From the NCBI RefSeq assembly GCF_016735685.1, contig NZ_JAERRA010000002.1:496001-560000 (forward strand): a stretch of DNA of 64,000 nt, in the 5' to 3' direction. This DNA comes from Piscinibacter lacus. GTDB lineage: Bacteria; Pseudomonadota; Gammaproteobacteria; Burkholderiales; Burkholderiaceae_C. Shown one piece after another: positions 1-64,000 of this stretch. The notes beneath the pieces were generated by a model. That model was not told where the DNA came from, did no database searches, and saw nothing but the letters and a program-made list of their open reading frames with translations. Each line of letters begins with the position of its first letter. Position 1 is the first letter of the stretch. Both the position numbers and the translations under genes were made by a program.

Positions 1-1411
<1,411 letters not shown>

Positions 1412-1581
1412 CGGCGGCAAGGGTCGGGTCAGTGTCGGCCATTAAACTCAGGGTGTTCCCCAGGTCGGCGCCACCCTCCAGCGTAGCCGATGGTCGGGTC
1501 GGCCGCGGCTTGCGGCTCTTCCACCCGCGGGAACGCGCCCCCACACCCCGCTCCCTCTGCCCTCGCCTGCGAGTTCCTCCG

Positions 1582-2781
1582 ATGTCGTCCTCCAGCCTGT
1601 TTGCCGCCGTCGAAATGGCGCCCCGCGACCCGATCCTGGGTCTGAACGAGCAGTTCAACGCCGACCCCAACCCGGCCAAGGTCAACCTCGGCGTTGGCGT
1701 CTACACCGACGAGAACGGCAAGCTGCCCCTGCTGAAGTGCGTGGCCGCGGCCGAGAAGGCGCTGCTCGAAGCGCCCAAGGCCAAGGGCTACCTGCCGATC
1801 GACGGCATCGCCGCCTACGACAAGGCCGTGCAGGCCCTGGTCTTCGGCGACGAGGCCGTGGCCAGCGGCCGCATCGCCACCGTGCAGGGCCTGGGCGGCA
1901 CCGGCGGCCTGAAGATCGGCGCCGACTTCCTCAAGCGCCTGAACCCCGGCGCCACCGTGCTGATCAGCGACCCGAGCTGGGAGAACCACCGCGCGCTGTT
2001 CACGAATGCGGGCTTCACCGTCGGCAGCTACCCCTACTACGACGCCGAAGCGCGCGGCATCGCCTTCGACAAGATGCTGGCCGCGCTGAACGCCGCCGCC
2101 GCCGGCACCGTGGTCGTGCTGCATGCCTGCTGCCACAACCCGACCGGCTACGACCTGACGCCCGCCCAGTGGAGCGAAGTCATCGCCACCGTCAAGGCGC
2201 GCGGCCTGGTCGCCTTCCTCGACTCGGCCTACCAGGGCTTCGGCGACGGCATCGCCGAGGACGGCGCGGTCATCCGTGCCTTCCTCGAAGCCGGCCTGAA
2301 CTTCTTCGTCTCGACCAGCTTCAGCAAGAGCTTCAGCCTCTACGGCGAGCGCGTCGGCGCGCTCAGCGCGGTCAGCGCCAGCAAGGAGGAAGCCGCCCGC
2401 GTGCTGAGCCAGCTCAAGATCGTCATCCGCACCAACTACTCCAACCCGCCGACCTTCGGCGCCACCCTGGTCGCCACCGTGCTGACCACGCCGGCGCTGC
2501 GCGCCCAGTGGGAAGAGGAACTGGCCGGCATGCGCGTGCGCATCCAGGCCATGCGCGGCGCGCTGGTGGAGCGGCTGCAAGCCGCCGGCGTGAAGCAGGA
2601 CCTGGCCTTCATCACCCGCCAGAAGGGCATGTTCAGCTACTCGGGCCTGAACGCCGCCCAGATGCAGCGACTGCGCAGCGAGTTCGGCATCTATGGTGTC
2701 GATTCCGGCCGCATCTGCGTGGCCGCGCTCAACGAAAAGAACCTCGACGCCGTCGCCCGCGGCATCGCCGCGGTGCTTTGA
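1582..2781 (+). CDS. tyrB: aromatic amino acid / aspartate aminotransferase (class I, PLP)
   Basis: This PLP enzyme transfers the amino group between aspartate or aromatic amino acids and 2-oxoglutarate in the cytoplasm. The 399-residue length matches the Ia subfamily. The PLP lysine is K249 in SFSKSFSLYGERVG, and the N-terminal LNEQFNADPNPAKVNLGVGVY block is typical of AspC/TyrB. The frame is open upstream to 1432, but ATG 1582 gives the family N-terminus directly. AspC and TyrB specificity cannot be separated by eye. The gene is divergent from uvrB, and phaZ follows after 52 bp. Confidence 0.9.
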   Translation: MSSSSLFAAVEMAPRDPILGLNEQFNADPNPAKVNLGVGVYTDENGKLPLLKCVAAAEKALLEAPKAKGYLPIDGIAAYDKAVQALVFGDEAVASGRIATVQGLGGTGGLKIGADFLKRLNPGATVLISDPSWENHRALFTNAGFTVGSYPYYDAEARGIAFDKMLAALNAAAAGTVVVLHACCHNPTGYDLTPAQWSEVIATVKARGLVAFLDSAYQGFGDGIAEDGAVIRAFLEAGLNFFVSTSFSKSFSLYGERVGALSAVSASKEEAARVLSQLKIVIRTNYSNPPTFGATLVATVLTTPALRAQWEEELAGMRVRIQAMRGALVERLQAAGVKQDLAFITRQKGMFSYSGLNAAQMQRLRSEFGIYGVDSGRICVAALNEKNLDAVARGIAAVL

Positions 2782-2833
2782 CGGACCGCGACGGCCGTCC
2801 CGGCCGTCGTGAACCGGAATCAGGAGATCTCCG

Positions 2834-4084
2834 ATGCTGTATCAGCTCTACGAAACCCAGCGTGCGCTGCTGAGCCCCTTTTCCGAGTTCGCTTCGGCCA
2901 CGGCCAAGCTCTACAGCCATCCCCTCTCGCCCTTCACGCATGCACCGGGGTCACAGCGGCTGTCGGCGGGCTTCGAGCTGATGCACCGGCTAACCAAGGA
3001 ATACGAGAAGCCGAGCTTCGGCATCAACCACCTGCAGGTCGACGGGACCGAGGTGGTCGTGCAGGAACTGGTCACCGAAGAACGCCCCTTCTGTCGCCTG
3101 CTGCGCTTCAAGCGCTACACCGACAACGTCGAACTGCTCAACAAGATGCGCGGCCAGCCCACGGTGCTGGTCGTCGCGCCCCTGTCGGGTCACCACTCCA
3201 CCCTGCTGCGCCAGACGGTGCAGACCCTGCTGCAGGACCACAAGGTCTACATCACCGACTGGATCGACGCCCGCATGGTGCCGACCGCCGTCGGCCCCTT
3301 CCACCTGGCCGACTACGTGCACTACGTGATGGACTTCCTGCGCCTGCTCGGCCCGGACGTCAGCGTGATCTCGGTCTGCCAGCCGACCGTGCCGGTGCTG
3401 GCCGCCGTCTCGCTGCTGGCCAGCCGCGGTGAGGTGGCGCCGCGCGCCATGGTGATGATGGGCGGCCCGATCGACGCCCGGAAGTCGCCCACGGCCGTCA
3501 ACAACCTGGCGATGAACAAGAGCATCGCCTGGTTCGAGAACAATGTGATCTACCGCGTGCCGCCGAACTATCCGGGCGCGGGCCGTCTGGTCTACCCGGG
3601 CTTCCTGCAGCACACCGGCTTCGTCGCGATGAATCCGGACCGGCATCTCAGCTCGCACTACGACTACTTCCTCGACCTGATCCGCGGCAACGACGACTCG
3701 GCCGAGGCCCACCGGCAGTTCTACGACGAGTACAACGCCGTGCTCGACATGCCGGCCGAGTACTACCTGGACACCATCCAGACCGTCTTCCAGGACTTCG
3801 CCCTGGTCCACGGCACCTGGACGATCGACGGCGCGGCCGTGCGCCCGCAGGACATCCGCCAGACTGCGCTGATGACGGTCGAGGGCGAGCTTGACGACAT
3901 CTCCGGCGCCGGTCAGACCCGGGCCGCGCTTGAGCTTTGCAGCGGCATCCCGGCCGAGCGCAAGACCCACTACGACGTGGCCGGCGCGGGCCACTACGGC
4001 ATCTTCTCGGGCCGCCGCTGGCGCGAGCTGGCCTACCCGGCGATCCGCGACTTCATCGGCCGGCACAGCGCCAAGGCCGAGTAA
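2834..4084 (+). CDS. phaZ: intracellular polyhydroxybutyrate depolymerase (PhaZ1 type)
   Basis: It mobilises stored poly-3-hydroxybutyrate granules. At 416 residues it is close to Ralstonia PhaZ1 (about 419). Instead of a serine lipase box it has the cysteine nucleophile of this family: C182 in [14 protein letters not shown] late histidine in [10 protein letters not shown] fits the known Cys-Asp-His triad. There is no signal peptide, consistent with the intracellular type. An RBS-like AGGAG stands just before ATG 2834. No phaC, phaP or phaR is nearby, so it is separated from the synthesis genes. It ends 5 bp before rsxB and may be co-transcribed with it. Confidence 0.93.
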
Positions 4085-4089
4085 GCAGC

Positions 4090-4794
4090 ATGGCGGGCGC
4101 GGCGCAGGGCCCGGCCCCGGGCGCGGCGGATGCTGCGCGCGCGGCCGCCGTCGACCGGCTCGACGCGGCCCTGCCGCAGACGCAGTGCACGCGTTGCGGC
4201 TACCCGGACTGCCGCAGCTATGCCGAGGCCATCGTCCACGAAGGCGCGGCGATCAACCGCTGCCCGCCGGGCGGCGCCGAAGGCGTGCAGCGCCTGGCGG
4301 CGCTCAGCGGGCGGGTGCCGCTGCCGCTGGATCCGGACTGCGGCAGCGAAGGGCCGCTGCGCCTGGCCCGCATCGACGAGGCCTGGTGCATCGGCTGCAC
4401 CCTGTGCATCGCCGCCTGCCCGGTGGACTGCATCGTCGGCGCGTCCAAGCAGATGCACACCGTGATCGCTGCCGACTGCACTGGCTGCGCGCTTTGCCTG
4501 CCGGCCTGCCCGGTGGACTGCATCACCCTCGACCCGCCGGCCGAGCCAGCCGCCATCGGCTGGGCCGCCTGGTCGCCGGCCCGCGCCGAGGCGGCCCGCA
4601 AGGCTTATGCCGACACCCGCCAGCGCCGGGCGCGGCGCGAGGCCGCCCATGCCGACCGCCAGGCCGCCCGCGCGCAGGACAAGCTCGCCACGCTCGACGC
4701 CGACCCGCGCCTGGCCGCCCCCGGCGCGGCCGACCGCAAACGCGCCGCCATCGAGGCGGCCCTGGCCCGCGTGCGCGCCAAGGCCGCCGGCTGA
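4090..4794 (+). CDS. rsxB: RnfB/RsxB-like Fe-S electron transfer protein (soluble, solitary)
   Basis: This is a ferredoxin-type protein related to subunit B of the Rnf/Rsx complex. It starts with the RnfB four-cysteine domain (CTRCGYPDC, with a later C before PPGG). Two 4Fe-4S motifs follow, [15 protein letters not shown] and [15 protein letters not shown], then a charged Ala/Arg-rich C-terminal tail of about 80 residues. The E. coli protein has an N-terminal membrane helix; here the first 30 residues are Ala-rich and not clearly membrane-spanning, so it is probably soluble. The other rsx/rnf genes are absent, but nth follows at 16 bp, as at the end of the E. coli rsx operon. ATG 4090 was chosen because it lies just after the phaZ stop. 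Confidence 0.87.
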
Positions 4795-4809
4795 ACCCGG
4801 AGCCCCGCG

Positions 4810-5448
4810 ATGAAGCGCGACGCGATCGAGACCTTCTTCGCCACCCTGGCTGCGGCCAATCCGCATCCGGCCACCGAACTGGCCTACAGCAGCGTCTTCG
4901 AGCTGCTGGCGGCCGTGCTGCTCTCGGCCCAGGCGACCGATGTCGGCGTCAACAAGGCCACCCGGCGGCTGTTCGCGCTGGCGCCCACGCCGCAGAAGAT
5001 GCTGGCCCTGGGGGTCGAAGGCGTGGCCGAGCAGATCAAGACCATCGGTCTCTACCGCAACAAGGCCAAGCACCTGGTGGAGACCTGCCGCATCCTGGTC
5101 GAGCAGCATGGCGGCGAGGTGCCGGGCAGCCGCGAGGCCCTGGAGGCCCTGCCCGGGGTGGGCCGCAAGACGGCCAATGTCGTGCTCAATGTGGCCTTCG
5201 GCCAGCCGACGATGGCGGTCGACACCCATATCTTCCGCGTCGGCAACCGCACCGGCCTGGCGCCGGGCAAGACGCCGCTGGCCGTCGAGCTGAAGCTGCT
5301 CAAGCGCATCCCGCCGGCCTATTTGGTGCACGCGCACCACTGGCTGATCCTGCACGGCCGCTATGTCTGCCAGGCCCGCGCGCCGCGCTGCGGCGCCTGT
5401 GCGGTTCGCACGGTCTGCGGCTTCCGCGAGAAGACCGACCGGGCCTGA
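4810..5448 (+). CDS. nth: endonuclease III (DNA glycosylase/AP lyase)
   Basis: It removes oxidised pyrimidines and cleaves at abasic sites in base excision repair. The helix-hairpin-helix reads LPGVGRKTANVV, with catalytic K120 and D138 at exactly the E. coli positions. The C-terminal 4Fe-4S loop is C-X6-C-X2-C-X5-C (CQARAPRCGACAVRTVC). Length 212 matches the family (211 in E. coli). It lies 16 bp downstream of rsxB and probably shares its transcript. Confidence 0.97.
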   Translation: MKRDAIETFFATLAAANPHPATELAYSSVFELLAAVLLSAQATDVGVNKATRRLFALAPTPQKMLALGVEGVAEQIKTIGLYRNKAKHLVETCRILVEQHGGEVPGSREALEALPGVGRKTANVVLNVAFGQPTMAVDTHIFRVGNRTGLAPGKTPLAVELKLLKRIPPAYLVHAHHWLILHGRYVCQARAPRCGACAVRTVCGFREKTDRA

Positions 5449-5477
5449 AACGGGCCGGCTGCGGGCGGGCCGCCGCC

Positions 5478-5483
5478 TAGAAT
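5478..5483 (+). promoter_or_regulatory. putative -10 box (TAGAAT) for the zapA operon
   Basis: The sequence CCTAGAATCCGC at 5476-5487 recurs upstream of panB and, on the other strand, of dcd. It sits 27 bp before the ATG at 5510. No good -35 hexamer is visible. Confidence 0.45.
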
Positions 5484-5509
5484 CCGCGGCCATCGGAAGC
5501 GGGGAGAGC

Positions 5510-5740
5510 ATGTCGAGCATCGAGGACCTGAGCGCACGCGTGGAGCGGCTTCTCCTGCGCCACGAGGAACTGCAGCGGGCCCACGGGCTCTTGGAGCAGC
5601 AACTGCTGGCCGTCTCGGCCGAGCGCGATTCGCTGCGCGGCCGCCTGGCGGCCGCCCGCCAGCGCATCGACGCCCTGCTCGACCGGCTCCAGGCCGATGC
5701 GCCCGCCGCCGCCGCGCCGCCGACCGGGGAGATGCCGTGA
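5510..5740 (+). CDS. small coiled-coil protein preceding zapA (TIGR02449-like)
   Basis: This is a 76-residue protein that is heptad-like almost throughout (SIEDLSARVERLLLRHEELQ and on), with an Ala/Pro tail. Short coiled-coil proteins of this kind commonly sit directly before zapA in proteobacteria. Their function is not established, though the position suggests a link to division. The ATG at 5510 follows a strong GGGGAGAG RBS. The stop overlaps the zapA start (GTGA). Confidence 0.75.
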   Translation: MSSIEDLSARVERLLLRHEELQRAHGLLEQQLLAVSAERDSLRGRLAAARQRIDALLDRLQADAPAAAAPPTGEMP

Positions 5741-6075
5741 AGCAGATCGAAGCCACCATCCTCGGCCAGAGCTACCGCCTGGTCTGCACCGACGAGGGCG
5801 AGGCGGTCCTGCATGCCGCCGTGCGCGCGGTCGACCGCGAGATGAGCCTGATCCACGATGCCGGCCGCATCAGGGCGCGCGAGAAGATCGCCGTGCTCGC
5901 GGCGCTCAACCTCGCCTCGCAGAAGGTCGAGCGCGAGCAGCAGGCCGCCGAGGCCCAGGCCCGCCCTGCCCCGCAGGCCGAGGCCGGCGCCGCGGATGCG
6001 GCCGTCGAGGCCCGCATCCGCGGCCTGATCGATCGCATCGACAGCGTGCTGGGCGAGGACGGCCGCCTGCTCTGA
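5737..6075 (+). CDS. zapA: cell division protein ZapA
   Basis: This small FtsZ-associated protein promotes Z-ring bundling at mid-cell. The N-terminus MKQIEATILGQSYRLVC and the block EKIAVLAALNLA fit the ZapA fold of a beta head and coiled-coil tail. An Ala/Gln-rich insertion separates the coil from the C-terminal helix. At 112 residues it is near family size. It starts with GTG inside the upstream stop (GTGA at 5737), with GGGGA upstream as RBS, so it is translationally coupled. 6S RNA follows, the usual order in proteobacteria. Confidence 0.93.
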   Translation: MKQIEATILGQSYRLVCTDEGEAVLHAAVRAVDREMSLIHDAGRIRAREKIAVLAALNLASQKVEREQQAAEAQARPAPQAEAGAADAAVEARIRGLIDRIDSVLGEDGRLL

Positions 6076-6149
6076 GCCGCGCCGCCCGATCGCCCCCGGA
6101 TCGCCTGGGGGCGTCGCCCGGACGCCGCATGGGCGGGCGAGGCCCGGCC

Positions 6150-6155
6150 TACACT
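6150..6155 (+). promoter_or_regulatory. putative -10 box (TACACT) of the 6S RNA gene
   Basis: TACACT at 6150-6155 lies about 8 bp before the 5' strand of the 6S closing stem. The -35 region is not consensus. Confidence 0.55.
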
Positions 6156-6159
6156 GCCC

Positions 6160-6340
6160 CTCGTTCGCTGCGTTCGCGGGGACTTTTATGTCCTTGAACC
6201 GATGCTCTTGCCGAGCCTGGGCTTGGAACATGCGAGGCGGGCGTGATCGTCTCGCGTCAGATGAACCCGAAGCCTCGCTGACCTCGCCCACCTGAATCCC
6301 CTGGGTTCAGGCCTGCGGTCCCCGGCTCGCAGCGGACACC
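6160..6340 (+). ncRNA. ssrS: 6S RNA
   Basis: 6S RNA binds sigma-70 RNA polymerase and mimics an open promoter. It occupies the whole gap between zapA and the next gene, the conserved location. The two ends pair as a closing stem: 6163-6183 (GTTCGCTGCG then GGGGAC) with 6318-6337 (GTCCCC then CGCAGCGGAC). The 3' part contains TTCAGGCCTGCGG, close to the E. coli TTCAAGGGTTACAGCCTGCGG region. The central part is less conserved. Length of about 180 nt fits. The ends are estimates, accurate to a few bases. Confidence 0.8.
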
Positions 6341-6370
6341 TTCTTCCCCCCTCCGGGCCCCACCCGGCGC

Positions 6371-7222
6371 ATGGCGCCTCTGGCCGACGCCGCGATGCCC
6401 GACCTGCCCGTCCTCCTCCTCCTGCTGGTCCTCGGCAGCGTCAGCGGCTTTCTGGCCGGTCTGCTGGGGATCGGTGGCGGCATGATCCTGGTGCCCTTCC
6501 TCAGCCAGGTGCTGGCGCATGCGGGCACGGCCCCGGATCTGCAGCTGAAGATGGCGGTGGCCACGGCCCTGGCGACGATCTGCCTGACCTCGATGTCGGC
6601 CGTCCGGGCCCAGCAGGCGCGGGGCGCCATCGAATGGACGGTCGTGCGGCGCCTGCTGCCCGGCGTGATGCTGGGCACCGCCCTGGGCGCGCTGCTGGCC
6701 CGCCATCTGCCGGCCCTGGGCCTGACCCTGATGTTCGGCCTCTTCGTCGGCCATGCGGCGCTGAAGATGCTCTTCGTCGCCGGGCCGGCGCCGCAGGTCG
6801 GCCCGGGTCGTCCGGGCCTGCCGGGCGGGCTGGGCCTGCTGGGTGCGGGCGGGCTGATCGGCCTGCTGTCGGCCCTGGTCGGGGCGGGCGGGGCCTTCCT
6901 CTCGGTGCCCATGATGGGCCGCTGGCAGGTGCCGATGCACCGCGCCGTGGCCACCTCCAGCGCCCTGGGCCTGCCGCTGGCGCTGGCGGCGACGCTGGCC
7001 TACATCGTGGTCGGCCAGGGCCTGCCGGGCCGGCCGGAGGGCAGCCTGGGCCTGGTGCACCTGCCGTCCTGGCTGCTGCTGGCCAGCACCAGCGTGCTGG
7101 CGGCGCCGCTGGGCACGCGGATCTCGCATGCCACCCAGAGCCGGCGGCTGCGCCGGCTCTTCGGCCTGATGCTGCTCGGGGTGGCGGTGGAGATGCTGCG
7201 CCGCGCCTGGCATTTGCACTGA
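6371..7222 (+). CDS. TauE/SafE family membrane exporter (DUF81)
   Basis: This integral membrane protein belongs to the sulfite/organosulfur anion exporter family; its substrate is unknown here. About eight hydrophobic segments are visible. The N-terminal GLLGIGGGMILVPFL signature is followed by the repeated half, with GAGGAFLSVPMM around residue 175. Length 283 is typical. ATG 6371 is used; an in-frame ATG at 6395 (MPDLPVLL) would put the first membrane helix closer to the start. It converges on the PAS/GGDEF gene. Confidence 0.85.
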   Translation: MAPLADAAMPDLPVLLLLLVLGSVSGFLAGLLGIGGGMILVPFLSQVLAHAGTAPDLQLKMAVATALATICLTSMSAVRAQQARGAIEWTVVRRLLPGVMLGTALGALLARHLPALGLTLMFGLFVGHAALKMLFVAGPAPQVGPGRPGLPGGLGLLGAGGLIGLLSALVGAGGAFLSVPMMGRWQVPMHRAVATSSALGLPLALAATLAYIVVGQGLPGRPEGSLGLVHLPSWLLLASTSVLAAPLGTRISHATQSRRLRRLFGLMLLGVAVEMLRRAWHLH

Positions 7223-7292
7223 GTCGCCGTGAGCGAAGCGGCCCGGCCCGCCCATGCCGCTGCGAGGCGGCCCGGGCAGCGCCCGGCGCGCT

Positions 7293-8273
7293 TCAGCCAG
7301 CGAAGGGGATGCTGGCCAGCACGACCTGGTTGCCGCCCTGGGCCTGGGCGGCTTGCAGCGCCGTCCGGGCTGCATCGAGCAGCGCCTGGGTGGACGTTGC
7401 GCTGATCGGGAAAACGGCAATCCCGATCGACACGCTGAAATGCAGGGCCTGATCGCCCGCCACCACGATCTGGCTGGCGCAGGCGCGGCGCAGGCCCTCC
7501 ATGCGCTTGTGCGCCGCGGCCAGGCCGCAGCCCGACATCAGCAGGGCATGGCGCTCGCCGTCGAGCCGGCAGGGCGTGTCCATCGCCCGGGTGCTGTCGC
7601 GCAGCAGGCGGCCCAGGGCCTCGACCAGGCCGCGGCGCTCGGCGGCGGGCGGACCCTCGGGCGGCAGGGCATCGGGCTCGATCAGGACGAGGGCGAATTC
7701 GCGGTGCTCGCGCTGGGACAGGTCGGCCTCGCGGCGCAGATTGGCGTCGAACTGGGCGGGCGGATGCAGGCCGGGCACCGGCTCCTCGGCCAGGGCGCGG
7801 GGCTGGACGGCGCGGCTGAGCTGCTCGTGGGCCTGCTGCAGGGCCTCGAACTGGGCCAGGGTCTGGCGCAGGGCCTGCTCGGCCCGCTGCTGCCCGCGGG
7901 CATCCAGCCACAGGCCGACCAGGGCGGTGCCATCGGCCGCCGGCGGGTCGAGCCGCAGCCGGGCACTGAGGTAAGTCGCCGGCGCACCCGGCGGCCCCAG
8001 GTCGATCAGGAGGGGATGGGTGGGCATGCCGGGCGCGGCGCCTTGCTCGGCCCGGGCCAGGCGTTCGGCCCGGTCGGCGGGCAGCAGGGCGGCATCGTCG
8101 CGGCCCCAGGCCGCCGCGGCATCGTCCAGGCCCAGGGCGCGGGCGCCCGCGGCATTCAGGCTCAGGTAGCGGCCCTGCGCATCCTTGCGCAGCAGCACGG
8201 CGCCCAGCGCATCGGCCAGGGTTTCGAGCAGGGGCCAGGCCAGGCCGGGCGAAGGGGGATCAGCTTGCCGCAT
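7293..8273 (-). CDS. PAS protein with degenerate GGDEF domain
   Basis: This 326-residue cytoplasmic protein has a PAS-like sensor (about 15-125), a short coiled linker (about 128-157) and a GGDEF-fold domain (about 175-326). The diguanylate cyclase signature RxGGDEF is replaced by RLDGERH (DGERH at 238-242), so two metal- or substrate-binding positions are lost and cyclase activity is unlikely. The fold is still supported by FALVLIE near the start and by the SVSIGIAVFP strand. It may act as a c-di-GMP or GTP sensor or scaffold. No receiver domain or membrane helix is seen. It stands alone between tauE and a divergent flavoprotein gene. Confidence 0.75.
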   Translation of the reverse strand: MRQADPPSPGLAWPLLETLADALGAVLLRKDAQGRYLSLNAAGARALGLDDAAAAWGRDDAALLPADRAERLARAEQGAAPGMPTHPLLIDLGPPGAPATYLSARLRLDPPAADGTALVGLWLDARGQQRAEQALRQTLAQFEALQQAHEQLSRAVQPRALAEEPVPGLHPPAQFDANLRREADLSQREHREFALVLIEPDALPPEGPPAAERRGLVEALGRLLRDSTRAMDTPCRLDGERHALLMSGCGLAAAHKRMEGLRRACASQIVVAGDQALHFSVSIGIAVFPISATSTQALLDAARTALQAAQAQGGNQVVLASIPFAG

Positions 8274-8323
8274 CGGCCGATGCTAGGCCGCCGGGGAGAA
8301 GCCAGCGTGTCGATAATGGCTTG

Positions 8324-9535
8324 ATGGACCGTGCTGATGTCGTCATCGTGGGCGCCGGCGCGGCCGGCCTGTTCTGTGCAGGCGTGGCGGGGCAGCGCGG
8401 GCTTTCGGTGCTGCTGATCGACCATGCGGAGAAGGTGGCCGAGAAGATCCGCATCTCCGGCGGCGGGCGCTGCAACTTCACCAACCGCGATGCCGGCCCG
8501 GCGCACTTCCTGTCCGAGAACCCGGCCTTCTGCCGCTCGGCCCTGGCGCGCTACACGCCGGCCCAGTTCATCGCCCTGGTGCAGCGCCACCGCATTGCCT
8601 GGCATGAGAAGCACAAGGGCCAGCTCTTCTGCGACGACAGCAGCGAGTCCATCATCCAGATGCTGCTGCGCGAGTGCGAGGCCGGCGGCGTGCGGCGCTG
8701 GCAGCCCTGCCGCGTCGAGGCGGTGCGGCAGACGGCGGCGGGCGGCTTCGAGCTCGACACCTCGCGCGGCCTGGTGCAGGCGCGGCAGTTGGTGGTTGCC
8801 AGCGGCGGCCTGTCCATCCCGAAGATCGGCGCCAGCGACTGGGGCCACCGCATCGCGCGGCAGTTCGGCCACCGCATCGTCGAGCCGCGGCCCGGCCTGG
8901 TGCCGCTGACCTTTGCCGCAGCCGACTGGGCGCCCTTCGCCGACCTGGCCGGCCTGGCCCTGCCGGTGCGGGTGGCCACCGGCAGCAAGCCGGCGCGCGG
9001 CGAGTTCCTGGAGGACCTGCTGTTCACCCACCGCGGCCTCAGCGGGCCGGCGGTGCTGCAGATCTCCAGCCACTGGCGGCCCGGCCAGATGCTGGAGCTG
9101 GACCTGCTGCCCGGCATCGACCTGGCCGCCGCGCTGCGCGAGGCCAAGCAGCGCTCGCGCAAGCAGCTCGGCAACGAACTGCTGACCTGGCTGCCGGCGC
9201 GGCTGGCCGAGAAGGTCTGCGCGCCGCTGGGCGAGCTGGCCCGGCGCACCCTGCCCGAGCAGCGCGACGCCACGCTGAGCGGCCTGGCCGACCGCTTGCA
9301 GCGCTGGCAACTGCTGCCCAGCGGCACCGAGGGCTACCGCAAGGCCGAGGTGACGATGGGCGGGGTCGACACCCGCGAGCTGAGCTCGCAGACGATGGAG
9401 AGCCGCCGCGTGCCCGGCCTGCACTTCATCGGCGAGGTGGCCGATGTCACCGGCTGGCTGGGCGGCTACAACTTCCAGTGGGCCTGGGCTAGCGCCCAGG
9501 CCTGCGCGATGGGCCTGCGGGCCGACGGGGGCTGA
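8324..9535 (+). CDS. FAD-dependent oxidoreductase of the YhiN/HI0933 family
   Basis: This 403-residue flavoprotein has a Rossmann GAGAAGLFCA at the N-terminus, the family block RISGGGRCNFTN, and a C-terminal GEVADVTGWLGGYNFQWA that closes the FAD site. The physiological reaction of the family is not known. ATG 8324 is preferred over the in-frame TTG at 8321. The gene is divergent from the PAS/GGDEF gene (50-bp gap). Confidence 0.92.
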   Translation: MDRADVVIVGAGAAGLFCAGVAGQRGLSVLLIDHAEKVAEKIRISGGGRCNFTNRDAGPAHFLSENPAFCRSALARYTPAQFIALVQRHRIAWHEKHKGQLFCDDSSESIIQMLLRECEAGGVRRWQPCRVEAVRQTAAGGFELDTSRGLVQARQLVVASGGLSIPKIGASDWGHRIARQFGHRIVEPRPGLVPLTFAAADWAPFADLAGLALPVRVATGSKPARGEFLEDLLFTHRGLSGPAVLQISSHWRPGQMLELDLLPGIDLAAALREAKQRSRKQLGNELLTWLPARLAEKVCAPLGELARRTLPEQRDATLSGLADRLQRWQLLPSGTEGYRKAEVTMGGVDTRELSSQTMESRRVPGLHFIGEVADVTGWLGGYNFQWAWASAQACAMGLRADGG

Positions 9536-9579
9536 GCGGCAGCCCGGCCGCGGGTGCTGGCGCAGCCGGCGGACTCGCC

Positions 9580-9585
9580 TATACT
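9580..9585 (+). promoter_or_regulatory. putative -10 box (TATACT) of rpsU
   Basis: GCCTATACTCGCGC lies 100 bp before the rpsU ATG. The GC-rich discriminator resembles the rplM box (GGCTACACTCGC) in this window and would fit stringent control. The -35 region is poor. Confidence 0.55.
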
Positions 9586-9685
9586 CGCGCTCTTTGCCGG
9601 CAACAGCGTCTCGATCGACGTCCCGGGCTTGTCCGGAAACTGCCCGTTCGTCGACACCGGTCGCACCCACTGGATCCACCCGTTC

Positions 9686-9898
9686 ATGACCACCATCCGC
9701 CTCAAGGAAAACGAGCCTTTCGATGTCGCCCTGCGCCGTTTCAAGCGCACCATCGAGAAGCTCGGCCTGCTGACCGACCTGCGCGCACGCGAGTTCTACG
9801 AGAAGCCGACCGCCGAGCGCAAGCGCAAGAAGGCCGCCGCCGTGAAGCGCCACTACAAGCGGGTCCGCAGCCAGCAGCTGCCCAAGCGCCTGTACTGA
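9686..9898 (+). CDS. rpsU: 30S ribosomal protein S21
   Basis: This is the small basic ribosomal protein used in translation initiation. The 70 residues [20 protein letters not shown] to KRLY match bS21 over the full length. The frame is open further upstream, but ATG 9686 gives the family start. An untranslated leader of about 95 nt follows the predicted promoter. A hairpin separates it from the yqeY gene, matching the common order rpsU-yqeY. Confidence 0.98.
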
Positions 9899-9940
9899 TC
9901 GTCGCCCCGGCGTGGGTGGCCTGAACCGGCTGCCGCACCC

Positions 9941-9977
9941 AAGCCCGCCACGGGACGCCGTTGCGGGCTTCGTCGTT
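9941..9977 (+). terminator. hairpin after rpsU (partial terminator or attenuator)
   Basis: AAGCCCGC at 9941-9948 pairs with GCGGGCTT at 9963-9970, followed by CGTCGTTT. The U-tract is interrupted, so read-through into yqeY is likely. Confidence 0.5.
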
Positions 9978-9991
9978 TCTGGAGACCCGAC

Positions 9992-10453
9992 ATGAGCCTG
10001 AAAGACCGCATCACCGAGGACATGAAGACCGCGATGCGCGCCAAGGATGCCGAGCGCCTGGGCACCATCCGCCTGTTGCTGGCTGCCTTGAAGCAGAAGG
10101 AAGTCGACGAGCGCATCACGCTGGACGACGCCGCCGTCATCGCCGTGGTCGACAAGCTGATCAAGCAGCGCAAGGACTCGGTGAGCCAGTACAGCGCCGC
10201 CGGCCGCCAGGACCTGGCCGACAAGGAACAGGCCGAGATCACCGTGCTGACCGCCTACCTGCCGCAACGCCTGGACGCCGCCGAGGTGCAGGCCCGTGTC
10301 GACGCGCTGGGCAATGCCCTGGCCGCCGAGCTAGGCCGTGCGCTGGCCGCCGCCGACATGGGCAAGCTGATGGGCAGCGCCAAGGCCGCGCTGGCCGGCA
10401 TCGCCGAGATGGCGCAGGTGTCCGCGGCGGTCAAGTCGCGTCTCAGCCGCTGA
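9992..10453 (+). CDS. GatB/YqeY domain protein
   Basis: This 153-residue helical protein resembles the tRNA-binding tail domain of GatB. Family signatures are MSLKDRITEDMKTAMRAKD, RLLLAALKQKEVD and TAYLPQRL, with a C-terminal GKLMGSAKAAL segment. Stand-alone YqeY proteins are very common after rpsU; their role is unproven, with tRNA or amidotransferase binding suggested. GGAGA precedes the ATG. Confidence 0.93.
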   Translation: MSLKDRITEDMKTAMRAKDAERLGTIRLLLAALKQKEVDERITLDDAAVIAVVDKLIKQRKDSVSQYSAAGRQDLADKEQAEITVLTAYLPQRLDAAEVQARVDALGNALAAELGRALAAADMGKLMGSAKAALAGIAEMAQVSAAVKSRLSR

Positions 10454-10517
10454 AGCCCGGCCCCCGCTGGCGGCAAGCCGCTACAGTTGTGTCATGCAAA
10501 CCTGACAACGTCCGTCC

Positions 10518-10877
10518 ATGAGCCCCTCCGACCTGCCCCTCCAGCGTGCCAACGCCGACCTCGCCTTCGCGCCGCAACTGGGCCCCGAGGCGATGGCTGC
10601 GGTCGCCGCCTCCGGCTTCCGCAGCGTGATCAACAACCGGCCGGACGGCGAAGGCGGACCGGGCCAGCCGAGCAGCGAGTCCGTGCAGGCCGCTGCCGAG
10701 GCCGCCGGCCTGCAATACGCCCACCTGCCGGTGCTCGGCAGCATGCAGACCCCCGAGCAGGCCCGTGCGATGGCCGAGCTGCTGGCCAGTATGCCCAAGC
10801 CCATCCTGGCCTTTTGCCGCAGTGGCGCGCGCAGCGCCCGGCTGTGCGCGCTGGCCAGCGAGTTCACGCCGCGCTGA
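10518..10877 (+). CDS. beta-lactamase-hydrolase-like / DUF442 phosphatase-fold protein (TIGR01244)
   Basis: This 119-residue single-domain protein has a protein-tyrosine-phosphatase-like fold. The cysteine loop is FCRSGARS (C100). GFRSVINNRPDGE near residue 33 and the middle LPVLGSMQ are family features. Relatives occur alone or fused to metallo-beta-lactamase-fold sulfur oxidation proteins (Blh), so a sulfur- or phosphate-transfer role is possible. It lies between yqeY and dinB on the same strand. Confidence 0.8.
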   Translation: MSPSDLPLQRANADLAFAPQLGPEAMAAVAASGFRSVINNRPDGEGGPGQPSSESVQAAAEAAGLQYAHLPVLGSMQTPEQARAMAELLASMPKPILAFCRSGARSARLCALASEFTPR

Positions 10878-10955
10878 GCGGCCGGCGGACGGATCCGGCC
10901 GGGCCCGCATGGCCCGCCGGATGCCCCGCCCGCTTCGCAGGCTGAGCGGCCGACC

Positions 10956-12122
10956 ATGTCGCGCCGCATCGCCCACCTCGACATGGACGCCTTCTTCGCG
11001 TCCGTCGAGCTGCTGAGCCGGCCCGAGCTGGCCGGCCTGCCCCTGGTCATCGGCGGCAGCCGCCCGGCCGGCGGCGAAGGCCCGCCGGCCCCCGAGCCGC
11101 TGGGGCGCTACCGCGGCCGCGGCGTCGTCACCACCGCCACCTACCCGGCCCGCGCCTTCGGCGTGCACAGCGGCATGCCGCTGATGCAGGCAGCGCGGCT
11201 CGCACCGCAGGCCCTGCGGCTGCCGCCGGATTTCGAGGCCTACAAGGCCGCGTCGCGCGCCTTCAAGGCAGCGGCGGCGACGATCGCGCCGACGATCGAG
11301 GACCGCGGCATCGACGAGATCTACCTCGACCTCAGCGCCCTGCCCGGCGTGGCCGAGGACGGCGGCCGGGCCTGCGCCGCCGCGCTTCAGGCAGCCGTCC
11401 GGGCCGCGACCGGCTTGAGCTGCTCGATCGCGGTGGCGCCGAACAAGCTGCTGGCCAAGCTGGGCTCCGAACTCGACAAGCCCGGCGGCCTCACCGTGCT
11501 CGGCCCCGAGGACCTGGCGACCCGCATCTGGCCGCTGCCGGCGCGCAAGCTCAACGGCATCGGCCCGCGGGCGGCGGAGAAGCTGTCGGCCCTGGGCATG
11601 CAGACCCTGGGCGAACTGGCCGCGGCCGATCCGGCCTGGCTGATCGTGCATTTCGGCCCGCGCTACGGCGCCTGGCTGCATGAGGCCGCGCAGGGCCGCG
11701 ACGAGCGGCCGGTCGTGACCCACCGCGAGCCCAAGAGCCTGAGCCGCGAGACGACCTTCGAGCGCAACCTGCATCCGCGCAGCGACCGGGCCGAGCTTGG
11801 CGCCGTCTTCACCCGCCTGTGCGAGCGCCTGGCCGAGGACCTGCGCAAGCGCGGCCTGCGCGCCGGCCGCGTCGGCGTGAAGCTGCGCGATGCGGACTTC
11901 CGCACCCTCAGCCGCGAGCAGACCCTGGACACCCCGAGCGACGAAGCCGCCACCCTGCGCCGCGCCGCCGGCCTGGGCCTGAAACGCATGCCGCTGGACC
12001 AGCCGCTGCGCCTGCTGGGCGTGCGGGCCAGCAGCCTGCGGGCCGCCGACGCGCCGGAGACCGCCCCGATCCGCCGCCGCCCGCCTGCGGGGCCGCAGAC
12101 GGCCGAGCTGTTTACCGACTGA
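10956..12122 (+). CDS. dinB: DNA polymerase IV (Y family)
   Basis: This error-prone translesion polymerase has the palm motif HLDMDAFFASVE at the N-terminus with the first catalytic Asp, and the second acidic pair in GIDEIYLDLS. CSIAVAPNKLLAKLGSE and the GIGPRAAEKL helix-hairpin-helix follow, then a little-finger domain. At 388 residues it is slightly longer than E. coli DinB (351). A short insertion of about 20 residues (GEGPPAPEPLGRYRG) splits the LVIGG-RGVVTTATYPARAFG region. No LexA-like operator was seen upstream. Confidence 0.95.
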   Translation: MSRRIAHLDMDAFFASVELLSRPELAGLPLVIGGSRPAGGEGPPAPEPLGRYRGRGVVTTATYPARAFGVHSGMPLMQAARLAPQALRLPPDFEAYKAASRAFKAAAATIAPTIEDRGIDEIYLDLSALPGVAEDGGRACAAALQAAVRAATGLSCSIAVAPNKLLAKLGSELDKPGGLTVLGPEDLATRIWPLPARKLNGIGPRAAEKLSALGMQTLGELAAADPAWLIVHFGPRYGAWLHEAAQGRDERPVVTHREPKSLSRETTFERNLHPRSDRAELGAVFTRLCERLAEDLRKRGLRAGRVGVKLRDADFRTLSREQTLDTPSDEAATLRRAAGLGLKRMPLDQPLRLLGVRASSLRAADAPETAPIRRRPPAGPQTAELFTD

Positions 12123-12154
12123 AGCGGTCGCTCAGCCCGAGTTCAGGCCTGGAC

Positions 12155-12721
<567 letters not shown>

Positions 12722-12746
12722 CGGGAGTCCTCGTCGTGAAGCGCGG

Positions 12747-12752
12747 ATTCTA
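12747..12752 (-). promoter_or_regulatory. putative -10 box (TAGAAT) of dcd
   Basis: On the minus strand CCTAGAATCCGC precedes dcd with about 25 bp to the ATG. It is the same 12-mer as upstream of panB and the zapA operon. Confidence 0.5.
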
Positions 12753-12787
12753 GGAAGCGGCTCGCGTCCGCCGGGCCGCCGTTCCAC

Positions 12788-12808
12788 TTTTGCTGCATTG
12801 CCGCAAAA
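12788..12808. promoter_or_regulatory. near-palindromic 21-bp site between dcd and the ParA gene
   Basis: TTTTGC at the left arm is mirrored by GCAAAA at the right arm around TGCATTGCC, with few mismatches. It stands 51 bp upstream of the ParA start. It resembles a dimeric operator. The TGC/GCA arms recall PhaR-type sites, but no regulator is identified. Confidence 0.35.
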
Positions 12809-12858
12809 TGGCGGTGCGGCGCTCTCGCCGTGCCCCACCCCCTGCGCAGGAAGCCGCC

Positions 12859-13623
12859 ATGCCCATCGTCGTGTTCAACCAGAAAGGCGGGGTCGGCAAG
12901 TCCACCATCACCTGCAACCTCGCGGCCATCAGCGCGCACGAGAGCCTGAAGACCCTGGTGATCGACCTGGACCAGCAGGCCAATTCCAGCGCCTACCTGC
13001 TGGGCCGCGAGGCCGCGGCCGCCGCGCGCGGCGTGGCCGACTTCTTCGAGCAGACGCTGAGCTTCAGCTTCCGCCCGCTGCCGGCCGGCGACTTCGTCAC
13101 CCCCTCGCCCTTCCCCGGCCTGGACGTGATGGTGGCCAGCCCGCGGCTCGACGAATTGCAGACCAAGCTGGAGTCGCGCCACAAGATCTACAAGCTGCGC
13201 GAGGCCCTGCAGGCCCTGGCTGCCGACTACGACCGCATCTACATCGACACGCCACCCGCGTTGAACTTCTACACACGCTCGGCCCTGATGGGCGCCGGCG
13301 GCTGCCTGATCCCCTTCGACTGCGACGATTTCTCGCGCCAGGCGCTCTACACCCTGCTGGCCAACGTCGAGGAAATCCGCGCCGACCACAACCCCGAGCT
13401 GAAGGTGAAGGGCATCGTGGTCAACCAGTTCCAGCCGCGTGCCAAGCTGCCGCTGCGGCTGGTGCAGGAGCTGATCGAGGAGGGCCTGCCGGTGCTGCAA
13501 CCCTATCTGGGCAGCTCGGTGAAGGTGCGCGAATCGCACCAGCTCGCGCAACCCATGATCCACCTGGAGCCGCGCCATGCCTTGACGCAGGCCCTGGTGG
13601 CCCTGCACGCCCAACTGGCCTGA
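12859..13623 (+). CDS. orphan ParA family ATPase
   Basis: This 254-residue deviant-Walker ATPase has KGGVGKST at residues 9-16 and the ParA/Soj switch [13 protein letters not shown]. There is no parB gene or obvious parS site next to it, so this is an orphan ParA rather than the chromosome partition pair. Possible cargoes range from storage granules to protein clusters. The start at ATG 12859 gives [11 protein letters not shown], the normal ParA beginning. It converges on fdhD with a 22-bp gap. Confidence 0.88.
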
Positions 13624-13645
13624 GCGCAGCGTCAGGCTGCGGCGC

Positions 13646-14524
13646 TCAATCCGCCGGCAGCGGCCGGCGTTCCAGCGCGGCGGCGGGCTCGGCGTCGAAG
13701 CGCTCGAAGCCGCTGTAGCAGAGGAAGTGCCGGTTCACGGCCCGGCCGAACAGGGCCATGCCGAGCTGGCCGGCCAGGGCATGGCCCATCTGCGTGATGC
13801 CCGAGCGCGAGACGACGATGGGCACGCCCATCTGCGCGGCCTTGATGACCATCTCGCTGGTCAGCCGGCCGGTCGTGTAGAAGACCTTGCCGCGGCTGTC
13901 CAGGCCCTGCATCCACATCCAGCCAGCGATGGTGTCGATGGCATTGTGGCGGCCGACGTCCTCGACGAAGTGCAGCAACTCGGCGGTCTGCACGCCATCG
14001 GCGCCCTTGCCGAGCGCGAACAGGGCGCAGCCATGCACCGAGCCGGAAGACTTGTAGGTGCTCTCTTGCAGCCGCATGGCCTCCAGCAGGGCATAGAGGC
14101 CGCGCTGGCTGATGCGGGCCTCGGCCGGCGGCGGCAGCTCGATGCGGTCGATCTCGTCCATCAGGCCGCCGAAGACCGTGCCCTGGCCGCAGCCGGTGGT
14201 GACCACCTTCTGCGCGGTGCGTGCCTCCAGGTCGGGCAGGCCCGACACGGTGCGGACCGCGGCGGCATTGACCTCCCAATCGACGGTGATGGATTCGATG
14301 TCGTCCAGCCGCTCCAGCAGGCGCTGGTTGCGCAGGTAGCCCAGCACCAGCAGCTCGGGCGCGGCGCCGAGTGTCATCAGGGTGAGCAGCTCGCGCTTGT
14401 CGACGAAGACGGTGAGCGGTCGCTCGGCCGGGATGGAGGTGCTGCGATGCTCACCGTGCTCGTCGAGCACTTCGATGGCCTGTGTCAGGGGCGCCTGGGC
14501 CTGGGTCAGTCGGGGCAGCGGCAT
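13646..14524 (-). CDS. fdhD: formate dehydrogenase accessory sulfurtransferase FdhD
   Basis: FdhD delivers sulfur from IscS to the bis-MGD molybdenum cofactor before insertion in formate dehydrogenase. Family blocks: VDKRELLTLMTLG, NQRLLERLDDIESI, SSGSVHGCALF, EDVGRHNAIDTIAGWM and VSRSGITQMGHALA. The cysteine loop reads TTGCGQGTVFGG with C112 only; the second Cys of the E. coli CxxC is Gly. ATG 14524 gives the MPLPRL start. It is the last gene of the leftward formate dehydrogenase locus. Confidence 0.94.
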   Translation of the reverse strand: MPLPRLTQAQAPLTQAIEVLDEHGEHRSTSIPAERPLTVFVDKRELLTLMTLGAAPELLVLGYLRNQRLLERLDDIESITVDWEVNAAAVRTVSGLPDLEARTAQKVVTTGCGQGTVFGGLMDEIDRIELPPPAEARISQRGLYALLEAMRLQESTYKSSGSVHGCALFALGKGADGVQTAELLHFVEDVGRHNAIDTIAGWMWMQGLDSRGKVFYTTGRLTSEMVIKAAQMGVPIVVSRSGITQMGHALAGQLGMALFGRAVNRHFLCYSGFERFDAEPAAALERRPLPAD

Positions 14525-14596
14525 CGGGTCGCGGAAGGAATGGGTCGCCGGCCATGATGCCAGCGGGCGCACCGGCGGCCCGCACGCCATCCGGGT

Positions 14597-14917
14597 TCAG
14601 GGCTTGGGCGCGGACGCAGCCTCGGGCGGCGTGTAGACGAAGGGGCCGGGATCGGCGCAGGGCGGGGTGGCCACCGGCGGGCGGGTTTCCTTGCCCGCCG
14701 TCTTGGCGGTCGTGTAGTAGTGCGCTGCCGTGCGCTCCATGGACAGGCAGAGCTTGTAGGCGCCGACCTTGTCGCCATGGGCCGTCTTGGCCTTGGTTTC
14801 GTCGGCCTTGGCCTTGGCCTCGGGGCTGGGCGGCGGCAGCTTGGCCGCGACCGGGGCGGCCAGGCTCAGGGCCAGCGCGCCCAGGGCGGCGGCCTGGCAG
14901 AGGGTGTGAAGCTTCAT
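14597..14917 (-). CDS. small exported protein of the formate dehydrogenase locus
   Basis: This 106-residue protein has a clear Sec signal peptide (MKLHTLCQAAALGALALSLAAPVAA), then a Lys/Ala-rich helix and two cysteines in the mature part (KLCLSMERTAAHYY and TPPCADPGPF). The tail is rich in Pro and Ala. I do not recognise a family. The CLSMERTAAHYY segment and the Cys pair look conserved in character, for example for a disulfide. It sits 35 bp after fdhC and before fdhD in the same direction. Confidence 0.7.
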   Translation of the reverse strand: MKLHTLCQAAALGALALSLAAPVAAKLPPPSPEAKAKADETKAKTAHGDKVGAYKLCLSMERTAAHYYTTAKTAGKETRPPVATPPCADPGPFVYTPPEAASAPKP

Positions 14918-14951
14918 GGCGTCTTCCTGCGGGAGCGGGTCTCGTCGGGGC

Positions 14952-16085
14952 TCAGGCCGGGCGGCCCAGGGCGGCGGACGCATCGGCCGCCGGCTGCGGG
15001 CTGCGCTGCGCGGGGATGCGGCCGGCCTGGATGTCCTCGGCCCACAGGGCATGGTGTTCGCGCGCCCAGGCCTCGTCGACATAGCCGCTGCGCATGGCCT
15101 GGTAGGCGCCCTGCATGCCCACCGTGCCCATGTAGATGTGACCGAGGAACATGGCCATCATCAGCACCGTGGCCACGGCATGGACCATGTGCGCGATCTG
15201 CATCTCGCCGCGCGTCTCGCCCAGGCCGGGCACCAGCTTGTCGAGCACGAGGCCCGAGGCCACGACGATCAGGCCCAGGCCGAAGACGCCGCCCCAGAAG
15301 ACGATCTTCTCGCCCGCATTGAAGCGGTGTGAAGGCACATGGGCGCCGCTGAACAGGCCGCCACCGCGAACGATCCAGAGCCAGTCGTCCTTGCTCGGCA
15401 TGTTGTCGCGCACGAAGGTGAAGAAGACCACCAGCAGCGACACCGCGAACACCGGTCCGGCGAAGTTGTGCACATTCTTCAGCGCATAGGCCAGCCAGCC
15501 GAACAGGGTCGGGCCGATCAGCGGCAGCAGCAGGAACTTGCCGAAGGCCATGACCACGCCCGAGACCGCCAGCAGCACGAAGGTGATGGCATTGCTCCAG
15601 TGCGCGGCCCGCTCGAAGTGGGTGAAGCGCTCGATGCGGCGGCCGGTTTCGGGCGCATGCAGCTTCATCGTGCCCTTGGCCTTGTAGAACAGGCCCAGGG
15701 CCAGCACGACGATCAGCAGCAGCGCGCCGCCGTAGGGCACGATCCACTGATTGCGGACCTGGCGCCAGGCCTCGCCGGCCGTCGTCCAGCGCGAGCCGGG
15801 GTACTGCACGAAGGGCTGAACCAGCACGCCCTGCTCGGCCCCGGGCAGGGTGGTGAAGCCGGCGTCATGGCCGGACTCGCGCACCGCACGCCAGAAGGGC
15901 GCATTGTTGCCAGGCTGGCTCTTGGCGCGCTCGGCATTGCTCTCGTCGGCACGCGGCTCGGCGGCTGCGCCGGGCTGCGCTGTAGCGGCGTCCGGCTGGG
16001 CCTGGGCCTGGGCCTGGGCGCTCAGCCCGGCCAGGGCCAGCATGCAGCCGGCCAGAAGGGTGCGGCAGGTGGCGGAAAGACTCAT
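14952..16085 (-). CDS. fdhC: formate dehydrogenase cytochrome b subunit (gamma)
   Basis: This membrane subunit passes electrons from the FdhA-FdhB unit to quinone through b haems. Its 377 residues have a signal peptide (to about 25, SAQAQAQ), a periplasmic segment of about 95 residues, a first helix (ALLLIVVLALGLFYKAKG) and then the FdnI-like core. The core carries haem-ligand candidates in FTHFERAAHWSNAI, KNVHNFAGPVF, QIAHMVHAVA and GHIYMGTVGM. The N-terminal exported segment is longer than in E. coli FdnI but is usual for this subfamily. ATG 16085 precedes the signal peptide. Confidence 0.92.
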   Translation of the reverse strand: MSLSATCRTLLAGCMLALAGLSAQAQAQAQPDAATAQPGAAAEPRADESNAERAKSQPGNNAPFWRAVRESGHDAGFTTLPGAEQGVLVQPFVQYPGSRWTTAGEAWRQVRNQWIVPYGGALLLIVVLALGLFYKAKGTMKLHAPETGRRIERFTHFERAAHWSNAITFVLLAVSGVVMAFGKFLLLPLIGPTLFGWLAYALKNVHNFAGPVFAVSLLVVFFTFVRDNMPSKDDWLWIVRGGGLFSGAHVPSHRFNAGEKIVFWGGVFGLGLIVVASGLVLDKLVPGLGETRGEMQIAHMVHAVATVLMMAMFLGHIYMGTVGMQGAYQAMRSGYVDEAWAREHHALWAEDIQAGRIPAQRSPQPAADASAALGRPA

Positions 16086-16143
16086 GGTTCGACCTCGGGG
16101 CGGAGGAAGTCGGGGCACGGCCCGCGCAAGGCGGGCCGGCCGC

Positions 16144-16377
16144 TCATTTCGAGACGCGGGCGTATTCGTTCTGGCCCTGGTTGCGGCTGCGGATCTGCTG
16201 CTCCCAGCTCGCCTGGTCCTTGCCCTGCCAGCCCGGGGCGGCGAAGGGCGAGGCCTCGGACTGCCAGGCGGGACGGTCGGCCCGCTTCTGGCCCGCAGCC
16301 AGTTCCTGCGGGGGCTCGCCACATGCAGCCAGCCCGGCCGCCAGCGCCAGCAAGAGGCCCGTGCGGACGGCGATCAA
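16144..16377 (-). CDS. small lipoprotein of the formate dehydrogenase operon (TTG start)
   Basis: This is a 77-residue protein: MIAVRTGLLLALAAGLAAC is a lipoprotein signal with lipobox LAAC (C19), followed by a 58-residue charged, Gln-rich mature part. The last residues contain WEQQIRSRNQGQNEY. It begins with TTG at 16377, overlapping the fdhB stop (TTGA), with GGAGG seven bases upstream, so it is translationally coupled to fdhB. It is easily missed because there is no ATG. Function is unknown; its place between fdhB and fdhC suggests an envelope-anchored accessory part of the complex. Confidence 0.75.
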   Translation of the reverse strand: MIAVRTGLLLALAAGLAACGEPPQELAAGQKRADRPAWQSEASPFAAPGWQGKDQASWEQQIRSRNQGQNEYARVSK

Positions 16378-16994
16378 GACTGGCCTCCGGCCGGCGCCTT
16401 GCCTTCGCCCGGCTTGCCGTAGGCGGTGCCCCAGCCCCAGACCTCGCTGCCCTTGCCGCGCGTCAGCACGCGGGTGCGGAAGATGTCCGCCACCACATCG
16501 CCGTCGCCGCCCAGCAGGGCCTTGGTCGAGCACATCTCCGCGCAGGCGGGAAGCTTGCCTTCCGACAGGCGGTTGCTGCCGTACTTCTCGAACTCGGTCT
16601 CGCTGCCATGGGCCTCGGGGCCGCCGGCGCAGAAGGTGCACTTGTCCATCTTGCCGCGCAGGCCGAAGGTACCGTTGGTCGGGAACTGCGGCGCGCCGAA
16701 GGGGCAGGCGTAGCTGCAGTAGCCGCAGCCGATGCAGACGTCCTTGTCGTGCAGCACCACGCCTTCGTCGGTGCGGTAGAAGCAGTCGACCGGGCAGACC
16801 GCCATGCAGGGCGCATCGCTGCAATGCATGCAGGCGACCGAGATGCTCTTCTCGCCGGGCAGGCCGTCGTTGAGGGTGACGACGCGGCGGCGGTTGACGC
16901 CCCAGGGCACCTCGTGTTCCGCCTTGCAGGCGGTGACGCAACCGTTGCACTCGATGCAACGCTCGGCGTCGCAGATGAACTTCATGCGGGCCAT
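16374..16994 (-). CDS. fdhB: formate dehydrogenase Fe-S subunit (beta)
   Basis: This 206-residue electron-transfer subunit has four 4Fe-4S motifs: CIECNGCVTACKAEHEVPWG, CMHCSDAPCMAVCPVDC, CIGCGYCSYACPFG, and the CTFC cluster that closes with CAEMCSTKALLGGD. It carries electrons from the FdhA molybdenum site to the cytochrome b. It is shorter than E. coli FdnH (294) and lacks the C-terminal membrane anchor, like FDH3-type beta subunits. It starts 12 bp after fdhA. Confidence 0.94.
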   Translation of the reverse strand: MARMKFICDAERCIECNGCVTACKAEHEVPWGVNRRRVVTLNDGLPGEKSISVACMHCSDAPCMAVCPVDCFYRTDEGVVLHDKDVCIGCGYCSYACPFGAPQFPTNGTFGLRGKMDKCTFCAGGPEAHGSETEFEKYGSNRLSEGKLPACAEMCSTKALLGGDGDVVADIFRTRVLTRGKGSEVWGWGTAYGKPGEGKAPAGGQS

Positions 16995-17006
16995 GTCAGC
17001 TCCTTC

Positions 17007-19991
17007 TTAGGCCGAGGCCTTTTCGATCTGGCAAAGGGTGGTCTTGGTCTCCTGCATCATCGTCACGCTGTCGTAGCCGTAGGTCGTGGCGGTGTTGATC
17101 GCCTCGCCGCGGACCACGGGCATGGCGCCCTGCGGGTAATAGGGCGCCAGGTCGACGCCCCCCCAACGACCGGAAAAGTGGAAGGGCAGGAAGACCGTCT
17201 CGGCATCGACCCGCTCGGTCACCAGCGCCTTGACCTTGATGCCGGGGAAGCCCGGCACCTGCTGCATGGGCGGCGTCTTGACCCAGACCATGTCGCCGTT
17301 GCGGATGCCGCGGTCGTTGGCGGCACGCGGGTTGAGCTCGACGAACATGTCCTGCTGAAGCTCGGCCAGGTAGGGGTTGGAGCGGGTCTCCTCGCCACCG
17401 CCTTCGTACTCGACGAGCCGGCCGCTGGTCATGATCAGCGGGAACTGCTTGCCGATGTCGAGGTTGGCGTCCTGCACGGTCTTGAAGAGCGTCGGCAGGC
17501 GCCAGAAGGCCTTCTTGTCGTCATGCGTCGGGTACTTGGCGACGAGGTCCGGCCGGTTGCTGTAGAGCGGCTCGCGGTGCTTGGGGATGGGGTCGGGGAA
17601 GTTCCAGACCACCGCCCGCGCCTTGGCATTGCCGAAGGGATGGCAGCCGTGGTTCTGCATCACGACGCGCTGGATGCCGCCGGACAGGTCGGTCTTCCAG
17701 TTCTTGCCCTCGGCGGCCTTCTTCTCGTCCTCGGTCAGTTCGTCCCACCAGCCCAGCTTCTTGAGCAGGACGTGATCGAACTCGGGGTAGCCGGTGGTCA
17801 GGTCGGCGCCCTTGCTGTGCGAGCCGTCGGCTGCGAGCAAGGACACGCCATCCTTCTCGACGCCGAAGTTCGCGCGGAAATTGCCGCCGCCTTCCATCAC
17901 ATGCCGGGAGGTGTCGTAGAGATTGGGCGAGCCCGGATGCTTGAGCTCGGCCGTGCCGTAGCAGGGCCAGGGCAGGCCGAAGTAGTCACCGTCGAGCTTG
18001 TAACCAGTGGCCTGGTCGATGCCGCCCTTGGCCCGCAACGTGTTCACGTCGAAGACATGCATGTTGCGCATGTGGGCCTTCAGGCGCTCGGGGCTCTGGC
18101 CGGTGTAGCCGATGGTCCAGACGGCGCGGTTGATCTCGCGCAGGATCGATTCGGTCTCGGGCTCCATGCCGCCCTTGCCCTGCACCATGGTGTAGTTCTT
18201 GACCAGCTCCTTGCCGAAGCCGAGCTTGTCGGCAAGCTGGCTCATGATCATGTGGTCGGTGCGGCTCTCCCACAGCGGGTCGATGACCTTCTCGCGCCAC
18301 TGGATCGAGCGGTTCGACGCGGTGCAGGAGCCGCTGGTCTCGAACTGCGTGGTGGTCGGCAGCAGGTAGACGGCGCGCTTGGGGTTCTGGTCCTCGGGCT
18401 TGCCGGGCATGGCCGCCATCGCGGCGGTGGCGCTGGGGAAGGGGTCGACGACGACCAGCAGGTCCAGCTTGTCCATGGCCCGCTTCATCTCCAGGCCGCG
18501 GGTCTGCGAGTTGGGCGCATGGCCCCAGAAGAACAGCGCGCGCAGATTGCTGTCCTGGTCGATCAGCTCGTTCTTCTCCAGCACGCCGTCGACCCAGCGC
18601 GAGACCGTCATGCCGGACTTGCTCATCATGCCCGGCGCGTACTGGGCCTTGATCCAGTCGAAGTCCACGCCCCAGACCTTGGCGTAGTGCTTCCACGAGC
18701 CCTCGGCCAGGCCGTAGTAGCCGGGCAGGCTGTCGGGGTTGGGACCAACGTCGGTCGCGCCCTGCACGTTGTCGTGGCCGCGGAAGATGTTGGTGCCGCC
18801 CCCGCTCACGCCCACATTGCCCAGCGCAAGCTGAAGCAGGCAGGAGGCGCGCACGATGGCATTGCCAATGGTGTGCTGCGTCTGGCCCATGCACCACACG
18901 ATGGTGCCGGGCCGGTTCTCGGCCAGGATCTTGGCCACCTTGAAAGTGGTGGCCTCATCGACGCCGCAGGCTTCCTGCACCTTGTCCGGCGTCCAATTGG
19001 CGAGCACTTCCTCGCGCACCTTCTCCATGCCGTAGACACGGTCGGCGAGGTACTTCTGGTCCTCCCAGCCGTTCTTGAAGATGTGCCACATCACGCCGAA
19101 GAGGAAGGGGATGTCGGACCCCGAGCGGATCCGCACGTACTCATCGGCCTTGGCCGCCGTCCGCGTGAAGCGCGGGTCGACGACGATCATCTTGCAGCCC
19201 TTCTCCTTGGCATGCAGCATGTGCAGCATCGAGACGGGGTGCGCCTCCGCCGCATTGCTGCCGATGTAGATCGCCGCCTTGGCGTTCTGCATGTCGTTGT
19301 AGGAGTTGGTCATCGCCCCGTAGCCCCAGGTGTTGGCGACACCCGCGACCGTGGTGGAGTGGCAGATGCGCGCCTGGTGGTCGGTGTTGTTGCTGCCCCA
19401 GAAGCTGATCCACTTGCGCAGCAGATAGGCCTGCTCGTTGTTGTGCTTGCTGGAGCCGACGACGAAGAGCGCGTCCGGGCCGCTCTCCTTCTTGATGGCC
19501 AGCAGGCGCTCGCTGATCTCCTCGTAGGCCTGGTCCCAACTGATGCGCTGGTACTTGCCGTCGACCAGCTTCATCGGGTACTTCAGGCGGAACTCGCCAT
19601 GGCCATGCTCGCGCAGGGCCGCACCCTTGGCGCAGTGCGCGCCGAGGTTGATCGGCGAATCGAAGACCGGCTCCTGCCGGACCCAGACGCCGTTCTCGAC
19701 CACGGCATCCACCGCGCAACCCACCGAGCAGTGGCCGCAGACGGTGCGCTTGACCTCGATCTTGCGGGCACCGTCCGCCGCCGCGGCCTTCGCACCGTCG
19801 GCGGCTTCGGCCTTGCGGATCATCGTGAGCTGCGGCAGGGCCAGGCCGGCCCCGAGACCGAGGCCGGAGCGACGCAGGAAGCCGCGGCGGTCGACGGTGG
19901 GCAGGGCGCGGGCGACACCGCGCTGCAAGCTGGCGAGCATCGACGGCATCGCGGTCGCATCGACCGAGGACGAACGGCGCGTGAGCAACAT
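17007..19991 (-). CDS. fdhA: formate dehydrogenase catalytic subunit, molybdopterin, Tat-exported (cysteine type)
   Basis: It oxidises formate to CO2 at a Mo/W-bis-MGD site, probably in the periplasm. It has 994 residues. The twin-arginine motif RRGFLR is at 35-40, followed by a hydrophobic stretch, and the N-terminal 4Fe-4S site is CGHCSVGC plus GAHCAKGA. The metal ligand is C210 in RICHSTTVAG, where E. coli FdnG has selenocysteine. The codon is TGC, so no SECIS is needed. GYGAMTNSYNDM follows, and the C-terminal domain is of molydopterin dinucleotide-binding type. ATG 19991 gives MLLTRRSSS; a long open extension upstream overlaps the next gene and is rejected. Confidence 0.96.
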   Translation of the reverse strand: MLLTRRSSSVDATAMPSMLASLQRGVARALPTVDRRGFLRRSGLGLGAGLALPQLTMIRKAEAADGAKAAAADGARKIEVKRTVCGHCSVGCAVDAVVENGVWVRQEPVFDSPINLGAHCAKGAALREHGHGEFRLKYPMKLVDGKYQRISWDQAYEEISERLLAIKKESGPDALFVVGSSKHNNEQAYLLRKWISFWGSNNTDHQARICHSTTVAGVANTWGYGAMTNSYNDMQNAKAAIYIGSNAAEAHPVSMLHMLHAKEKGCKMIVVDPRFTRTAAKADEYVRIRSGSDIPFLFGVMWHIFKNGWEDQKYLADRVYGMEKVREEVLANWTPDKVQEACGVDEATTFKVAKILAENRPGTIVWCMGQTQHTIGNAIVRASCLLQLALGNVGVSGGGTNIFRGHDNVQGATDVGPNPDSLPGYYGLAEGSWKHYAKVWGVDFDWIKAQYAPGMMSKSGMTVSRWVDGVLEKNELIDQDSNLRALFFWGHAPNSQTRGLEMKRAMDKLDLLVVVDPFPSATAAMAAMPGKPEDQNPKRAVYLLPTTTQFETSGSCTASNRSIQWREKVIDPLWESRTDHMIMSQLADKLGFGKELVKNYTMVQGKGGMEPETESILREINRAVWTIGYTGQSPERLKAHMRNMHVFDVNTLRAKGGIDQATGYKLDGDYFGLPWPCYGTAELKHPGSPNLYDTSRHVMEGGGNFRANFGVEKDGVSLLAADGSHSKGADLTTGYPEFDHVLLKKLGWWDELTEDEKKAAEGKNWKTDLSGGIQRVVMQNHGCHPFGNAKARAVVWNFPDPIPKHREPLYSNRPDLVAKYPTHDDKKAFWRLPTLFKTVQDANLDIGKQFPLIMTSGRLVEYEGGGEETRSNPYLAELQQDMFVELNPRAANDRGIRNGDMVWVKTPPMQQVPGFPGIKVKALVTERVDAETVFLPFHFSGRWGGVDLAPYYPQGAMPVVRGEAINTATTYGYDSVTMMQETKTTLCQIEKASA

Positions 19992-20079
19992 GGGGAACTC
20001 CTCGTGGCAGCGGCCGCAGCGGGCCTTGCGGGGGATGGCAGGCTCTCGGTCGGCCGGGCGCGACCGCCCGGCCGGAGCT

Positions 20080-20298
20080 TCAGACGCGGGCGGTCTGGTA
20101 GTAGCGCAGCACGTGCGCGCTGGCGCGGTAGCCCGGCGTGCCTTCGGCCGGCGCGGCCTCGGCTTTCGGTGCCTCGACTGGTACAGCCTCTTGACGCGGC
20201 AGCACAGCAGCGACGGCCGCCAGGGCACCGACGGTGCCGGCGCCTGCGAACAGGCGGCGGCGGGACAGGACTTCCTTCGAAGCTTCGGCCTTGGACAT
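20080..20298 (-). CDS. small twin-arginine peptide of the formate dehydrogenase operon (TIGR02811-like)
   Basis: This 72-residue protein has SRRRLFAGAGTVGALAAVA near the N-terminus, a Tat signal, and a conserved-looking end GYRASAHVLRYYQTARV. Such peptides are found directly before formate dehydrogenase catalytic genes and are thought to be exported with, or to assist, the enzyme. It is the first gene after the 221-bp gap that probably holds the structural operon promoter. ATG 20298 has a GGAG RBS upstream. Confidence 0.85.
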   Translation of the reverse strand: MSKAEASKEVLSRRRLFAGAGTVGALAAVAAVLPRQEAVPVEAPKAEAAPAEGTPGYRASAHVLRYYQTARV

Positions 20299-20363
20299 GA
20301 TGGTCTCCTCGTGCAGGACGCGTGGGCCTTCAGGCCATGCATCGCGATTCATATCTTCGGACT

Positions 20364-20369
20364 ATTGTG
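20364..20369 (-). promoter_or_regulatory. putative -10 box (CACAAT) of the fdh structural operon
   Basis: The 221-bp gap 20299-20519 is the largest in the locus. On the minus strand CCACAATA lies about 65 bp before the Tat-peptide gene; the same octamer precedes erpA. No FNR-like, NarL-like or sigma-54 site was convincing. Confidence 0.35.
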
Positions 20370-20519
20370 GTCCCCGGCCCTGCCCTTGGTCTGCCGGGAT
20401 AAGCCCGTAAAGTGCTTTGCTCGGGAATGAAGACTTGCAAGGGTCGACAAGGCTCGCGATGCAGAAAAAGTGACGACCGCGTTGGGGCCCCGCGTGCGCG
20501 CCGCATACCGGGCCCAGGC

Positions 20520-21155
20520 TCAGGCTTCGAGCAGGTCGAAGCCCTGGGTCTCGACCTGCACGAAGGCCCGCGTGTAGGCCGCCAGCGCGGCATAGAGCCG
20601 CGCACGCGGATGCGCCTGCAAGACATCGCACAGCCGCTCGACCCAGGACTGCACATGGGCACGGAAGAAGCGCCGCTGCTGCTCCAGGTTGCACACCGCG
20701 GCATCGTCGCCGGCGATCAGGTAGCGCATCACCTCGAAGGCCGCGCTGACATGGTCCTCGGTCTCGCCGCGCTCGCGGTCGCCCTGCAGGCCGAGGGCGG
20801 CCAGGTCGCTGCGCAGTTGCACGAGCGGCTTCTCGTTGAGGAAGCCGCTGAGATGGTGGCTGGCGTACAGAAAGATCTCCGGCCGGCCGACGCCGAGGAA
20901 GAGCGCCTCGTACTCCGCCGCAGCCGCTTCGGGGCTGCCGGCCCGCAGGGCGGACACCAGGTCCTGCCAGGGCGCCTCCAGGAAGGCGCCGGGCTCGGGC
21001 GCCTCGGTCACCACCACCGCGAAGGCAGCCAGCAGGGCGGCATCCGGCGGCGCCAGGAAGAGCCGGGCCAGCAGGCCGTAGATCTCGGCACGGGCGATCT
21101 CCTCGGCCTGGTCGGCGGAGGCAAAGGACAGGGCACGCAGCTCGGCAGGATTCAT
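20520..21155 (-). CDS. TorD/DmsD family molecular chaperone
   Basis: This 211-residue all-helical protein of the redox-enzyme maturation family binds Tat signal peptides of molybdoenzymes and proofreads cofactor loading. Recognisable blocks are RAEIYGLLARLFLAPPD, EYEALFLGVGRPEIFLYAS, DHVSAAFEVMRYLI and RRFFRAHVQSWVERLCDVL. By position it most likely serves FdhA. It begins with ATG 21155, 65 bp after the multi-ferredoxin gene. Confidence 0.87.
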   Translation of the reverse strand: MNPAELRALSFASADQAEEIARAEIYGLLARLFLAPPDAALLAAFAVVVTEAPEPGAFLEAPWQDLVSALRAGSPEAAAAEYEALFLGVGRPEIFLYASHHLSGFLNEKPLVQLRSDLAALGLQGDRERGETEDHVSAAFEVMRYLIAGDDAAVCNLEQQRRFFRAHVQSWVERLCDVLQAHPRARLYAALAAYTRAFVQVETQGFDLLEA

Positions 21156-21220
21156 CGGCGGCTCGGCAGGCAGGCGGTCGTCGGGGCAGGCAGATCGGCG
21201 CGGCGCGCGCACCGGGGGGC

Positions 21221-23488
21221 TCAGAGGTCGGTGATGCGGACTTCGCGCGGGTCGCTGTAGAGATCGACCACCCGGCAGTCGCCGCACATCTTCAGCCGCT
21301 CGGCCGCGGCGCCCTGGAAGGCGGCATGGCCGGCCAGCTTGGCGACCATGTTCTCGATGGCCTTGAGCGTGCCGAAGGGCTTGCTGCAACGCACGCAGCG
21401 GAAGGGCTCCTGGGCATGCAGCACGCGCGGCTCGCGGCGCGCGCGGCCGGCCTCGGCCAGCAGCAGGCGCGGCTGCAGGGCCAGGGCCTGCTCGGGGCAG
21501 GTGCCGACGCACAGGCCGCACTGCACGCAGTTCTTCTCGATGAATCGCAGCTCGGGCCGCTCGGGGTTGTCGACCAGGGCCGAGGCCGGGCAGGCACCGA
21601 CGCAGGCCATGCAGAGCGTGCAGCGGCCGGTGTCGATCGCCACAGCGCCCCAGGGCGAGGCCGAGCCCGGCACCGAGGGCAGGGGCAGCGCCGCCGGCAG
21701 CGCGGCGGCCTGCGGCGCATGCGCCAGCAGATGGTCGAGCACCAGCTCAAGCTGGGCGCGCTTGTCGCTGCCGGCCGCGAAGACGGCAGGCGCCAGCGCC
21801 GGGCGCAGGCCCTCGGCCAGGGCGGCATGCAGGCCGGCTTCCAGCTCGGCCTCGGGCGCCTCGGCGCCGGCCAGGTCGATCAGCCGCAGCGGCGTGCCGG
21901 ACCAGCCCAGGCCCTGCAGCAGGGCCTGGCCCAGCGCGGCCTGGGCGGCCAGGGCGCGGCGGTAGTCCGGCGCCTCCTCGCCGCTGAGCAGCACCACCAC
22001 GCCGCGCGCGCCCCAGGCCAGGGCCGAGAGCCACAGCTCCAGCCCGACCGAGGCGCTGTGCCACAGCGCCAGCGGCAGCACCGCCAGCGGCAGGCCGCGG
22101 CGGCGCGCGGTGGCGCCGGGCCGTGGCGAGGGGGCCGGGCCGCCGAAGGCCTGCGGCCCGGCCTGGGCCGCGCGGCCCAGGGCCTCGATCGCCTGCCGCC
22201 CGCCCTGCTGGCTGTGCAGCAGCAGCAGCGGCCGGCCAGCCGCGGCCTCGCCGCCAGCCTTCAGGTAGCCGCCGATCAGCGTGCGCATGCGGCCGCCCAG
22301 CTCGTCCGGGCCGGGGTAGCGGTAGGACAGCGCACCGCTCGGGCAGACCGTCGTGCAGGCGCCGCAGCCCACGCAGAGATGCGGCTCGACCCGGATGCCG
22401 CCACGGTCCGGCCCCTCGACCGTCGCGCGGCTCTGGATGGCCTGGGCCGAGCAGACGTCGATGCAGGCCCGGCAGCCCTCGCGCTCGTTGCGGCTGTGCG
22501 CGCAGAGCTTGACGCGGTAGTCGAAGAACTTGGGCTTGTCGAACACGCCGACCGCCGACCGCAGCGCGACCACGGCCGCGCTCAGCCGGGCTGCGCCGTC
22601 GGCGGCGCGCAGGGGCACATGGTGGTAGCCCTGGGGCGGCTGATGCAGGTCCAGCAGGGACCGGGCGCCGAGGTCCAGCACCAGGTCGAAGCCCTGCTCG
22701 CGCGGCGCGGCCTCGCGCTCGAAATCGATCGCGCCGGCCACGCCGCAGGCGCTCAGGCAGGCGCGCTGGCGGTCGCAGCGCGTCATGTCGATGCGGTAGT
22801 CCAGGCCGATCGCGCCCTCGGGGCAGGCCGAGACGCAGGCATTGCAGCGGGTGCAGAGGTCCAGGTCGATCGGCGCCTCGTCGCGCCAGCGCAAGGTGAA
22901 GGCGCCGAGCCAGCCCTGCAGGGCCTCGATGCGGCCACCGAGCACCGGCACCAGGCGGTCCTGCGGCAGCGGCGCGGCCGGGCCGTCCAGGAAAAGCGTC
23001 AGGTCCAGCGCATCGCCCAGCAGGGGCAGCACGCCGGCCAGGTCGGCCGGGGCGCCGATCACCAGGCAGCGGCCGGCCGAGCGGTAGCTGACCTGGGCGA
23101 CCGGCGGCGGATCGGGCCGCTGGGCCTCGGCAATCAGCGCGGCCAGCTTGGGCGGCAGGGCGGCCGGCCGCTCGCGCGCCTCGGCCGACCAGCCGGCCGT
23201 CTCGCGCAGGTTAAGAAAGCGGATCGGCCGCTCGACCAGCGGCGGCGCGCCCTCGGTCTGCGCATGCAGCTCGCTGAAGAGGCGGGCCTCCTGGGTGCAG
23301 GCGACCAGCAGCGCGTCCTGGCCCTGGGCCGCCTGCTGGAAGGCGCCGGCCTCGCGGCGGCAGAGCAGGCGGTGGCCGGCCGACAGGCCCTCGGCCGCGT
23401 CCTCGCCGGCGGCAAGGCGCAGGGCCTCGCGCAGGGCCGGCGGGTCGATCGGCAGGGTGTCGTTGCAGGAACAGACCAGGGTCTTCAT
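21221..23488 (-). CDS. large multi-cluster 4Fe-4S ferredoxin-like protein
   Basis: This 755-residue protein probably carries four to six 4Fe-4S clusters. Canonical motifs are CTRCNACVSACPEG, CVGCGACTTVCPSG, CTLCMACVGACPAS and CVQCGLCVGTCPEQ. Variant cysteine groups are CDRQRACLSAC and CRACIDVC. A C-terminal pair CVRC...CGDC may bind another metal. The N-terminus MKTLVCSCNDTLPID lacks a signal peptide. Parts resemble heterodisulfide-reductase-type electron carriers. It is linked to DUF3306 by an ATGA overlap. It could move electrons between cytosolic carriers and the formate dehydrogenase system or serve maturation; the role is unproven. Confidence 0.85.
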   Translation of the reverse strand: MKTLVCSCNDTLPIDPPALREALRLAAGEDAAEGLSAGHRLLCRREAGAFQQAAQGQDALLVACTQEARLFSELHAQTEGAPPLVERPIRFLNLRETAGWSAEARERPAALPPKLAALIAEAQRPDPPPVAQVSYRSAGRCLVIGAPADLAGVLPLLGDALDLTLFLDGPAAPLPQDRLVPVLGGRIEALQGWLGAFTLRWRDEAPIDLDLCTRCNACVSACPEGAIGLDYRIDMTRCDRQRACLSACGVAGAIDFEREAAPREQGFDLVLDLGARSLLDLHQPPQGYHHVPLRAADGAARLSAAVVALRSAVGVFDKPKFFDYRVKLCAHSRNEREGCRACIDVCSAQAIQSRATVEGPDRGGIRVEPHLCVGCGACTTVCPSGALSYRYPGPDELGGRMRTLIGGYLKAGGEAAAGRPLLLLHSQQGGRQAIEALGRAAQAGPQAFGGPAPSPRPGATARRRGLPLAVLPLALWHSASVGLELWLSALAWGARGVVVLLSGEEAPDYRRALAAQAALGQALLQGLGWSGTPLRLIDLAGAEAPEAELEAGLHAALAEGLRPALAPAVFAAGSDKRAQLELVLDHLLAHAPQAAALPAALPLPSVPGSASPWGAVAIDTGRCTLCMACVGACPASALVDNPERPELRFIEKNCVQCGLCVGTCPEQALALQPRLLLAEAGRARREPRVLHAQEPFRCVRCSKPFGTLKAIENMVAKLAGHAAFQGAAAERLKMCGDCRVVDLYSDPREVRITDL

Positions 23489-24258
23489 GGCAGGGCGGGC
23501 GGCAGGGGCAGCGGGGTCGTCGGGGGCGGCGCAGCCTCGCATGGCGGCTGCGGGGTGACCAGCGGGTTCGGCCCGGGGGCGGGGGCGGCGCGGGCGCGGG
23601 CGGGTTCAGGCCCGGTGTCCGGCCTGGCGTCGGCGGGTTCGGGCTCGGGCTCGGCTTCCGACCCGGCTCGCGCATCGGCTCCCACATCGGCTACCGGCTC
23701 GGCTTCCATCTCGGCTACGGCATCGACGTCCGGCTCGGGCGGCTGCCCGGCCGCGCTGCGGGCAGCCTGGGCCGCGGCGCGGGCTTCGGCCTCGCGCTCC
23801 TCGCGGAACAGGCCCAGGGCTTCGCCCTGCTGCAACTGCCGCAGCATGGCCGGCGGGATGGGGTCGGGCTTGCCGTAGTCGTCGATGTAGATGTCGAGCC
23901 CGTCCATCACATTGAAGTGCGGATCGGCGAAGAGCGTCTTCAGCGCGGCGCGCTTGACCGCCTCATCCACGCCCGGCCGCACGAAGCGCTCGACCGCTTC
24001 GCCGGGCCGCAGGCGGGCGGCATCGTCCAGCGTCGGCGGGGGGGGCTCGGCCGCGGGGGGCGGCACGACCCCGGGCGGTGGCTCGGTGCGGTGCGGCGCG
24101 GCATGGCGGGGCGGCTCGGCCGCCAGGGCGGCGGGCGGCCCGGCGGTAGGCCCGGCAGCAGGGGGCGGCTCGGCCGGCAGCGTGTCGGCCGGCCCGCGGG
24201 CCTGGCCCTTGCGGCGCGACCAGCGTGCGAAGAAGCCGTCCTCGGCATCAGCGCCCAT
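23485..24258 (-). CDS. DUF3306 domain protein
   Basis: This 257-residue soluble protein begins MGADAEDGFFARWSRRK, the usual DUF3306 start. A Pro/Ala-rich linker (about 20-75) leads to the core AALKTLFADPHFNVMDGLDIYIDDYGKPDPIP. The last 85 or so residues are low-complexity, rich in Ala, Pro, Glu and Asp. Function is unknown; the domain is found with DUF3305 in formate dehydrogenase loci. The stop overlaps the multi-ferredoxin start (ATGA), and DUF3305 ends 6 bp upstream. Confidence 0.85.
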   Translation of the reverse strand: MGADAEDGFFARWSRRKGQARGPADTLPAEPPPAAGPTAGPPAALAAEPPRHAAPHRTEPPPGVVPPPAAEPPPPTLDDAARLRPGEAVERFVRPGVDEAVKRAALKTLFADPHFNVMDGLDIYIDDYGKPDPIPPAMLRQLQQGEALGLFREEREAEARAAAQAARSAAGQPPEPDVDAVAEMEAEPVADVGADARAGSEAEPEPEPADARPDTGPEPARARAAPAPGPNPLVTPQPPCEAAPPPTTPLPLPPALP

Positions 24259-24264
24259 GGCCGC

Positions 24265-24762
24265 TCAGCCGCGCGCCTCGGGCGGCAGGAAGGACTGCGG
24301 CCGGCGGCGCTTGCGCGGCTCGGGCTGGTGATGGACCTCGGTGTAGGCCTGCAAGGCGTCGCGCCAGTCGGGCGGCAGCGGGCAGTTGTCGACCCGCTCC
24401 TGCGCATCCAGCCAGCGCCCGGCCACGTGGTAGGACAGGCTCACCGCCTCGGGCCAAGCCCGCGAGGGATCATCCTCGTCGATCCGCCACATCACGAAGA
24501 CCACCGGCGTGCCGCTGCTGAGATTGAGGTGATAGCCCTCGGCCTCATCGGGGAAAAGCTCGATGCGCAGCCCCGGGTGCAGGAAGCGCGCGACCTTGCC
24601 ATCGTCGTGCAGGCAACGGGCCGCGGTGCCGAAGGCCGGCTGCATGGCCAGCACCTCGTCGATGCGGAAGCGCCAGTCCTCCCAGCGGTTGGGCGCGGCC
24701 TCGCGCGCCATGACCACGGCGACCTCGATCGCCGGGCGCTCGCGGGCGGCCGGCGCGTCCAT
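24265..24762 (-). CDS. DUF3305 domain protein
   Basis: This 165-residue soluble protein reads IEVAVVMAREAAPNRWEDWRFRIDEVL, then LHPGLRIELFPDEAEGYHLNLSSGTPVVFVMWRIDED and ends in a basic tail (PEPRKRRRPQSF). This matches the DUF3305 family, whose role is unknown. Its ATG at 24762 shares a base with the apbC stop (TGATG), so it is translationally coupled to the Fe-S carrier and leads the formate dehydrogenase accessory genes. Confidence 0.87.
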   Translation of the reverse strand: MDAPAARERPAIEVAVVMAREAAPNRWEDWRFRIDEVLAMQPAFGTAARCLHDDGKVARFLHPGLRIELFPDEAEGYHLNLSSGTPVVFVMWRIDEDDPSRAWPEAVSLSYHVAGRWLDAQERVDNCPLPPDWRDALQAYTEVHHQPEPRKRRRPQSFLPPEARG

Positions 24763-25853
24763 CAGCTCGTCTTGCTGACGGAGATGGTCGGGAACTTGGT
24801 CGAGTAGTCCTTGGACTTCTCGGCAATCTTCACCGCCACTTGGCGGGCCACGCCCTTATAGAGCGCGGCGATCTCGCCATCGGGCTCGCTGATCAGCGTC
24901 GGCCGGCCGGCATCGGCCTGTTCGCGGATGCTGCGGTTCAGCGGCAGGCTGCCGAGGTGGGCCACACCGTATTCGGCGGCCATGTGCTTGCCGCCATCGG
25001 CGCCGAAGATGGCCTCGCTGTGGCCGCAGTTCGGGCAGCAGTAGACGGCCATGTTCTCGACGACGCCGAGGATGGGCACGCCGACCTTCTCGAACATCTT
25101 CAGGCCCTTGCGGGCGTCAAGCAGGGCGATGTCCTGCGGCGTGGTGACGATGACCGCGCCCGTCACCGGCACGCGCTGGCTGAGCGTGAGCTGGATGTCG
25201 CCGGTGCCGGGCGGCATGTCGACGATCAGGTAGTCCAGGTCCTGCCAGTTGGTCTGGCGCAGCATCTGCTCCAGGGCCTGGGTGGCCATGGGGCCGCGCC
25301 ACACCATGGGGTTGTCGGCCTCGACCAGGAAGCCGATCGACATGAGCTGCAGGCCGTGGCTCTCCAACGGCTCCATGGTCTTGCCGTCGGCCGACTCGGG
25401 CCGCGCCGTCAGGCCCATCATCATCGGCAGGCTGGGGCCGTAGATGTCGGCATCCAGCAGGCCCACACGGGCGCCCTCGGCGGCCAGGGCCAGGGCCAGG
25501 TTGACGGCCGTCGTGCTCTTGCCCACGCCGCCCTTGCCCGAGGCCACGGCAACGATGTTCTTCACCCCCGGCAGCAACTGCACGCCGCGCTGCACGGCAT
25601 GCGCGGTGATGCGGCTGCTCAGGTTCACGCTGACGTTCTCCACGCCCGGCAGCGTGCGCACCGCGGCGATCAGGGCCTTGCGCAGCGGGGGAATCTGGCT
25701 CTTGGCCGGGTAGCCCAGCTCGACGTCGAAGGCGATGTCTCCGCCGTCGACCTTCAGGTTCTTGACCGTGCGGGTGCTGACGAAGTCCTTGCCGGTGTTG
25801 GGGTCGGAGACGGTCTGGAGCGCCGCGAGGACGGCGGCATCGGTGAGCGACAT
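24762..25853 (-). CDS. apbC: ApbC/Mrp iron-sulfur cluster carrier ATPase
   Basis: This P-loop scaffold/carrier transfers 4Fe-4S clusters to target proteins. An N-terminal MIP18-like domain (1-85) precedes [10 protein letters not shown] (106-114), LLDADIYGPSLP, DMPPGTGDIQLTLSQ and the cluster-ligand CPNC. Its 363 residues are typical. ATG 25853 (MSLTDAA) is preferred over the upstream in-frame ATG. It is divergent from metG, a common pairing, but here it also overlaps the first gene of the formate dehydrogenase accessory set. Confidence 0.95.
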   Translation of the reverse strand: MSLTDAAVLAALQTVSDPNTGKDFVSTRTVKNLKVDGGDIAFDVELGYPAKSQIPPLRKALIAAVRTLPGVENVSVNLSSRITAHAVQRGVQLLPGVKNIVAVASGKGGVGKSTTAVNLALALAAEGARVGLLDADIYGPSLPMMMGLTARPESADGKTMEPLESHGLQLMSIGFLVEADNPMVWRGPMATQALEQMLRQTNWQDLDYLIVDMPPGTGDIQLTLSQRVPVTGAVIVTTPQDIALLDARKGLKMFEKVGVPILGVVENMAVYCCPNCGHSEAIFGADGGKHMAAEYGVAHLGSLPLNRSIREQADAGRPTLISEPDGEIAALYKGVARQVAVKIAEKSKDYSTKFPTISVSKTS

Positions 25854-25899
25854 GGCGGGCAATCAGGCTAGGAACAGGCGTGCCGAAGCAGGGGCACCG

Positions 25900-25905
25900 A
25901 GTCTA
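25900..25905 (-). promoter_or_regulatory. putative -10 box (TAGACT) of apbC
   Basis: The minus strand reads GGCTAGACTCGG about 47 bp before the apbC start, in the same context as the other TAGAAT-type boxes of the window. Confidence 0.4.
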
Positions 25906-25963
25906 GCCTGCGACCCGCGGGCCCGAGCCCCCGCAGGGCGCGAGGCGGCCACCGCCCGCCGCC

Positions 25964-25969
25964 TAAACT
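25964..25969 (+). promoter_or_regulatory. putative -10 box (TAAACT) of metG
   Basis: GCCTAAACTTGCGG lies 52 bp before the metG ATG in the 167-bp divergent gap with apbC. Confidence 0.4.
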
Positions 25970-26020
25970 TGCGGGCTTGCCCGCAGCCCCGGCCGGCGCC
26001 CTCCCGGACGCCCGCACACC

Positions 26021-28108
26021 ATGCCCCGCCAGCTCTTCGTCACCACCGCCCTGCCCTATGCCAACGGGCATTTCCACATCGGCCACATCATGGAGTACAT
26101 CCAGGCCGACATCTGGGTGCGCTTCCAGCGCATGCAGGGCCATGAGGTGCACTTCGTCTGCGCCGACGACGCGCATGGCGCGCCGATCATGATCGCCGCC
26201 GAGAAGGCCGGCCTGACGCCGCAGGCCTTCGTGGCCAACATCGCCGCCGGCCGCAAGCCCTACCTCGACGGCTTCCACATCGCCTTCGACCACTGGCACA
26301 GCACCGACGCGCCGGAAAACCACGCGCTGGCCCAGTCCATCTACCGCGCGCTGCGCGAGAACGGCCTGATCGAGACCCGCACGATCGAGCAGTTCTTCGA
26401 CCCCGAGAAGGGCATGTTCCTGCCCGACCGCTTCATCAAGGGCGAGTGCCCCAAATGCGGCGCGGCCGACCAGTACGGCGACAACTGCGAGGCCTGCGGC
26501 GCCGTCTATGCGCCCACCGATCTGAAGAAGCCCTACTCCGCCCTGTCGGGCGCGACGCCGGTGCTGCGCAGCAGCGAGCACTTCTTCTTCAGGCTGTCCG
26601 ACCCGCGCTGCGTCGCCTTCCTCGAAAGCTGGACCCAGGACGGCCGCCTGCAGCCCGAAGTGGCCAACAAGGTCAAGGAATGGTTCAAGCGCGACGAGGA
26701 CGGCAAGGTCGGCCTGGGCGACTGGGACATCAGCCGCGACGCGCCCTATTTCGGCATCGAGATTCCCGATGCGCCGGGCAAGTACTTTTATGTCTGGCTT
26801 GATGCCCCGGTGGGCTACTTGGCCTCGCTGCAGGCTCATCTGGCGAGCCTGGGCCGCGACCTGGACAGCTACCTCGCCCAGCCCGGGCTGGAGCAGGTGC
26901 ACTTCATCGGCAAGGACATCGTCACCTTCCACACCCTGTTCTGGCCGGCGATGCTGAAGTTCAGCGGCCGCAAGGTGCCCGACGCGGTGCATGTGCACGG
27001 CTTCCTCACCGTCAACAACGGCGAGAAGATGAGCAAGAGCCGCGGCACCGGCCTGGACCCGCTCAAGTACCTGAAGCTCGGCCTGAACCCCGAGTGGCTG
27101 CGCTACTACCTGGCCGCCAAGCTCAGCGGCCGGGTGGAAGACGTGGACTTCAACCGCGAGGACTTCGTCGCCCGCGTCAACAGCGACCTGGTCGGCAAGT
27201 ACATCAACATCGCGAGCCGGGCGGCGGGCTTCCTGGTCAAGCGCTTCGACGGCCGCCTTGCCGACACCCTTGACGCGGAAGGCGCTGCGGTGGTGGCCGC
27301 CCTGCGCGAGGCCGCGCCCGAGCTGGCCCGCCTCTATGACGGCCGCGACACCGGCAAGGCCCTGCGCGAGGTCATGCTGCTCGCCGACCGCGTGAATGCC
27401 TATGTCGATGCCAACAAGCCCTGGGAGCTGGCCAAGCAGGACGGCCAGGACGCGCGCCTGCATGCCGTCTGCTCGACCTGCATCGAGGCTTTCCGCCTGC
27501 TGAGCCTCTACCTGAAACCGGTGCTGCCGGCCCTGGCCGCGCAGGTCGAGGCCTTCCTGCAGGTCGGGCCGCTGCAGTGGGCGCAGGCCGGGCAGTCGCT
27601 CGCCGGCCACCGCATCGGCAGCTACAGCCACCTGATGCAGCGCGTCGATCCCAAGCTGCTCGACGCCCTGTTCGAAGCCCCGCCGGCCGCCGCCGAGCCG
27701 ACGCCGGCCGCTGCCCCCGCGCCGGGGGCCGACGACCCCAACCGCCCCGGCGGCGAGGCCATCGCCGAAACCATCACGATCGAGGACTTCGCCAAGATCG
27801 ACCTGCGCATCGCGAAGATCGTCGACGCGCAGGCCGTGGCCGGCAGCAAGAAGCTGCTCCAGCTCACGCTGGACGTGGGCGAGGGCCGCACCCGCAATGT
27901 CTTCAGCGGCATCGCCAGCGTGCACAAGCCCGAAGACCTGGTCGGCCGCCTGACGGTGATGGTGGCCAACCTCGCGCCGCGGCAGATGAAGTTCGGCCTG
28001 AGCGAAGGCATGGTGCTGGCCGCCAGCCATGCCGACGAGAAGGCCCGCCCCGGCATCCACCTGCTCGCGCCCGACAGCGGGGCCACGCCGGGCCTGCGCA
28101 TCCATTGA
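26021..28108 (+). CDS. metG: methionyl-tRNA synthetase
   Basis: It charges tRNA-Met. HIGH is at residues 19-22, a zinc knuckle ([18 protein letters not shown]) lies around 143-160 and KMSKS at 336-340. An anticodon-binding domain follows, then a linker rich in Ala/Pro and a C-terminal EMAP/Trbp111-type tRNA-binding domain ([19 protein letters not shown]). At 695 residues it is full length. Confidence 0.98.
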
Positions 28109-28175
28109 ACCGGGCCGATCCCGCGGGGCCGGGGCGCGGCCTTCAGGCGCGGCTGCACCGGCCGATGGGCTGTCG

Positions 28176-29912
28176 ATGACCCCCGACGCCCCCTCCCCTG
28201 CCCCCGCCGCGCGACCGCTGCCGCGCCTGCGCCTGGCGCGCTTCCGGCCGCGCCTGCTCGACACCCTGCCCGGCTACACCCGCCAGCAGGCCCTGGGCGA
28301 CCTGGGTGCGGGCCTCACCGTCGGCGTGATGGCCTTGCCGCTGGCCCTGGCCTTCGCGATCGCCTCGGGCGTCAGCCCCCAGGCCGGCCTGTTCACCGCC
28401 ATCGTCGGCGGCCTGCTGATCTCGGCCCTGGGCGGTTCGAACGTGCAGGTGGGCGGGCCGGCGGGCGCCTTCATCGTCATCGTCTACGGCATCGTCGAGC
28501 GCTACGGCCTGGCCAATCTGCTCGTCTCCACCCTGCTGGCGGGCGGGCTGATGGTGCTGATGGGCCTGCTGCGCCTGGGCGGCCTGGTGCGCTATGTGCC
28601 GATCAGCATCGTGATCGGCTTCACCAATGGCATCGCGGTGTTGATCGCGCTGTCGCAGCTCAAGGACCTGCTGGGCCTGGACCTGGGTCGCCTGCCGGCC
28701 GATGCCTTCTCGCAGCTCCGCGCGCTGGCGGGCGGTCTCGGGGACACGGACCCGAGCACCCTGGCCCTGGGCCTGGCCTGCCTGGGCCTGATCGTCGGCT
28801 GGCCCCGCATGGTGGGCCTCGCCCGGCGCGCGCAGCCCACGCTCGGCAGCGGCCTGGGCCTGGTGCCGGCGCAGATGGTCGCGCTGCTGCTCGGCAGCCT
28901 GGCCGCAGCCGGCCTGGCCCTGCCGGTGGAGACCATCGGCAGCCGCTTCGGCGGCATCCCCGACCACCTGCCGACCTTGCAGTGGCCGGCGCTGAGCTGG
29001 GCCGGCGCGCGCGACCTGGTCATCCCCACACTCACGCTGGCCCTGCTCGGCGCGGTCGAGGCCCTGCTCTGCGCCCGCATCGCCGACCAGCTCGCCCCCG
29101 AGCTGCCGCGCCACGATCCCAACCAGGAGCTGATGGCCCAGGGCGTGGCCAATATGGTGGTGCCTTTGGTCGGCGGCATTCCCGCCACCGGCACCATCGC
29201 CCGCACGATGACGAATGTGCGGGCCGGCGCGACGACACCGGTCGCCGGCATCGTCCACGCCCTGGCGCTGCTGCTGGTGGTGCTGGTGGCCGCGCCGCTG
29301 GCCGAGGATGTGCCGCTGGCGGTGCTGGCCGCCATCACCTTCATGACCGCGGTCCGCCTGGGCGAATGGCACGAGTTCGCGCGGCTGCGGCAGTTCGCGC
29401 CGGGCTACCGGGTGATCCTGCTCAGCACCTTCGTGCTGACGGTGGTCTTCGACCTGATGGTGGCGGTGGAAGTCGGCCTGGTGCTGGCCTGCGTCTTCTT
29501 CATCTGGCGCATGGCTGCGCTGTTCGAGGTGCAGCTCGCGCCCGAACCCGCACCGGGCGTGGCGCTGCGGCGGCTGTACGGCGCCCTGTTCTTTGGTGCC
29601 AGCGGCAAGCTGGAGGACCTGCCCGAGCAACTGCCGCCGGGCTGCCGGGTGCTGGTGCTGGACTTGCAGCGCCTGATCGCGCTGGACAGCAGCGGCCTGG
29701 CCGTGCTGGTGCAGCTCGGCCGCGACCTGGCGCGGCGCGGCATCGCGCTGTGGCTGGTCGAGGCCCATCCCCAGCCGGCCCTGCTGATGCAGCGCGGCGG
29801 CCTGCTGGACGAACTGGGCCCCGAGCGCCTGCAAGCCGACCTGGCCGCCGTGCTGGCCCGGCTGGACGAGCCGCTGCCGGGCGCGACCCCGCCCCGGTCG
29901 ACCGGGCCCTGA
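28176..29912 (+). CDS. SulP family anion transporter with STAS domain
   Basis: This 578-residue membrane transporter has a SulP core of many helices: GDLGAGLTVGVMALPLALAFAIASG, GGSNVQVGGPAGAFIVIVYG and GGIPATGTIARTMTN. A C-terminal STAS domain follows (VLVLDLQRLIALDSSGLAVL, about 490-570). Substrates in the family include sulfate and bicarbonate; neither can be assigned. ATG 28176 is preferred over an open extension that overlaps metG. It ends 3 bp before the convergent CHAD gene. Confidence 0.92.
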   Translation: MTPDAPSPAPAARPLPRLRLARFRPRLLDTLPGYTRQQALGDLGAGLTVGVMALPLALAFAIASGVSPQAGLFTAIVGGLLISALGGSNVQVGGPAGAFIVIVYGIVERYGLANLLVSTLLAGGLMVLMGLLRLGGLVRYVPISIVIGFTNGIAVLIALSQLKDLLGLDLGRLPADAFSQLRALAGGLGDTDPSTLALGLACLGLIVGWPRMVGLARRAQPTLGSGLGLVPAQMVALLLGSLAAAGLALPVETIGSRFGGIPDHLPTLQWPALSWAGARDLVIPTLTLALLGAVEALLCARIADQLAPELPRHDPNQELMAQGVANMVVPLVGGIPATGTIARTMTNVRAGATTPVAGIVHALALLLVVLVAAPLAEDVPLAVLAAITFMTAVRLGEWHEFARLRQFAPGYRVILLSTFVLTVVFDLMVAVEVGLVLACVFFIWRMAALFEVQLAPEPAPGVALRRLYGALFFGASGKLEDLPEQLPPGCRVLVLDLQRLIALDSSGLAVLVQLGRDLARRGIALWLVEAHPQPALLMQRGGLLDELGPERLQADLAAVLARLDEPLPGATPPRSTGP

Positions 29913-29915
29913 GCC

Positions 29916-31763
29916 TCAGGCCCAGGGCGGCGGCACCTTGCGGAAGCGCTGGAGGCAGGCGCCGGCCTCGGCCAGCACCTGGGCGCGGCGCGGCTGCAAC
30001 CAGCCCAGCGCGAACCAGCCCTCGGCCTGGCCGGCCTCGGCCGCCGCACGGGCCTGGGCGGTGGCGACGCAGACATCGTTGAACAGGCCGAGCGCCTCCT
30101 GCGCGGCGCGCAGCGGCTTCAGGTAGGCGGCCAGCGCCTTGCGGCTGTAGAGGTCGGCGCACAGCTCCACGCTGTAGCGCTGGCGCTTGAGCGCCTTGCG
30201 CAGGGCATGGCGGGCCTCGTCATCGAGCGTGTCGAAGGCCTTGGCCTCGCGCACCAGGCGCCGTTGCCAGCGGGCGAGCCGGGCGCCGGCCTGGGCGCGG
30301 GCGCCGGGGTCGGGCGCGGGGTCGGCCGCGCCGGAGGGCAGGGGCGGCGGGGCGGCCTCAGCCGCGGCCAGGGCGGGATCGACCGCACGAAGCGCATCCG
30401 CCATGTCGGCGGCGGGCGCCTTGCGGGACGGGGCGGCCGGGGCCGCGGGGCGTGAACGCTCGCGGGTCCAGTCCGCCAGCATGGGCGCGATGCGCTCGGC
30501 CGGCAGCGCGCTCTGCGCCAGCAGCAGCAGCAGGGCCTGCTGGGCCGGGGCGGCACGCAGCTCGGCGACGGGATCGGGCACCGCCTCGGCCGGCAGCCCA
30601 CGGGCCAGGAAGCCCGCGGGCGGCTCGGCCAGGCCCTGGGCCTGCGCCCAGGCGGCCGCCAGCTCGGCGCCCAGGCCCTCGCCCAGGGCATCGGCATCGC
30701 GGGCTGCGCCCAGGCGGCGGAAGAGTTCGGCCAGGGCCGGCCCGGCGGCGATCGGCGCGACCCCGGGCCAGCCGGCGCGCAGCTTGTCGAGCGAGCGCAG
30801 CCGGCGCAGGCCGACGCGCAACTGGTGCAGGGATTCGGCGCCGGCCACGCCGCCGCATAGCTCGCCCGCATTGCGCAGCACCTGCGCGGCGACGTTGTCG
30901 AGCGCGGCTTCGGCCAGGGTGGAGGCCTCGGCCCCGCGCGGCAGCTTCAGCGCCTGCGCGCCGAAGGCCGGGCCGGGCTGGCCGGGGCCGCCGCCGCGGC
31001 GCAGGCGCTCGCCGCGCTCGGCCTTGCTGCGCGGCTCCAGCCACAGGCCGCGGGCCGTCCAGCGGCGGGCGGCCTCGAACACGGCGCGGGGCGAGCCGCT
31101 GATCAGCTCGATCTCCAGCTCACAGACCGGCCAGATGCGCCAGCCGCCGGCGCCGTCGGGGGCGCGCAGCTCGCCCTCGTCCAGGCTGAACTCGACCGTG
31201 CCGTGGCGCAGGCGCTGGCGGCGGCTGCGGCGCTGGATGTCGGTCACGAAACCCTCGACCAGGCGCACCGCCGCCGGGCCCTGCGCGCGCGCGGCCTCGT
31301 CGAGCAGGGCGAGCAGGCTTTCGCCCACCGCCTGGCCGGCATGGCGCTGGGGGTCCACGCCCGGCTGGCCGCCGCCGGGCAGGGCCGGCAGCGGCACGTT
31401 GTGCTCGCCGCGCACCAGGGCGTGGGCGGCGCCGCACTTGAGCGTCTGCACCCATTGCCGGCCTTCCTTGCGCAGGCGCAAGGCCATGGCATGGCGGGCC
31501 AGAAGGCGGTCGGGCGTGTCGAGGTAGACGGCCTTCAGGCTCTGGGCGCTGCCGCCGTCCTCGCGCAGGAAGGCGCGCACCGTCTCGCGGGCGGCCGGCG
31601 GAATTTGCAGGCGCAGCTCGATCTCGACCGGCTCGGGCACGGCCCGGGATGCCGCCCGCGGCGCAGCCGCCGGCCCGCGCCGGGCCGGGCCGGGCGGCGG
31701 CTCGGTCGCCGGTGCCGGGGCGGGCGGAAGGTCGGGCAAGGGAGGGGTGAATGCACGGGCCAT
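29916..31763 (-). CDS. CYTH-CHAD domain protein
   Basis: This 615-residue protein has a Pro-rich N-terminus (1-45) and a CYTH domain starting VEIELRLQIP (ExExx metal motif) and running to about 235. A C-terminal helical CHAD domain follows (HQLRVGLRRLRSLDKL near 315 and ALRKALKRQRYSVELCADLY near 545). CYTH domains act on triphosphate compounds and CHAD domains bind polyphosphate, so a link to polyphosphate metabolism or granules is likely. The middle carries an Ala/Pro-rich linker between the CHAD halves. Confidence 0.88.
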   Translation of the reverse strand: MARAFTPPLPDLPPAPAPATEPPPGPARRGPAAAPRAASRAVPEPVEIELRLQIPPAARETVRAFLREDGGSAQSLKAVYLDTPDRLLARHAMALRLRKEGRQWVQTLKCGAAHALVRGEHNVPLPALPGGGQPGVDPQRHAGQAVGESLLALLDEAARAQGPAAVRLVEGFVTDIQRRSRRQRLRHGTVEFSLDEGELRAPDGAGGWRIWPVCELEIELISGSPRAVFEAARRWTARGLWLEPRSKAERGERLRRGGGPGQPGPAFGAQALKLPRGAEASTLAEAALDNVAAQVLRNAGELCGGVAGAESLHQLRVGLRRLRSLDKLRAGWPGVAPIAAGPALAELFRRLGAARDADALGEGLGAELAAAWAQAQGLAEPPAGFLARGLPAEAVPDPVAELRAAPAQQALLLLLAQSALPAERIAPMLADWTRERSRPAAPAAPSRKAPAADMADALRAVDPALAAAEAAPPPLPSGAADPAPDPGARAQAGARLARWQRRLVREAKAFDTLDDEARHALRKALKRQRYSVELCADLYSRKALAAYLKPLRAAQEALGLFNDVCVATAQARAAAEAGQAEGWFALGWLQPRRAQVLAEAGACLQRFRKVPPPWA

Positions 31764-31818
31764 GGGCGGAATCTTCCCATCGTCGGGCCGCCCGGGGGCG
31801 GCGCGGGGACGCGGGGCC

Positions 31819-31824
31819 TAAAAT
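31819..31824 (+). promoter_or_regulatory. putative -10 box (TAAAAT) for the DUF3460-scpA genes
   Basis: GGGCCTAAAATTCGGG lies 46 bp before the DUF3460 start, in the gap divergent from the CHAD gene. Confidence 0.45.
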
Positions 31825-31869
31825 TCGGGACAACCCCAGGCCGGGATCCGGCCGCCGCAAGGAATCGCC

Positions 31870-32070
31870 ATGCCGCTCTTCTGGAAGCCCTACCAGTCCG
31901 ACACCACCCAGTTCATCAGCGAACTGAAGAAGGCCGATCCGGCCCTGGAAAGCCGCCAGCGCGAAGGCCGCGCCCTGCTCTGGGACCAGCCGGTGGACCG
32001 CGCCGCCCAGGCCGAATGGCGCGCCGCCCGCGTGCCGCAGCAGGCCTACGTCTATCACAGCAAGACCTGA
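31870..32070 (+). CDS. DUF3460 family protein
   Basis: This 66-residue protein (MPLFWKPYQSDTTQFISELK to VPQQAYVYHSKT) matches the small betaproteobacterial DUF3460 family over its full length. Function is unknown. AAGGAA precedes the ATG. scpA begins 8 bp later, so the two are probably co-transcribed, as seen in related genomes. Confidence 0.88.
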   Translation: MPLFWKPYQSDTTQFISELKKADPALESRQREGRALLWDQPVDRAAQAEWRAARVPQQAYVYHSKT

Positions 32071-32077
32071 GCCGCGC

Positions 32078-32932
32078 ATGCACACGGCCGGCGAGCTCGC
32101 CGGGCCGGGCTCGGCCCTGCCGCCGGACGCCCTGCCGCAGACCGTCGACCAGGTCGCTGCGGTCGCCCGGCTGTATGGCGAGCCGCTGTTCGCGCTGCCG
32201 ACCGATCTCTACATCCCGCCCGATGCGCTGGAGGTCTTCCTCGAAGCCTTCCAGGGCCCGCTGGACCTGCTGCTCTACCTGATCCGGCGGCAGAACTTCA
32301 ACATCCTCGACATCCCGATGGCGGATGTCACGCGGCAGTACCTCGGCTATGTCGAGGCGATCCGCAAGCGCAACCTCGAACTCGCCGCCGAATACCTGCT
32401 GATGGCGGCGATGCTGATCGAGATCAAGTCGCGCATGCTGCTGCCGCCGCGCAAGGTCGAGGGCCAGGCCGAGGCCGAGGACCCGCGCGCCGAGCTGGTC
32501 CGCCGCCTGCTCGAATACGAGCAGATGAAGCTGGCTGCCGCCGAGCTGGGCCGCCTGCCGCTGCTGGGGCGCGACTTCTGGCGCGCGCAGGCGCACATCG
32601 ACACCACGGTCGAGCTGCGCCAGCCCGAGGTGCGGCCTGAGGACCTGCGCGAGGCCTGGACCGAGATCCTCAAGCGCGCCCGCCTGAACCAGCATCACAA
32701 GATCAGCCGCGAGCAGCTCTCGGTGCGCGAGCACATGAGCATCGTGCTCAAGCGCTTGCAGGGCCAGCGCTATGTCGAGTTCGAGCACCTGTTCGAGGTC
32801 GAACGCGGCCCGGCCGTGCTGGTCGTGACCTTCATCGCCATGCTCGAACTCGCCCGCGAGCGCCTGATCGAGCTGACCCAGGCCGAGGCCTACGCGCCGA
32901 TCTACGTCCGCCTGGCCTACCAGCCGGTCTGA
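32078..32932 (+). CDS. scpA: segregation and condensation protein A
   Basis: This is the kleisin subunit of the SMC-ScpAB condensin. The family core FQGPLDLLLYLIRRQNFNILDIPMADVTRQYL starts near residue 54, then LAAEYLLMAAMLIEIKSRMLLP. The C-terminal winged-helix has FEHLFEVERGPAVLVVTFIAMLELARE. The 284 residues include an N-terminal extension of about 50. scpB is not in the window. panB follows after 80 bp with its own promoter candidate. Confidence 0.94.
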   Translation: MHTAGELAGPGSALPPDALPQTVDQVAAVARLYGEPLFALPTDLYIPPDALEVFLEAFQGPLDLLLYLIRRQNFNILDIPMADVTRQYLGYVEAIRKRNLELAAEYLLMAAMLIEIKSRMLLPPRKVEGQAEAEDPRAELVRRLLEYEQMKLAAAELGRLPLLGRDFWRAQAHIDTTVELRQPEVRPEDLREAWTEILKRARLNQHHKISREQLSVREHMSIVLKRLQGQRYVEFEHLFEVERGPAVLVVTFIAMLELARERLIELTQAEAYAPIYVRLAYQPV

Positions 32933-32970
32933 ACGCCCCCGCCCGGCGGCGCCGCAGCCGGCGCGCTTCC

Positions 32971-32976
32971 TAGAAT
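32971..32976 (+). promoter_or_regulatory. putative -10 box (TAGAAT) of panB
   Basis: CCTAGAATCCGC at 32969-32980 lies 37 bp before panB and is identical to the boxes of dcd and the zapA operon. Confidence 0.5.
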
Positions 32977-33012
32977 CCGCCCCCCGGTGCCGATGGCGCC
33001 CCGCCCCCTCCG

Positions 33013-33849
33013 ATGAGCAGCCACCCCAGCCCCACCGCCGCCGCCGAACGCCCCGCGCTGACCCTGCCGCGGCTGCGCGACATGGCCGCGCGCGGCGAGA
33101 AGATCGCGATGCTGACCTGCTACGACGCCAGCTTCGCCGGCCTGCTGGATGCGGCCGGCGTCGACTGCCTGCTGGTCGGCGATTCGCTGGGCATGGTGCT
33201 GCAGGGCCACGACAGCACGGCGCCGGTCACGCTCGACGAAGTCGCGTACCACACCCGCTGCGTGGCCCGCGGCCGGCGCAGCGCCTTCCTGATCGCCGAC
33301 CTGCCCTTCGGCAGCTACCACGAGGGCCCCGACCAGGCCATGCGCAGCGCCACCGCGCTGACGCAGGCCGGCGCGCAGATGGTCAAGCTCGAAGGCGGCG
33401 GCTGGACGGCCGAGACCGTGCGCTTCCTGGTCGAGCGCGGCGTGCCCGTCTGCGGCCACCTCGGCCTGACGCCGCAGAGCGTGCATGCCCTGGGCGGCTA
33501 CCGCATCCAGGGCCGCGACGAGGCGGGGGCGGCCACGCTCTGCCGCCATGCCCGCGAGCTGGCCGAGGCCGGCGCCGCCATGCTGGTGCTGGAGCTGATG
33601 CCCTCGGCCACCGCGCGCAGCGTGGTGGGCGCCTGCCCGGGCCTGATCACCATCGGCATCGGCGCGGGGGGCGGCACCGCCGGCCAGGTGCTGGTGCTGC
33701 ACGACATGCTGCAAATCAGCCGCGGCCGCCTGCCGCGCTTCGTGCGCAATTTCATGGACGGCAGCGACTCGATCGAGCACGCGCTGCGCCGCTACGTGGC
33801 CGCCGTGCGCGACGGCAGCTTCCCCGACGAAGCCCGGCACAGCTACTGA
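33013..33849 (+). CDS. panB: 3-methyl-2-oxobutanoate hydroxymethyltransferase
   Basis: First committed step of pantothenate synthesis: adds a hydroxymethyl group from methylene-THF to 2-oxoisovalerate. Signature segments are [50 protein letters not shown] and [12 protein letters not shown]. The 278-residue length is normal. panC follows 51 bp downstream, forming a pantothenate pair. Confidence 0.97.
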
Positions 33850-34761
<912 letters not shown>

Positions 34762-34770
34762 GCCCCGCGC

Positions 34771-35268
34771 TCAGGCGGCGCCGAGGCGTCGGGCCTGCAA
34801 GGCGGCCCCGGTCCAGGCCGCGCCGATCAGCAGCGGCAGCAAAACCGTGCTGGCCGCATGGGCCTCGGCGGCGGCCTCGATCAGGCCGGCGGCGATCCAG
34901 GGATCGAGCCCCGCCGGCAGCCCGCCCTCGCGCCAGCCGCCGGGCGCCAGGGCCGCGCCGCTGCCGGCCAGCAGCAGGGTGTCGAGCAGGGCCAGGCCGG
35001 CCAGGCCGCGCGGCCCGCCGCGCAGGCGCAGCAGGGCCGCAGCCAGGCCCAGCAGCAGGGCCAGCGCCAGGCCGGTGCCGAGAGCGGCATGCCAGGGCCC
35101 GAGCGGCAGGGCCTGCGGCCACCACGCGGGCGCGGCCCAGGCGCCGGGCCAGGCCGGCAGGCCCTCGTCGAGCAGGACCCCGAGTCCGGCGACCCCGGCC
35201 GCGAGCAGGCCGCCCAGCAGCAGCAGCCCGCCCACCCAGGCGCAGCGCGGCGATGGCAGCGCGGCCAT
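34771..35268 (-). CDS. small polytopic membrane protein of unknown function
   Basis: This 165-residue protein is built almost wholly of Leu/Ala/Gly-rich hydrophobic segments. About four helices are visible near 10-32, 58-82, 88-105 and 140-160. No family was recognised. Its ATG overlaps the stop of the PepSY gene (TGATG at 35268), so the two are translationally coupled and probably share the promoter upstream of the PepSY gene. Confidence 0.6.
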   Translation of the reverse strand: MAALPSPRCAWVGGLLLLGGLLAAGVAGLGVLLDEGLPAWPGAWAAPAWWPQALPLGPWHAALGTGLALALLLGLAAALLRLRGGPRGLAGLALLDTLLLAGSGAALAPGGWREGGLPAGLDPWIAAGLIEAAAEAHAASTVLLPLLIGAAWTGAALQARRLGAA

Positions 35269-35549
35269 CAGTGGGCCCAGCCCTTGCGCTCCAGGGTTTG
35301 CGGGTGGAAGTAGGCCTCGTGGTAGCGGCCCTCCTTGTCGACACCCTTGACCTCGTAGCAGCCGTCGTCGATCTCGATCTTGCGCAGGCGCCAGCCCTCG
35401 GCGCTCAGCTTCTGGACCAGCTCGGCCAGCGGCTTCCAGCCGGTTTCGGGGCCGGCTTGGCAGCGGTCGCCGCTGGCGAAAGCGGGGGCGGCTAGGCCCA
35501 GGGTGGCGGCCAGGGCAAGGGCCTTCAAGCGGGGCAGGCGAGGGAACAT
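35268..35549 (-). CDS. exported PepSY-domain protein
   Basis: This 93-residue protein has a Sec signal (KALALAATLGLAAPAFA) followed by one PepSY-like domain. The domain reads LAELVQKLSAEGWRLRKIEIDDGCYEVKGVDKEGRYHEAYFHPQTLE. Two cysteines in the mature part may form a disulfide. Small exported PepSY proteins are often divergent from, and controlled by, OmpR-type two-component systems, which is the arrangement here. ATG 35549 has GGAG upstream. Confidence 0.85.
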   Translation of the reverse strand: MFPRLPRLKALALAATLGLAAPAFASGDRCQAGPETGWKPLAELVQKLSAEGWRLRKIEIDDGCYEVKGVDKEGRYHEAYFHPQTLERKGWAH

Positions 35550-35647
35550 GGTGAACTCCTTCAAGGGGGGGTTAAGAGGGCTTCGGGGCGGGCGGGCCAT
35601 CTGGCCCCCGGCGCTTCGAGGCATGGACCGCATGGTCGGCTGCGGAC

Positions 35648-35664
35648 TTGAACCCGACCTGAAC
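35648..35664 (-). promoter_or_regulatory. tandem response-regulator half-sites facing the PepSY gene
   Basis: On the minus strand GTTCAG (35664-35659) and GTTCAA (35653-35648) are phased by 11 bp. Ten bases later comes GACCAT (35637-35632), a possible -10 box. This is the geometry of PmrA/PhoP/QseB-type promoters. Confidence 0.6.
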
Positions 35665-35678
35665 GGCGCCGGCCTGCG

Positions 35679-35695
35679 GTTCAGAATCGGTTCAG
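35679..35695 (+). promoter_or_regulatory. tandem response-regulator half-sites facing the two-component genes
   Basis: GTTCAG at 35679-35684 and at 35690-35695 are phased by 11 bp. A weak -10 candidate CACCCT (35706-35711) follows 10 bp later. It implies autoregulation of the system. Confidence 0.6.
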
Positions 35696-35747
35696 TCCCG
35701 ACCGGCACCCTCACCCGCCCTGCCCCGCGTCTCCGCGCACCCACCCC

Positions 35748-36419
35748 ATGCACCTGCTGCTGCTCGAAGACGACATCGACCTCGGCCAGGCCGTGCTCGA
35801 CCACCTCGAAGCCGCCGGCCATGCCGTGCAGTGGATGAAGCTGATCGCCCAGGCCGAGGCCCGGCTGGCTGGCGAGGCGGCGATCGAGCTGGCCCTCTTC
35901 GACCTGCAACTGCCCGACGGCGATGCGACCGAGCTGCTGCGCCGCCGCCGTGCGGCCGGCGACCGCCGGCCGGTCATCGTGCTCACCGCGCGCGACCAGA
36001 TCAGCGACCGCATCCGCGGTTTGCAGGCCGGCGCCGACGACTACCTGGTCAAGCCCTTCGACCTCGACGAGCTGCTGGCCCGCATCGAGGCTGTGGCCCG
36101 GCGCAGCGGCAGCGTCGCGCCGCCGACACTGCAGGCCGATGCGCTGAAGCTGGACTTCGCCGCCGGCCGGGCCTGGCGCGGCGGCGAGGAGGTGCTGCTG
36201 ACTGCCATGGAATGGGCCCTGCTCGCTCGCCTGGCGAGCCGGCCCGGCCAGCTCTGGAGCCGCAGCGCGCTGGAACAGGCCGTCTACACCCAGGCCGGGC
36301 GCGGCGAGGCCGACAGCAACTCGGTGGAGGTGCTGATCAGCCGCCTGCGCCGCAAGCTCGGCGCCGAGACCATCCGCACCCAGCGCGGCCTGGGTTACCG
36401 CTTCGAGGCCGGCGCATGA
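35748..36419 (+). CDS. OmpR-family response regulator (QseB/PmrA type)
   Basis: This 223-residue two-domain regulator has a receiver with acidic pocket EDD at 7-9, phospho-acceptor D52 in FDLQLPDG, T80 and K102 (YLVKPFDLDELL). The C-terminal winged helix ends [16 protein letters not shown]. It is divergent from the PepSY gene over a 198-bp region with paired half-sites. The kinase gene overlaps its stop by 4 bp (ATGA). Confidence 0.94.
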   Translation: MHLLLLEDDIDLGQAVLDHLEAAGHAVQWMKLIAQAEARLAGEAAIELALFDLQLPDGDATELLRRRRAAGDRRPVIVLTARDQISDRIRGLQAGADDYLVKPFDLDELLARIEAVARRSGSVAPPTLQADALKLDFAAGRAWRGGEEVLLTAMEWALLARLASRPGQLWSRSALEQAVYTQAGRGEADSNSVEVLISRLRRKLGAETIRTQRGLGYRFEAGA

Positions 36420-37870
36420 GCAGGCCCGATGCCGCGCCGCCCTCCCCCGGCCCGGCGCGCCCCTGGCGGCTGGAGCAACGCCTGCGCCGCCGCTTGCTGG
36501 GCGGCCTCGCCGCCGCTTGGCTGCTGGCCGCGGCGCTGGCGGGCGGCGGCGCGGCCCATGAGCTGCACAAGCTGCGCGACGAGGCGCTGGAAGACCAGGC
36601 GCGCCGCCTGCTCAGCCTACCCCTGGCCTGGGACCGCCCCGCGCCGCGGGTCGAGGACGACCAGGAGGGCGAGATCGCCCTGCAGCTTTTCGACCCGCAG
36701 GGGCGGATGCTGTGGCGCTCCGAGGAAGCCCCGGCCGCCGCGCTGGCCGCGCTGGACCGGCGCGGCCAGCGCTGGGCGGGGCGCTGGCGGGTGCATGTGG
36801 AGGTGGAGCGCCGGGGCGGCCGGGTGGCGGTGGCGGCGGAGCCCCTGGAGGAAAGGGCGCAGGCCATCCTCCCCGCCCTGGTCTGGCTGCTGGCGCCCCT
36901 GCTGGCCCTGCTGCCCCTGCTGGCCTGGGGCCTGCACCGCAGCCTGCGCCAGGGCTTTGCCAGCCTCGCCCCGGCACGCGCCGCGCTGGCCCGGCGTGAC
37001 GGCCATGACCTCTCGCCGCTCGCCAGCGACCCGGCCCTGCGCGGGCCCGACGGTGCGTCCACCCTGCCGCAGGAGCTGGCGCCCCTGGTCGAGGCGGTGG
37101 ACGCGCTGCTCGGGCGGCTCGGCCGCCTGCTCGGCGCCGAGCGCCAGTTCGCCGCCGCCAGCGCGCACGAGCTGCGCACCCCGCTGGCCGCCGCCCAGGC
37201 CCAGCTCAAGCGCCTGCAAGTTGAGCTGGCAGACGCGCTGCCGGCCGGCCATGCCAGCCAGGCCCGCGCCGCCACGCTGGCGCGGCAGCTTCAGCGCCTG
37301 GGCGAGCTGGGCGCCAAGCTGCTGCAGCTTGCGCGGGTGGATGCCGGCGTCGGCCTGGCGCGCGAGCCGGTGGCGCTCGACGAGCTGGCCCTGCTGGTGC
37401 TGGACGAATTCATGCAGGCCGGCCTGCTGCCGGCCGGCTCGGCGGACGAAGCCGCGGATGCCCCCGCCGCCCCGCCCGGCTGGACGCTGGCGCTGCAGCC
37501 GCTGACGGTGCACGGCGACCTGGATGCCCTGGGCATCGCGCTGCGCAACCTGATCGAGAACAGCCTGCGCCACGGCGGGCCGGGCGTCGCGCGGCGGCTC
37601 AGCGTGCAGCGGCAGGACGGCCAGGTCGCGCTGGTCCTGGAGGACGAGGGCCCGGGCGTGCCGGGCGAGATGCTGGCGCGCCTGCGCCGCCCCTTCGAGC
37701 GCGCCGACCGGCAGGCCGAAGGCAGCGGCCTGGGCCTGGCCATCGTCGAGGCGGTGGCGCGGCAGTCGGGCGGCGAGCTCCTGCTGGCCTCGCCGCTGGC
37801 ACCGGGCCGGCCGGGCTTTCGCGCGACGCTGCGGCTGCCGGCGGGAGCCTCCGCCGCTCAGACCTTGTAG
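36416..37870 (+). CDS. sensor histidine kinase (QseC/PmrB type)
   Basis: This 484-residue inner-membrane kinase has TM1 about 28-50 ([20 protein letters not shown]), a periplasmic loop of about 100 residues and TM2 about 150-172 ([20 protein letters not shown]). A HAMP-like linker precedes the DHp helix with phospho-acceptor H251 ([10 protein letters not shown]). The ATPase domain has N-box [11 protein letters not shown]1 EDEGPGVP and G2 GSGLGLAIV. It is coupled to the regulator by an ATGA overlap. Its 3' end overlaps the convergent epimerase gene by 13 bp. The signal is unknown. Confidence 0.93.
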
Positions 37871-38880
37871 AAGCCGCGGTACCAGTCGACGAAGCGCTGC
37901 ACGCCCTCGCGCAGCGGGGTGGCCGGCGCATAGCCGACGTCGGCCTGCAGGCCGCGGGTGTCGGCCGCGGTGTCGGGCACGTCGCCGGGCTGCATGGGGG
38001 CCAGCTCGCGGATCGCCGGCTTGCCGATGGCGGCCTCCAGGGCATCGATGAAATCGACCAGGGCGACCGGCGCGCTCGCGCCCAGGTTGTAGACCCGCCA
38101 GGGCGCATTGCTGCGGGCCGGATCGGGGGCGGCGCTGTTCCAGGCCGGGTCGGGCGCGGCGGGCTGGTCGCTGGCGCGCAGCAGGCCTTCGACGATGTCC
38201 TCGACGAAGGTGAAGTCGCGGCTGTGGCGGCCGTGGTTGAAAAGCTGGATCGGCCGGCCTTCCAGGATCGCGCGGGTGAAGAGGAAAGGCGCCATGTCCG
38301 GCCGGCCCCAGGGGCCGTAGACGGTGAAGAAGCGCAGGCCGGTGGTCGGCAGCCGGTAGAGGTGGCTGTAGGCATGGGCCATCAGCTCGTTGGCGCGCTT
38401 GGTGGCGGCGTAGAACTGCAGCGGATGGTCGGCGGCGACATGCTCGCTGGAAGGCAGCGCGGTGCTGGCGCCGTAGACCGAGCTGGTCGAGGCATAGCTG
38501 AGGTGGCCCACCCCGTGGTGGCGGCAGGCCTCCAGCAGGTTCACGAAGCCGCTGATGTTGCTTTCCACATAGGCGCGCGGGTTCTGCAGCGAATAGCGCA
38601 CGCCGGCCTGGGCGGCCAGGTTGATCACCCGCTCGATGCGGTGCTGGGCGAAGACGGCATCCACCGCCGCCGCATCGGCCAGGTTGGCGCGCACATCGCG
38701 GTAGAAGCCGCCGCTGCGATCCGCCACGGCCTGCAGCGCGACCAGGCGGGCCTGCTTGAGTGCGGGGTCGTAGTAGTCGTTCAGGTTGTCCAAGCCGATC
38801 ACGCCCTCGCCGCGTTCGAGCAGGCGGCAGGCGGTGTGGAAGCCGATGAAGCCGGCATGGCCGGTGACGAGGTGCAGCAT
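37858..38880 (-). CDS. NAD-dependent UDP-glucuronate 4-epimerase-like SDR
   Basis: This 340-residue extended SDR has GxxGxxG at 7-13 (GHAGFIG), [17 protein letters not shown], catalytic STSSVYG and YAATKRANE, and [23 protein letters not shown]. These features are typical of UDP-GlcA/UDP-GalA 4-epimerases (CapI/WbnF group). It would supply UDP-galacturonate in the cytoplasm. An insertion with a near-repeat ([17 protein letters not shown]) lies near residue 255. It heads toward the two-component genes and is upstream of no close partner; the flippase-like gene is 151 bp away on the same strand. Confidence 0.88.
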
Positions 38881-39031
38881 GGCCCGGAGATCCTGGAGGG
38901 CAGAGGGCGGGGCCGGGATCGGCCCGGGGCGGGGATCAAGTGTCGCTGCCTGCCCGGGCGGGGCATCGCGCGATCAGGCCGGTGCGGCGGGGGCTGGCGC
39001 GATCCAGCCCGTGCTGCGGGCGCGGGCGCGA

Positions 39032-40138
39032 TCAAGCCGCGGGCTGCGCCCCGGCCGGCCGCTGGCGGCGCTCGGCGGCCAGCACCGCCGCGCCGGGCAG
39101 GGCCTGGGCCAGGGCCGCCAGGCCGTAGAGCAGGCCGATGCCCAGGGCCAGCGGCGCGGGCACGCCGAAGGCACCCAGGGCCAGCACGGCTGCGGCCTCG
39201 CGGCTGCCCCAGCCGCCAAAGCTGATCGGCAGGGTGGACATCAGGAAGATCGGCAGCGCGACCAGGGCCCAGGTCCAGGCCGGCAGGGTCACGCCCAGGG
39301 CCAGGCCGGCGCAGGCCAGGGTGCCGACCGAGAAGAGCTGCACCCCCAGCGAAGCCAGCAGTTGCAGGGCGAGCTGGCCGCGGGCGCCCGGCCGCCGGGC
39401 CAGGGCGCGCAGGGCCTGGGCGCGCGAGGGCAGCGCGGGCGGGGCCGCCTCGGGGCCGTCCGATGCGGGCGAAGCCGGACCGGCGGAGCCGGCGGCCGGA
39501 GACCGGGCGGTCAGGGCCAGCGGGGCCAGGGTGCAGGCCAGGACCAGGCCGGCGCAGGCCGCTGCCAAGCCGGCCGCCGGCAGGGCGCGCAGGGCCGCCT
39601 GCGGGCCGGTCGGCAGCAGCGCCGCCAGGGGGTCGAGCAAGGCCGCGGGCTCGGCGCCCAGCAGGGCCAGGGCGGCTCCGGCCAGGGCCAGCACGCCGAG
39701 CATCCACAGGCCGGCCCCTCGGTCGACCAGCACCGAGAGCCCGGCCGCGGCCCAGCCCAGGCCGTGGGCTCGCAGGGCCTGGGCGCGGTAGAGGTCGCCA
39801 CCCACCACGGCACCCGGCAGCAGCGCATTCAGCGCGATGCCGCCGGCATAGCGGGCCACCGCCCAGCCCGGTGTGACGCAGGCGCCGAGCCAGCGCGCCA
39901 AGGCCCACCAGCGCAAGGCCGACAGCAGATTGGCCAGCACCGCGCTGCCCAGGCCCAGCAGCAGCCAAGCCGGATCGGCGCCGGCCAGGCTGCGCCGCAG
40001 GGCGGCCGTGTCGACCAGGGCCAGCAGGCCCGCCAACACGCACAGCCCCAGGGCCAGGCGCAAGAGGACGGGGCCCTTGCGGCGGGTCGACGCACCGGCC
40101 GACCGTCCGGGCGGCAAGGCGGGCGCGGCCCCGCTCAC
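39032..40138 (-). CDS. lysylphosphatidylglycerol-synthase-TM/UPF0104 family membrane protein (flippase-like)
   Basis: This 368-residue polytopic protein carries the UPF0104 core: RWWALARWLG, YAGGIALNALLPGAVVGGDLYRA, LVDRGAGLWML and LPISFGGWGSREAA. Such proteins accompany lipid-linked glycosyltransferases and are proposed lipid transporters. An Ala/Pro-rich cytoplasmic loop lies around 205-235. The start is GTG 40138, overlapping the GT2 stop (GTGA), so it is translationally coupled to it; no ATG is suitable. Confidence 0.85.
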   Translation of the reverse strand: MSGAAPALPPGRSAGASTRRKGPVLLRLALGLCVLAGLLALVDTAALRRSLAGADPAWLLLGLGSAVLANLLSALRWWALARWLGACVTPGWAVARYAGGIALNALLPGAVVGGDLYRAQALRAHGLGWAAAGLSVLVDRGAGLWMLGVLALAGAALALLGAEPAALLDPLAALLPTGPQAALRALPAAGLAAACAGLVLACTLAPLALTARSPAAGSAGPASPASDGPEAAPPALPSRAQALRALARRPGARGQLALQLLASLGVQLFSVGTLACAGLALGVTLPAWTWALVALPIFLMSTLPISFGGWGSREAAAVLALGAFGVPAPLALGIGLLYGLAALAQALPGAAVLAAERRQRPAGAQPAA

Positions 40139-41175
40139 GCCCGCCGGGCCGCGCCGTCCATCCGCACATGGGCCTGCGGACGCCCGCCGGCCTCGTGGTA
40201 AATGCGGGTCAGCATCTCGCCGACCAGGCCGGCGACGATGAGCTGCACGCCGATCAGGCTGAGCAGCATGCCGGTCATCAGCAGCGGCCGGCCGCCGATG
40301 TCCTGCCCCAGCAGCTTGAGCACGCCCAGGTGGCCGAGCATGCCCAGGCCGGGCGTCAGCAGCCACAGGCCGAGGCCGCCGAAGGCATACAACGGCCGCT
40401 GGCGGTAGCGCATGAAGAAGACGATCAGCACCAGGTCGAGGATGACGCGGAAGGTGCGGTCGATGCCGTACTTGCTGACGCCGCGGGTGCGCGCATGGTG
40501 GCGCACCGGCACCTCGGCGATGCGCGCGCCGGCGTCCTTGGCGAGCGAGGGAATGAAGCGGTGCAGCTCGCCGTAGAGCCGGATGCGGTCGATGATTTCG
40601 CGCCGGTAGGCCTTGAGCGCGCAGCCGTAGTCGTGCAGGTGCACGCCGGTGGCGCGCGAGATCAGCGCATTGGCGATGCGGCTGGGCAGCTTGCGCGAGA
40701 TCTCGGCGTCCTGCCGGTTACGGCGCCAGCCGGAGATCATGTCGACGCTGTCGTCGGCGTCCAGGCGGTCGAGCATCGCCGGGATGTCGAGCGGGTCGTT
40801 CTGCAGGTCGCCGTCGAGCGTGACCACATAGCGGCCGCGCACGCGGTCGAAGCCGGCCTGCAGGGCGCTGCTCTGGCCGTAGTTGCGCGCCAGCACCACC
40901 GGCACCAGCCAGGGCCGGCGGGCGGCTTCCTCGCGCAGCAGGGCGGCGCTGGCGTCGCGCGAGCCGTCGTCGACCAGGATCAGCTCGAAGCGGCGACCGG
41001 TCGGGGCCAGGGCCTCGCCGACGCGGCGGATCAGCTCGGGCAGGTTCTCGGCCTCGTTGTAGACGGGGATGACGATCGACACCTCGGGCGCGGCGGCCTC
41101 CGCCGACGCAGGCACAGCCACCTCGGCCAGGGGCAGCGGCTCGGAAGCGAAGACGAAATGGGTGAAGGCGTTCAT
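40135..41175 (-). CDS. GT2 polyprenyl-phosphate glycosyltransferase (ArnC/DPM1-like)
   Basis: This 346-residue transferase has a GT-A domain: VSIVIPVYNEAENLPELI, LILVDDGSRDAS and LDGDLQNDP. It is followed by LHDYGCALKAYRREI and RGVSKYG, then two C-terminal membrane helices (about 265-320). It would load a nucleotide sugar onto undecaprenyl phosphate at the inner membrane. ATG 41175 gives MNAFTHF. It is divergent from the GT39 gene over 155 bp with paired half-sites, and the flippase-like gene is coupled downstream. Confidence 0.92.
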   Translation of the reverse strand: MNAFTHFVFASEPLPLAEVAVPASAEAAAPEVSIVIPVYNEAENLPELIRRVGEALAPTGRRFELILVDDGSRDASAALLREEAARRPWLVPVVLARNYGQSSALQAGFDRVRGRYVVTLDGDLQNDPLDIPAMLDRLDADDSVDMISGWRRNRQDAEISRKLPSRIANALISRATGVHLHDYGCALKAYRREIIDRIRLYGELHRFIPSLAKDAGARIAEVPVRHHARTRGVSKYGIDRTFRVILDLVLIVFFMRYRQRPLYAFGGLGLWLLTPGLGMLGHLGVLKLLGQDIGGRPLLMTGMLLSLIGVQLIVAGLVGEMLTRIYHEAGGRPQAHVRMDGAARRA

Positions 41176-41231
41176 CGTCGGACGGGACAAGGCGCGGTGG
41201 ACCGGCCGGCGACCTAGTGTTCGGGCCGTCG

Positions 41232-41248
41232 ATGAAGCGAACATGAAG
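41232..41248 (-). promoter_or_regulatory. PmrA-box-like tandem half-sites facing the GT2 operon
   Basis: On the minus strand CTTCAT (41248-41243) and CTTCAT (41237-41232) are phased by 11 bp. Ten bases later comes AACACT (41221-41216) as a -10 candidate, with the GT2 start at 41175. Confidence 0.6.
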
Positions 41249-41289
41249 AAAGGGCGACGCTGTCGCGAGGCCACCTCGACCGGGCTGGC

Positions 41290-41306
41290 CTTCATGCCCG
41301 CTTCAT
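41290..41306 (+). promoter_or_regulatory. PmrA-box-like tandem half-sites facing the GT39 gene
   Basis: CTTCAT at 41290-41295 and 41301-41306 are phased by 11 bp, and CATAAG (41317-41322) follows at 10 bp. The predicted transcript would have almost no leader before ATG 41331. Confidence 0.6.
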
Positions 41307-41330
41307 CCAGCTCCGGCATAAGCCGGGCCG

Positions 41331-42875
41331 ATGCACGCCCCTGCCTCCTCCCATGACCCGACGGCTGCGCGCCAGGCCTGGGCCCTGGCCCTGGGCCTGG
41401 CCCTGCTGTACTTCGGCGCGCAGGTGCTGACCCGCCTGGCCGCCTCGCCCGCGCTGGAGCTGGACGAAGCCGAGCAGGCGCTGTGGACCCAGTCCTGGGC
41501 CTGGGGCCACGGCCCGCAGCCGCCGCTCTACACCTGGCTGCAGCAGCTCGTCTTCCTGTTGACCGGCCCCTCGCTGCTGGGCCTGAGCCTGCTCAAGAAC
41601 CTGCTGCTGGCCACCACCTACCTGGCGCTGTGGCGGGCCGGGCTGAAGCTGATGCCGGCGCCGCTGGCCGCCACGACGGCGCTGATGCCGCTGCTGATGC
41701 TGCAGATCGGCTGGGAATCGCAGCGCGACCTGACCCACTCGGTGCTGGTCACCACCGTGGCGGCACTGACGGTGCTGGCCAGCCTGCGCCTGCTGGAGGC
41801 GCCGCAGCGCCTGGGCCGCTGGGCGCTGCTGGGCCTGCTGGTCGGCGCGGGCCTGCTGTCCAAGTACAGCTATGCCGGTTTCGCGCTGGCCTGGTTTGCG
41901 GCGCTGGCCTGGCTGCCGGCGGGCCGCGCCGCCCTGCGCCAGTGGGGGGCCTGGGCTGGTCTGCTGCTGGCTGCCGGCCTGGCCGGCGCACTGCTGGCGC
42001 CGCACGGCCTGTGGCTGCTGGACCATGGCGAGGCGGCCCGCGCCCATGCCGCCGGCAAGCTGGCCGGCGCGGCGGCGCCGGATGCGCTTGCCCGGCTGCT
42101 GGGCATGGGCCGCGGCCTGCTCGGCGCGCTGCTCGCGGCCGTGGCAGGGCTGATGCCGCTGGGCCTGGTGCTGCTGCTGGTGCTGGGCCCGCGCGGCCTG
42201 CGCAGCGCTTGGCAGGCGCCGGTGGCCGAGGCCACCGCCCGCAGCCAGCGCGCCCTGGCGCGCGCGCTCGGCGGCCTCTACCTGCTGACGATGGCCCTGT
42301 TCTTCGCGGCCCTGGTGATCCTGGGCGGCGCGACGCAGTTCAAGGAACGCTGGCTGATGCCCTTCCTGCTGCCGCTGCCGCTGCTCTTCTTCGCTTCGCT
42401 GCCTGCCCTGCAAGGCCATCCCCGGCGGCGCTGGCTGCACCGCCTGGCGGCGCTGGCCGCCGTGATCTGGCTGGCCGGCATCGGCCTGCGCACCTGGGTG
42501 GCCGGCGAACGCAACCGCCCGGACGAGCTGAACGAGCCGCTGGCCGCCCTGGTGCAGGGCCTGCACGCAGCGGGCGCGGTGCCGGCCGGGCCCTTCACCG
42601 TGATCAGCAGCGACCGCGTGCTGGCCGGCGGCCTGCGCCTGGCGCTGCCGCAGGCGCGGGTCGAAGTGCGGCGACCGGACGAGCCGCCGGCTGCGCTGCC
42701 GGCCGGGCCGTTGCTCTGGGTCGGGCGCGGGGCGGATGTGAAAGCGGCCTCGGCCGCCCTGCCCCAGGGCCTGCCGCCCCGGCAGCACTGGACCCTGCCC
42801 GTGCATCCGCGCGGGCCGGGCCGGGTCAGCTACGCCGCCGCCTGGCGCGATGCTGGAGCAGGCCCAGGGCCGTGA
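41331..42875 (+). CDS. GT39-family membrane glycosyltransferase (ArnT/RgtA-like)
   Basis: This 514-residue protein has about ten membrane helices in the first 420 residues and an exported C-terminal part. The first periplasmic loop has the acidic motif [11 protein letters not shown] and PQPPLYTWLQQ, as in PMT_2 transferases that move sugars from polyprenyl phosphate onto lipid A or LPS core. It is divergent from the GT2-flippase pair. Its last 50 bp overlap the convergent gene at 42826. Confidence 0.88.
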   Translation: MHAPASSHDPTAARQAWALALGLALLYFGAQVLTRLAASPALELDEAEQALWTQSWAWGHGPQPPLYTWLQQLVFLLTGPSLLGLSLLKNLLLATTYLALWRAGLKLMPAPLAATTALMPLLMLQIGWESQRDLTHSVLVTTVAALTVLASLRLLEAPQRLGRWALLGLLVGAGLLSKYSYAGFALAWFAALAWLPAGRAALRQWGAWAGLLLAAGLAGALLAPHGLWLLDHGEAARAHAAGKLAGAAAPDALARLLGMGRGLLGALLAAVAGLMPLGLVLLLVLGPRGLRSAWQAPVAEATARSQRALARALGGLYLLTMALFFAALVILGGATQFKERWLMPFLLPLPLLFFASLPALQGHPRRRWLHRLAALAAVIWLAGIGLRTWVAGERNRPDELNEPLAALVQGLHAAGAVPAGPFTVISSDRVLAGGLRLALPQARVEVRRPDEPPAALPAGPLLWVGRGADVKAASAALPQGLPPRQHWTLPVHPRGPGRVSYAAAWRDAGAGPGP

Positions 42876-43482
42876 GCAGGCCCAGGCCCAGCTCCAGCGA
42901 CTCCTCGATCGCCGCATTGAGCGGCGGCAGCCAGACCGGCGCCACCCAGCCGTGCCCGTCGACCAGCACATTGACCGTGCTGTCGATGGGCTTGACCAGG
43001 GCCAGGGTGATGAGGAAGGTGAGGGCCGTCACCGCGGCCGGGTGCCCGCTGCGCAGGCCCTGGCGCACCCGCGGCAGGCCGCGGCGCAGCAGGTAGGCAA
43101 CGCTGCCCAGCACCGGCAGCAGCACGGCAGCCGAGGCCAGCTTCTGGTGCAGGGGGTAGGGGCCGGACCAGAAGCGGGACTTGAGCATGCTGAGGTCGGT
43201 GTAGGCCTTGTGCCAGTCCAGCTCGCGCATTGCGAAAGCCAGCATCACCACGGCGATCGCGGCAAAGAGCGCAGCCGGCTCTTCGCGGTCGCGCAGCATC
43301 CAGGCCAGCACGGCGGTCAGGGCATAGGCCAGGGCCGTGCCAGCCTCGAAAGGGCCCTGCTCGCTCATCAGCTCGCGCACCTGCTCGTTGGGCAGCAGGG
43401 CCCAGCAGGCCAGGCCCAGGCCGATCACCCCGGCCATCAGCGCTGGGGCCGCGCCACGGCGCTGAAGAAGGGGCTGGTCCAT
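42826..43482 (-). CDS. membrane protein of unknown function
   Basis: This 218-residue protein has about five or six hydrophobic segments. A conserved-looking polar stretch AMRELDWHKAYTDLSMLKSRFW lies near residue 86, and the end is basic. No family was recognised. It overlaps the GT39 gene by 50 bp tail to tail and lies 3 bp after tyrS on the same strand, so it may be read from the tyrS promoter. Confidence 0.7.
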   Translation of the reverse strand: MDQPLLQRRGAAPALMAGVIGLGLACWALLPNEQVRELMSEQGPFEAGTALAYALTAVLAWMLRDREEPAALFAAIAVVMLAFAMRELDWHKAYTDLSMLKSRFWSGPYPLHQKLASAAVLLPVLGSVAYLLRRGLPRVRQGLRSGHPAAVTALTFLITLALVKPIDSTVNVLVDGHGWVAPVWLPPLNAAIEESLELGLGLLTALGLLQHRARRRRS

Positions 43483-43485
43483 GCC

Positions 43486-44727
43486 TCAGGCCGCCAGGTG
43501 AACGCGGACGAACTTGCGCTTGCCGACCTGCACGACGGCGGAGAAACCGGCCTCGAACTTCAGGCCCTTGTCGCTGACGACCGTGCCGTCCAGGCGCACG
43601 CCGCCGCCGTCGATCAGACGGTTGGCCTCGCTGCTCGAAGGCGCAAGGCCGGCGGCCTTGAGCAGGGCGGCCAGGCCCAGCGGCGCGCCGCCCAGGCTCA
43701 GCTCGGGCACCTCGTCGGGAATGCCGCCGCGGGCGCGGTGGTGGAAGTCCTGCAGCGCGGCCTCGGCCGCCGCGGCGCTGTGGAAGCGGGTGGTGATCTC
43801 GGTGGCCAGCAGGACCTTGGCGTCCTTGGGGTTGCGGCCGGCCTCGACCTCGGCCTTGAGCGCGGCGATCTCGGCCTCGCTGCGCAGGCTCAGCAGGGTG
43901 AAGTACTTCCACATCAGCGCGTCGCTGATCGAGAGCAGCTTGGCGAACATGGTGTTCGCCGGCTCGGTGATGCCGATGTAGTTGTTCTTGGACTTGGACA
44001 TCTTCTCGACGCCGTCCAGGCCTTCGAGCAGCGGCATGGTCAGGATGCACTGCGGCTCCTGGCCGAACTCCTGCTGCAGCGCGCGGCCGACGAGGAGGTT
44101 GAACTTCTGGTCGGTGCCGCCGAGTTCCAGGTCGCTCTTGAGCGCGACCGAGTCGTAGCCCTGCAGCAGGGGGTAGAGGAACTCGTGCACGCTGATCGGC
44201 ACGCCGCCCTGGAAGCGCTTGGTGAAGTCGTCGCGCTCCATCATGCGGGCGACGGTGTAGCGGCTGGCGAGCTGGATCAGGCCGCGCGTGCCCAGCGGAT
44301 CGCACCACTCGCTGTTGTAGCGGACCTCGGTGCGCGCCGGGTCCAGCACCAGGCTGGCCTGGGCGTAGTAGGTCTCGGCATTGGCGCGGATCTGCTCGGC
44401 CGACAGCGGCGGCCGCGTGCTGTTGCGGCCCGAAGGGTCGCCGATGGCGGCGGTGAAGTCGCCGATCAAGAAGATGACGGTGTGGCCCAGGTCCTGCAAC
44501 TGCCGCAGCTTGTTCAGCACCACGGTGTGGCCGAGGTGGATGTCGGGCGCGGTCGGGTCCAGGCCCAGCTTGATGCGCAGCGGCTGGCCGCTGGCCTCGG
44601 CGCGCTGGAGCTTCTTCAGCCAGTCCTCGCGCGGCAGCAGCTCTTCGCAACCGCGCAGGGTCTGGGCCAGGGCATGCTGCACAGCGTCGCTGGGGGGCAG
44701 GGGCGCGGCGGGTTGGGAAGCTGACAT
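43486..44727 (-). CDS. tyrS: tyrosyl-tRNA synthetase
   Basis: It charges tRNA-Tyr. HLGH lies at 64-67 and KMSKS at 242-246, with a C-terminal S4-type RNA-binding domain ([16 protein letters not shown]). At 413 residues it belongs to the TyrRS class found in many proteobacteria. A leader of about 100 nt with a stable hairpin precedes the ATG. Confidence 0.97.
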
Positions 44728-44760
44728 GAGGAAAACAGGCCTTCAGGAACAGGGGATCGA

Positions 44761-44787
44761 CTGGGGGTAAACCACAGGAACCCCCAG
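44761..44787 (-). other. hairpin in the tyrS leader
   Basis: CTGGGGGT (44761-44768) pairs perfectly with ACCCCCAG (44780-44787). It lies 34 bp upstream of the tyrS ATG, between the promoter candidate and the start codon. It could affect translation or be an attenuator remnant; no T-box features are seen. Confidence 0.45.
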
Positions 44788-44825
44788 AGGGGTGCCGGTA
44801 CACTCCAGCCCCGCGCAGACGCCGG

Positions 44826-44831
44826 ATTCTA
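44826..44831 (-). promoter_or_regulatory. putative -10 box (TAGAAT) of tyrS
   Basis: The minus strand reads GCCTAGAATCCGG about 100 bp before the tyrS start, close to the 12-mer used at dcd and panB. Confidence 0.45.
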
Positions 44832-44978
44832 GGCAGCCGCCGTCATCGCCCTGCCACGAACCGGACCGGACCCGATCCGGCCCGTTCTGCGCCCCGACTG
44901 TCCTCACCAAGCCGACCACCGGCTGCAGGCATCTGCCTTGCTTGCGAACGGTGTCATGCCCAAGCCGGAACCCTCCTG

Positions 44979-46358
44979 GTGAACCTCGAATTTCAATTGA
45001 TGCGTGCGGGTCGGGCCCTTGAAGCCGCACTGGGCCGCCACCGCCGCCGGGTCACGGCCGCCGTGATCGTCCTGCTGACCGGCAGCGCCGTCACCGCCTT
45101 CGGCGTGGCGCCGCTGGTGCCTGATGCGGCTGAACTGCCGCAGCGCCTGGTCCAGCAAGACCTGCCGGGCGATGCCGCGCTGCAAGAGCAGTTGCTCGCG
45201 CTGGACGAGCACAGCCTGGCCCTCTATCGCAGCGACCTGAGCCGTGCGGGCGACACCGTGGATTCGCTGCTCAAGCGCCTGGGCGTGGACGATCCGGAAG
45301 CCGCGCGCTTCCTGCGCACCGACCCGGCCGGCCGCGAAGTGCTTGCCGGCCGGCCCGGCAAGATGGTGCAGGTGCTGGCCGAGGGCGGCCGCATGATCTC
45401 GCTGACCCTGCGCTCGCCCTCGCCGCTGGACGAGCGGGCCAGCACCCACTTCCACCGGCTGGAGATCAAGCGCCTGGCGGGCGGCGGCTTCACCGCCCGC
45501 ACCGCGGAAGTGCCGTATGCGGTGCAGACCCGCCTCAGCTCGGGCACGATCGTCAGCTCGCTTTACGCCGCGGCCGACGACGCCAAGCTGCCCGACGCCG
45601 TCACCAACCAGCTTGCCGAGCTGTTCGGTGCCGACATCGACTTCCGCCGCGAGCTGCGCCGCGGCGACACCTTCTCCGTGCTCTACGAAGGCCTGATGGC
45701 CGACGGCGAGCCGGTGGCCTGGGCCCAGGGCGCCGGCCGCGTGCTGGCGGCGCGCTTCGAGAACGGTGGCGAGGTCCATGAGGCCATCTGGTTCCAGGAA
45801 CCCGGCAAGCGCGGCGCTTACTTCGACCCCAAGGGCCGCAGCAAGAACCGCATGTTCCTGGGCTCGCCGCTGGCTTTCTCGCGCGTGACCTCGGGCTTCG
45901 CGATGCGCATGCACCCGATCAGCGGCCGCTGGAGCCAGCACAAGGGCGTCGATTACGGTGCGCCGACCGGCACACCGGTGCGCTCGGTCGGCGAAGGCGT
46001 GGTGTCCTTCGCGGGCCGTCAGAACGGCTACGGCAACATCGTGATGATTCGCCATGCGGGCGGTCACGAGACCCGCTACGCCCACCTCAGCCGCATTTCA
46101 GTACGCCAGGGGTCGCGGGTCGAGCAAGGCCAGCTCATCGGCGCCGTCGGCGCCACCGGCTGGGCCACCGGCCCGCACCTGCACTTCGAATTCCTCGTCG
46201 GCGGCGCCCAGGTCGATCCGGTCCGCATGGCCCGCGCCTCGGCACCAGTCACGCTGTCGGAAGCCGCTCGCGCCAGCTTCGCGCAGAGCGCGCGCTCGGC
46301 CAGCCTGCAACTCAGCGCGGCGGCCGGTTCCGCCAACCAGGGCGAGCGCTTCGAGTGA
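44979..46358 (+). CDS. M23 family metallopeptidase (cell-wall endopeptidase)
   Basis: This 459-residue envelope protein has one N-terminal membrane anchor (about 25-45), a long periplasmic region and a C-terminal LytM/M23 domain. The domain has zinc ligands H321 and D325 (HKGVDYGAPTG) and H400/H402 (GPHLHFEF). It probably cleaves peptidoglycan cross-links during growth or division. It is taken from GTG 44979; an in-frame ATG at 45000 is an alternative. anmK follows 71 bp downstream, a frequent partner in cell-wall recycling. Confidence 0.92.
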   Translation: MNLEFQLMRAGRALEAALGRHRRRVTAAVIVLLTGSAVTAFGVAPLVPDAAELPQRLVQQDLPGDAALQEQLLALDEHSLALYRSDLSRAGDTVDSLLKRLGVDDPEAARFLRTDPAGREVLAGRPGKMVQVLAEGGRMISLTLRSPSPLDERASTHFHRLEIKRLAGGGFTARTAEVPYAVQTRLSSGTIVSSLYAAADDAKLPDAVTNQLAELFGADIDFRRELRRGDTFSVLYEGLMADGEPVAWAQGAGRVLAARFENGGEVHEAIWFQEPGKRGAYFDPKGRSKNRMFLGSPLAFSRVTSGFAMRMHPISGRWSQHKGVDYGAPTGTPVRSVGEGVVSFAGRQNGYGNIVMIRHAGGHETRYAHLSRISVRQGSRVEQGQLIGAVGATGWATGPHLHFEFLVGGAQVDPVRMARASAPVTLSEAARASFAQSARSASLQLSAAAGSANQGERFE

Positions 46359-46429
46359 GCGCCCTCGCGGCGGCGGTCCCGGGGGACCGCCGCCCGTCTG
46401 ACCCGCCCGGCCCCCTGAATCGGCCTTCC

Positions 46430-47560
46430 ATGCTGACGCTGGGCCTGATGTCCGGCACCTCGACCGACGGGGTGGACGGCGCCTTGGTCGACTGGCATCC
46501 CGGCGGCATGCCAGGTTGGGGTCGCGTTCTGGCTTGCGCGCACCGGCCGCTGCCGGCCCCGCTGCGGGCCGAGCTGCTGGCCCTGAACCATCCGGGGCAT
46601 GACGAACTGCACCGCGCCAGCCTTGCCGCCCAGGGCTTGATGGCCGTCTGCGCCGAGGTGGTTGAGGCCGTGCTGGCCGCCTCCGGCCAGGCTGCGGCGG
46701 CCATCGCCGCGCTGGGCTTGCACGGCCAGACGGTGCGGCACCGGCCGGATCCGGCCGACGGCGGCTACACCCTGCAACTGGCCGCGCCAGCCCGCCTGGC
46801 CGAGCGCTGCGGCATCGCGGTGATCGCCGATTTCCGCAGTCGCGACATCGCCGCCGGAGGCCAAGGCGCACCGCTGGTGCCGGCCTTCCATCAAGCCCTG
46901 TGGGCCCAGCCCGGGCAGGATGTGGCGGTGCTGAACCTCGGCGGCATCGCCAACCTCAGCCTGCTGCCCGCGCAGGGCGCGGTGACCGGCTTCGACACCG
47001 GACCGGCCAATGTGCTGATGGACCTCTGGATCGCCCGCCAGCGCGGCCTGGCCCACGATGCCGACGGTGCCTGGGCCGCCAGCGGCCGGGTGCTGCCCGC
47101 CCTGCTGGCCCGCGGCCTGGCCGATCCCTACTTCGCCCGGCCCGCGCCCAAGAGCACCGGCCGCGACCACTTCCATGCCGACTGGCTGGCCCGCTGGCTG
47201 GACGGCGACGGTGCAGCCGCCCCGGAAGACGTGCAGGCCACCCTGCTTGCGCTGACGGTGCAGTCCATCGCCCAGGCCCTGCAGGCCTGGCGGCCCGGCG
47301 CGGCGCCCGGTGGCGCGCCACGGCCGCTGATCGTCTGCGGCGGCGGGGCCTTCAACGGCGCGCTGCTGCGCGGCCTGCAAGCCGCCCTGCCCGACTGGGC
47401 GGTGGCGAGCAGCGCCGCGCACGGCCTGCCGCCGCAGTGGGTCGAGGCCACCGCCTTCGCCTGGCTGGCTCGGGCCCACTTGCTGGGCGAGCCCGGCAAC
47501 CTGCCGGCCGTCACCGGCGCACGCGGGCCGCGCATCCTTGGCGCCTGCTACCCGGTCTGA
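46430..47560 (+). CDS. anmK: anhydro-N-acetylmuramic acid kinase
   Basis: It phosphorylates and opens 1,6-anhydro-MurNAc released from peptidoglycan turnover. The N-terminal ATP site GLMSGTSTDGVDGALVD, GLHGQTVRHRP, LNLGGIANLSLLP and GFDTGPANVLMD are diagnostic. Length 376 is typical. ATG 46430 gives MLTLGLMSGT, the family start; the frame is open further upstream. Confidence 0.96.
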   Translation: MLTLGLMSGTSTDGVDGALVDWHPGGMPGWGRVLACAHRPLPAPLRAELLALNHPGHDELHRASLAAQGLMAVCAEVVEAVLAASGQAAAAIAALGLHGQTVRHRPDPADGGYTLQLAAPARLAERCGIAVIADFRSRDIAAGGQGAPLVPAFHQALWAQPGQDVAVLNLGGIANLSLLPAQGAVTGFDTGPANVLMDLWIARQRGLAHDADGAWAASGRVLPALLARGLADPYFARPAPKSTGRDHFHADWLARWLDGDGAAAPEDVQATLLALTVQSIAQALQAWRPGAAPGGAPRPLIVCGGGAFNGALLRGLQAALPDWAVASSAAHGLPPQWVEATAFAWLARAHLLGEPGNLPAVTGARGPRILGACYPV

Positions 47561-47589
47561 TCGGGCCCTCGGCGCGGCGGCCGCCCATG

Positions 47590-47623
47590 AAAAAAGCGCC
47601 CGGGGCCGAAGCCCGGGGCGCTT
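47590..47623 (-). terminator. rho-independent terminator of erpA
   Basis: On the minus strand a GC-rich stem (AAGCGCCC pairing with GGGCGCTT, plus an inner GGGC/GCCC) is followed by six U. It lies 48 bp after the erpA stop. The plus-strand side lacks a U-tract, so it serves erpA rather than anmK. Confidence 0.85.
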
Positions 47624-47671
47624 GTCGGACGGGCCGGATCCGCGCAGCGGCCCGGCCGGTCGGCGGAAGGC

Positions 47672-48055
47672 TCAGACCGAGAAGGACGAGCCGCAACCGC
47701 AGGTGGTGGTGGCGTTCGGGTTCTTGATCACGAACTGCGCGCCTTCCAGGTCGTCCTTGTAGTCGATCTCGGCGCCGGCCAAGTACTGCAGGCTCATGGC
47801 GTCGATCAGCAGGGTGACGCCGTTCTTCTCCATCGAGGTGTCGTCCTCGTTGACGATCTCGTCGAAGGTGAAGCCGTACTGGAAGCCCGAGCAGCCGCCG
47901 CCTTGCACGAAGACGCGCAGCTTCAGCTCGGGGTTGCCCTCCTCGTCGACGAGTTGCTTGACCTTGTCGGCCGCGCTGTCGGTGAAGACGATCGGCGCCG
48001 GCGGGGCGCTGGGCAGGATGCTGGGGCTGGTGCTGGTTTCGGCCAGGGCGCTCAT
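47672..48055 (-). CDS. erpA: iron-sulfur cluster insertion protein ErpA
   Basis: This A-type carrier delivers Fe-S clusters to apo-proteins. The three cluster cysteines are C55 ([11 protein letters not shown]), C119 and C121 (CGCGSSFSV). The 127 residues include a Ser/Pro-rich N-terminal extension of about 20. ATG 48055 has a GGAGGA RBS. It lies downstream of rplM-rpsI but is separated by a hairpin and its own promoter candidate. Confidence 0.96.
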
Positions 48056-48104
48056 GGGATTCCTCCTCGGGAAGCGGGTTGCGGTCCAAGCCGCGGTGAG
48101 GCGT

Positions 48105-48110
48105 ATTGTG
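48105..48110 (-). promoter_or_regulatory. putative -10 box (CACAAT) of erpA
   Basis: The minus strand reads GTCCACAATACG about 50 bp before erpA. CCACAATA also occurs before the fdh structural operon. Confidence 0.4.
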
Positions 48111-48122
48111 GACCCGGAAACA

Positions 48123-48148
48123 GACAAGCCGCCCGGGGGCGGCTTGTC
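48123..48148 (-). terminator. terminator-like hairpin after rpsI
   Basis: GACAAGCCGCC and GGCGGCTTGTC form a perfect 11-bp stem with a CGGG loop, 56 bp after the rpsI stop. On the minus strand only TGTTT follows, so the U-tract is weak. Confidence 0.6.
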
Positions 48149-48203
48149 GTGGGGACGGGCATGAGGACTTGGCCGGGCCAGGTCCTCCACCCATCGGCCG
48201 GGA

Positions 48204-48596
48204 TCAGCGCTTGCTGAACTGCTTGGCGCGACGGGCGCCGTGCAGACCGACCTTCTTCCGCTCGACTTCGCGGGCGTCGCGGGTGACGAAGCCCGCGCGG
48301 CTCAGTTCGGGCTTGAGGGCCGAGTCGTAGTCGATCAGGGCGCGGGTCAGGCCGTGACGCACAGCGCCTGCCTGGCCAGATTCGCCGCCGCCGTGGACAT
48401 TGACCTTGATGTCGAAGGCTTCGCCGTTGTTCGTCAGCAGCAGGGGCTGCTTGACGATCATGATCGAGGTCTGGCGGCCGAAGTACTGCTCGACCGGCTT
48501 GCCATTGACCGTGATCTGGCCGGTGCCCTTCTTGATGAAGACCCGCGCCACCGAAGACTTGCGACGGCCGGTGCCGTAATTCCAATTGCCGATCAT
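48204..48596 (-). CDS. rpsI: 30S ribosomal protein S9
   Basis: This 130-residue small-subunit protein has a C-terminal tail reaching the P-site t[39 protein letters not shown] and the end [14 protein letters not shown] are fully conserved features. It is 9 bp downstream of rplM, the universal rplM-rpsI pair. Confidence 0.98.
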
Positions 48597-48605
48597 CGCC
48601 GCTCC

Positions 48606-49034
48606 TTAGATCTCAAGCGTCTTGGGCTGCTGGGCGGTGTGCGGGTGCGAGGCACCGGCATACACCTTCAGCTTCTTGACCATCGCGTAACCGAGCGGGC
48701 CCTTGGGCAGCATGCCCTTGACGGCCTTTTCGAGTGCGCGGCCCGGATGCTTGGCCTGCATGTCCTTGAACTTCGTGGCGTAGATGCCGCCGGGGAAGCC
48801 CGAGTGACGGTAGTAGATCTTGTCGTTGGCCTTGTTGCCGGTGACCCGGAGCTTGTCGGCGTTGACGATGACGATGAAATCGCCGGTATCGACGTGAGGC
48901 GTGTAGATGGGCTTGTGCTTGCCACGCAGACGGAGAGCGACTTCGCTGGCCACTCGTCCGAGCACCTTATCGGTGGCATCAATCACAAACCACTCGTGCG
49001 TCACATCAGCCGGTTTGGCGCTGAAGGTCTTCAT
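48606..49034 (-). CDS. rplM: 50S ribosomal protein L13
   Basis: This 142-residue large-subunit assembly protein ([56 protein letters not shown]) matches uL13 over its full length. ATG 49034 is used. The 5' leader of about 175 nt carries a hairpin, which could host autogenous control as known for rplM in E. coli. Confidence 0.98.
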
Positions 49035-49186
49035 GACGAATCCAAGAGTGGAAACTGGGCTGGAATCCGGCGCGGTCGGTGCCCCTTGTGGTGCCGCGGA
49101 TGCGGCGGGGGGCCTCTTAGGCGCCGCGTGGCCTTGACCCGAAGGCGCCGCGCTCCTTTGCGCAGGCCCCAGAACCGCGGACACGT

Positions 49187-49211
49187 CTTCCTGCAGCCAA
49201 AAAACAGGAAG
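49187..49211 (-). other. hairpin in the rplM leader
   Basis: CTTCCTG (49187-49193) and CAGGAAG (49205-49211) form a 7-bp stem with an 11-nt loop that is U-rich on the RNA. It lies just after the predicted rplM transcription start. A role in L13 feedback is possible but not shown. Confidence 0.4.
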
Positions 49212-49217
49212 CCTGCG

Positions 49218-49223
49218 AGTGTA
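49218..49223 (-). promoter_or_regulatory. putative -10 box (TACACT) of rplM-rpsI
   Basis: The minus strand reads GGCTACACTCGCAGG, similar to the rpsU box (CCTATACTCGCG). The -35 is not consensus. It lies in the 281-bp gap divergent from the GNAT gene. Confidence 0.5.
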
Positions 49224-49315
49224 GCCGGAAAGCGCTGCACCTCTGCGATCTCATCGAGACCAAGCCAAGTGGCTGCGTTGACGGTGCGGTTTCGGGTTTA
49301 CCCTTAGTATGGGCC

Positions 49316-50041
49316 ATGAACCCCGAGCGAGCGATCCCGACCGATCCCGTGCTGCTGCGCGAGCCCAGCCCCCTGCCCCCCGCGCAGCGCACCGGCGCGC
49401 TGCGGCGCTGGGTGCCGATCCGCTCGCTGACGGCACAGGACCGCAAGGCGCTCGCCACGCATCTGCTGGCCCTGGATGCCGACGACCGCTACCTGCGCTT
49501 TGGCCAGGCCCTGTCGGATGCGCAGATCCTGCATCAGGTCGAGGCCATGGATTTCGGCCGCGACGAGGTCTTCGGCATCGTCAACCGCCGCCTGCAACTC
49601 ATCGCAACCGCCCACCTAGCCTATGCACCCGAGGCGGAACGCATCGGCCGGCTGGCGATGGCCGAGTTCGGCGTCTCGGTGCTGCCCCGGGTGCGCGGCC
49701 GCGGCTACGGGGAGCGGCTCTTCGACCATGCCGTCATGCATGCCCGCAACCGCGGCATCGCGACCCTCTACATCCATGCCCTCAGCGACAACCGCGTGAT
49801 GCTGCACATCGCCCGCAAGGCAGGCGCCATCCTGGAGCGCGAGGGCAACGAATCCGAAGCCTGGCTGCGCCTGCCGCCCGACACCCTGGCCAGCCGCTTC
49901 GAGGAACTGGTCGAGACGCATGCGGCCGCCTTCGACTACCACCTCAAGCAACAGGCCCAGCGCGTGGGCGAGCTGATCGAGGTCGTCGGCGAAGTGCGCG
50001 AGCACCTGCGGCGCGAGGGCGGCGGCAGCGCACAGCAGTGA
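49316..50041 (+). CDS. GNAT family N-acetyltransferase
   Basis: This 241-residue protein has a GNAT core between about 35 and 190. RYLRFGQALSDAQIL and the acetyl-CoA loop LPRVRGRGYGERLFDHAVMHARNRG are visible, then NRVMLHIARKAGA. A C-terminal helical extension (about 195-241) could be a coiled coil. The acceptor is unknown. It is upstream of srkA on the same strand (33-bp gap). Confidence 0.85.
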   Translation: MNPERAIPTDPVLLREPSPLPPAQRTGALRRWVPIRSLTAQDRKALATHLLALDADDRYLRFGQALSDAQILHQVEAMDFGRDEVFGIVNRRLQLIATAHLAYAPEAERIGRLAMAEFGVSVLPRVRGRGYGERLFDHAVMHARNRGIATLYIHALSDNRVMLHIARKAGAILEREGNESEAWLRLPPDTLASRFEELVETHAAAFDYHLKQQAQRVGELIEVVGEVREHLRREGGGSAQQ

Positions 50042-50074
50042 GGCCGCGGCCCGCCCGCATGCGACCATCCCCCG

Positions 50075-51124
50075 ATGGCCGCTGACGCACACCCCGCCCC
50101 CGAGGCCCCCTATGCGGAGCTGACGCCGCACCGCATCCTCGACCGGCTGGAAGACCTCGGCCTGTTCGGCGACGGCCGCCTGCTGCAACTCAACAGCTAC
50201 GAGAACCGCGTCGTCCAGGCGGGGCTGGAGGACGGCGGCTTCGTCGTGCTGAAGTTCTACCGCCCGGGCCGCTGGACCGAGGCGCAGATCCTGGAAGAGC
50301 ACAGCTTCGCAGCCGAACTGGCCGCGGCGGAGGTGCCAGTGATCGCGCCGCTGGTGCTGCAGCCGGTGGACGGCGCAAGGCTGCGCGACGAAGCGCCGCC
50401 GCTCGAACACCTGGGCCGCCCTGCGACCCTGGCCCGGCGCGGCGCGCTGCGCTGGGCCGTCAGCCCGCGCGCCGGCGGCCGCACGCCCGAGCTGGACGAC
50501 CCCGAGGTGCTGCTGCGCATCGGCCACTGCCTGGGCCGCATGCATGCCGTCGGCCGGCGCCAGCCCTTCGCGCACCGGCCGCGGCTGGACCTGGCCCGGC
50601 TCGGCGAACAAGCCCGCGCGACCGTGCTGGCCAGCCCGCACCTGCCGCTGGACCTGGCCGGCCGCTGGCGCGACACGGTCGATGCCCTGCTCGACCGCGT
50701 GCGCGAGCGCTTCGCCGCCCAGCCCGGCTTGCGCTGGCTGCGCGCCCACGGCGACTGCCACCCCGGCAACCTGCTGTGGACGGAGGCCGGCGGCCCGCAC
50801 TTCGTCGACCTTGACGATTGCGGCACCGCCCCAGCCGTGCAGGATCTGTGGATGCTGCTGCCCGGCGACGAAGCCGGCAGCCGCCAGGCCCTGGCCGCCC
50901 TGCTGGAAGGCTATGAGGCCTTCTGCGACTTCGACCCGGCCGAGCGGCGCCTGATCGAACCACTCCGCAGCCTGCGCCTCATCCACCACAGCGCCTGGCT
51001 GGCCCAGCGCTGGGCCGACCCGGCCTTCCCCGCCGCCTTCCCCTGGTTCGACAGCCCGAGCTACTGGGCGCAGCAGACGGTGCAGTTGCAGGAACAGATC
51101 GAGCGGCTCGACGAGGGCCGCTGA
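50075..51124 (+). CDS. srkA: stress response kinase A (YihE/RdoA family)
   Basis: This 349-residue Ser/Thr kinase-like protein has an APH fold. ENRVVQAGLEDGGFVVLKFYRPGRW holds the ATP lysine, the catalytic loop is HGDCHPGNLLW and the metal site is FVDLDDCGTAPAVQDLWML. In E. coli, SrkA protects against stress-induced death. It converges with htpG. Confidence 0.93.
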   Translation: MAADAHPAPEAPYAELTPHRILDRLEDLGLFGDGRLLQLNSYENRVVQAGLEDGGFVVLKFYRPGRWTEAQILEEHSFAAELAAAEVPVIAPLVLQPVDGARLRDEAPPLEHLGRPATLARRGALRWAVSPRAGGRTPELDDPEVLLRIGHCLGRMHAVGRRQPFAHRPRLDLARLGEQARATVLASPHLPLDLAGRWRDTVDALLDRVRERFAAQPGLRWLRAHGDCHPGNLLWTEAGGPHFVDLDDCGTAPAVQDLWMLLPGDEAGSRQALAALLEGYEAFCDFDPAERRLIEPLRSLRLIHHSAWLAQRWADPAFPAAFPWFDSPSYWAQQTVQLQEQIERLDEGR

Positions 51125-51162
51125 GCGGCACACGCCCGGCCCGGCGGCCGGCCGCGTGCCGC
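51125..51162. terminator. GC-rich hairpin between srkA and htpG
   Basis: GCGGCAC (51125-51131) pairs with GTGCCGC (51156-51162), with further GGCC/GGCC pairing inside. It fills the 42-bp convergent gap. There is no U-tract on either strand, so it may slow but not fully terminate transcription. Confidence 0.45.
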
Positions 51163-51166
51163 CGCC

Positions 51167-53059
51167 TCAGGCGCTGAGCAGCGCGTTCACACGACGCACA
51201 TAGGCGGCTGGGTCCTCAAGCTGGCCGCCCTCGGCCAGCCAGGCCTGGTCGAAGAGGATCTGGGCCAGGTCGCCGAAGCGGGTGCCGTCCTCGCGCAGGG
51301 TGTCGAGCTTCTTCAGCAGCGCATGCTCGGGATTGACCTCCAGCACCGGGCGAAAGGGCGGCGCGTCCTGGCCGGCCTGCTTGAGCAGGCGGGCCAGGTG
51401 GCCGCTCATGTCGCCTTCCTCGCTGACCAGGCAGGCCGGCGACTCGACCAGGCGGGTGGTCACGCGCACATCCTTGGCCCGCTCGGTCAGCGCGGCCTTG
51501 AGCTGCTCGACCAGCGGCCGGGCGGCCTCGGCGGCGGCCTCGGCCTGCTGCTTCTCGGCCTCGTCGGCCAGCTTGCCCAGATCGACCGCGCCCTTGGCGA
51601 CGCTCTGCAGCGGCTTGCCTTCGAATTCGTGCAGGTGGCTGAGCAGCCACTCGTCGACGCGATCGGTCAGCAGCAGCACCTCGATGCCCTTCTTGCGGAA
51701 GACTTCGAGCTGCGGGCTGCCCTGGGCCGCCGCCAGGCTGTCGGCGGTCAGCACATAGATGGCCTCCTGGCCTTCCTTCATGCGGGCCACGTAGTCGGCC
51801 AGGGACACGCCCTCCTCGGCCTGGGTCGAGGCAAAGCGCAGCAGCTTGGCCAGGCGTTCCTGGTTGGCGTAGTCCTCGCCGATGCCCTCCTTGAGCACCG
51901 CGCCGAAGTCCTTCCAGAAGGCCGCGTACTTGGCGCGCTCGGCCGCATCCTCGCTGGTGGCCAGCGCCTCCAGCATCGACAGCACGCGCTTGGTCGAGCC
52001 CTCGCGGATGGCCTTCACGTCGCGGCTTTCCTGCAGCAGCTCGCGACTGACATTGAGCGGCAGGTCGTTGGAATCGATCACGCCCTTGACGAAGCGCAGG
52101 TAGACCGGCATCAGCGCCTCGGCATCGTCCATGATGAAGACGCGCTTCACATAGAGCTTCACGCCGCCGCGCTTGTCGCGGTTCCACAGGTCGTAGGGCG
52201 CCTTGGCCGGGATGTAGAGCAACTGCGTGTACTCGCTGCGGCCCTCGACGCGGTTGTGCGTGTGGGCCAGCGGTGGCGTGCTGTCGTGGCTGAGCTGCTC
52301 GTAGAAGGCGTGGTAGTCGGCTTCGCTCAGCTCGGCCTTGGGTCGCGCCCACAGGGCGGCGGCCTTGTTGACGGTCTCCCACTCGTCGGCGACGGTCTGC
52401 GCGCCCTTCTCGGCATCCCAGATCTCCTTGCGCATCTGGATGGGCAGGGAGATGTGGTCGGAGTACTTGCCGACGATGGCAGCCAGCTTCCAGCGCGAGA
52501 GGAACTCGCCCGCATCCTCGCGCAGGTGCAGGATCACGTCGGTGCCGCGCGGCGCGCGCTCGATGGCCTCGACCTCGAAATCGCCGGTGCCCGCGCTGCT
52601 CCAGCGCACGCCCTGCGCGGCCGGCAGGCCGGCCCGGCGCGATTCCACCGTGATGCGGTCGGCGACGATGAAGCCCGAATAGAAGCCCACGCCGAACTGG
52701 CCGATCAGGCTGGCGTCCTTCTTCTTGTCGGCATCGAGCGCGGCCATGAACTCGCGGGTGCCGCTCTTGGCGATGGTGCCGAGGTGGGCGATGGCTTCGT
52801 CCGCGCTCAGGCCGATGCCGTTGTCGCTGATCGTGAGCGTGCGGGCCTCGGCATCGAAGGCGATACGGATGCGCAGCTCGCGGTCCTCGCCCCACTTGCT
52901 GTCGTCGGCCAGGGCCTCGAAGCGCAGCTTGTCGCAGGCGTCGGAGGCGTTGGAGACCAGCTCGCGCAGGAAGATCTCCTTGTTCGAGTACAAGGCATGG
53001 GTCACGAGGTGCAGCAACTGCTGGACCTCGGCCTGGAAGGCATGGGTGTGCTTGCTCAT
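51167..53059 (-). CDS. htpG: heat shock protein 90 (HtpG)
   Basis: This ATP-dependent chaperone has 630 residues. The N-terminal GHKL ATPase is seen in [43 protein letters not shown] and [15 protein letters not shown]. The middle domain has [21 protein letters not shown], and a C-terminal dimerisation domain follows. ATG 53059 gives [17 protein letters not shown] sigma-32 promoter lies about 95 bp upstream, so it should be heat-induced. Confidence 0.98.
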
Positions 53060-53154
53060 GAGGCGTGGGGCAGGGTCGCGAAGATCGAAAAGCCGCCCGT
53101 AGGCGCAGGCCGGCAGGGCCGCCGCGAACGGGCTTCCGGGTAACACCCAAGTAG

Positions 53155-53180
53155 ATGGGGCGGGCCACCCGGCTTTCAAG
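53155..53180 (-). promoter_or_regulatory. sigma-32 heat-shock promoter of htpG
   Basis: The minus strand has CTTGAAA (53180-53174), a 13-bp spacer and CCCCAT (53160-53155) followed by CTA. This matches the RpoH consensus CTTGAAA-N11-16-CCCCAT at every position. Confidence 0.85.
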
Positions 53181-53252
53181 GCCGGGGAACCACAGGCCCG
53201 CTGACGGCTCAGCCCATAAGCTCGCCGCCCCAGAAGAACAGAAGGAGACGCC

Positions 53253-54791
53253 ATGCCCCAGCCCACCGACCGCCTGGCCGTGCCCCCCGAAGCCGCTGCA
53301 TCGGCAAGCGGCCTGCCCGATCTGGCCCCGGCCGCTGAAGCCGCCGCCAGCGCCTGGCCGGCGAGTGCGGCCGGCGGCCTGGATGCCGCCGTGGCCGTGC
53401 CCGCCGAAGCCGCCCGCTGGACGCTGGACACCCTGCGCGACCTGGACCCGGTGCTCGGCCTGGCCGGCCTGGTCATCGTCGCCGTGCTGGCCGGCGATCT
53501 GGTGCAACGCCTGCTCAAGCTGCCGCGCCTGCTGGGCTGGATGGCCATCGGCCTGCTCGCCGGCCCGCCGGCCCTGCGCCTGATGGCGCCGGCCGATCTG
53601 GACCCCTGGAAGCCGCTGATCGACCTGGCCATGGGCGTGCTGCTCTTCGAGCTGGGCAGCCGGCTGCGGCCGCGCTGGCTGATCGACAACCCCGGCCTCG
53701 CGCTGCAGATCGGCGCCAGCGCCCTGGCCGCGGGCGGCCTGGTCGGCCTCAGCCTGGTCGCCCTGGGTGCACCGGCGGGCGCCTCGGCCCTGGTGGCGGC
53801 GGTGGCCATGAGCAGCTCGCCGCTGATCGCCATGGCCCTGCTGCATGCCAGCCAGCCGCGCGGCCAGGTGACCGAGCGCCTGCTGATGGCCAGCGCCTTC
53901 AGCAGCGTGCTGGCCGTGCTGGCGGTGCAGGCCCTGACCGTGCTGGCCCCGCCGCTGGTGGGCGGGGCCGGCGCGACGGCGGCCGAGAGCGGCTGGCTGC
54001 CGGCCCTGCTGCGGGCCGGCATGGTGCTCAGCGGCAGCGTGATGTTGGGCCTGGCTGCGGCGCTGGCCCTGGACGCCCTGACCCGACCGGTGCGCGATGC
54101 CGGCACCCATGCCGTGCTGCAACTGGCCATGCTGGTGGTGGCGGCCCTGCTGGCCGGCGGCTGGAAGTTCTCGCCCATGTTGACCCTGCTGGTGCTGGGC
54201 ATGGCGGCGCGGGCGCGCATGGGCCACCGGCTCAGCGTTGCGCCCCAGCTCGGCAGCGCCGGGGCCGCGCTGGGCGTGCTGCTCTTCGTCAGCCTGGGCC
54301 TGCTGTCGACCCTGGACGGGCTGGCCACCGTCTGGCCCTGGGTGCTGGCCATCGTGCTGGCCCGCGCCCTGGGCCTGAGCCTGGGCGTGCTGGGCACGGC
54401 CCGGCTCAGCGGCCTGGGCTGGCGCCAGGCCGGCGCCCTGGCCCTGGCCCTGCAATCGATGACGCCCACCGCCCTGCTGCTGGGCCTGGGCAGCTATGCC
54501 TGGACCCTGGGCCGGGACGAGGCCGAGCAGGCCCTGTGGCAGGCGCTGATGATCGCCACCACGCTGATGCAGTTGCTGGGGCCGGTGCTGGGCCGCTTCG
54601 CCCTGGCCCAGGTGGCGGGCGAGGTCAGCCCGCCCGCCCGCAGCCCCGGCCCGCGCGCCGGGCCGCCGGCCAGCCCGGCCGTGCCGCCGGCGGCCAGCCC
54701 CGGGGCGGCCGGCCCCCTGCCCGCCGTTCCGCAGGCCGCTGCAGCGGGGCCGCTGCTCGGCGCGCCCGAGCGCCCGCCCACCCGCGCCTGA
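53253..54791 (+). CDS. CPA2-type cation:proton antiporter membrane domain
   Basis: This 512-residue protein has an Ala/Pro-rich N-terminus (1-50), about twelve membrane helices of the Na+/H+ exchanger fold and a Pro/Ala-rich cytoplasmic tail (about 455-512). [18 protein letters not shown] and [17 protein letters not shown] resemble KefB/KefC and YbaL, but the TrkA-N (RCK) domain of those proteins is absent. The ion specificity is unknown. ybdK follows 21 bp downstream. Confidence 0.87.
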
Positions 54792-54812
54792 GCGCCCCCA
54801 CCGGAGCCCCCG

Positions 54813-55928
54813 ATGCCGCTGCAAGCCTTCACCTCCTCCGAGTCGCTGACCCTGGGCGTCGAGCTGGAACTTCAGATCGTCGCCACCCACGACTTCGACC
54901 TGGTCGCCCAGGCCGACGACCTGCTGCGCGAGACCGCCCGCCACACCGGCGCCTGGGACATCAAGCCCGAGATCACCCGCTCGATGATCGAGATCGGCAG
55001 CTCGATCCAGACCCGCCACGAAAGCCTGCGCGACGAGCTGCGCGACCTGCGCAGCCAGATCAGCGCCGCCGCGCGCAAGCTCAATGTGGCCATCGCCGGT
55101 GGCGGCACCCATCCCTTCCAGCACTGGAGCCAGCAGCAGATCACCGCCAGCGAGCGCTACCGCTACCTGTCGGATCTCTATGGCTACCTGGCCCAGCAGT
55201 TCACCGTCTTCGGCCAGCATGTGCATGTGGGCTGCCGCGACGGCGACCAGGCCCTGTGGCTGCTCCATGCCCTGAGCCGGTATGTGCCGCACTTCATCGC
55301 GCTGTCGGCCAGCTCGCCCTTCGTGCAGGGCGTGGACACCGGCTTCGACTCGGCGCGGCTGAACTCCGTCTTTGCCTTCCCGCTCTCGGGCCGCGCGCCC
55401 TTCGTGCGGAGCTGGGACGAGTTCGGCAGCTACTTCGACAAGATGACCGCCACCGGCGTCGTCCAGTCGATGAAGGACTTCTACTGGGACCTGCGGCCCA
55501 AGCCCGAATTCGGCACCATCGAGCTGCGCGTCTGCGACACGCCCTTGACGGTCGACAAGGCCGCCGCCCTCGCCTGCTACCTGCAATGCATCTGCCGCCA
55601 GTTGCTGGAGGAGCGGCCCCTGGAGCCGGCCGAGGACGACTACCTCGTCTATACCTTCAACCGCTTCCAGGCCTGCCGCTTCGGCCTGCGCGGCGAGTTC
55701 GTCGATCCCAAGACCAAGCAGCGCATGCGCCTGCGCGACGACATCCTGCGCACCCTCGTGCGCCTGGACGAGCATGCGCTCGACCTGCAGGCCCTGGAGG
55801 CCACGCAACTGCTGCGCGACAGCCTCTTCGAAGGCAACGATGCCGACCGCCTGCGCGCCCTGCATGCCAGCGGCTCGCCGCTGCCGGCCGTGGTGGAAGC
55901 CGCGGCGCAGCGCTGGATGCAGGCCTGA
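54813..55928 (+). CDS. ybdK: carboxylate-amine ligase of the YbdK/GCS2 family
   Basis: This 371-residue member of the glutamate-cysteine ligase 2 family has weak gamma-glutamyl-cysteine ligase activity in E. coli; its real substrate is uncertain. Segments are [54 protein letters not shown] and [12 protein letters not shown]. It is probably co-transcribed with the antiporter gene. Confidence 0.93.
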
Positions 55929-55947
55929 GGCCGGGCCCGCGGCGAAC

Positions 55948-56778
55948 TCAGCCAGCCTCGGGCGCGAGCTTCAGGCCGACCCGGCCCAGCACGCCGAAAT
56001 CCACCTCGACCCGGTCGCCCGGCGCGATGGCCAGCGGCTTCATGCAGGTGCCGGTGGTCACCAGGCTGCGCCGGCCCAGGCCCAGGCCCAGGGCCGAAAG
56101 CTCGTTGACCAGCCAGGTCAGCGCCAGGCGCGGGTCGTCCAGCACATTGGCGCCCTGGCCTTCGCGGTCGATCACGCAGGTTTCCTCGCCATCGACCTTG
56201 CGGAAGACCTGGCCGCGCACGCGGTGGGCCGCCAGGTCCAGGCTGCGCCAGTCGGCGCCCGCACCCGGCTCCGGGGCATCGCCCAGGGCATAGCGGCCGG
56301 CGCAGGCGTTGTCGGCCAGGAGCTGGGCCTCGCCGACCACGGTGAAGTCGGCAAAGCGCGAATCGGGCAGCTCGATCGAGGGATGCAGGCTGGCGACGGC
56401 GGCCATCACCTCGTCGACCGTGTAGTCGCTGGCGCGGGGCGGCAGGTCCCGGCCCATGTGGAAGGTGAACTCGGGCTCGGCCACGCGCATGCGGTTGCCG
56501 GCCAGAGGGAAGGTGTCGCCATCGCGGCCGATCTGGCCGCCGAGCAAGCGGCCGGCCAGCGGGCCGCTGACGTTGATGTGCCGCTGGCCCTCGATGCTGG
56601 TGGCGGCGAGCTTCCAGCCCAGCGGCACGCGGCCGGCGACCTCGGGCAGCAGGGCCTGGGCTTCGTAGCCCTCGGCCCGGCTGCTCGGGCGCTGGCCGGG
56701 GGGCAGGTGGTCCAGCACGGTGCCGGCTTGCCAGTGGGCCCAGATGCTGCGGGCGGCGGCGCGGGGGTCGAAGCTCAT
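55948..56778 (-). CDS. 2-keto-4-pentenoate hydratase / fumarylacetoacetate hydrolase-fold protein
   Basis: This 276-residue protein of the MhpD-like hydratase/decarboxylase group shows [38 protein letters not shown] (metal-binding ExE), [12 protein letters not shown] and [18 protein letters not shown]. It could hydrate or decarboxylate 2-oxo acids. No aromatic meta-cleavage genes are nearby. It overlaps the ttcA stop by ATGA, so it is translated with that tRNA-modifying gene. Confidence 0.87.
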
Positions 56779-57821
56779 GCGCTGAGCCCGTCGACGGCGT
56801 CGGCTGCGGTCGCGGCGGCGGTCCAGGCCGGGGCGGCGCCCTCGGGCTTCGGCGCATGGCCGAGCCCATGCAGCCGCACCGGGGCCGGCTCGCCCGCCGC
56901 GGCGGGGCTGGCGCAGCCTTCCTCGTCCTCGTCGAAGGCCTTGTCGCCGGCGGCATCGGGCAGGCCGGTGGCCTGGAGCGTGGTGAAGGGGTAGAGCGCG
57001 CGGTCCTGCAAGTGCGAGGGCACGATGTTGCCCAGCGCGCGGGCCATGTTCTCCAGCCGGCCGGGATGCTCGCGCTCCCACGCCTTCAGCATGTAGCCCA
57101 CCTGCTTGCGTTGCAGGTTCTCCTGGCTGCCGCAGAGGGTGCAGGGAATGATGGGGAAGTCGCGGTGCTGCGCCCAGGCGATCAGGTCGTGCTCGGGCAC
57201 ATAGGCCAGCGGGCGGATCACCACATGCCGGCCATCGTCGCTGACCAGCTTGGGCGGCATGCCCTTGAGCTTGGCGCCGAAGAACATGTTGAGGAAGAAG
57301 GTCGCCAGCATGTCGTCGCGGTGGTGGCCCAGCGCGATCTTGGTGGCGCCCAACTCGTCGGCCACGCGGTAGAGGATGCCGCGCCGCAGCCGCGAGCACA
57401 GGCTGCACAGGGTCTTGCCCTCGGGCACCAGGCGCTTGACGATGCTGTAGGTGTCCTGCTCCTCGATGTGGAAGTCCACGCCGCGTGACTGGAGGTAGGC
57501 CGGCAGCACATCCTCCGGGAAGCCGGGCTGCTTCTGGTCCAGGTTGACGGCGACCAGGCTGAAGTCCACCGGCGCGCGCTTCTGCAAGTTGATCAGGATG
57601 TCGAGCAGGGCATAGCTGTCCTTGCCGCCCGAGACGCAGACCATGACCTTGTCGCCGGCCTCGATCATGTTGAAGTCGCCGATGGCCTGGCCGACCAGGC
57701 GGTGCAGGCGCTTGCTGAGCTTGTTGGCCTCGAAATTCAGCTTGCGGCCCTCCGCGGTGCGCAGCACGGCCTCGGCGGCAGCGGCCGTGTCCTCGGGCGA
57801 CAGGGAAAGTTCGGCGCTCAT
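56775..57821 (-). CDS. ttcA: tRNA 2-thiocytidine synthetase TtcA
   Basis: It thiolates C32 of some tRNAs using a 4Fe-4S cluster and ATP. The PP-loop SGGKDS is at 64-69, and cluster cysteines are in [10 protein letters not shown] and [29 protein letters not shown] is also typical. The 348 residues include a C-terminal Ala-rich extension of about 50. ATG 57821 follows a GGA-type RBS. folB lies upstream on the same strand. Confidence 0.96.
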
Positions 57822-57870
57822 CGGCGGTCCTGGGTCGAACGGGAAGACGGGGGATGCGCGAGGCCAGGCC

Positions 57871-58317
57871 TCAGGCCGCGTCCTTGAACAGCATGACCTC
57901 CACGCCGACGGCACGGCTGTCGGCATAGACATCGGGCTTGGCGGTGGACAGGGCCACCGCCCGCACCTGCGGATGGGCCAGCAGGCGGCGGGCGATGTCG
58001 TCGCAGAGCGTCTCCTGCAAGCCGATGCGGCCCGCGGCGATGCGCTCGGCGATCACCGCGCGGATGAAATCGTAGTCGACCACCTCGTCGATGCGGTCGG
58101 CCTGCGGCGTGCTGGCGGCCAGCGGCACGAAGAGATCGACATGGAAGACCAGGCGCTGCGGCGCATGCTGCTCGAAGTCGTGGATGCCGATCTCGACCGC
58201 GCGCACATGCTCGCAGAGGAAGAGCCGGCGGCAGCCGGCCAGGCGCGGATCGCGCGCCCAGCTGGCCACGGCCGCATTGCCGGAGTGGATGGGCGGGGGG
58301 CTGCCTGCGGCGCTCAT
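57871..58317 (-). CDS. folB: dihydroneopterin aldolase
   Basis: This folate-pathway enzyme cleaves dihydroneopterin to hydroxymethyl-dihydropterin and glycolaldehyde. The 148 residues begin with an extension of about 35; the core is [37 protein letters not shown] and [17 protein letters not shown]. The ATG overlaps the stop of the upstream SDR gene (ATGA). Confidence 0.9.
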
Positions 58318-59210
58318 GCGTCCACCTCGTCGCCCATGGGCGTGGCGGGGGGGTGGGGGTTGGCCTCGCCGCGCACGAGGAAGATCACATCGCGCGGCTG
58401 GGCGCTCAGGTGCTGGCCGCCGTCGACCAGCAGGGTGGTGCCGGTCACGGCGCGGGCGCGCGCCAGGTAGACCACGGCCTCGGCGATGTCCTCGGCGCCC
58501 GAGGATCGGCCCAGCGGTGTCATGCGGTGAGCCTGCTCGAACTCGCCCAGGGTCATGGGGCCCGAGGGCAGGGTGACGCCCGGCGCCACGCCAACCACGC
58601 GCACCTCCGGCGCCAGGGCCTGGGCCAGCACCGTGGTGGCGGCCTCCAGTGCGGCCTTGCTGAGGGTGTAGCTGAGGTGGTCGGGGTTGGGGTTCCAGAG
58701 CTTCTGGTCGAGCAGGTGGACCATGCAGCCGCGCGGCGGCGGCGCGGCCGGCTCGGTCGTGCGCAGCAGTTCGGCGCGCTGGCGCAGGTGGGTGTGCAGG
58801 CCGCGCGCCAGCACGATGGCCGCGCCGGTGTTGACGCGGGCATGGCCTTCCAGCTCGGCATAGCCGAAGCTGGCCACCGTGTCGTGGCGGAAGCGCGAGG
58901 CGTTGTGCACGACCACGTCGATGCGCCCCAGGCGGTCGATCACCCGCGGCAGCAGGGCCACGGTGGCGGCTTCATCGTGCAGCTCGGCAATGAAGGCCTC
59001 GGCGCGCACGCCGAGGGCGCGCAGCTCGGCCAGCGCCTCGTCGGCGCCGGCCGGGTCGGGGCCGCGGTGGTGCAGGGCGATGTCGTGCCCGGCGCGGGCC
59101 AGGGCCAGGGCGATGCTGCGGCCCAGGCGGCGGGCGCCGCCGGTGATCAAGGCAACCGGGCGCTCGGCGGCGAGCTGCTGGGTGTGGAGGGTGGCGGCGA
59201 AGGGATGCAT
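58314..59210 (-). CDS. pteridine-reductase-like short-chain dehydrogenase (FolM/PTR1 type)
   Basis: This 298-residue SDR has the Arg-containing nucleotide motif TGGARRLG, preferred by NADPH-dependent pteridine reductases. The catalytic region LLDQKLWNPNPDHLSYTLSKAALE places Asp where most SDRs have Ser, then YxxxK, as in PTR1. A late RPRDVIFLV-like tail follows. The overlap with folB supports a pterin substrate such as dihydromonapterin or dihydrofolate. ATG 59210 gives MHPFAATLH. Confidence 0.85.
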   Translation of the reverse strand: MHPFAATLHTQQLAAERPVALITGGARRLGRSIALALARAGHDIALHHRGPDPAGADEALAELRALGVRAEAFIAELHDEAATVALLPRVIDRLGRIDVVVHNASRFRHDTVASFGYAELEGHARVNTGAAIVLARGLHTHLRQRAELLRTTEPAAPPPRGCMVHLLDQKLWNPNPDHLSYTLSKAALEAATTVLAQALAPEVRVVGVAPGVTLPSGPMTLGEFEQAHRMTPLGRSSGAEDIAEAVVYLARARAVTGTTLLVDGGQHLSAQPRDVIFLVRGEANPHPPATPMGDEVDA

Positions 59211-59263
59211 GGTCGACGGCAAGGCAGCACAGGCGGGGCCGGCGGCCCGCCGACAATGCCGCC

Positions 59264-60526
59264 ATGCAGACCCCGCCCCGAACGCCCGGCAGTGTACGGA
59301 GCCCCTCCGAGCAGGCGGCCGCCGCGCCGGCAAAGCCCCGCCCCCAGGCCGGCGCCGACGCGCCACCGCCGCCCAGCCCGGCCAGCCTCGCCCTGGGCCG
59401 GCAGATTGCCCAAGCCGTGCAGGCCGCCGGCGGCTGGATGGGCTTCGAGGACTACATGGCCCGGGCGCTCTACACCCCCGGCCTGGGCTACTACAGCCGC
59501 GGCGACCGCCAGTTCGGCACGCTCGCTGCCGACGGCAGCGACTTCGTCACCGCGCCCGAGCTGAGCCCGCACTTCGGCCGCGCCCTGGCCGCCCAGGTGG
59601 CCGAGGCCCTGGCCGCCACCGGGGTCGACGAGGTCTGGGAGTTCGGCGCCGGTTCCGGCGCCCTGGCCGCCGACCTGCTGAACGGCCTGCACGCCCTGGG
59701 CACGGCGCCGCGCCGCTACACCATCGTCGACGTGTCCGGCACGCTGCGGGCGCGCCAGCAAACCACCCTGGCCGAGCGCGCGCCGGCCCTTGCCGGGCGC
59801 GTGACCTGGGCCGATGCCCTGCCCGCGGCCATGCAGGGCGTGGTGGTGGCCAATGAGCTGATCGACGCCCTGCCCGTCGCCCTGCTGCACTGGGACGGCG
59901 CGCAGTGGCTGGAACGCGGCGTGGCGCTGGCCCCGGCGGCCAGCCCGGAGGCTGCCCCCGCCTTCGCCTGGGCCGACCGCCCGACGGCGCTGCGCCCGCC
60001 CTTGCCGGAAGACCACCCCGGCTTCCCGCCCGGCGCCACCGTCGAGCTGGCCCGCCAAGCCACCGCCTGGGTCGCCAGCCTGGGCGAGCGCATGCAGCGC
60101 GGCGCGGCCTTCCTGATCGACTACGGCTTCCCCGAAGCCGAGTTCTTCCACCCGCAGCGCCATGCCGGCACGCTGATGTGCCACCGCGCCCACCGCGCCG
60201 ACCCGGACCCGCTCGACGCCCCGGGTGACAAGGACATCACCGCCCATGTGGACTTCACCGCCCTCGCCCTGGCCGCGCAGGATGCCGGCTTCGAGGTGCT
60301 GGGCTACACCAGCCAGGCGCGCTTCCTGATCAACTGCGGCTTGCTGGATCTGCTGCCGCAGGGCGCCGACCTGCCCGCCCTGGCCGCCCGCGCTGCCGCC
60401 GCCCGGCTGATCAACGAGCATGAGATGGGCGAGCTGTTCAAGGTCATCGGCCTGGTCAAGGCGCCGCCGGGGCCGGCCTTCGACGCGCGCGGCTTCCGCA
60501 CCGGCGACCGCAGCCACCGACTCTGA
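59264..60526 (+). CDS. MidA/NDUFAF7-type class I SAM methyltransferase
   Basis: This 420-residue protein has a Pro/Ala-rich N-terminal 45 residues and then the family block GGWMGFEDYMARALYTPGLGYYSRG. The SAM site is EFGAGSGALAADLL, followed by VVVANELIDALPV and FLIDYGFPEAEFFHPQR. In mitochondria NDUFAF7 methylates an arginine of a complex I subunit; the bacterial substrate is not established. It is divergent from the SDR gene, and DUF2905 follows. Confidence 0.92.
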   Translation: MQTPPRTPGSVRSPSEQAAAAPAKPRPQAGADAPPPPSPASLALGRQIAQAVQAAGGWMGFEDYMARALYTPGLGYYSRGDRQFGTLAADGSDFVTAPELSPHFGRALAAQVAEALAATGVDEVWEFGAGSGALAADLLNGLHALGTAPRRYTIVDVSGTLRARQQTTLAERAPALAGRVTWADALPAAMQGVVVANELIDALPVALLHWDGAQWLERGVALAPAASPEAAPAFAWADRPTALRPPLPEDHPGFPPGATVELARQATAWVASLGERMQRGAAFLIDYGFPEAEFFHPQRHAGTLMCHRAHRADPDPLDAPGDKDITAHVDFTALALAAQDAGFEVLGYTSQARFLINCGLLDLLPQGADLPALAARAAAARLINEHEMGELFKVIGLVKAPPGPAFDARGFRTGDRSHRL

Positions 60527-60548
60527 GACCCACCCTGAAAGCTCGCCC

Positions 60549-60743
60549 ATGCTGCGCTGGCTGATCGTCACCGTGCTCGCCCTGCTGCTCTTCCAGGGCC
60601 TGCAGCCCTGGCTGCGCAAGCTGGGCCTGGGCCGCCTGCCCGGCGACCTGGCATGGCGCTGGAAGGGCAAGGTCTGGAACCTGCCGCTGGCCAGTTGCGC
60701 CCTGCTGAGCCTGATCGCCATGGGCCTGGCCAAGCTGCTCTGA
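60549..60743 (+). CDS. DUF2905 small membrane protein
   Basis: This 64-residue protein has two hydrophobic helices (3-18 and 44-63) flanking LRKLGLGRLPGDLAWRWKGK, the DUF2905 signature. Function is unknown. It is 22 bp downstream of midA and likely in its operon. Confidence 0.88.
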   Translation: MLRWLIVTVLALLLFQGLQPWLRKLGLGRLPGDLAWRWKGKVWNLPLASCALLSLIAMGLAKLL

Positions 60744-60804
60744 GCCCCGGCGCGGGCGCCCGTGCCGGGCGCTGTGGTACCCCGTCCACGCCCTGTGACG
60801 GGCC

Positions 60805-60835
60805 TTGCGCCCGGGCTTGAAGATCTGGCTAAAAT
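60805..60835 (+). promoter_or_regulatory. putative tRNA promoter
   Basis: TTGCGC (60805-60810) and TAAAAT (60830-60835) are separated by 19 bp, a little long. The GC-rich discriminator GCGCG precedes the tRNA 5' end by about 10 bp. Confidence 0.5.
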
Positions 60836-60845
60836 GCGCGACTTT

Positions 60846-60922
<77 letters not shown>

Positions 60923-60945
60923 GACACAGTGCAGCTCCATGCCCC

Positions 60946-60978
60946 AAGCCCCTGGCCGGTCCCACCGCCCAGGGGCTT
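60946..60978 (+). terminator. hairpin after the tRNA gene
   Basis: AAGCCCCTGG (60946-60955) pairs perfectly with CCAGGGGCTT (60969-60978). Only GTGCTTT follows, so the U-tract is short. Confidence 0.55.
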
Positions 60979-61017
60979 GTGCTTTGGGGCAGGGCCTGCC
61001 GCAAACCTCGCCTCCCC

Positions 61018-62073
61018 ATGGCTCCCAAGCTGCTGATTCCCCTGCATGAGCGCGCGGGCTTCGACGCGCTGATCGACGCGCGCTCGCCGTCGGAGTTCGC
61101 GCTGGACAACCTGCCGGGCGCGATCAACTGTCCGGTGCTCGACGATGCCGAGCGGGCGCGGGTCGGCACGCTCTATGTGCAGCAATCGGCTTTCGAGGCG
61201 CGCAAGGTGGGTGCGGCGCTGGTCGCGCGGCGCATCGCCGGATGGGTCGAGGCGCTCTGGTCGCAGCAGGGCAAGGACTGGCGGCCACTGGTCTATTGCT
61301 GGCGCGGCGGCATGCGCAGCGGCAGCGCGGTCACGGTGATGCGCATGGTCGGCTGGGATGCCGGCCAGCTCCAGGGCGGCTACAAGGCCTGGCGCGCGCA
61401 TGCCATCCGGGTGCTGGCCGAGCAAGTGCCGCGGCTGCGCTTGCAGGTGCTCTCGGGCCCCACGGGCAGCGGCAAGACGCGGCTGCTGGGCGCACTGGCG
61501 GAACAGGGCGCGCAGGTGATCGACCTGGAAGGCCTGGCCGGTCATCGCGGCTCGGTGCTCGGCGGCCTGCCCGACCAGGCCCAGCCCAGCCAGAAGGCTT
61601 TCGAGACCCGGCTGGCCGACGCCGTCGAGCATCTGGACCCGGCCCGGCCGGTCTTCGTCGAGGCCGAGAGCCGGCGCATCGGCCGCATCGCCCTGCCCGA
61701 TGCGGTGGTGGACACGCTGCGTGCGGCGCCGGTCACCGAGCTGCGGGTCGACCGCAGCCGGCGCCGCGAGCTGCTGCTGGAGGACTACGCCTGGCTGATC
61801 GCCGATGCGCCGCAATTGCAGGCGCGGCTGGCGCAATTGCAGGGCCTGCTGCCCAATGCCCTGCTTGCGCGCTGGCAGCAGCTTGCCGCCGAAGGCCCGG
61901 CCGCCGAGCTGGCCGAGGAGCTGCTGGCCCTGCACTACGACCCGCTCTATGCGCAGTCGCAGCAGCGTCACCTGCGCGGCCTGGCCGCCGCCGCTGAATT
62001 GGCCGTGGACCCATGCAGCCCCCAGGGCCTGGCCGAGGCCGCCGCCACACTGCGCCGCCGCTGCGGCGACTGA
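61018..62073 (+). CDS. mnmH: tRNA 2-selenouridine synthase (MnmH/SelU)
   Basis: It replaces sulfur by selenium, via a geranylated intermediate, at the wobble uridine of some tRNAs. Its 351 residues comprise an N-terminal rhodanese domain with catalytic C94 (VYCWRGGMRSGS) and a P-loop domain with GPTGSGKT at 147-154. ATG 61018 gives MAPKLLIPL. It needs selenophosphate from SelD, which is not in the window. Confidence 0.95.
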   Translation: MAPKLLIPLHERAGFDALIDARSPSEFALDNLPGAINCPVLDDAERARVGTLYVQQSAFEARKVGAALVARRIAGWVEALWSQQGKDWRPLVYCWRGGMRSGSAVTVMRMVGWDAGQLQGGYKAWRAHAIRVLAEQVPRLRLQVLSGPTGSGKTRLLGALAEQGAQVIDLEGLAGHRGSVLGGLPDQAQPSQKAFETRLADAVEHLDPARPVFVEAESRRIGRIALPDAVVDTLRAAPVTELRVDRSRRRELLLEDYAWLIADAPQLQARLAQLQGLLPNALLARWQQLAAEGPAAELAEELLALHYDPLYAQSQQRHLRGLAAAAELAVDPCSPQGLAEAAATLRRRCGD

Positions 62074-62082
62074 GCGAGGGCC

Positions 62083-62922
62083 TCAGCCCGCCATGCGCCG
62101 CCGCAGCAGGTGGCTGAGGGCATCGACCAGGCCGACCATCAGCAGCATGGCGCCGATCAGGGTGGCCGTCTTGCCCATCTGGAACAGGCCCATGTGGAAG
62201 GCCAGCAACTGGCCCAGGCCACCGGCCCCGACCACGCCCAGCACGGCCGCCGCGCGGATGTTGTTCTCCCAGCGGTAGAGCGTATAGCTCATGAGCTGAG
62301 GCAGCACCTGGGGCAAGGTGGCATAGAGGAAGACGCGCAGCGTGCCCACGCCCTGGGCGCGCAGGGCATCGCCGGGGCCGGAGGGCGCGTTCTCGATCGC
62401 CTCGGCGAACAGCCGGCCCAGCACGCCGCTGGTGTGGAAGGCCAGGGCCAGGGTGCCGGCGAAGGGGCCGAGGCCGGCCGAGATCAGCAGCAGCGCGGCC
62501 CAGACCAGCTCCGGAATGGCGCGCAGCGCATTCAGCAGCCAGCGGGTGGGCCGCCGCGCCCAGGCCGCATCGCCGCCATGCAGGCGGCTGCCCGGCAGGG
62601 CCAGCACCAGGCCGGCCGCGGCGGCCAGCAGGGTGCCCAGGGCCGACATGGCCAGGGTCTCCCAGGCGCCGACCGCCACCTTCTTCAGGAAGGCCGGCGA
62701 GGTGTCGGGCGGGAAGAACTCGCCCAGGAAGCGGCCCATGCTGGCCGCCGCCTCGCGCGAGAAGAAGGCTGCCCATTGCAGGTCCAGGCTGAGGAAGCTG
62801 GCCAGCACCAGCAGCAGCAGGGCCAGGCTGAACCAGCAGGCGCGGCAGCGGGCATTGAAGAGCCGCGGCGGCAGCTTGTAGGGCGGATTGGCCGCCGCGG
62901 GCAGGGGCGGACGCAGGCTCAT
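62083..62922 (-). CDS. phnE: phosphonate-type ABC transporter permease (second copy)
   Basis: This 279-residue inner-membrane permease has about six helices and the EAA-loop signature GVVGAGGLGQLLAF near residue 230. It resembles PhnE/PtxC permeases for phosphonate or phosphite. It is the distal gene of a leftward operon, separated from the first permease gene by a 182-bp gap almost filled by an inverted-repeat element. Confidence 0.9.
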   Translation of the reverse strand: MSLRPPLPAAANPPYKLPPRLFNARCRACWFSLALLLLVLASFLSLDLQWAAFFSREAAASMGRFLGEFFPPDTSPAFLKKVAVGAWETLAMSALGTLLAAAAGLVLALPGSRLHGGDAAWARRPTRWLLNALRAIPELVWAALLLISAGLGPFAGTLALAFHTSGVLGRLFAEAIENAPSGPGDALRAQGVGTLRVFLYATLPQVLPQLMSYTLYRWENNIRAAAVLGVVGAGGLGQLLAFHMGLFQMGKTATLIGAMLLMVGLVDALSHLLRRRMAG

Positions 62923-62946
62923 GCGGGTTGCTTCACAACTTCTCGG

Positions 62947-63103
62947 AAGGTGTGAATGGACCGGCCGTGTCCGAGCAGGTCGGCCGGAGTCGTCCCATCA
63001 AGGCGCAAAGCACAGCCGTAGCCCGGGCTACGGCGAGCATTTGCAACGCCGAGGGCGCGACTCCGGGCGGCATGAGCGGGCATGGTGGGTCCGTTCACAC
63101 CTT
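62947..63103. repeat. nested inverted-repeat element between two permease genes
   Basis: The outer arms AAGGTGTGAATGGACC (62947-62962) and GGTCCGTTCACACCTT (63088-63103) match with one change. Inside, CCGGAGTCG (62984-62992) pairs with CGACTCCGG (63058-63066). The centre is a perfect 18-bp palindrome, CCGTAGCCCGGGCTACGG (63016-63033). The right arm ends 1 bp from the upstream permease stop. It looks like a small palindromic intergenic repeat or MITE, or a structured RNA. Copy number is unknown. Confidence 0.7.
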
Positions 63104-63104
63104 C

Positions 63105-63959
63105 TTAGCCAAGGCTGCGCCGCAGGCCGGCGCTGACACGATCGGCCCCGGCCACCAGCAGCACGAAGACGATCAGCATGGTCAGCACCTCGCCGCCGTT
63201 GAACATCTTCATCGAGTTGTCGAGCTGCTGGCCCAGGCCGCCCGCGCCGACGAAGCCGAGGATGACCGAGGAGCGGATCGCGCACTCCCAGCGGTAGACG
63301 GTGTAGCTGCTCAGCTCGGCCGCGTTCTGCGGCAGCAGGCCGTAGAAGAAGGCCTGCAAGCGCCCGCTGCCATTGCGCAGCAGGCTCTGGGTGGCATGGG
63401 CCTCGCCGCTTTCCAGGATCTCGCCATAGACCTTGCCCAGCATGCCGCCGTAGGTCAGCGCAATCGCCAGCACACCGGCCGTCGGCCCCAGGCCGACCAC
63501 CCGCACGAAGACCAGGGCCCAGACCAGCTCGGGCACCGAGCGCAACACGATCAGCAGCCAGCGCGTGAGCTGCCGCAGCAGCGCCGGCCCGCGGGCCATG
63601 CGGCCCGACAGCGCCGAGATCGACAGCACCCGGGTGGACAGCAGGGTGAGCGGCAGGGCCAGCGCCAGCGCCAGGGTGACGCCGACGGTGGCGATGGCCA
63701 CGGTGCGCCAGGTCTCGCGCAGCACCAGGGCCAGGAACTCGCCCTCGGTGGCCGGCGGCACGAAGCTGCGCAGGAAGGCCAGGGTGGGCTTGAGGTTGTC
63801 GGGCTCGACCAGGATCCAGGGCTTGAACTCGGTGGCCACCAGCATCGGCCACAGCAAGAGGACCAGCAGCAGCAAGCCCGTGACACGGCCCCGCCAGGCC
63901 GGGTCGCGGCGCGGCGCGGCGGGCAGGCCGGCCGCAGCGGGAAGGAGGGTCAGGCTCAT
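63105..63959 (-). CDS. phnE: phosphonate-type ABC transporter permease (first copy)
   Basis: This 284-residue permease has about six helices, the conserved VLRSVPELVWALVFVRVVGLGP and the EAA-loop GFVGAGGLGQQLDNSM. It is homologous to the next permease, so the two likely form a heterodimeric channel. The ATG overlaps the stop of the preceding gene (ATGA at 63956-63959). Confidence 0.9.
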   Translation of the reverse strand: MSLTLLPAAAGLPAAPRRDPAWRGRVTGLLLLVLLLWPMLVATEFKPWILVEPDNLKPTLAFLRSFVPPATEGEFLALVLRETWRTVAIATVGVTLALALALPLTLLSTRVLSISALSGRMARGPALLRQLTRWLLIVLRSVPELVWALVFVRVVGLGPTAGVLAIALTYGGMLGKVYGEILESGEAHATQSLLRNGSGRLQAFFYGLLPQNAAELSSYTVYRWECAIRSSVILGFVGAGGLGQQLDNSMKMFNGGEVLTMLIVFVLLVAGADRVSAGLRRSLG

Positions 63960-64000
63960 GCCTTGAGCGTCGGGCGCGGCGGCTTCAGCGGCAATGCATC
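63956..64000 (-). CDS. last 14 codons of an upstream gene (phnC-type ATPase by context)
   Basis: The frame reads DALPLKPPRPTLKA and stops in an ATGA overlap with the permease. Only this tail is in the window, so the identity is inferred from the usual order of phosphonate transporter genes (ATPase or binding protein before permeases). Confidence 0.4.
   Translation of the reverse strand, partial: DALPLKPPRPTLKA

Follow-up and report, generated by a model that had tools for sequence, protein, structure and literature searches.

The short gap between two divergently transcribed glycosyltransferase genes of Piscinibacter lacus raises the question of whether both answer to one activator and, if so, to which. 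In the 64,000-nucleotide stretch of DNA that we analysed (the window), the gap spans 155 bp between a GT2 gene starting at 41175 (40135..41175, minus strand; best NCBIfam match ArnC, below cut-off) and a GT39-type transferase gene starting at 41331 (41331..42875, plus strand; Pfam PMT_2). The genes of the region lie in the following order: a PepSY_2 gene (35268..35549, minus strand), divergent from the regulator gene; a PmrA-like OmpR-family response regulator (35748..36419, plus strand), about 5 kb from the GT2/GT39 gap, and a PmrB-like histidine kinase (36416..37870, plus strand); an NAD-dependent nucleotide-sugar epimerase, assigned from profile matches and relatives (37858..38880, minus strand); a flippase-like protein (39032..40366, minus strand; LPG_synthase_TM); GT2; the gap; and GT39.

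For GT39 we found no NCBIfam match and, by sequence, no relative in the PDB (best E 0.75); its putative ArnT-like nature is read from Pfam PMT_2. A scan of named genomes with GT39 returned two GT39 loci in Methyloversatilis at 44-46% identity. The company of an ArnC-like GT2, a flippase-like protein, a PMT_2 transferase and an epimerase suggests that a lipid-linked sugar is moved onto an envelope acceptor. Our guess, from the relatives of the epimerase and by comparison with the ArnC/ArnT and Rgt systems, would be a uronic acid attached to lipid A or to the core.

Mirrored direct repeats in the GT2/GT39 gap

A preliminary description of this DNA had placed CTTCAT-N5-CTTCAT on both strands of the gap, each copy pointing at its own gene and lying 10 bp from a -10 candidate, and this was confirmed. 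The box facing GT2, CTTCAT-GTTCG-CTTCAT (41232..41248, minus strand), is followed at exactly 10 bp by AACACT (41216..41221, minus strand), while the box facing GT39, CTTCAT-GCCCG-CTTCAT (41290..41306, plus strand), is followed at exactly 10 bp by CATAAG (41317..41322, plus strand), 8 nt before the GT39 ATG. The two hexamers alone are weak, agreeing with TATAAT at three (AACACT) and four (CATAAG) of six positions; it is their position that is the conserved one.

The exact pair occurs twice in the 3,027,633-base (3.03 Mb) genome, both times within this gap and in mirrored orientation; the frequency of the hexamer in the window predicts about 0.6 exact pairs for the whole genome, the reversed control had no match in the 3.03 Mb, and 6.4 Mb of Markov sequence contained none. 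In a motif-blind test, which accepted any hexamer-N5-hexamer with a mirror copy within 150 bp, the GT2/GT39 pair was the single one in the window, and some such pair was present in 1 of 100 Markov windows.

The two 18-bp arms of the gap are identical at 16 of 18 positions (GATGAAGCGRRCATGAAG), and therefore the spacers are partly common too. Such agreement between the arms is what one symmetrical operator or a hairpin, acting in repression or with another factor, would also produce in place of two activator sites. We think this improbable: divergent activator boxes are necessarily mirrored, each arm has a -10 candidate of its own at the 10 bp that is usual in the family (see below), and boxes of the same kind before the eptA genes of relatives can be one-sided, not mirrored.

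The same layout upstream of regulator and eptA genes in relatives

As a family-wide motif CTTCAT proved uninformative, with an exact match in 32 of 150 genomes and a modest excess over the reversed control; the informative core is TTCA-N7-TTCA plus the -10. We collected 54 upstream regions from relatives, 29 of regulators (260 bp) and 25 of eptA (420 bp), in which TTCA-N7-TTCA occurs 31 times, compared with a mean of 0.21 and a maximum of 2 after shuffling. Since some gaps had been fetched from both sides, the 31 occurrences correspond to 26 distinct sites, and these are not independent of one another, as they come from related genomes and share descent. Spacings of N4-N6, N8-N10 and N12 had no occurrence in the 54 upstreams, and N11 had one. 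A hexamer of the form xAxxxT stands exactly 10 bp downstream in 20 of the 26 distinct sites, and no other offset between 4 and 13 has it in more than 3; 10 bp is the position that both -10 candidates of the gap occupy, CATAAG fitting the A of the pattern and not the T. The PmrA/PhoP-type layout proposed earlier (direct repeat, 11-bp phase, 10 bp to the -10) is thus supported by the regulator and eptA promoters of relatives.

A matrix was built on 22 of the relatives' sites, leaving out the genus itself, and scored at about 128,000 positions on both strands of the window. The boxes of the regulator and PepSY genes took the first two ranks (24.1 and 19.1), the GT2 box the third (18.7) and the GT39 box the fourth (15.4), the next score being 13.0. 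When the -10 was added to the matrix the four boxes stayed on top as a group, GT2 scoring 18.2 and GT39 12.5, the latter little above the background, where the next score was 10.6. We take this ranking as the main evidence, and it argues for real promoters of a PmrA-like class in the GT2/GT39 gap. The earlier proposal that both genes form one regulated module, linked to the neighbouring regulator, also gains support, in that a matrix from other genera picks exactly the GT boxes. Chance resemblance with no function is the reading to which we give the least credence, and we regard it as very improbable: orthologous gaps without the box, weak -10 candidates and a mirrored hexamer pair in 1 of 100 random windows would all accord with it, but it leaves ranks 3 and 4 under a genus-blind matrix, beside the two boxes of the regulator itself, to coincidence. 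Several further sites found with relaxed patterns fall within long ORFs and are probably due to chance.

The neighbouring two-component system and its own promoter

PmrA is the best NCBIfam match of the regulator at 35748-36419, at 183 bits and so below the equivalog cut-off of 330, and BasR/PmrA is its best relative of solved structure. The best match of the kinase at 36416-37870 is PmrB, at 107 bits, also short of the cut-off (314). The kinase has ExxE motifs after its first and before its second transmembrane segment (EALE at 56 and EPLE at 142; segments predicted at 27-45 and 151-169), of which the kinase of the congener, the only other species of the genus that we examined, retains only the first. 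Plasmids searched with the regulator gene yielded short matches only.

The gap between the PepSY and regulator genes has a mirrored layout like that of the GT gap, with half-sites of the GTTCAG type, each box 10 bp from an xAxxxT hexamer. The box facing the regulator gene, GTTCAG-AATCG-GTTCAG (35679..35695, plus strand; CACCCT at 35706-35711), is conserved in the congener; the box facing PepSY, GTTCAG-GTCGG-GTTCAA (35648..35664, minus strand; GACCAT at 35632-35637), corresponds there to GTTCAG-ATCCG-GTTCAA. A TTCA core is common to all four boxes of the window (GT2, GT39, regulator and PepSY), and the TTAA core is absent from them. Among the 10 OmpR-family genes of this genome and the 13 of the congener, we found the TTCA box only at the neighbouring regulator, at its orthologue and at a SALR-like regulator of the congener. 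Another OmpR-family regulator of this genome with a TTCA box was sought and none was found among the 10 besides the neighbour, TTCA-N7-TTCA being absent from the upstream stretch examined of the other nine. Because no other of the 10 is preceded by such a box, and that of the neighbour is mirrored alike, we hold the neighbour to be the most likely binder, while another regulator could take this role.

Given the boxes with their phasing and spacing, the fit of these to promoters from other genera and the regulator class that goes with such boxes, we infer that the GT2/GT39 gap probably contains two divergent, activator-dependent promoters of sigma-70 type with the PmrA/PhoP layout, whose regulator is most likely the one encoded at 35748-36419. 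This PmrA-like regulator, when phosphorylated, would bind head to tail to each of the direct repeats with 11-bp phasing (about -39 to -23), stand in for a good -35 element and recruit RNA polymerase to the weak -10 located 10 bp downstream. On one side GT2 would be activated, possibly as an operon with the flippase-like and epimerase genes that follow, and on the other GT39, whose mRNA would start at or beside its own ATG. The cell would then make the lipid-linked sugar, flip it and attach it to an acceptor in the envelope, which is probably lipid A or the LPS core.

The congener, orthologous gaps and eptA

No eptA match was found in the genome of the window; the congener has two, one of which is preceded by the box CTTCAG-GCGGG-CTTCAT, with GACCAT at 10 bp. 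The proposed activation by a PmrA-like regulator is further supported because this eptA gene bears CTTCAG-N5-CTTCAT with its -10 at 10 bp, and because the regulator and GT2 lie in one cluster in both species. It is weakened because the GT2/GT39 gap of the congener, which measures 60 bp, lacks TTCA-N7-TTCA, because a TTMA-N7-TTMA box is absent from the 600 bp upstream of all 11 other GT39 matches (in 8 of 149 other genomes), and because the GT boxes are C-led (see below). An alignment of orthologous regions had been put forward as a check in the preliminary description, with a lack of conservation counting against its reading, and in the orthologous gap the repeats were indeed not conserved.

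At the DNA level the two species are 88-90% identical up to window position 41092, 69% identical from 41409 to 42715 and 95% identical from 43485; the GT39 proteins are 54% identical, and the flanks are well conserved. Between 41092 and 43485, similarity to the congener ends within the gap and stays low over the length of GT39, a pattern resembling gene replacement. This break in identity at the gap and GT39 would mean that one of the two species underwent either replacement or rapid divergence of GT39 together with the shared promoter region.

Judged by coordinates, 11 of the 22 relatives having an eptA match keep it at most about 2 kb from the regulator match, in many cases divergently. A TTMA-N7-TTMA box on the coding strand, no more than 600 bp from the domain, accompanies 11 of the relatives' 25 eptA loci, that of the congener included, and is lacking at 14. 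The targets familiar for PmrA, lipid A genes of the eptA type, are boxed at those 11 loci; the present genome has no eptA match and offers as targets only the ArnC-like and PMT_2 enzymes. Promoters of PmrA type with a TTCA core have apparently been newly placed on a sugar-transfer module.

Regulator class and half-site letters

We surveyed 84 regulators (30 and 54 further ones), seeking the box within 260 bp upstream, and sorted them by their recognition helix, which reads ISRLRRKL in the regulator of the window. TTCA-N7-TTCA precedes 27 of the 34 regulators with an [IV]SRLR helix, and within the same 260 bp it precedes none of the 27 with IH[GQS]LR and none of the five with SNLR. All four SSLR/SALR regulators have the box, in every case as CTTCAG-N5-CTTCAG. 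The two IHNLR regulators lack the pure TTCA form and both have a mixed CTTAAG/CTTCA[TG] form, and of 12 regulators outside the class pattern three have a pure TTCA box, including one of seven with IHGVR. In 35 boxes from the upstreams of SRLR regulators themselves, the leading letter of the first half-site is G in 26, C in 5 and A in 4, and that of the second G in 26, A in 4, T in 4 and C in 1.

Both GT boxes are C-led in both half-sites, as is the eptA box of the congener, and the neighbour's own boxes are G-led. C-led half-sites on both sides are found in 0 of the 35 SRLR boxes and in 4 of 4 SSLR/SALR boxes, which would be expected if the GT promoters, while activated in the PmrA manner, were read by another OmpR-family regulator recognizing the C-led form, the neighbour reading only its own G-led boxes. 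The congener indeed owns a SALR-like regulator (SAIR in its helix) with a C-led box, and the two species share C-led sites of full layout ahead of a c-type cytochrome gene and of a PepSY_2/cytochrome b561 pair; some regulator of the window's genome therefore probably reads them. Yet this genome has no orthologue of the SALR-like regulator (the best match is 41% identical over the whole protein and 53% over the receiver part), no TTCA box lies upstream of the nine other OmpR-family genes of this genome, and single C-led half-sites do occur with SRLR regulators. We thus consider a second regulator possible but unlikely, and continue to prefer the neighbour as the activator of GT2 and GT39.

These C-led sites and some similar ones may be described as follows. 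CTTCAG-N5-CTTCAG, with a -10 at 10 bp, precedes a second PepSY_2 gene that is followed by cytochrome b561 in both species (G000:C1:1847195; G081:C1:785232). The c-type cytochrome-like gene with a full-layout C-led box (G000:C1:1720388; G081:C1:675985), whose Pfam match is below cut-off, is followed by an ORF that resembles, judged by eye, an FAD-dependent oxidoreductase. CTTCAC-N5-CTTCAG precedes a small lipoprotein-like gene in both species, with CACACT at 11 bp, not 10 (G000:C1:2234136; G081:C1:1165683). The SALR-like regulator with a C-led box that the congener has in addition (G081:C1, 1239-1985 of the locus, minus strand) is divergent from a gene that by eye is HlyD-like and of efflux type.

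The enteric PmrA boxes given in the excerpted text of PMC3973317 are CTTAAG-N5-XTTAAT, verified in Salmonella, and CTTAAT-N5-CCTAAG before pbgP of Klebsiella. Like the boxes described here they consist of two 6-bp half-sites arranged head to tail and 5 bp apart. They precede lipid A modification genes, as the boxes of relatives do at eptA; unlike the boxes described here they have a TTAA and not a TTCA core. The same text proposes His193 and His195 of Klebsiella PmrA as determinants of specificity and states that Arg201 of PhoB, equivalent to Asn196 of PmrA, bonds a guanine. At the places of His193, His195 and Asn196 our alignment has Leu, Ser and Arg in the regulator of the window. These helix residues may explain the TTCA core, class and descent being confounded in the survey. 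The preliminary description had regarded the half-site as the enteric PmrA CTTAAT with one change; the PmrA-like direct repeat bears this out, but the TTCA core does not, being tied to a class of regulators with a differing recognition helix. The PmrA-like reading, as far as sequences can tell, holds in layout and probably in function; it does not extend to strict membership, given the TTCA core, the helix residues and the PmrA and PmrB scores below cut-offs.

Relation to other two-component systems

In the open-access literature that we searched, none of the matches listed describes a TTCA-type PmrA box. BqsR of Pseudomonas aeruginosa is reported, in the excerpt of PMC4682146 used here, to recognize pentamers in the arrangement TTAAG-N6-TTAAG, one of which is used by RNA polymerase as well; our boxes share its 11-bp phase and have TTCAT, or TTCAG/TTCAA, where it has TTAAG. 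PepSY genes adjoin the two-component genes of BqsR, according to the part of PMC12714742 concerned, as one does in the window. That part also describes modules of the DbfQRS type, in which, as here, a small PepSY protein stands beside a regulator and a kinase, on opposite strands in some species; they differ in having other targets, and no box of the TTCA kind is described for them in it. In Xanthomonas the genes of RaxH-RaxR adjoin arnT, lpxE or eptA, and RaxH carries a pair of ExxE motifs positioned as in PmrB, and so does the kinase of the window (PMC8306577, in part). Unlike the present system, RaxH-RaxR is assigned in this portion of the source to the ColS-ColR lineage, and no binding site in an eptA promoter is described there.

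Predicted leaderless transcripts and a possible wider regulon

Each of the 11 boxed eptA loci has an in-frame ATG 6-8 nt past the -10 position; the next in-frame ATG or GTG is at least 75 nt from the -10 in nine of them, and in three an additional ATG overlaps the -10. The corresponding distance is 8 nt for GT39 (CATAAG), 7 and 8 nt for the boxed cytochrome genes and 6 nt for a phytase-like gene. The leaders predicted for regulator genes are 21-36 nt long (four loci), and that of GT2 would be about 34 nt. Placing transcription starts at the usual distance from the -10, we predict that the mRNAs of GT39 and of the boxed eptA genes are leaderless. Among the matches listed in our search of the open-access literature we found no description of leaderless mRNA in connection with a phosphoethanolamine transferase or PmrA. 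That every one of the 11 boxed eptA loci has its ATG at the predicted start raises a specific and testable question, namely why stress-induced envelope enzymes should have leaderless mRNAs.

We tentatively suggest, with somewhat less than even confidence, a family-wide PmrA-like regulon with a DNA code of its own, in which Ser-Arg at positions 195-196 would specify G-led TTCA, Ser-Ser or Ser-Ala the C-led form and His-Asn mixtures of TTAA and TTCA. Its envelope targets would be leaderless, with the ATG 6-8 nt past the -10, and in the present genome the box would stand on the GT2/GT39 module instead of the missing eptA, one envelope modification having been swapped for another under the same sensor. 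If this is true, the reach of PmrA-type surface control would include these betaproteobacteria, a single sensor would have come to govern sugar decoration in place of phosphoethanolamine, and the protein-DNA code could be tested in vitro by exchange of helix residues.

The whole pattern, TTCA-N7-TTCA-N12-A-N3-T-N6-8-ATG, has 106 matches in 76 of 250 genomes, compared with 6 for the reversed control; the 106 are a raw count that includes one match before the PepSY gene of the window, which is probably not a used start. An ATG at 35624-35622 (minus strand) lies 7 nt past the PepSY-facing -10 and in frame with PepSY, while the PepSY start at 35549 is preceded by AAGGAG and followed by a signal-peptide-like sequence.
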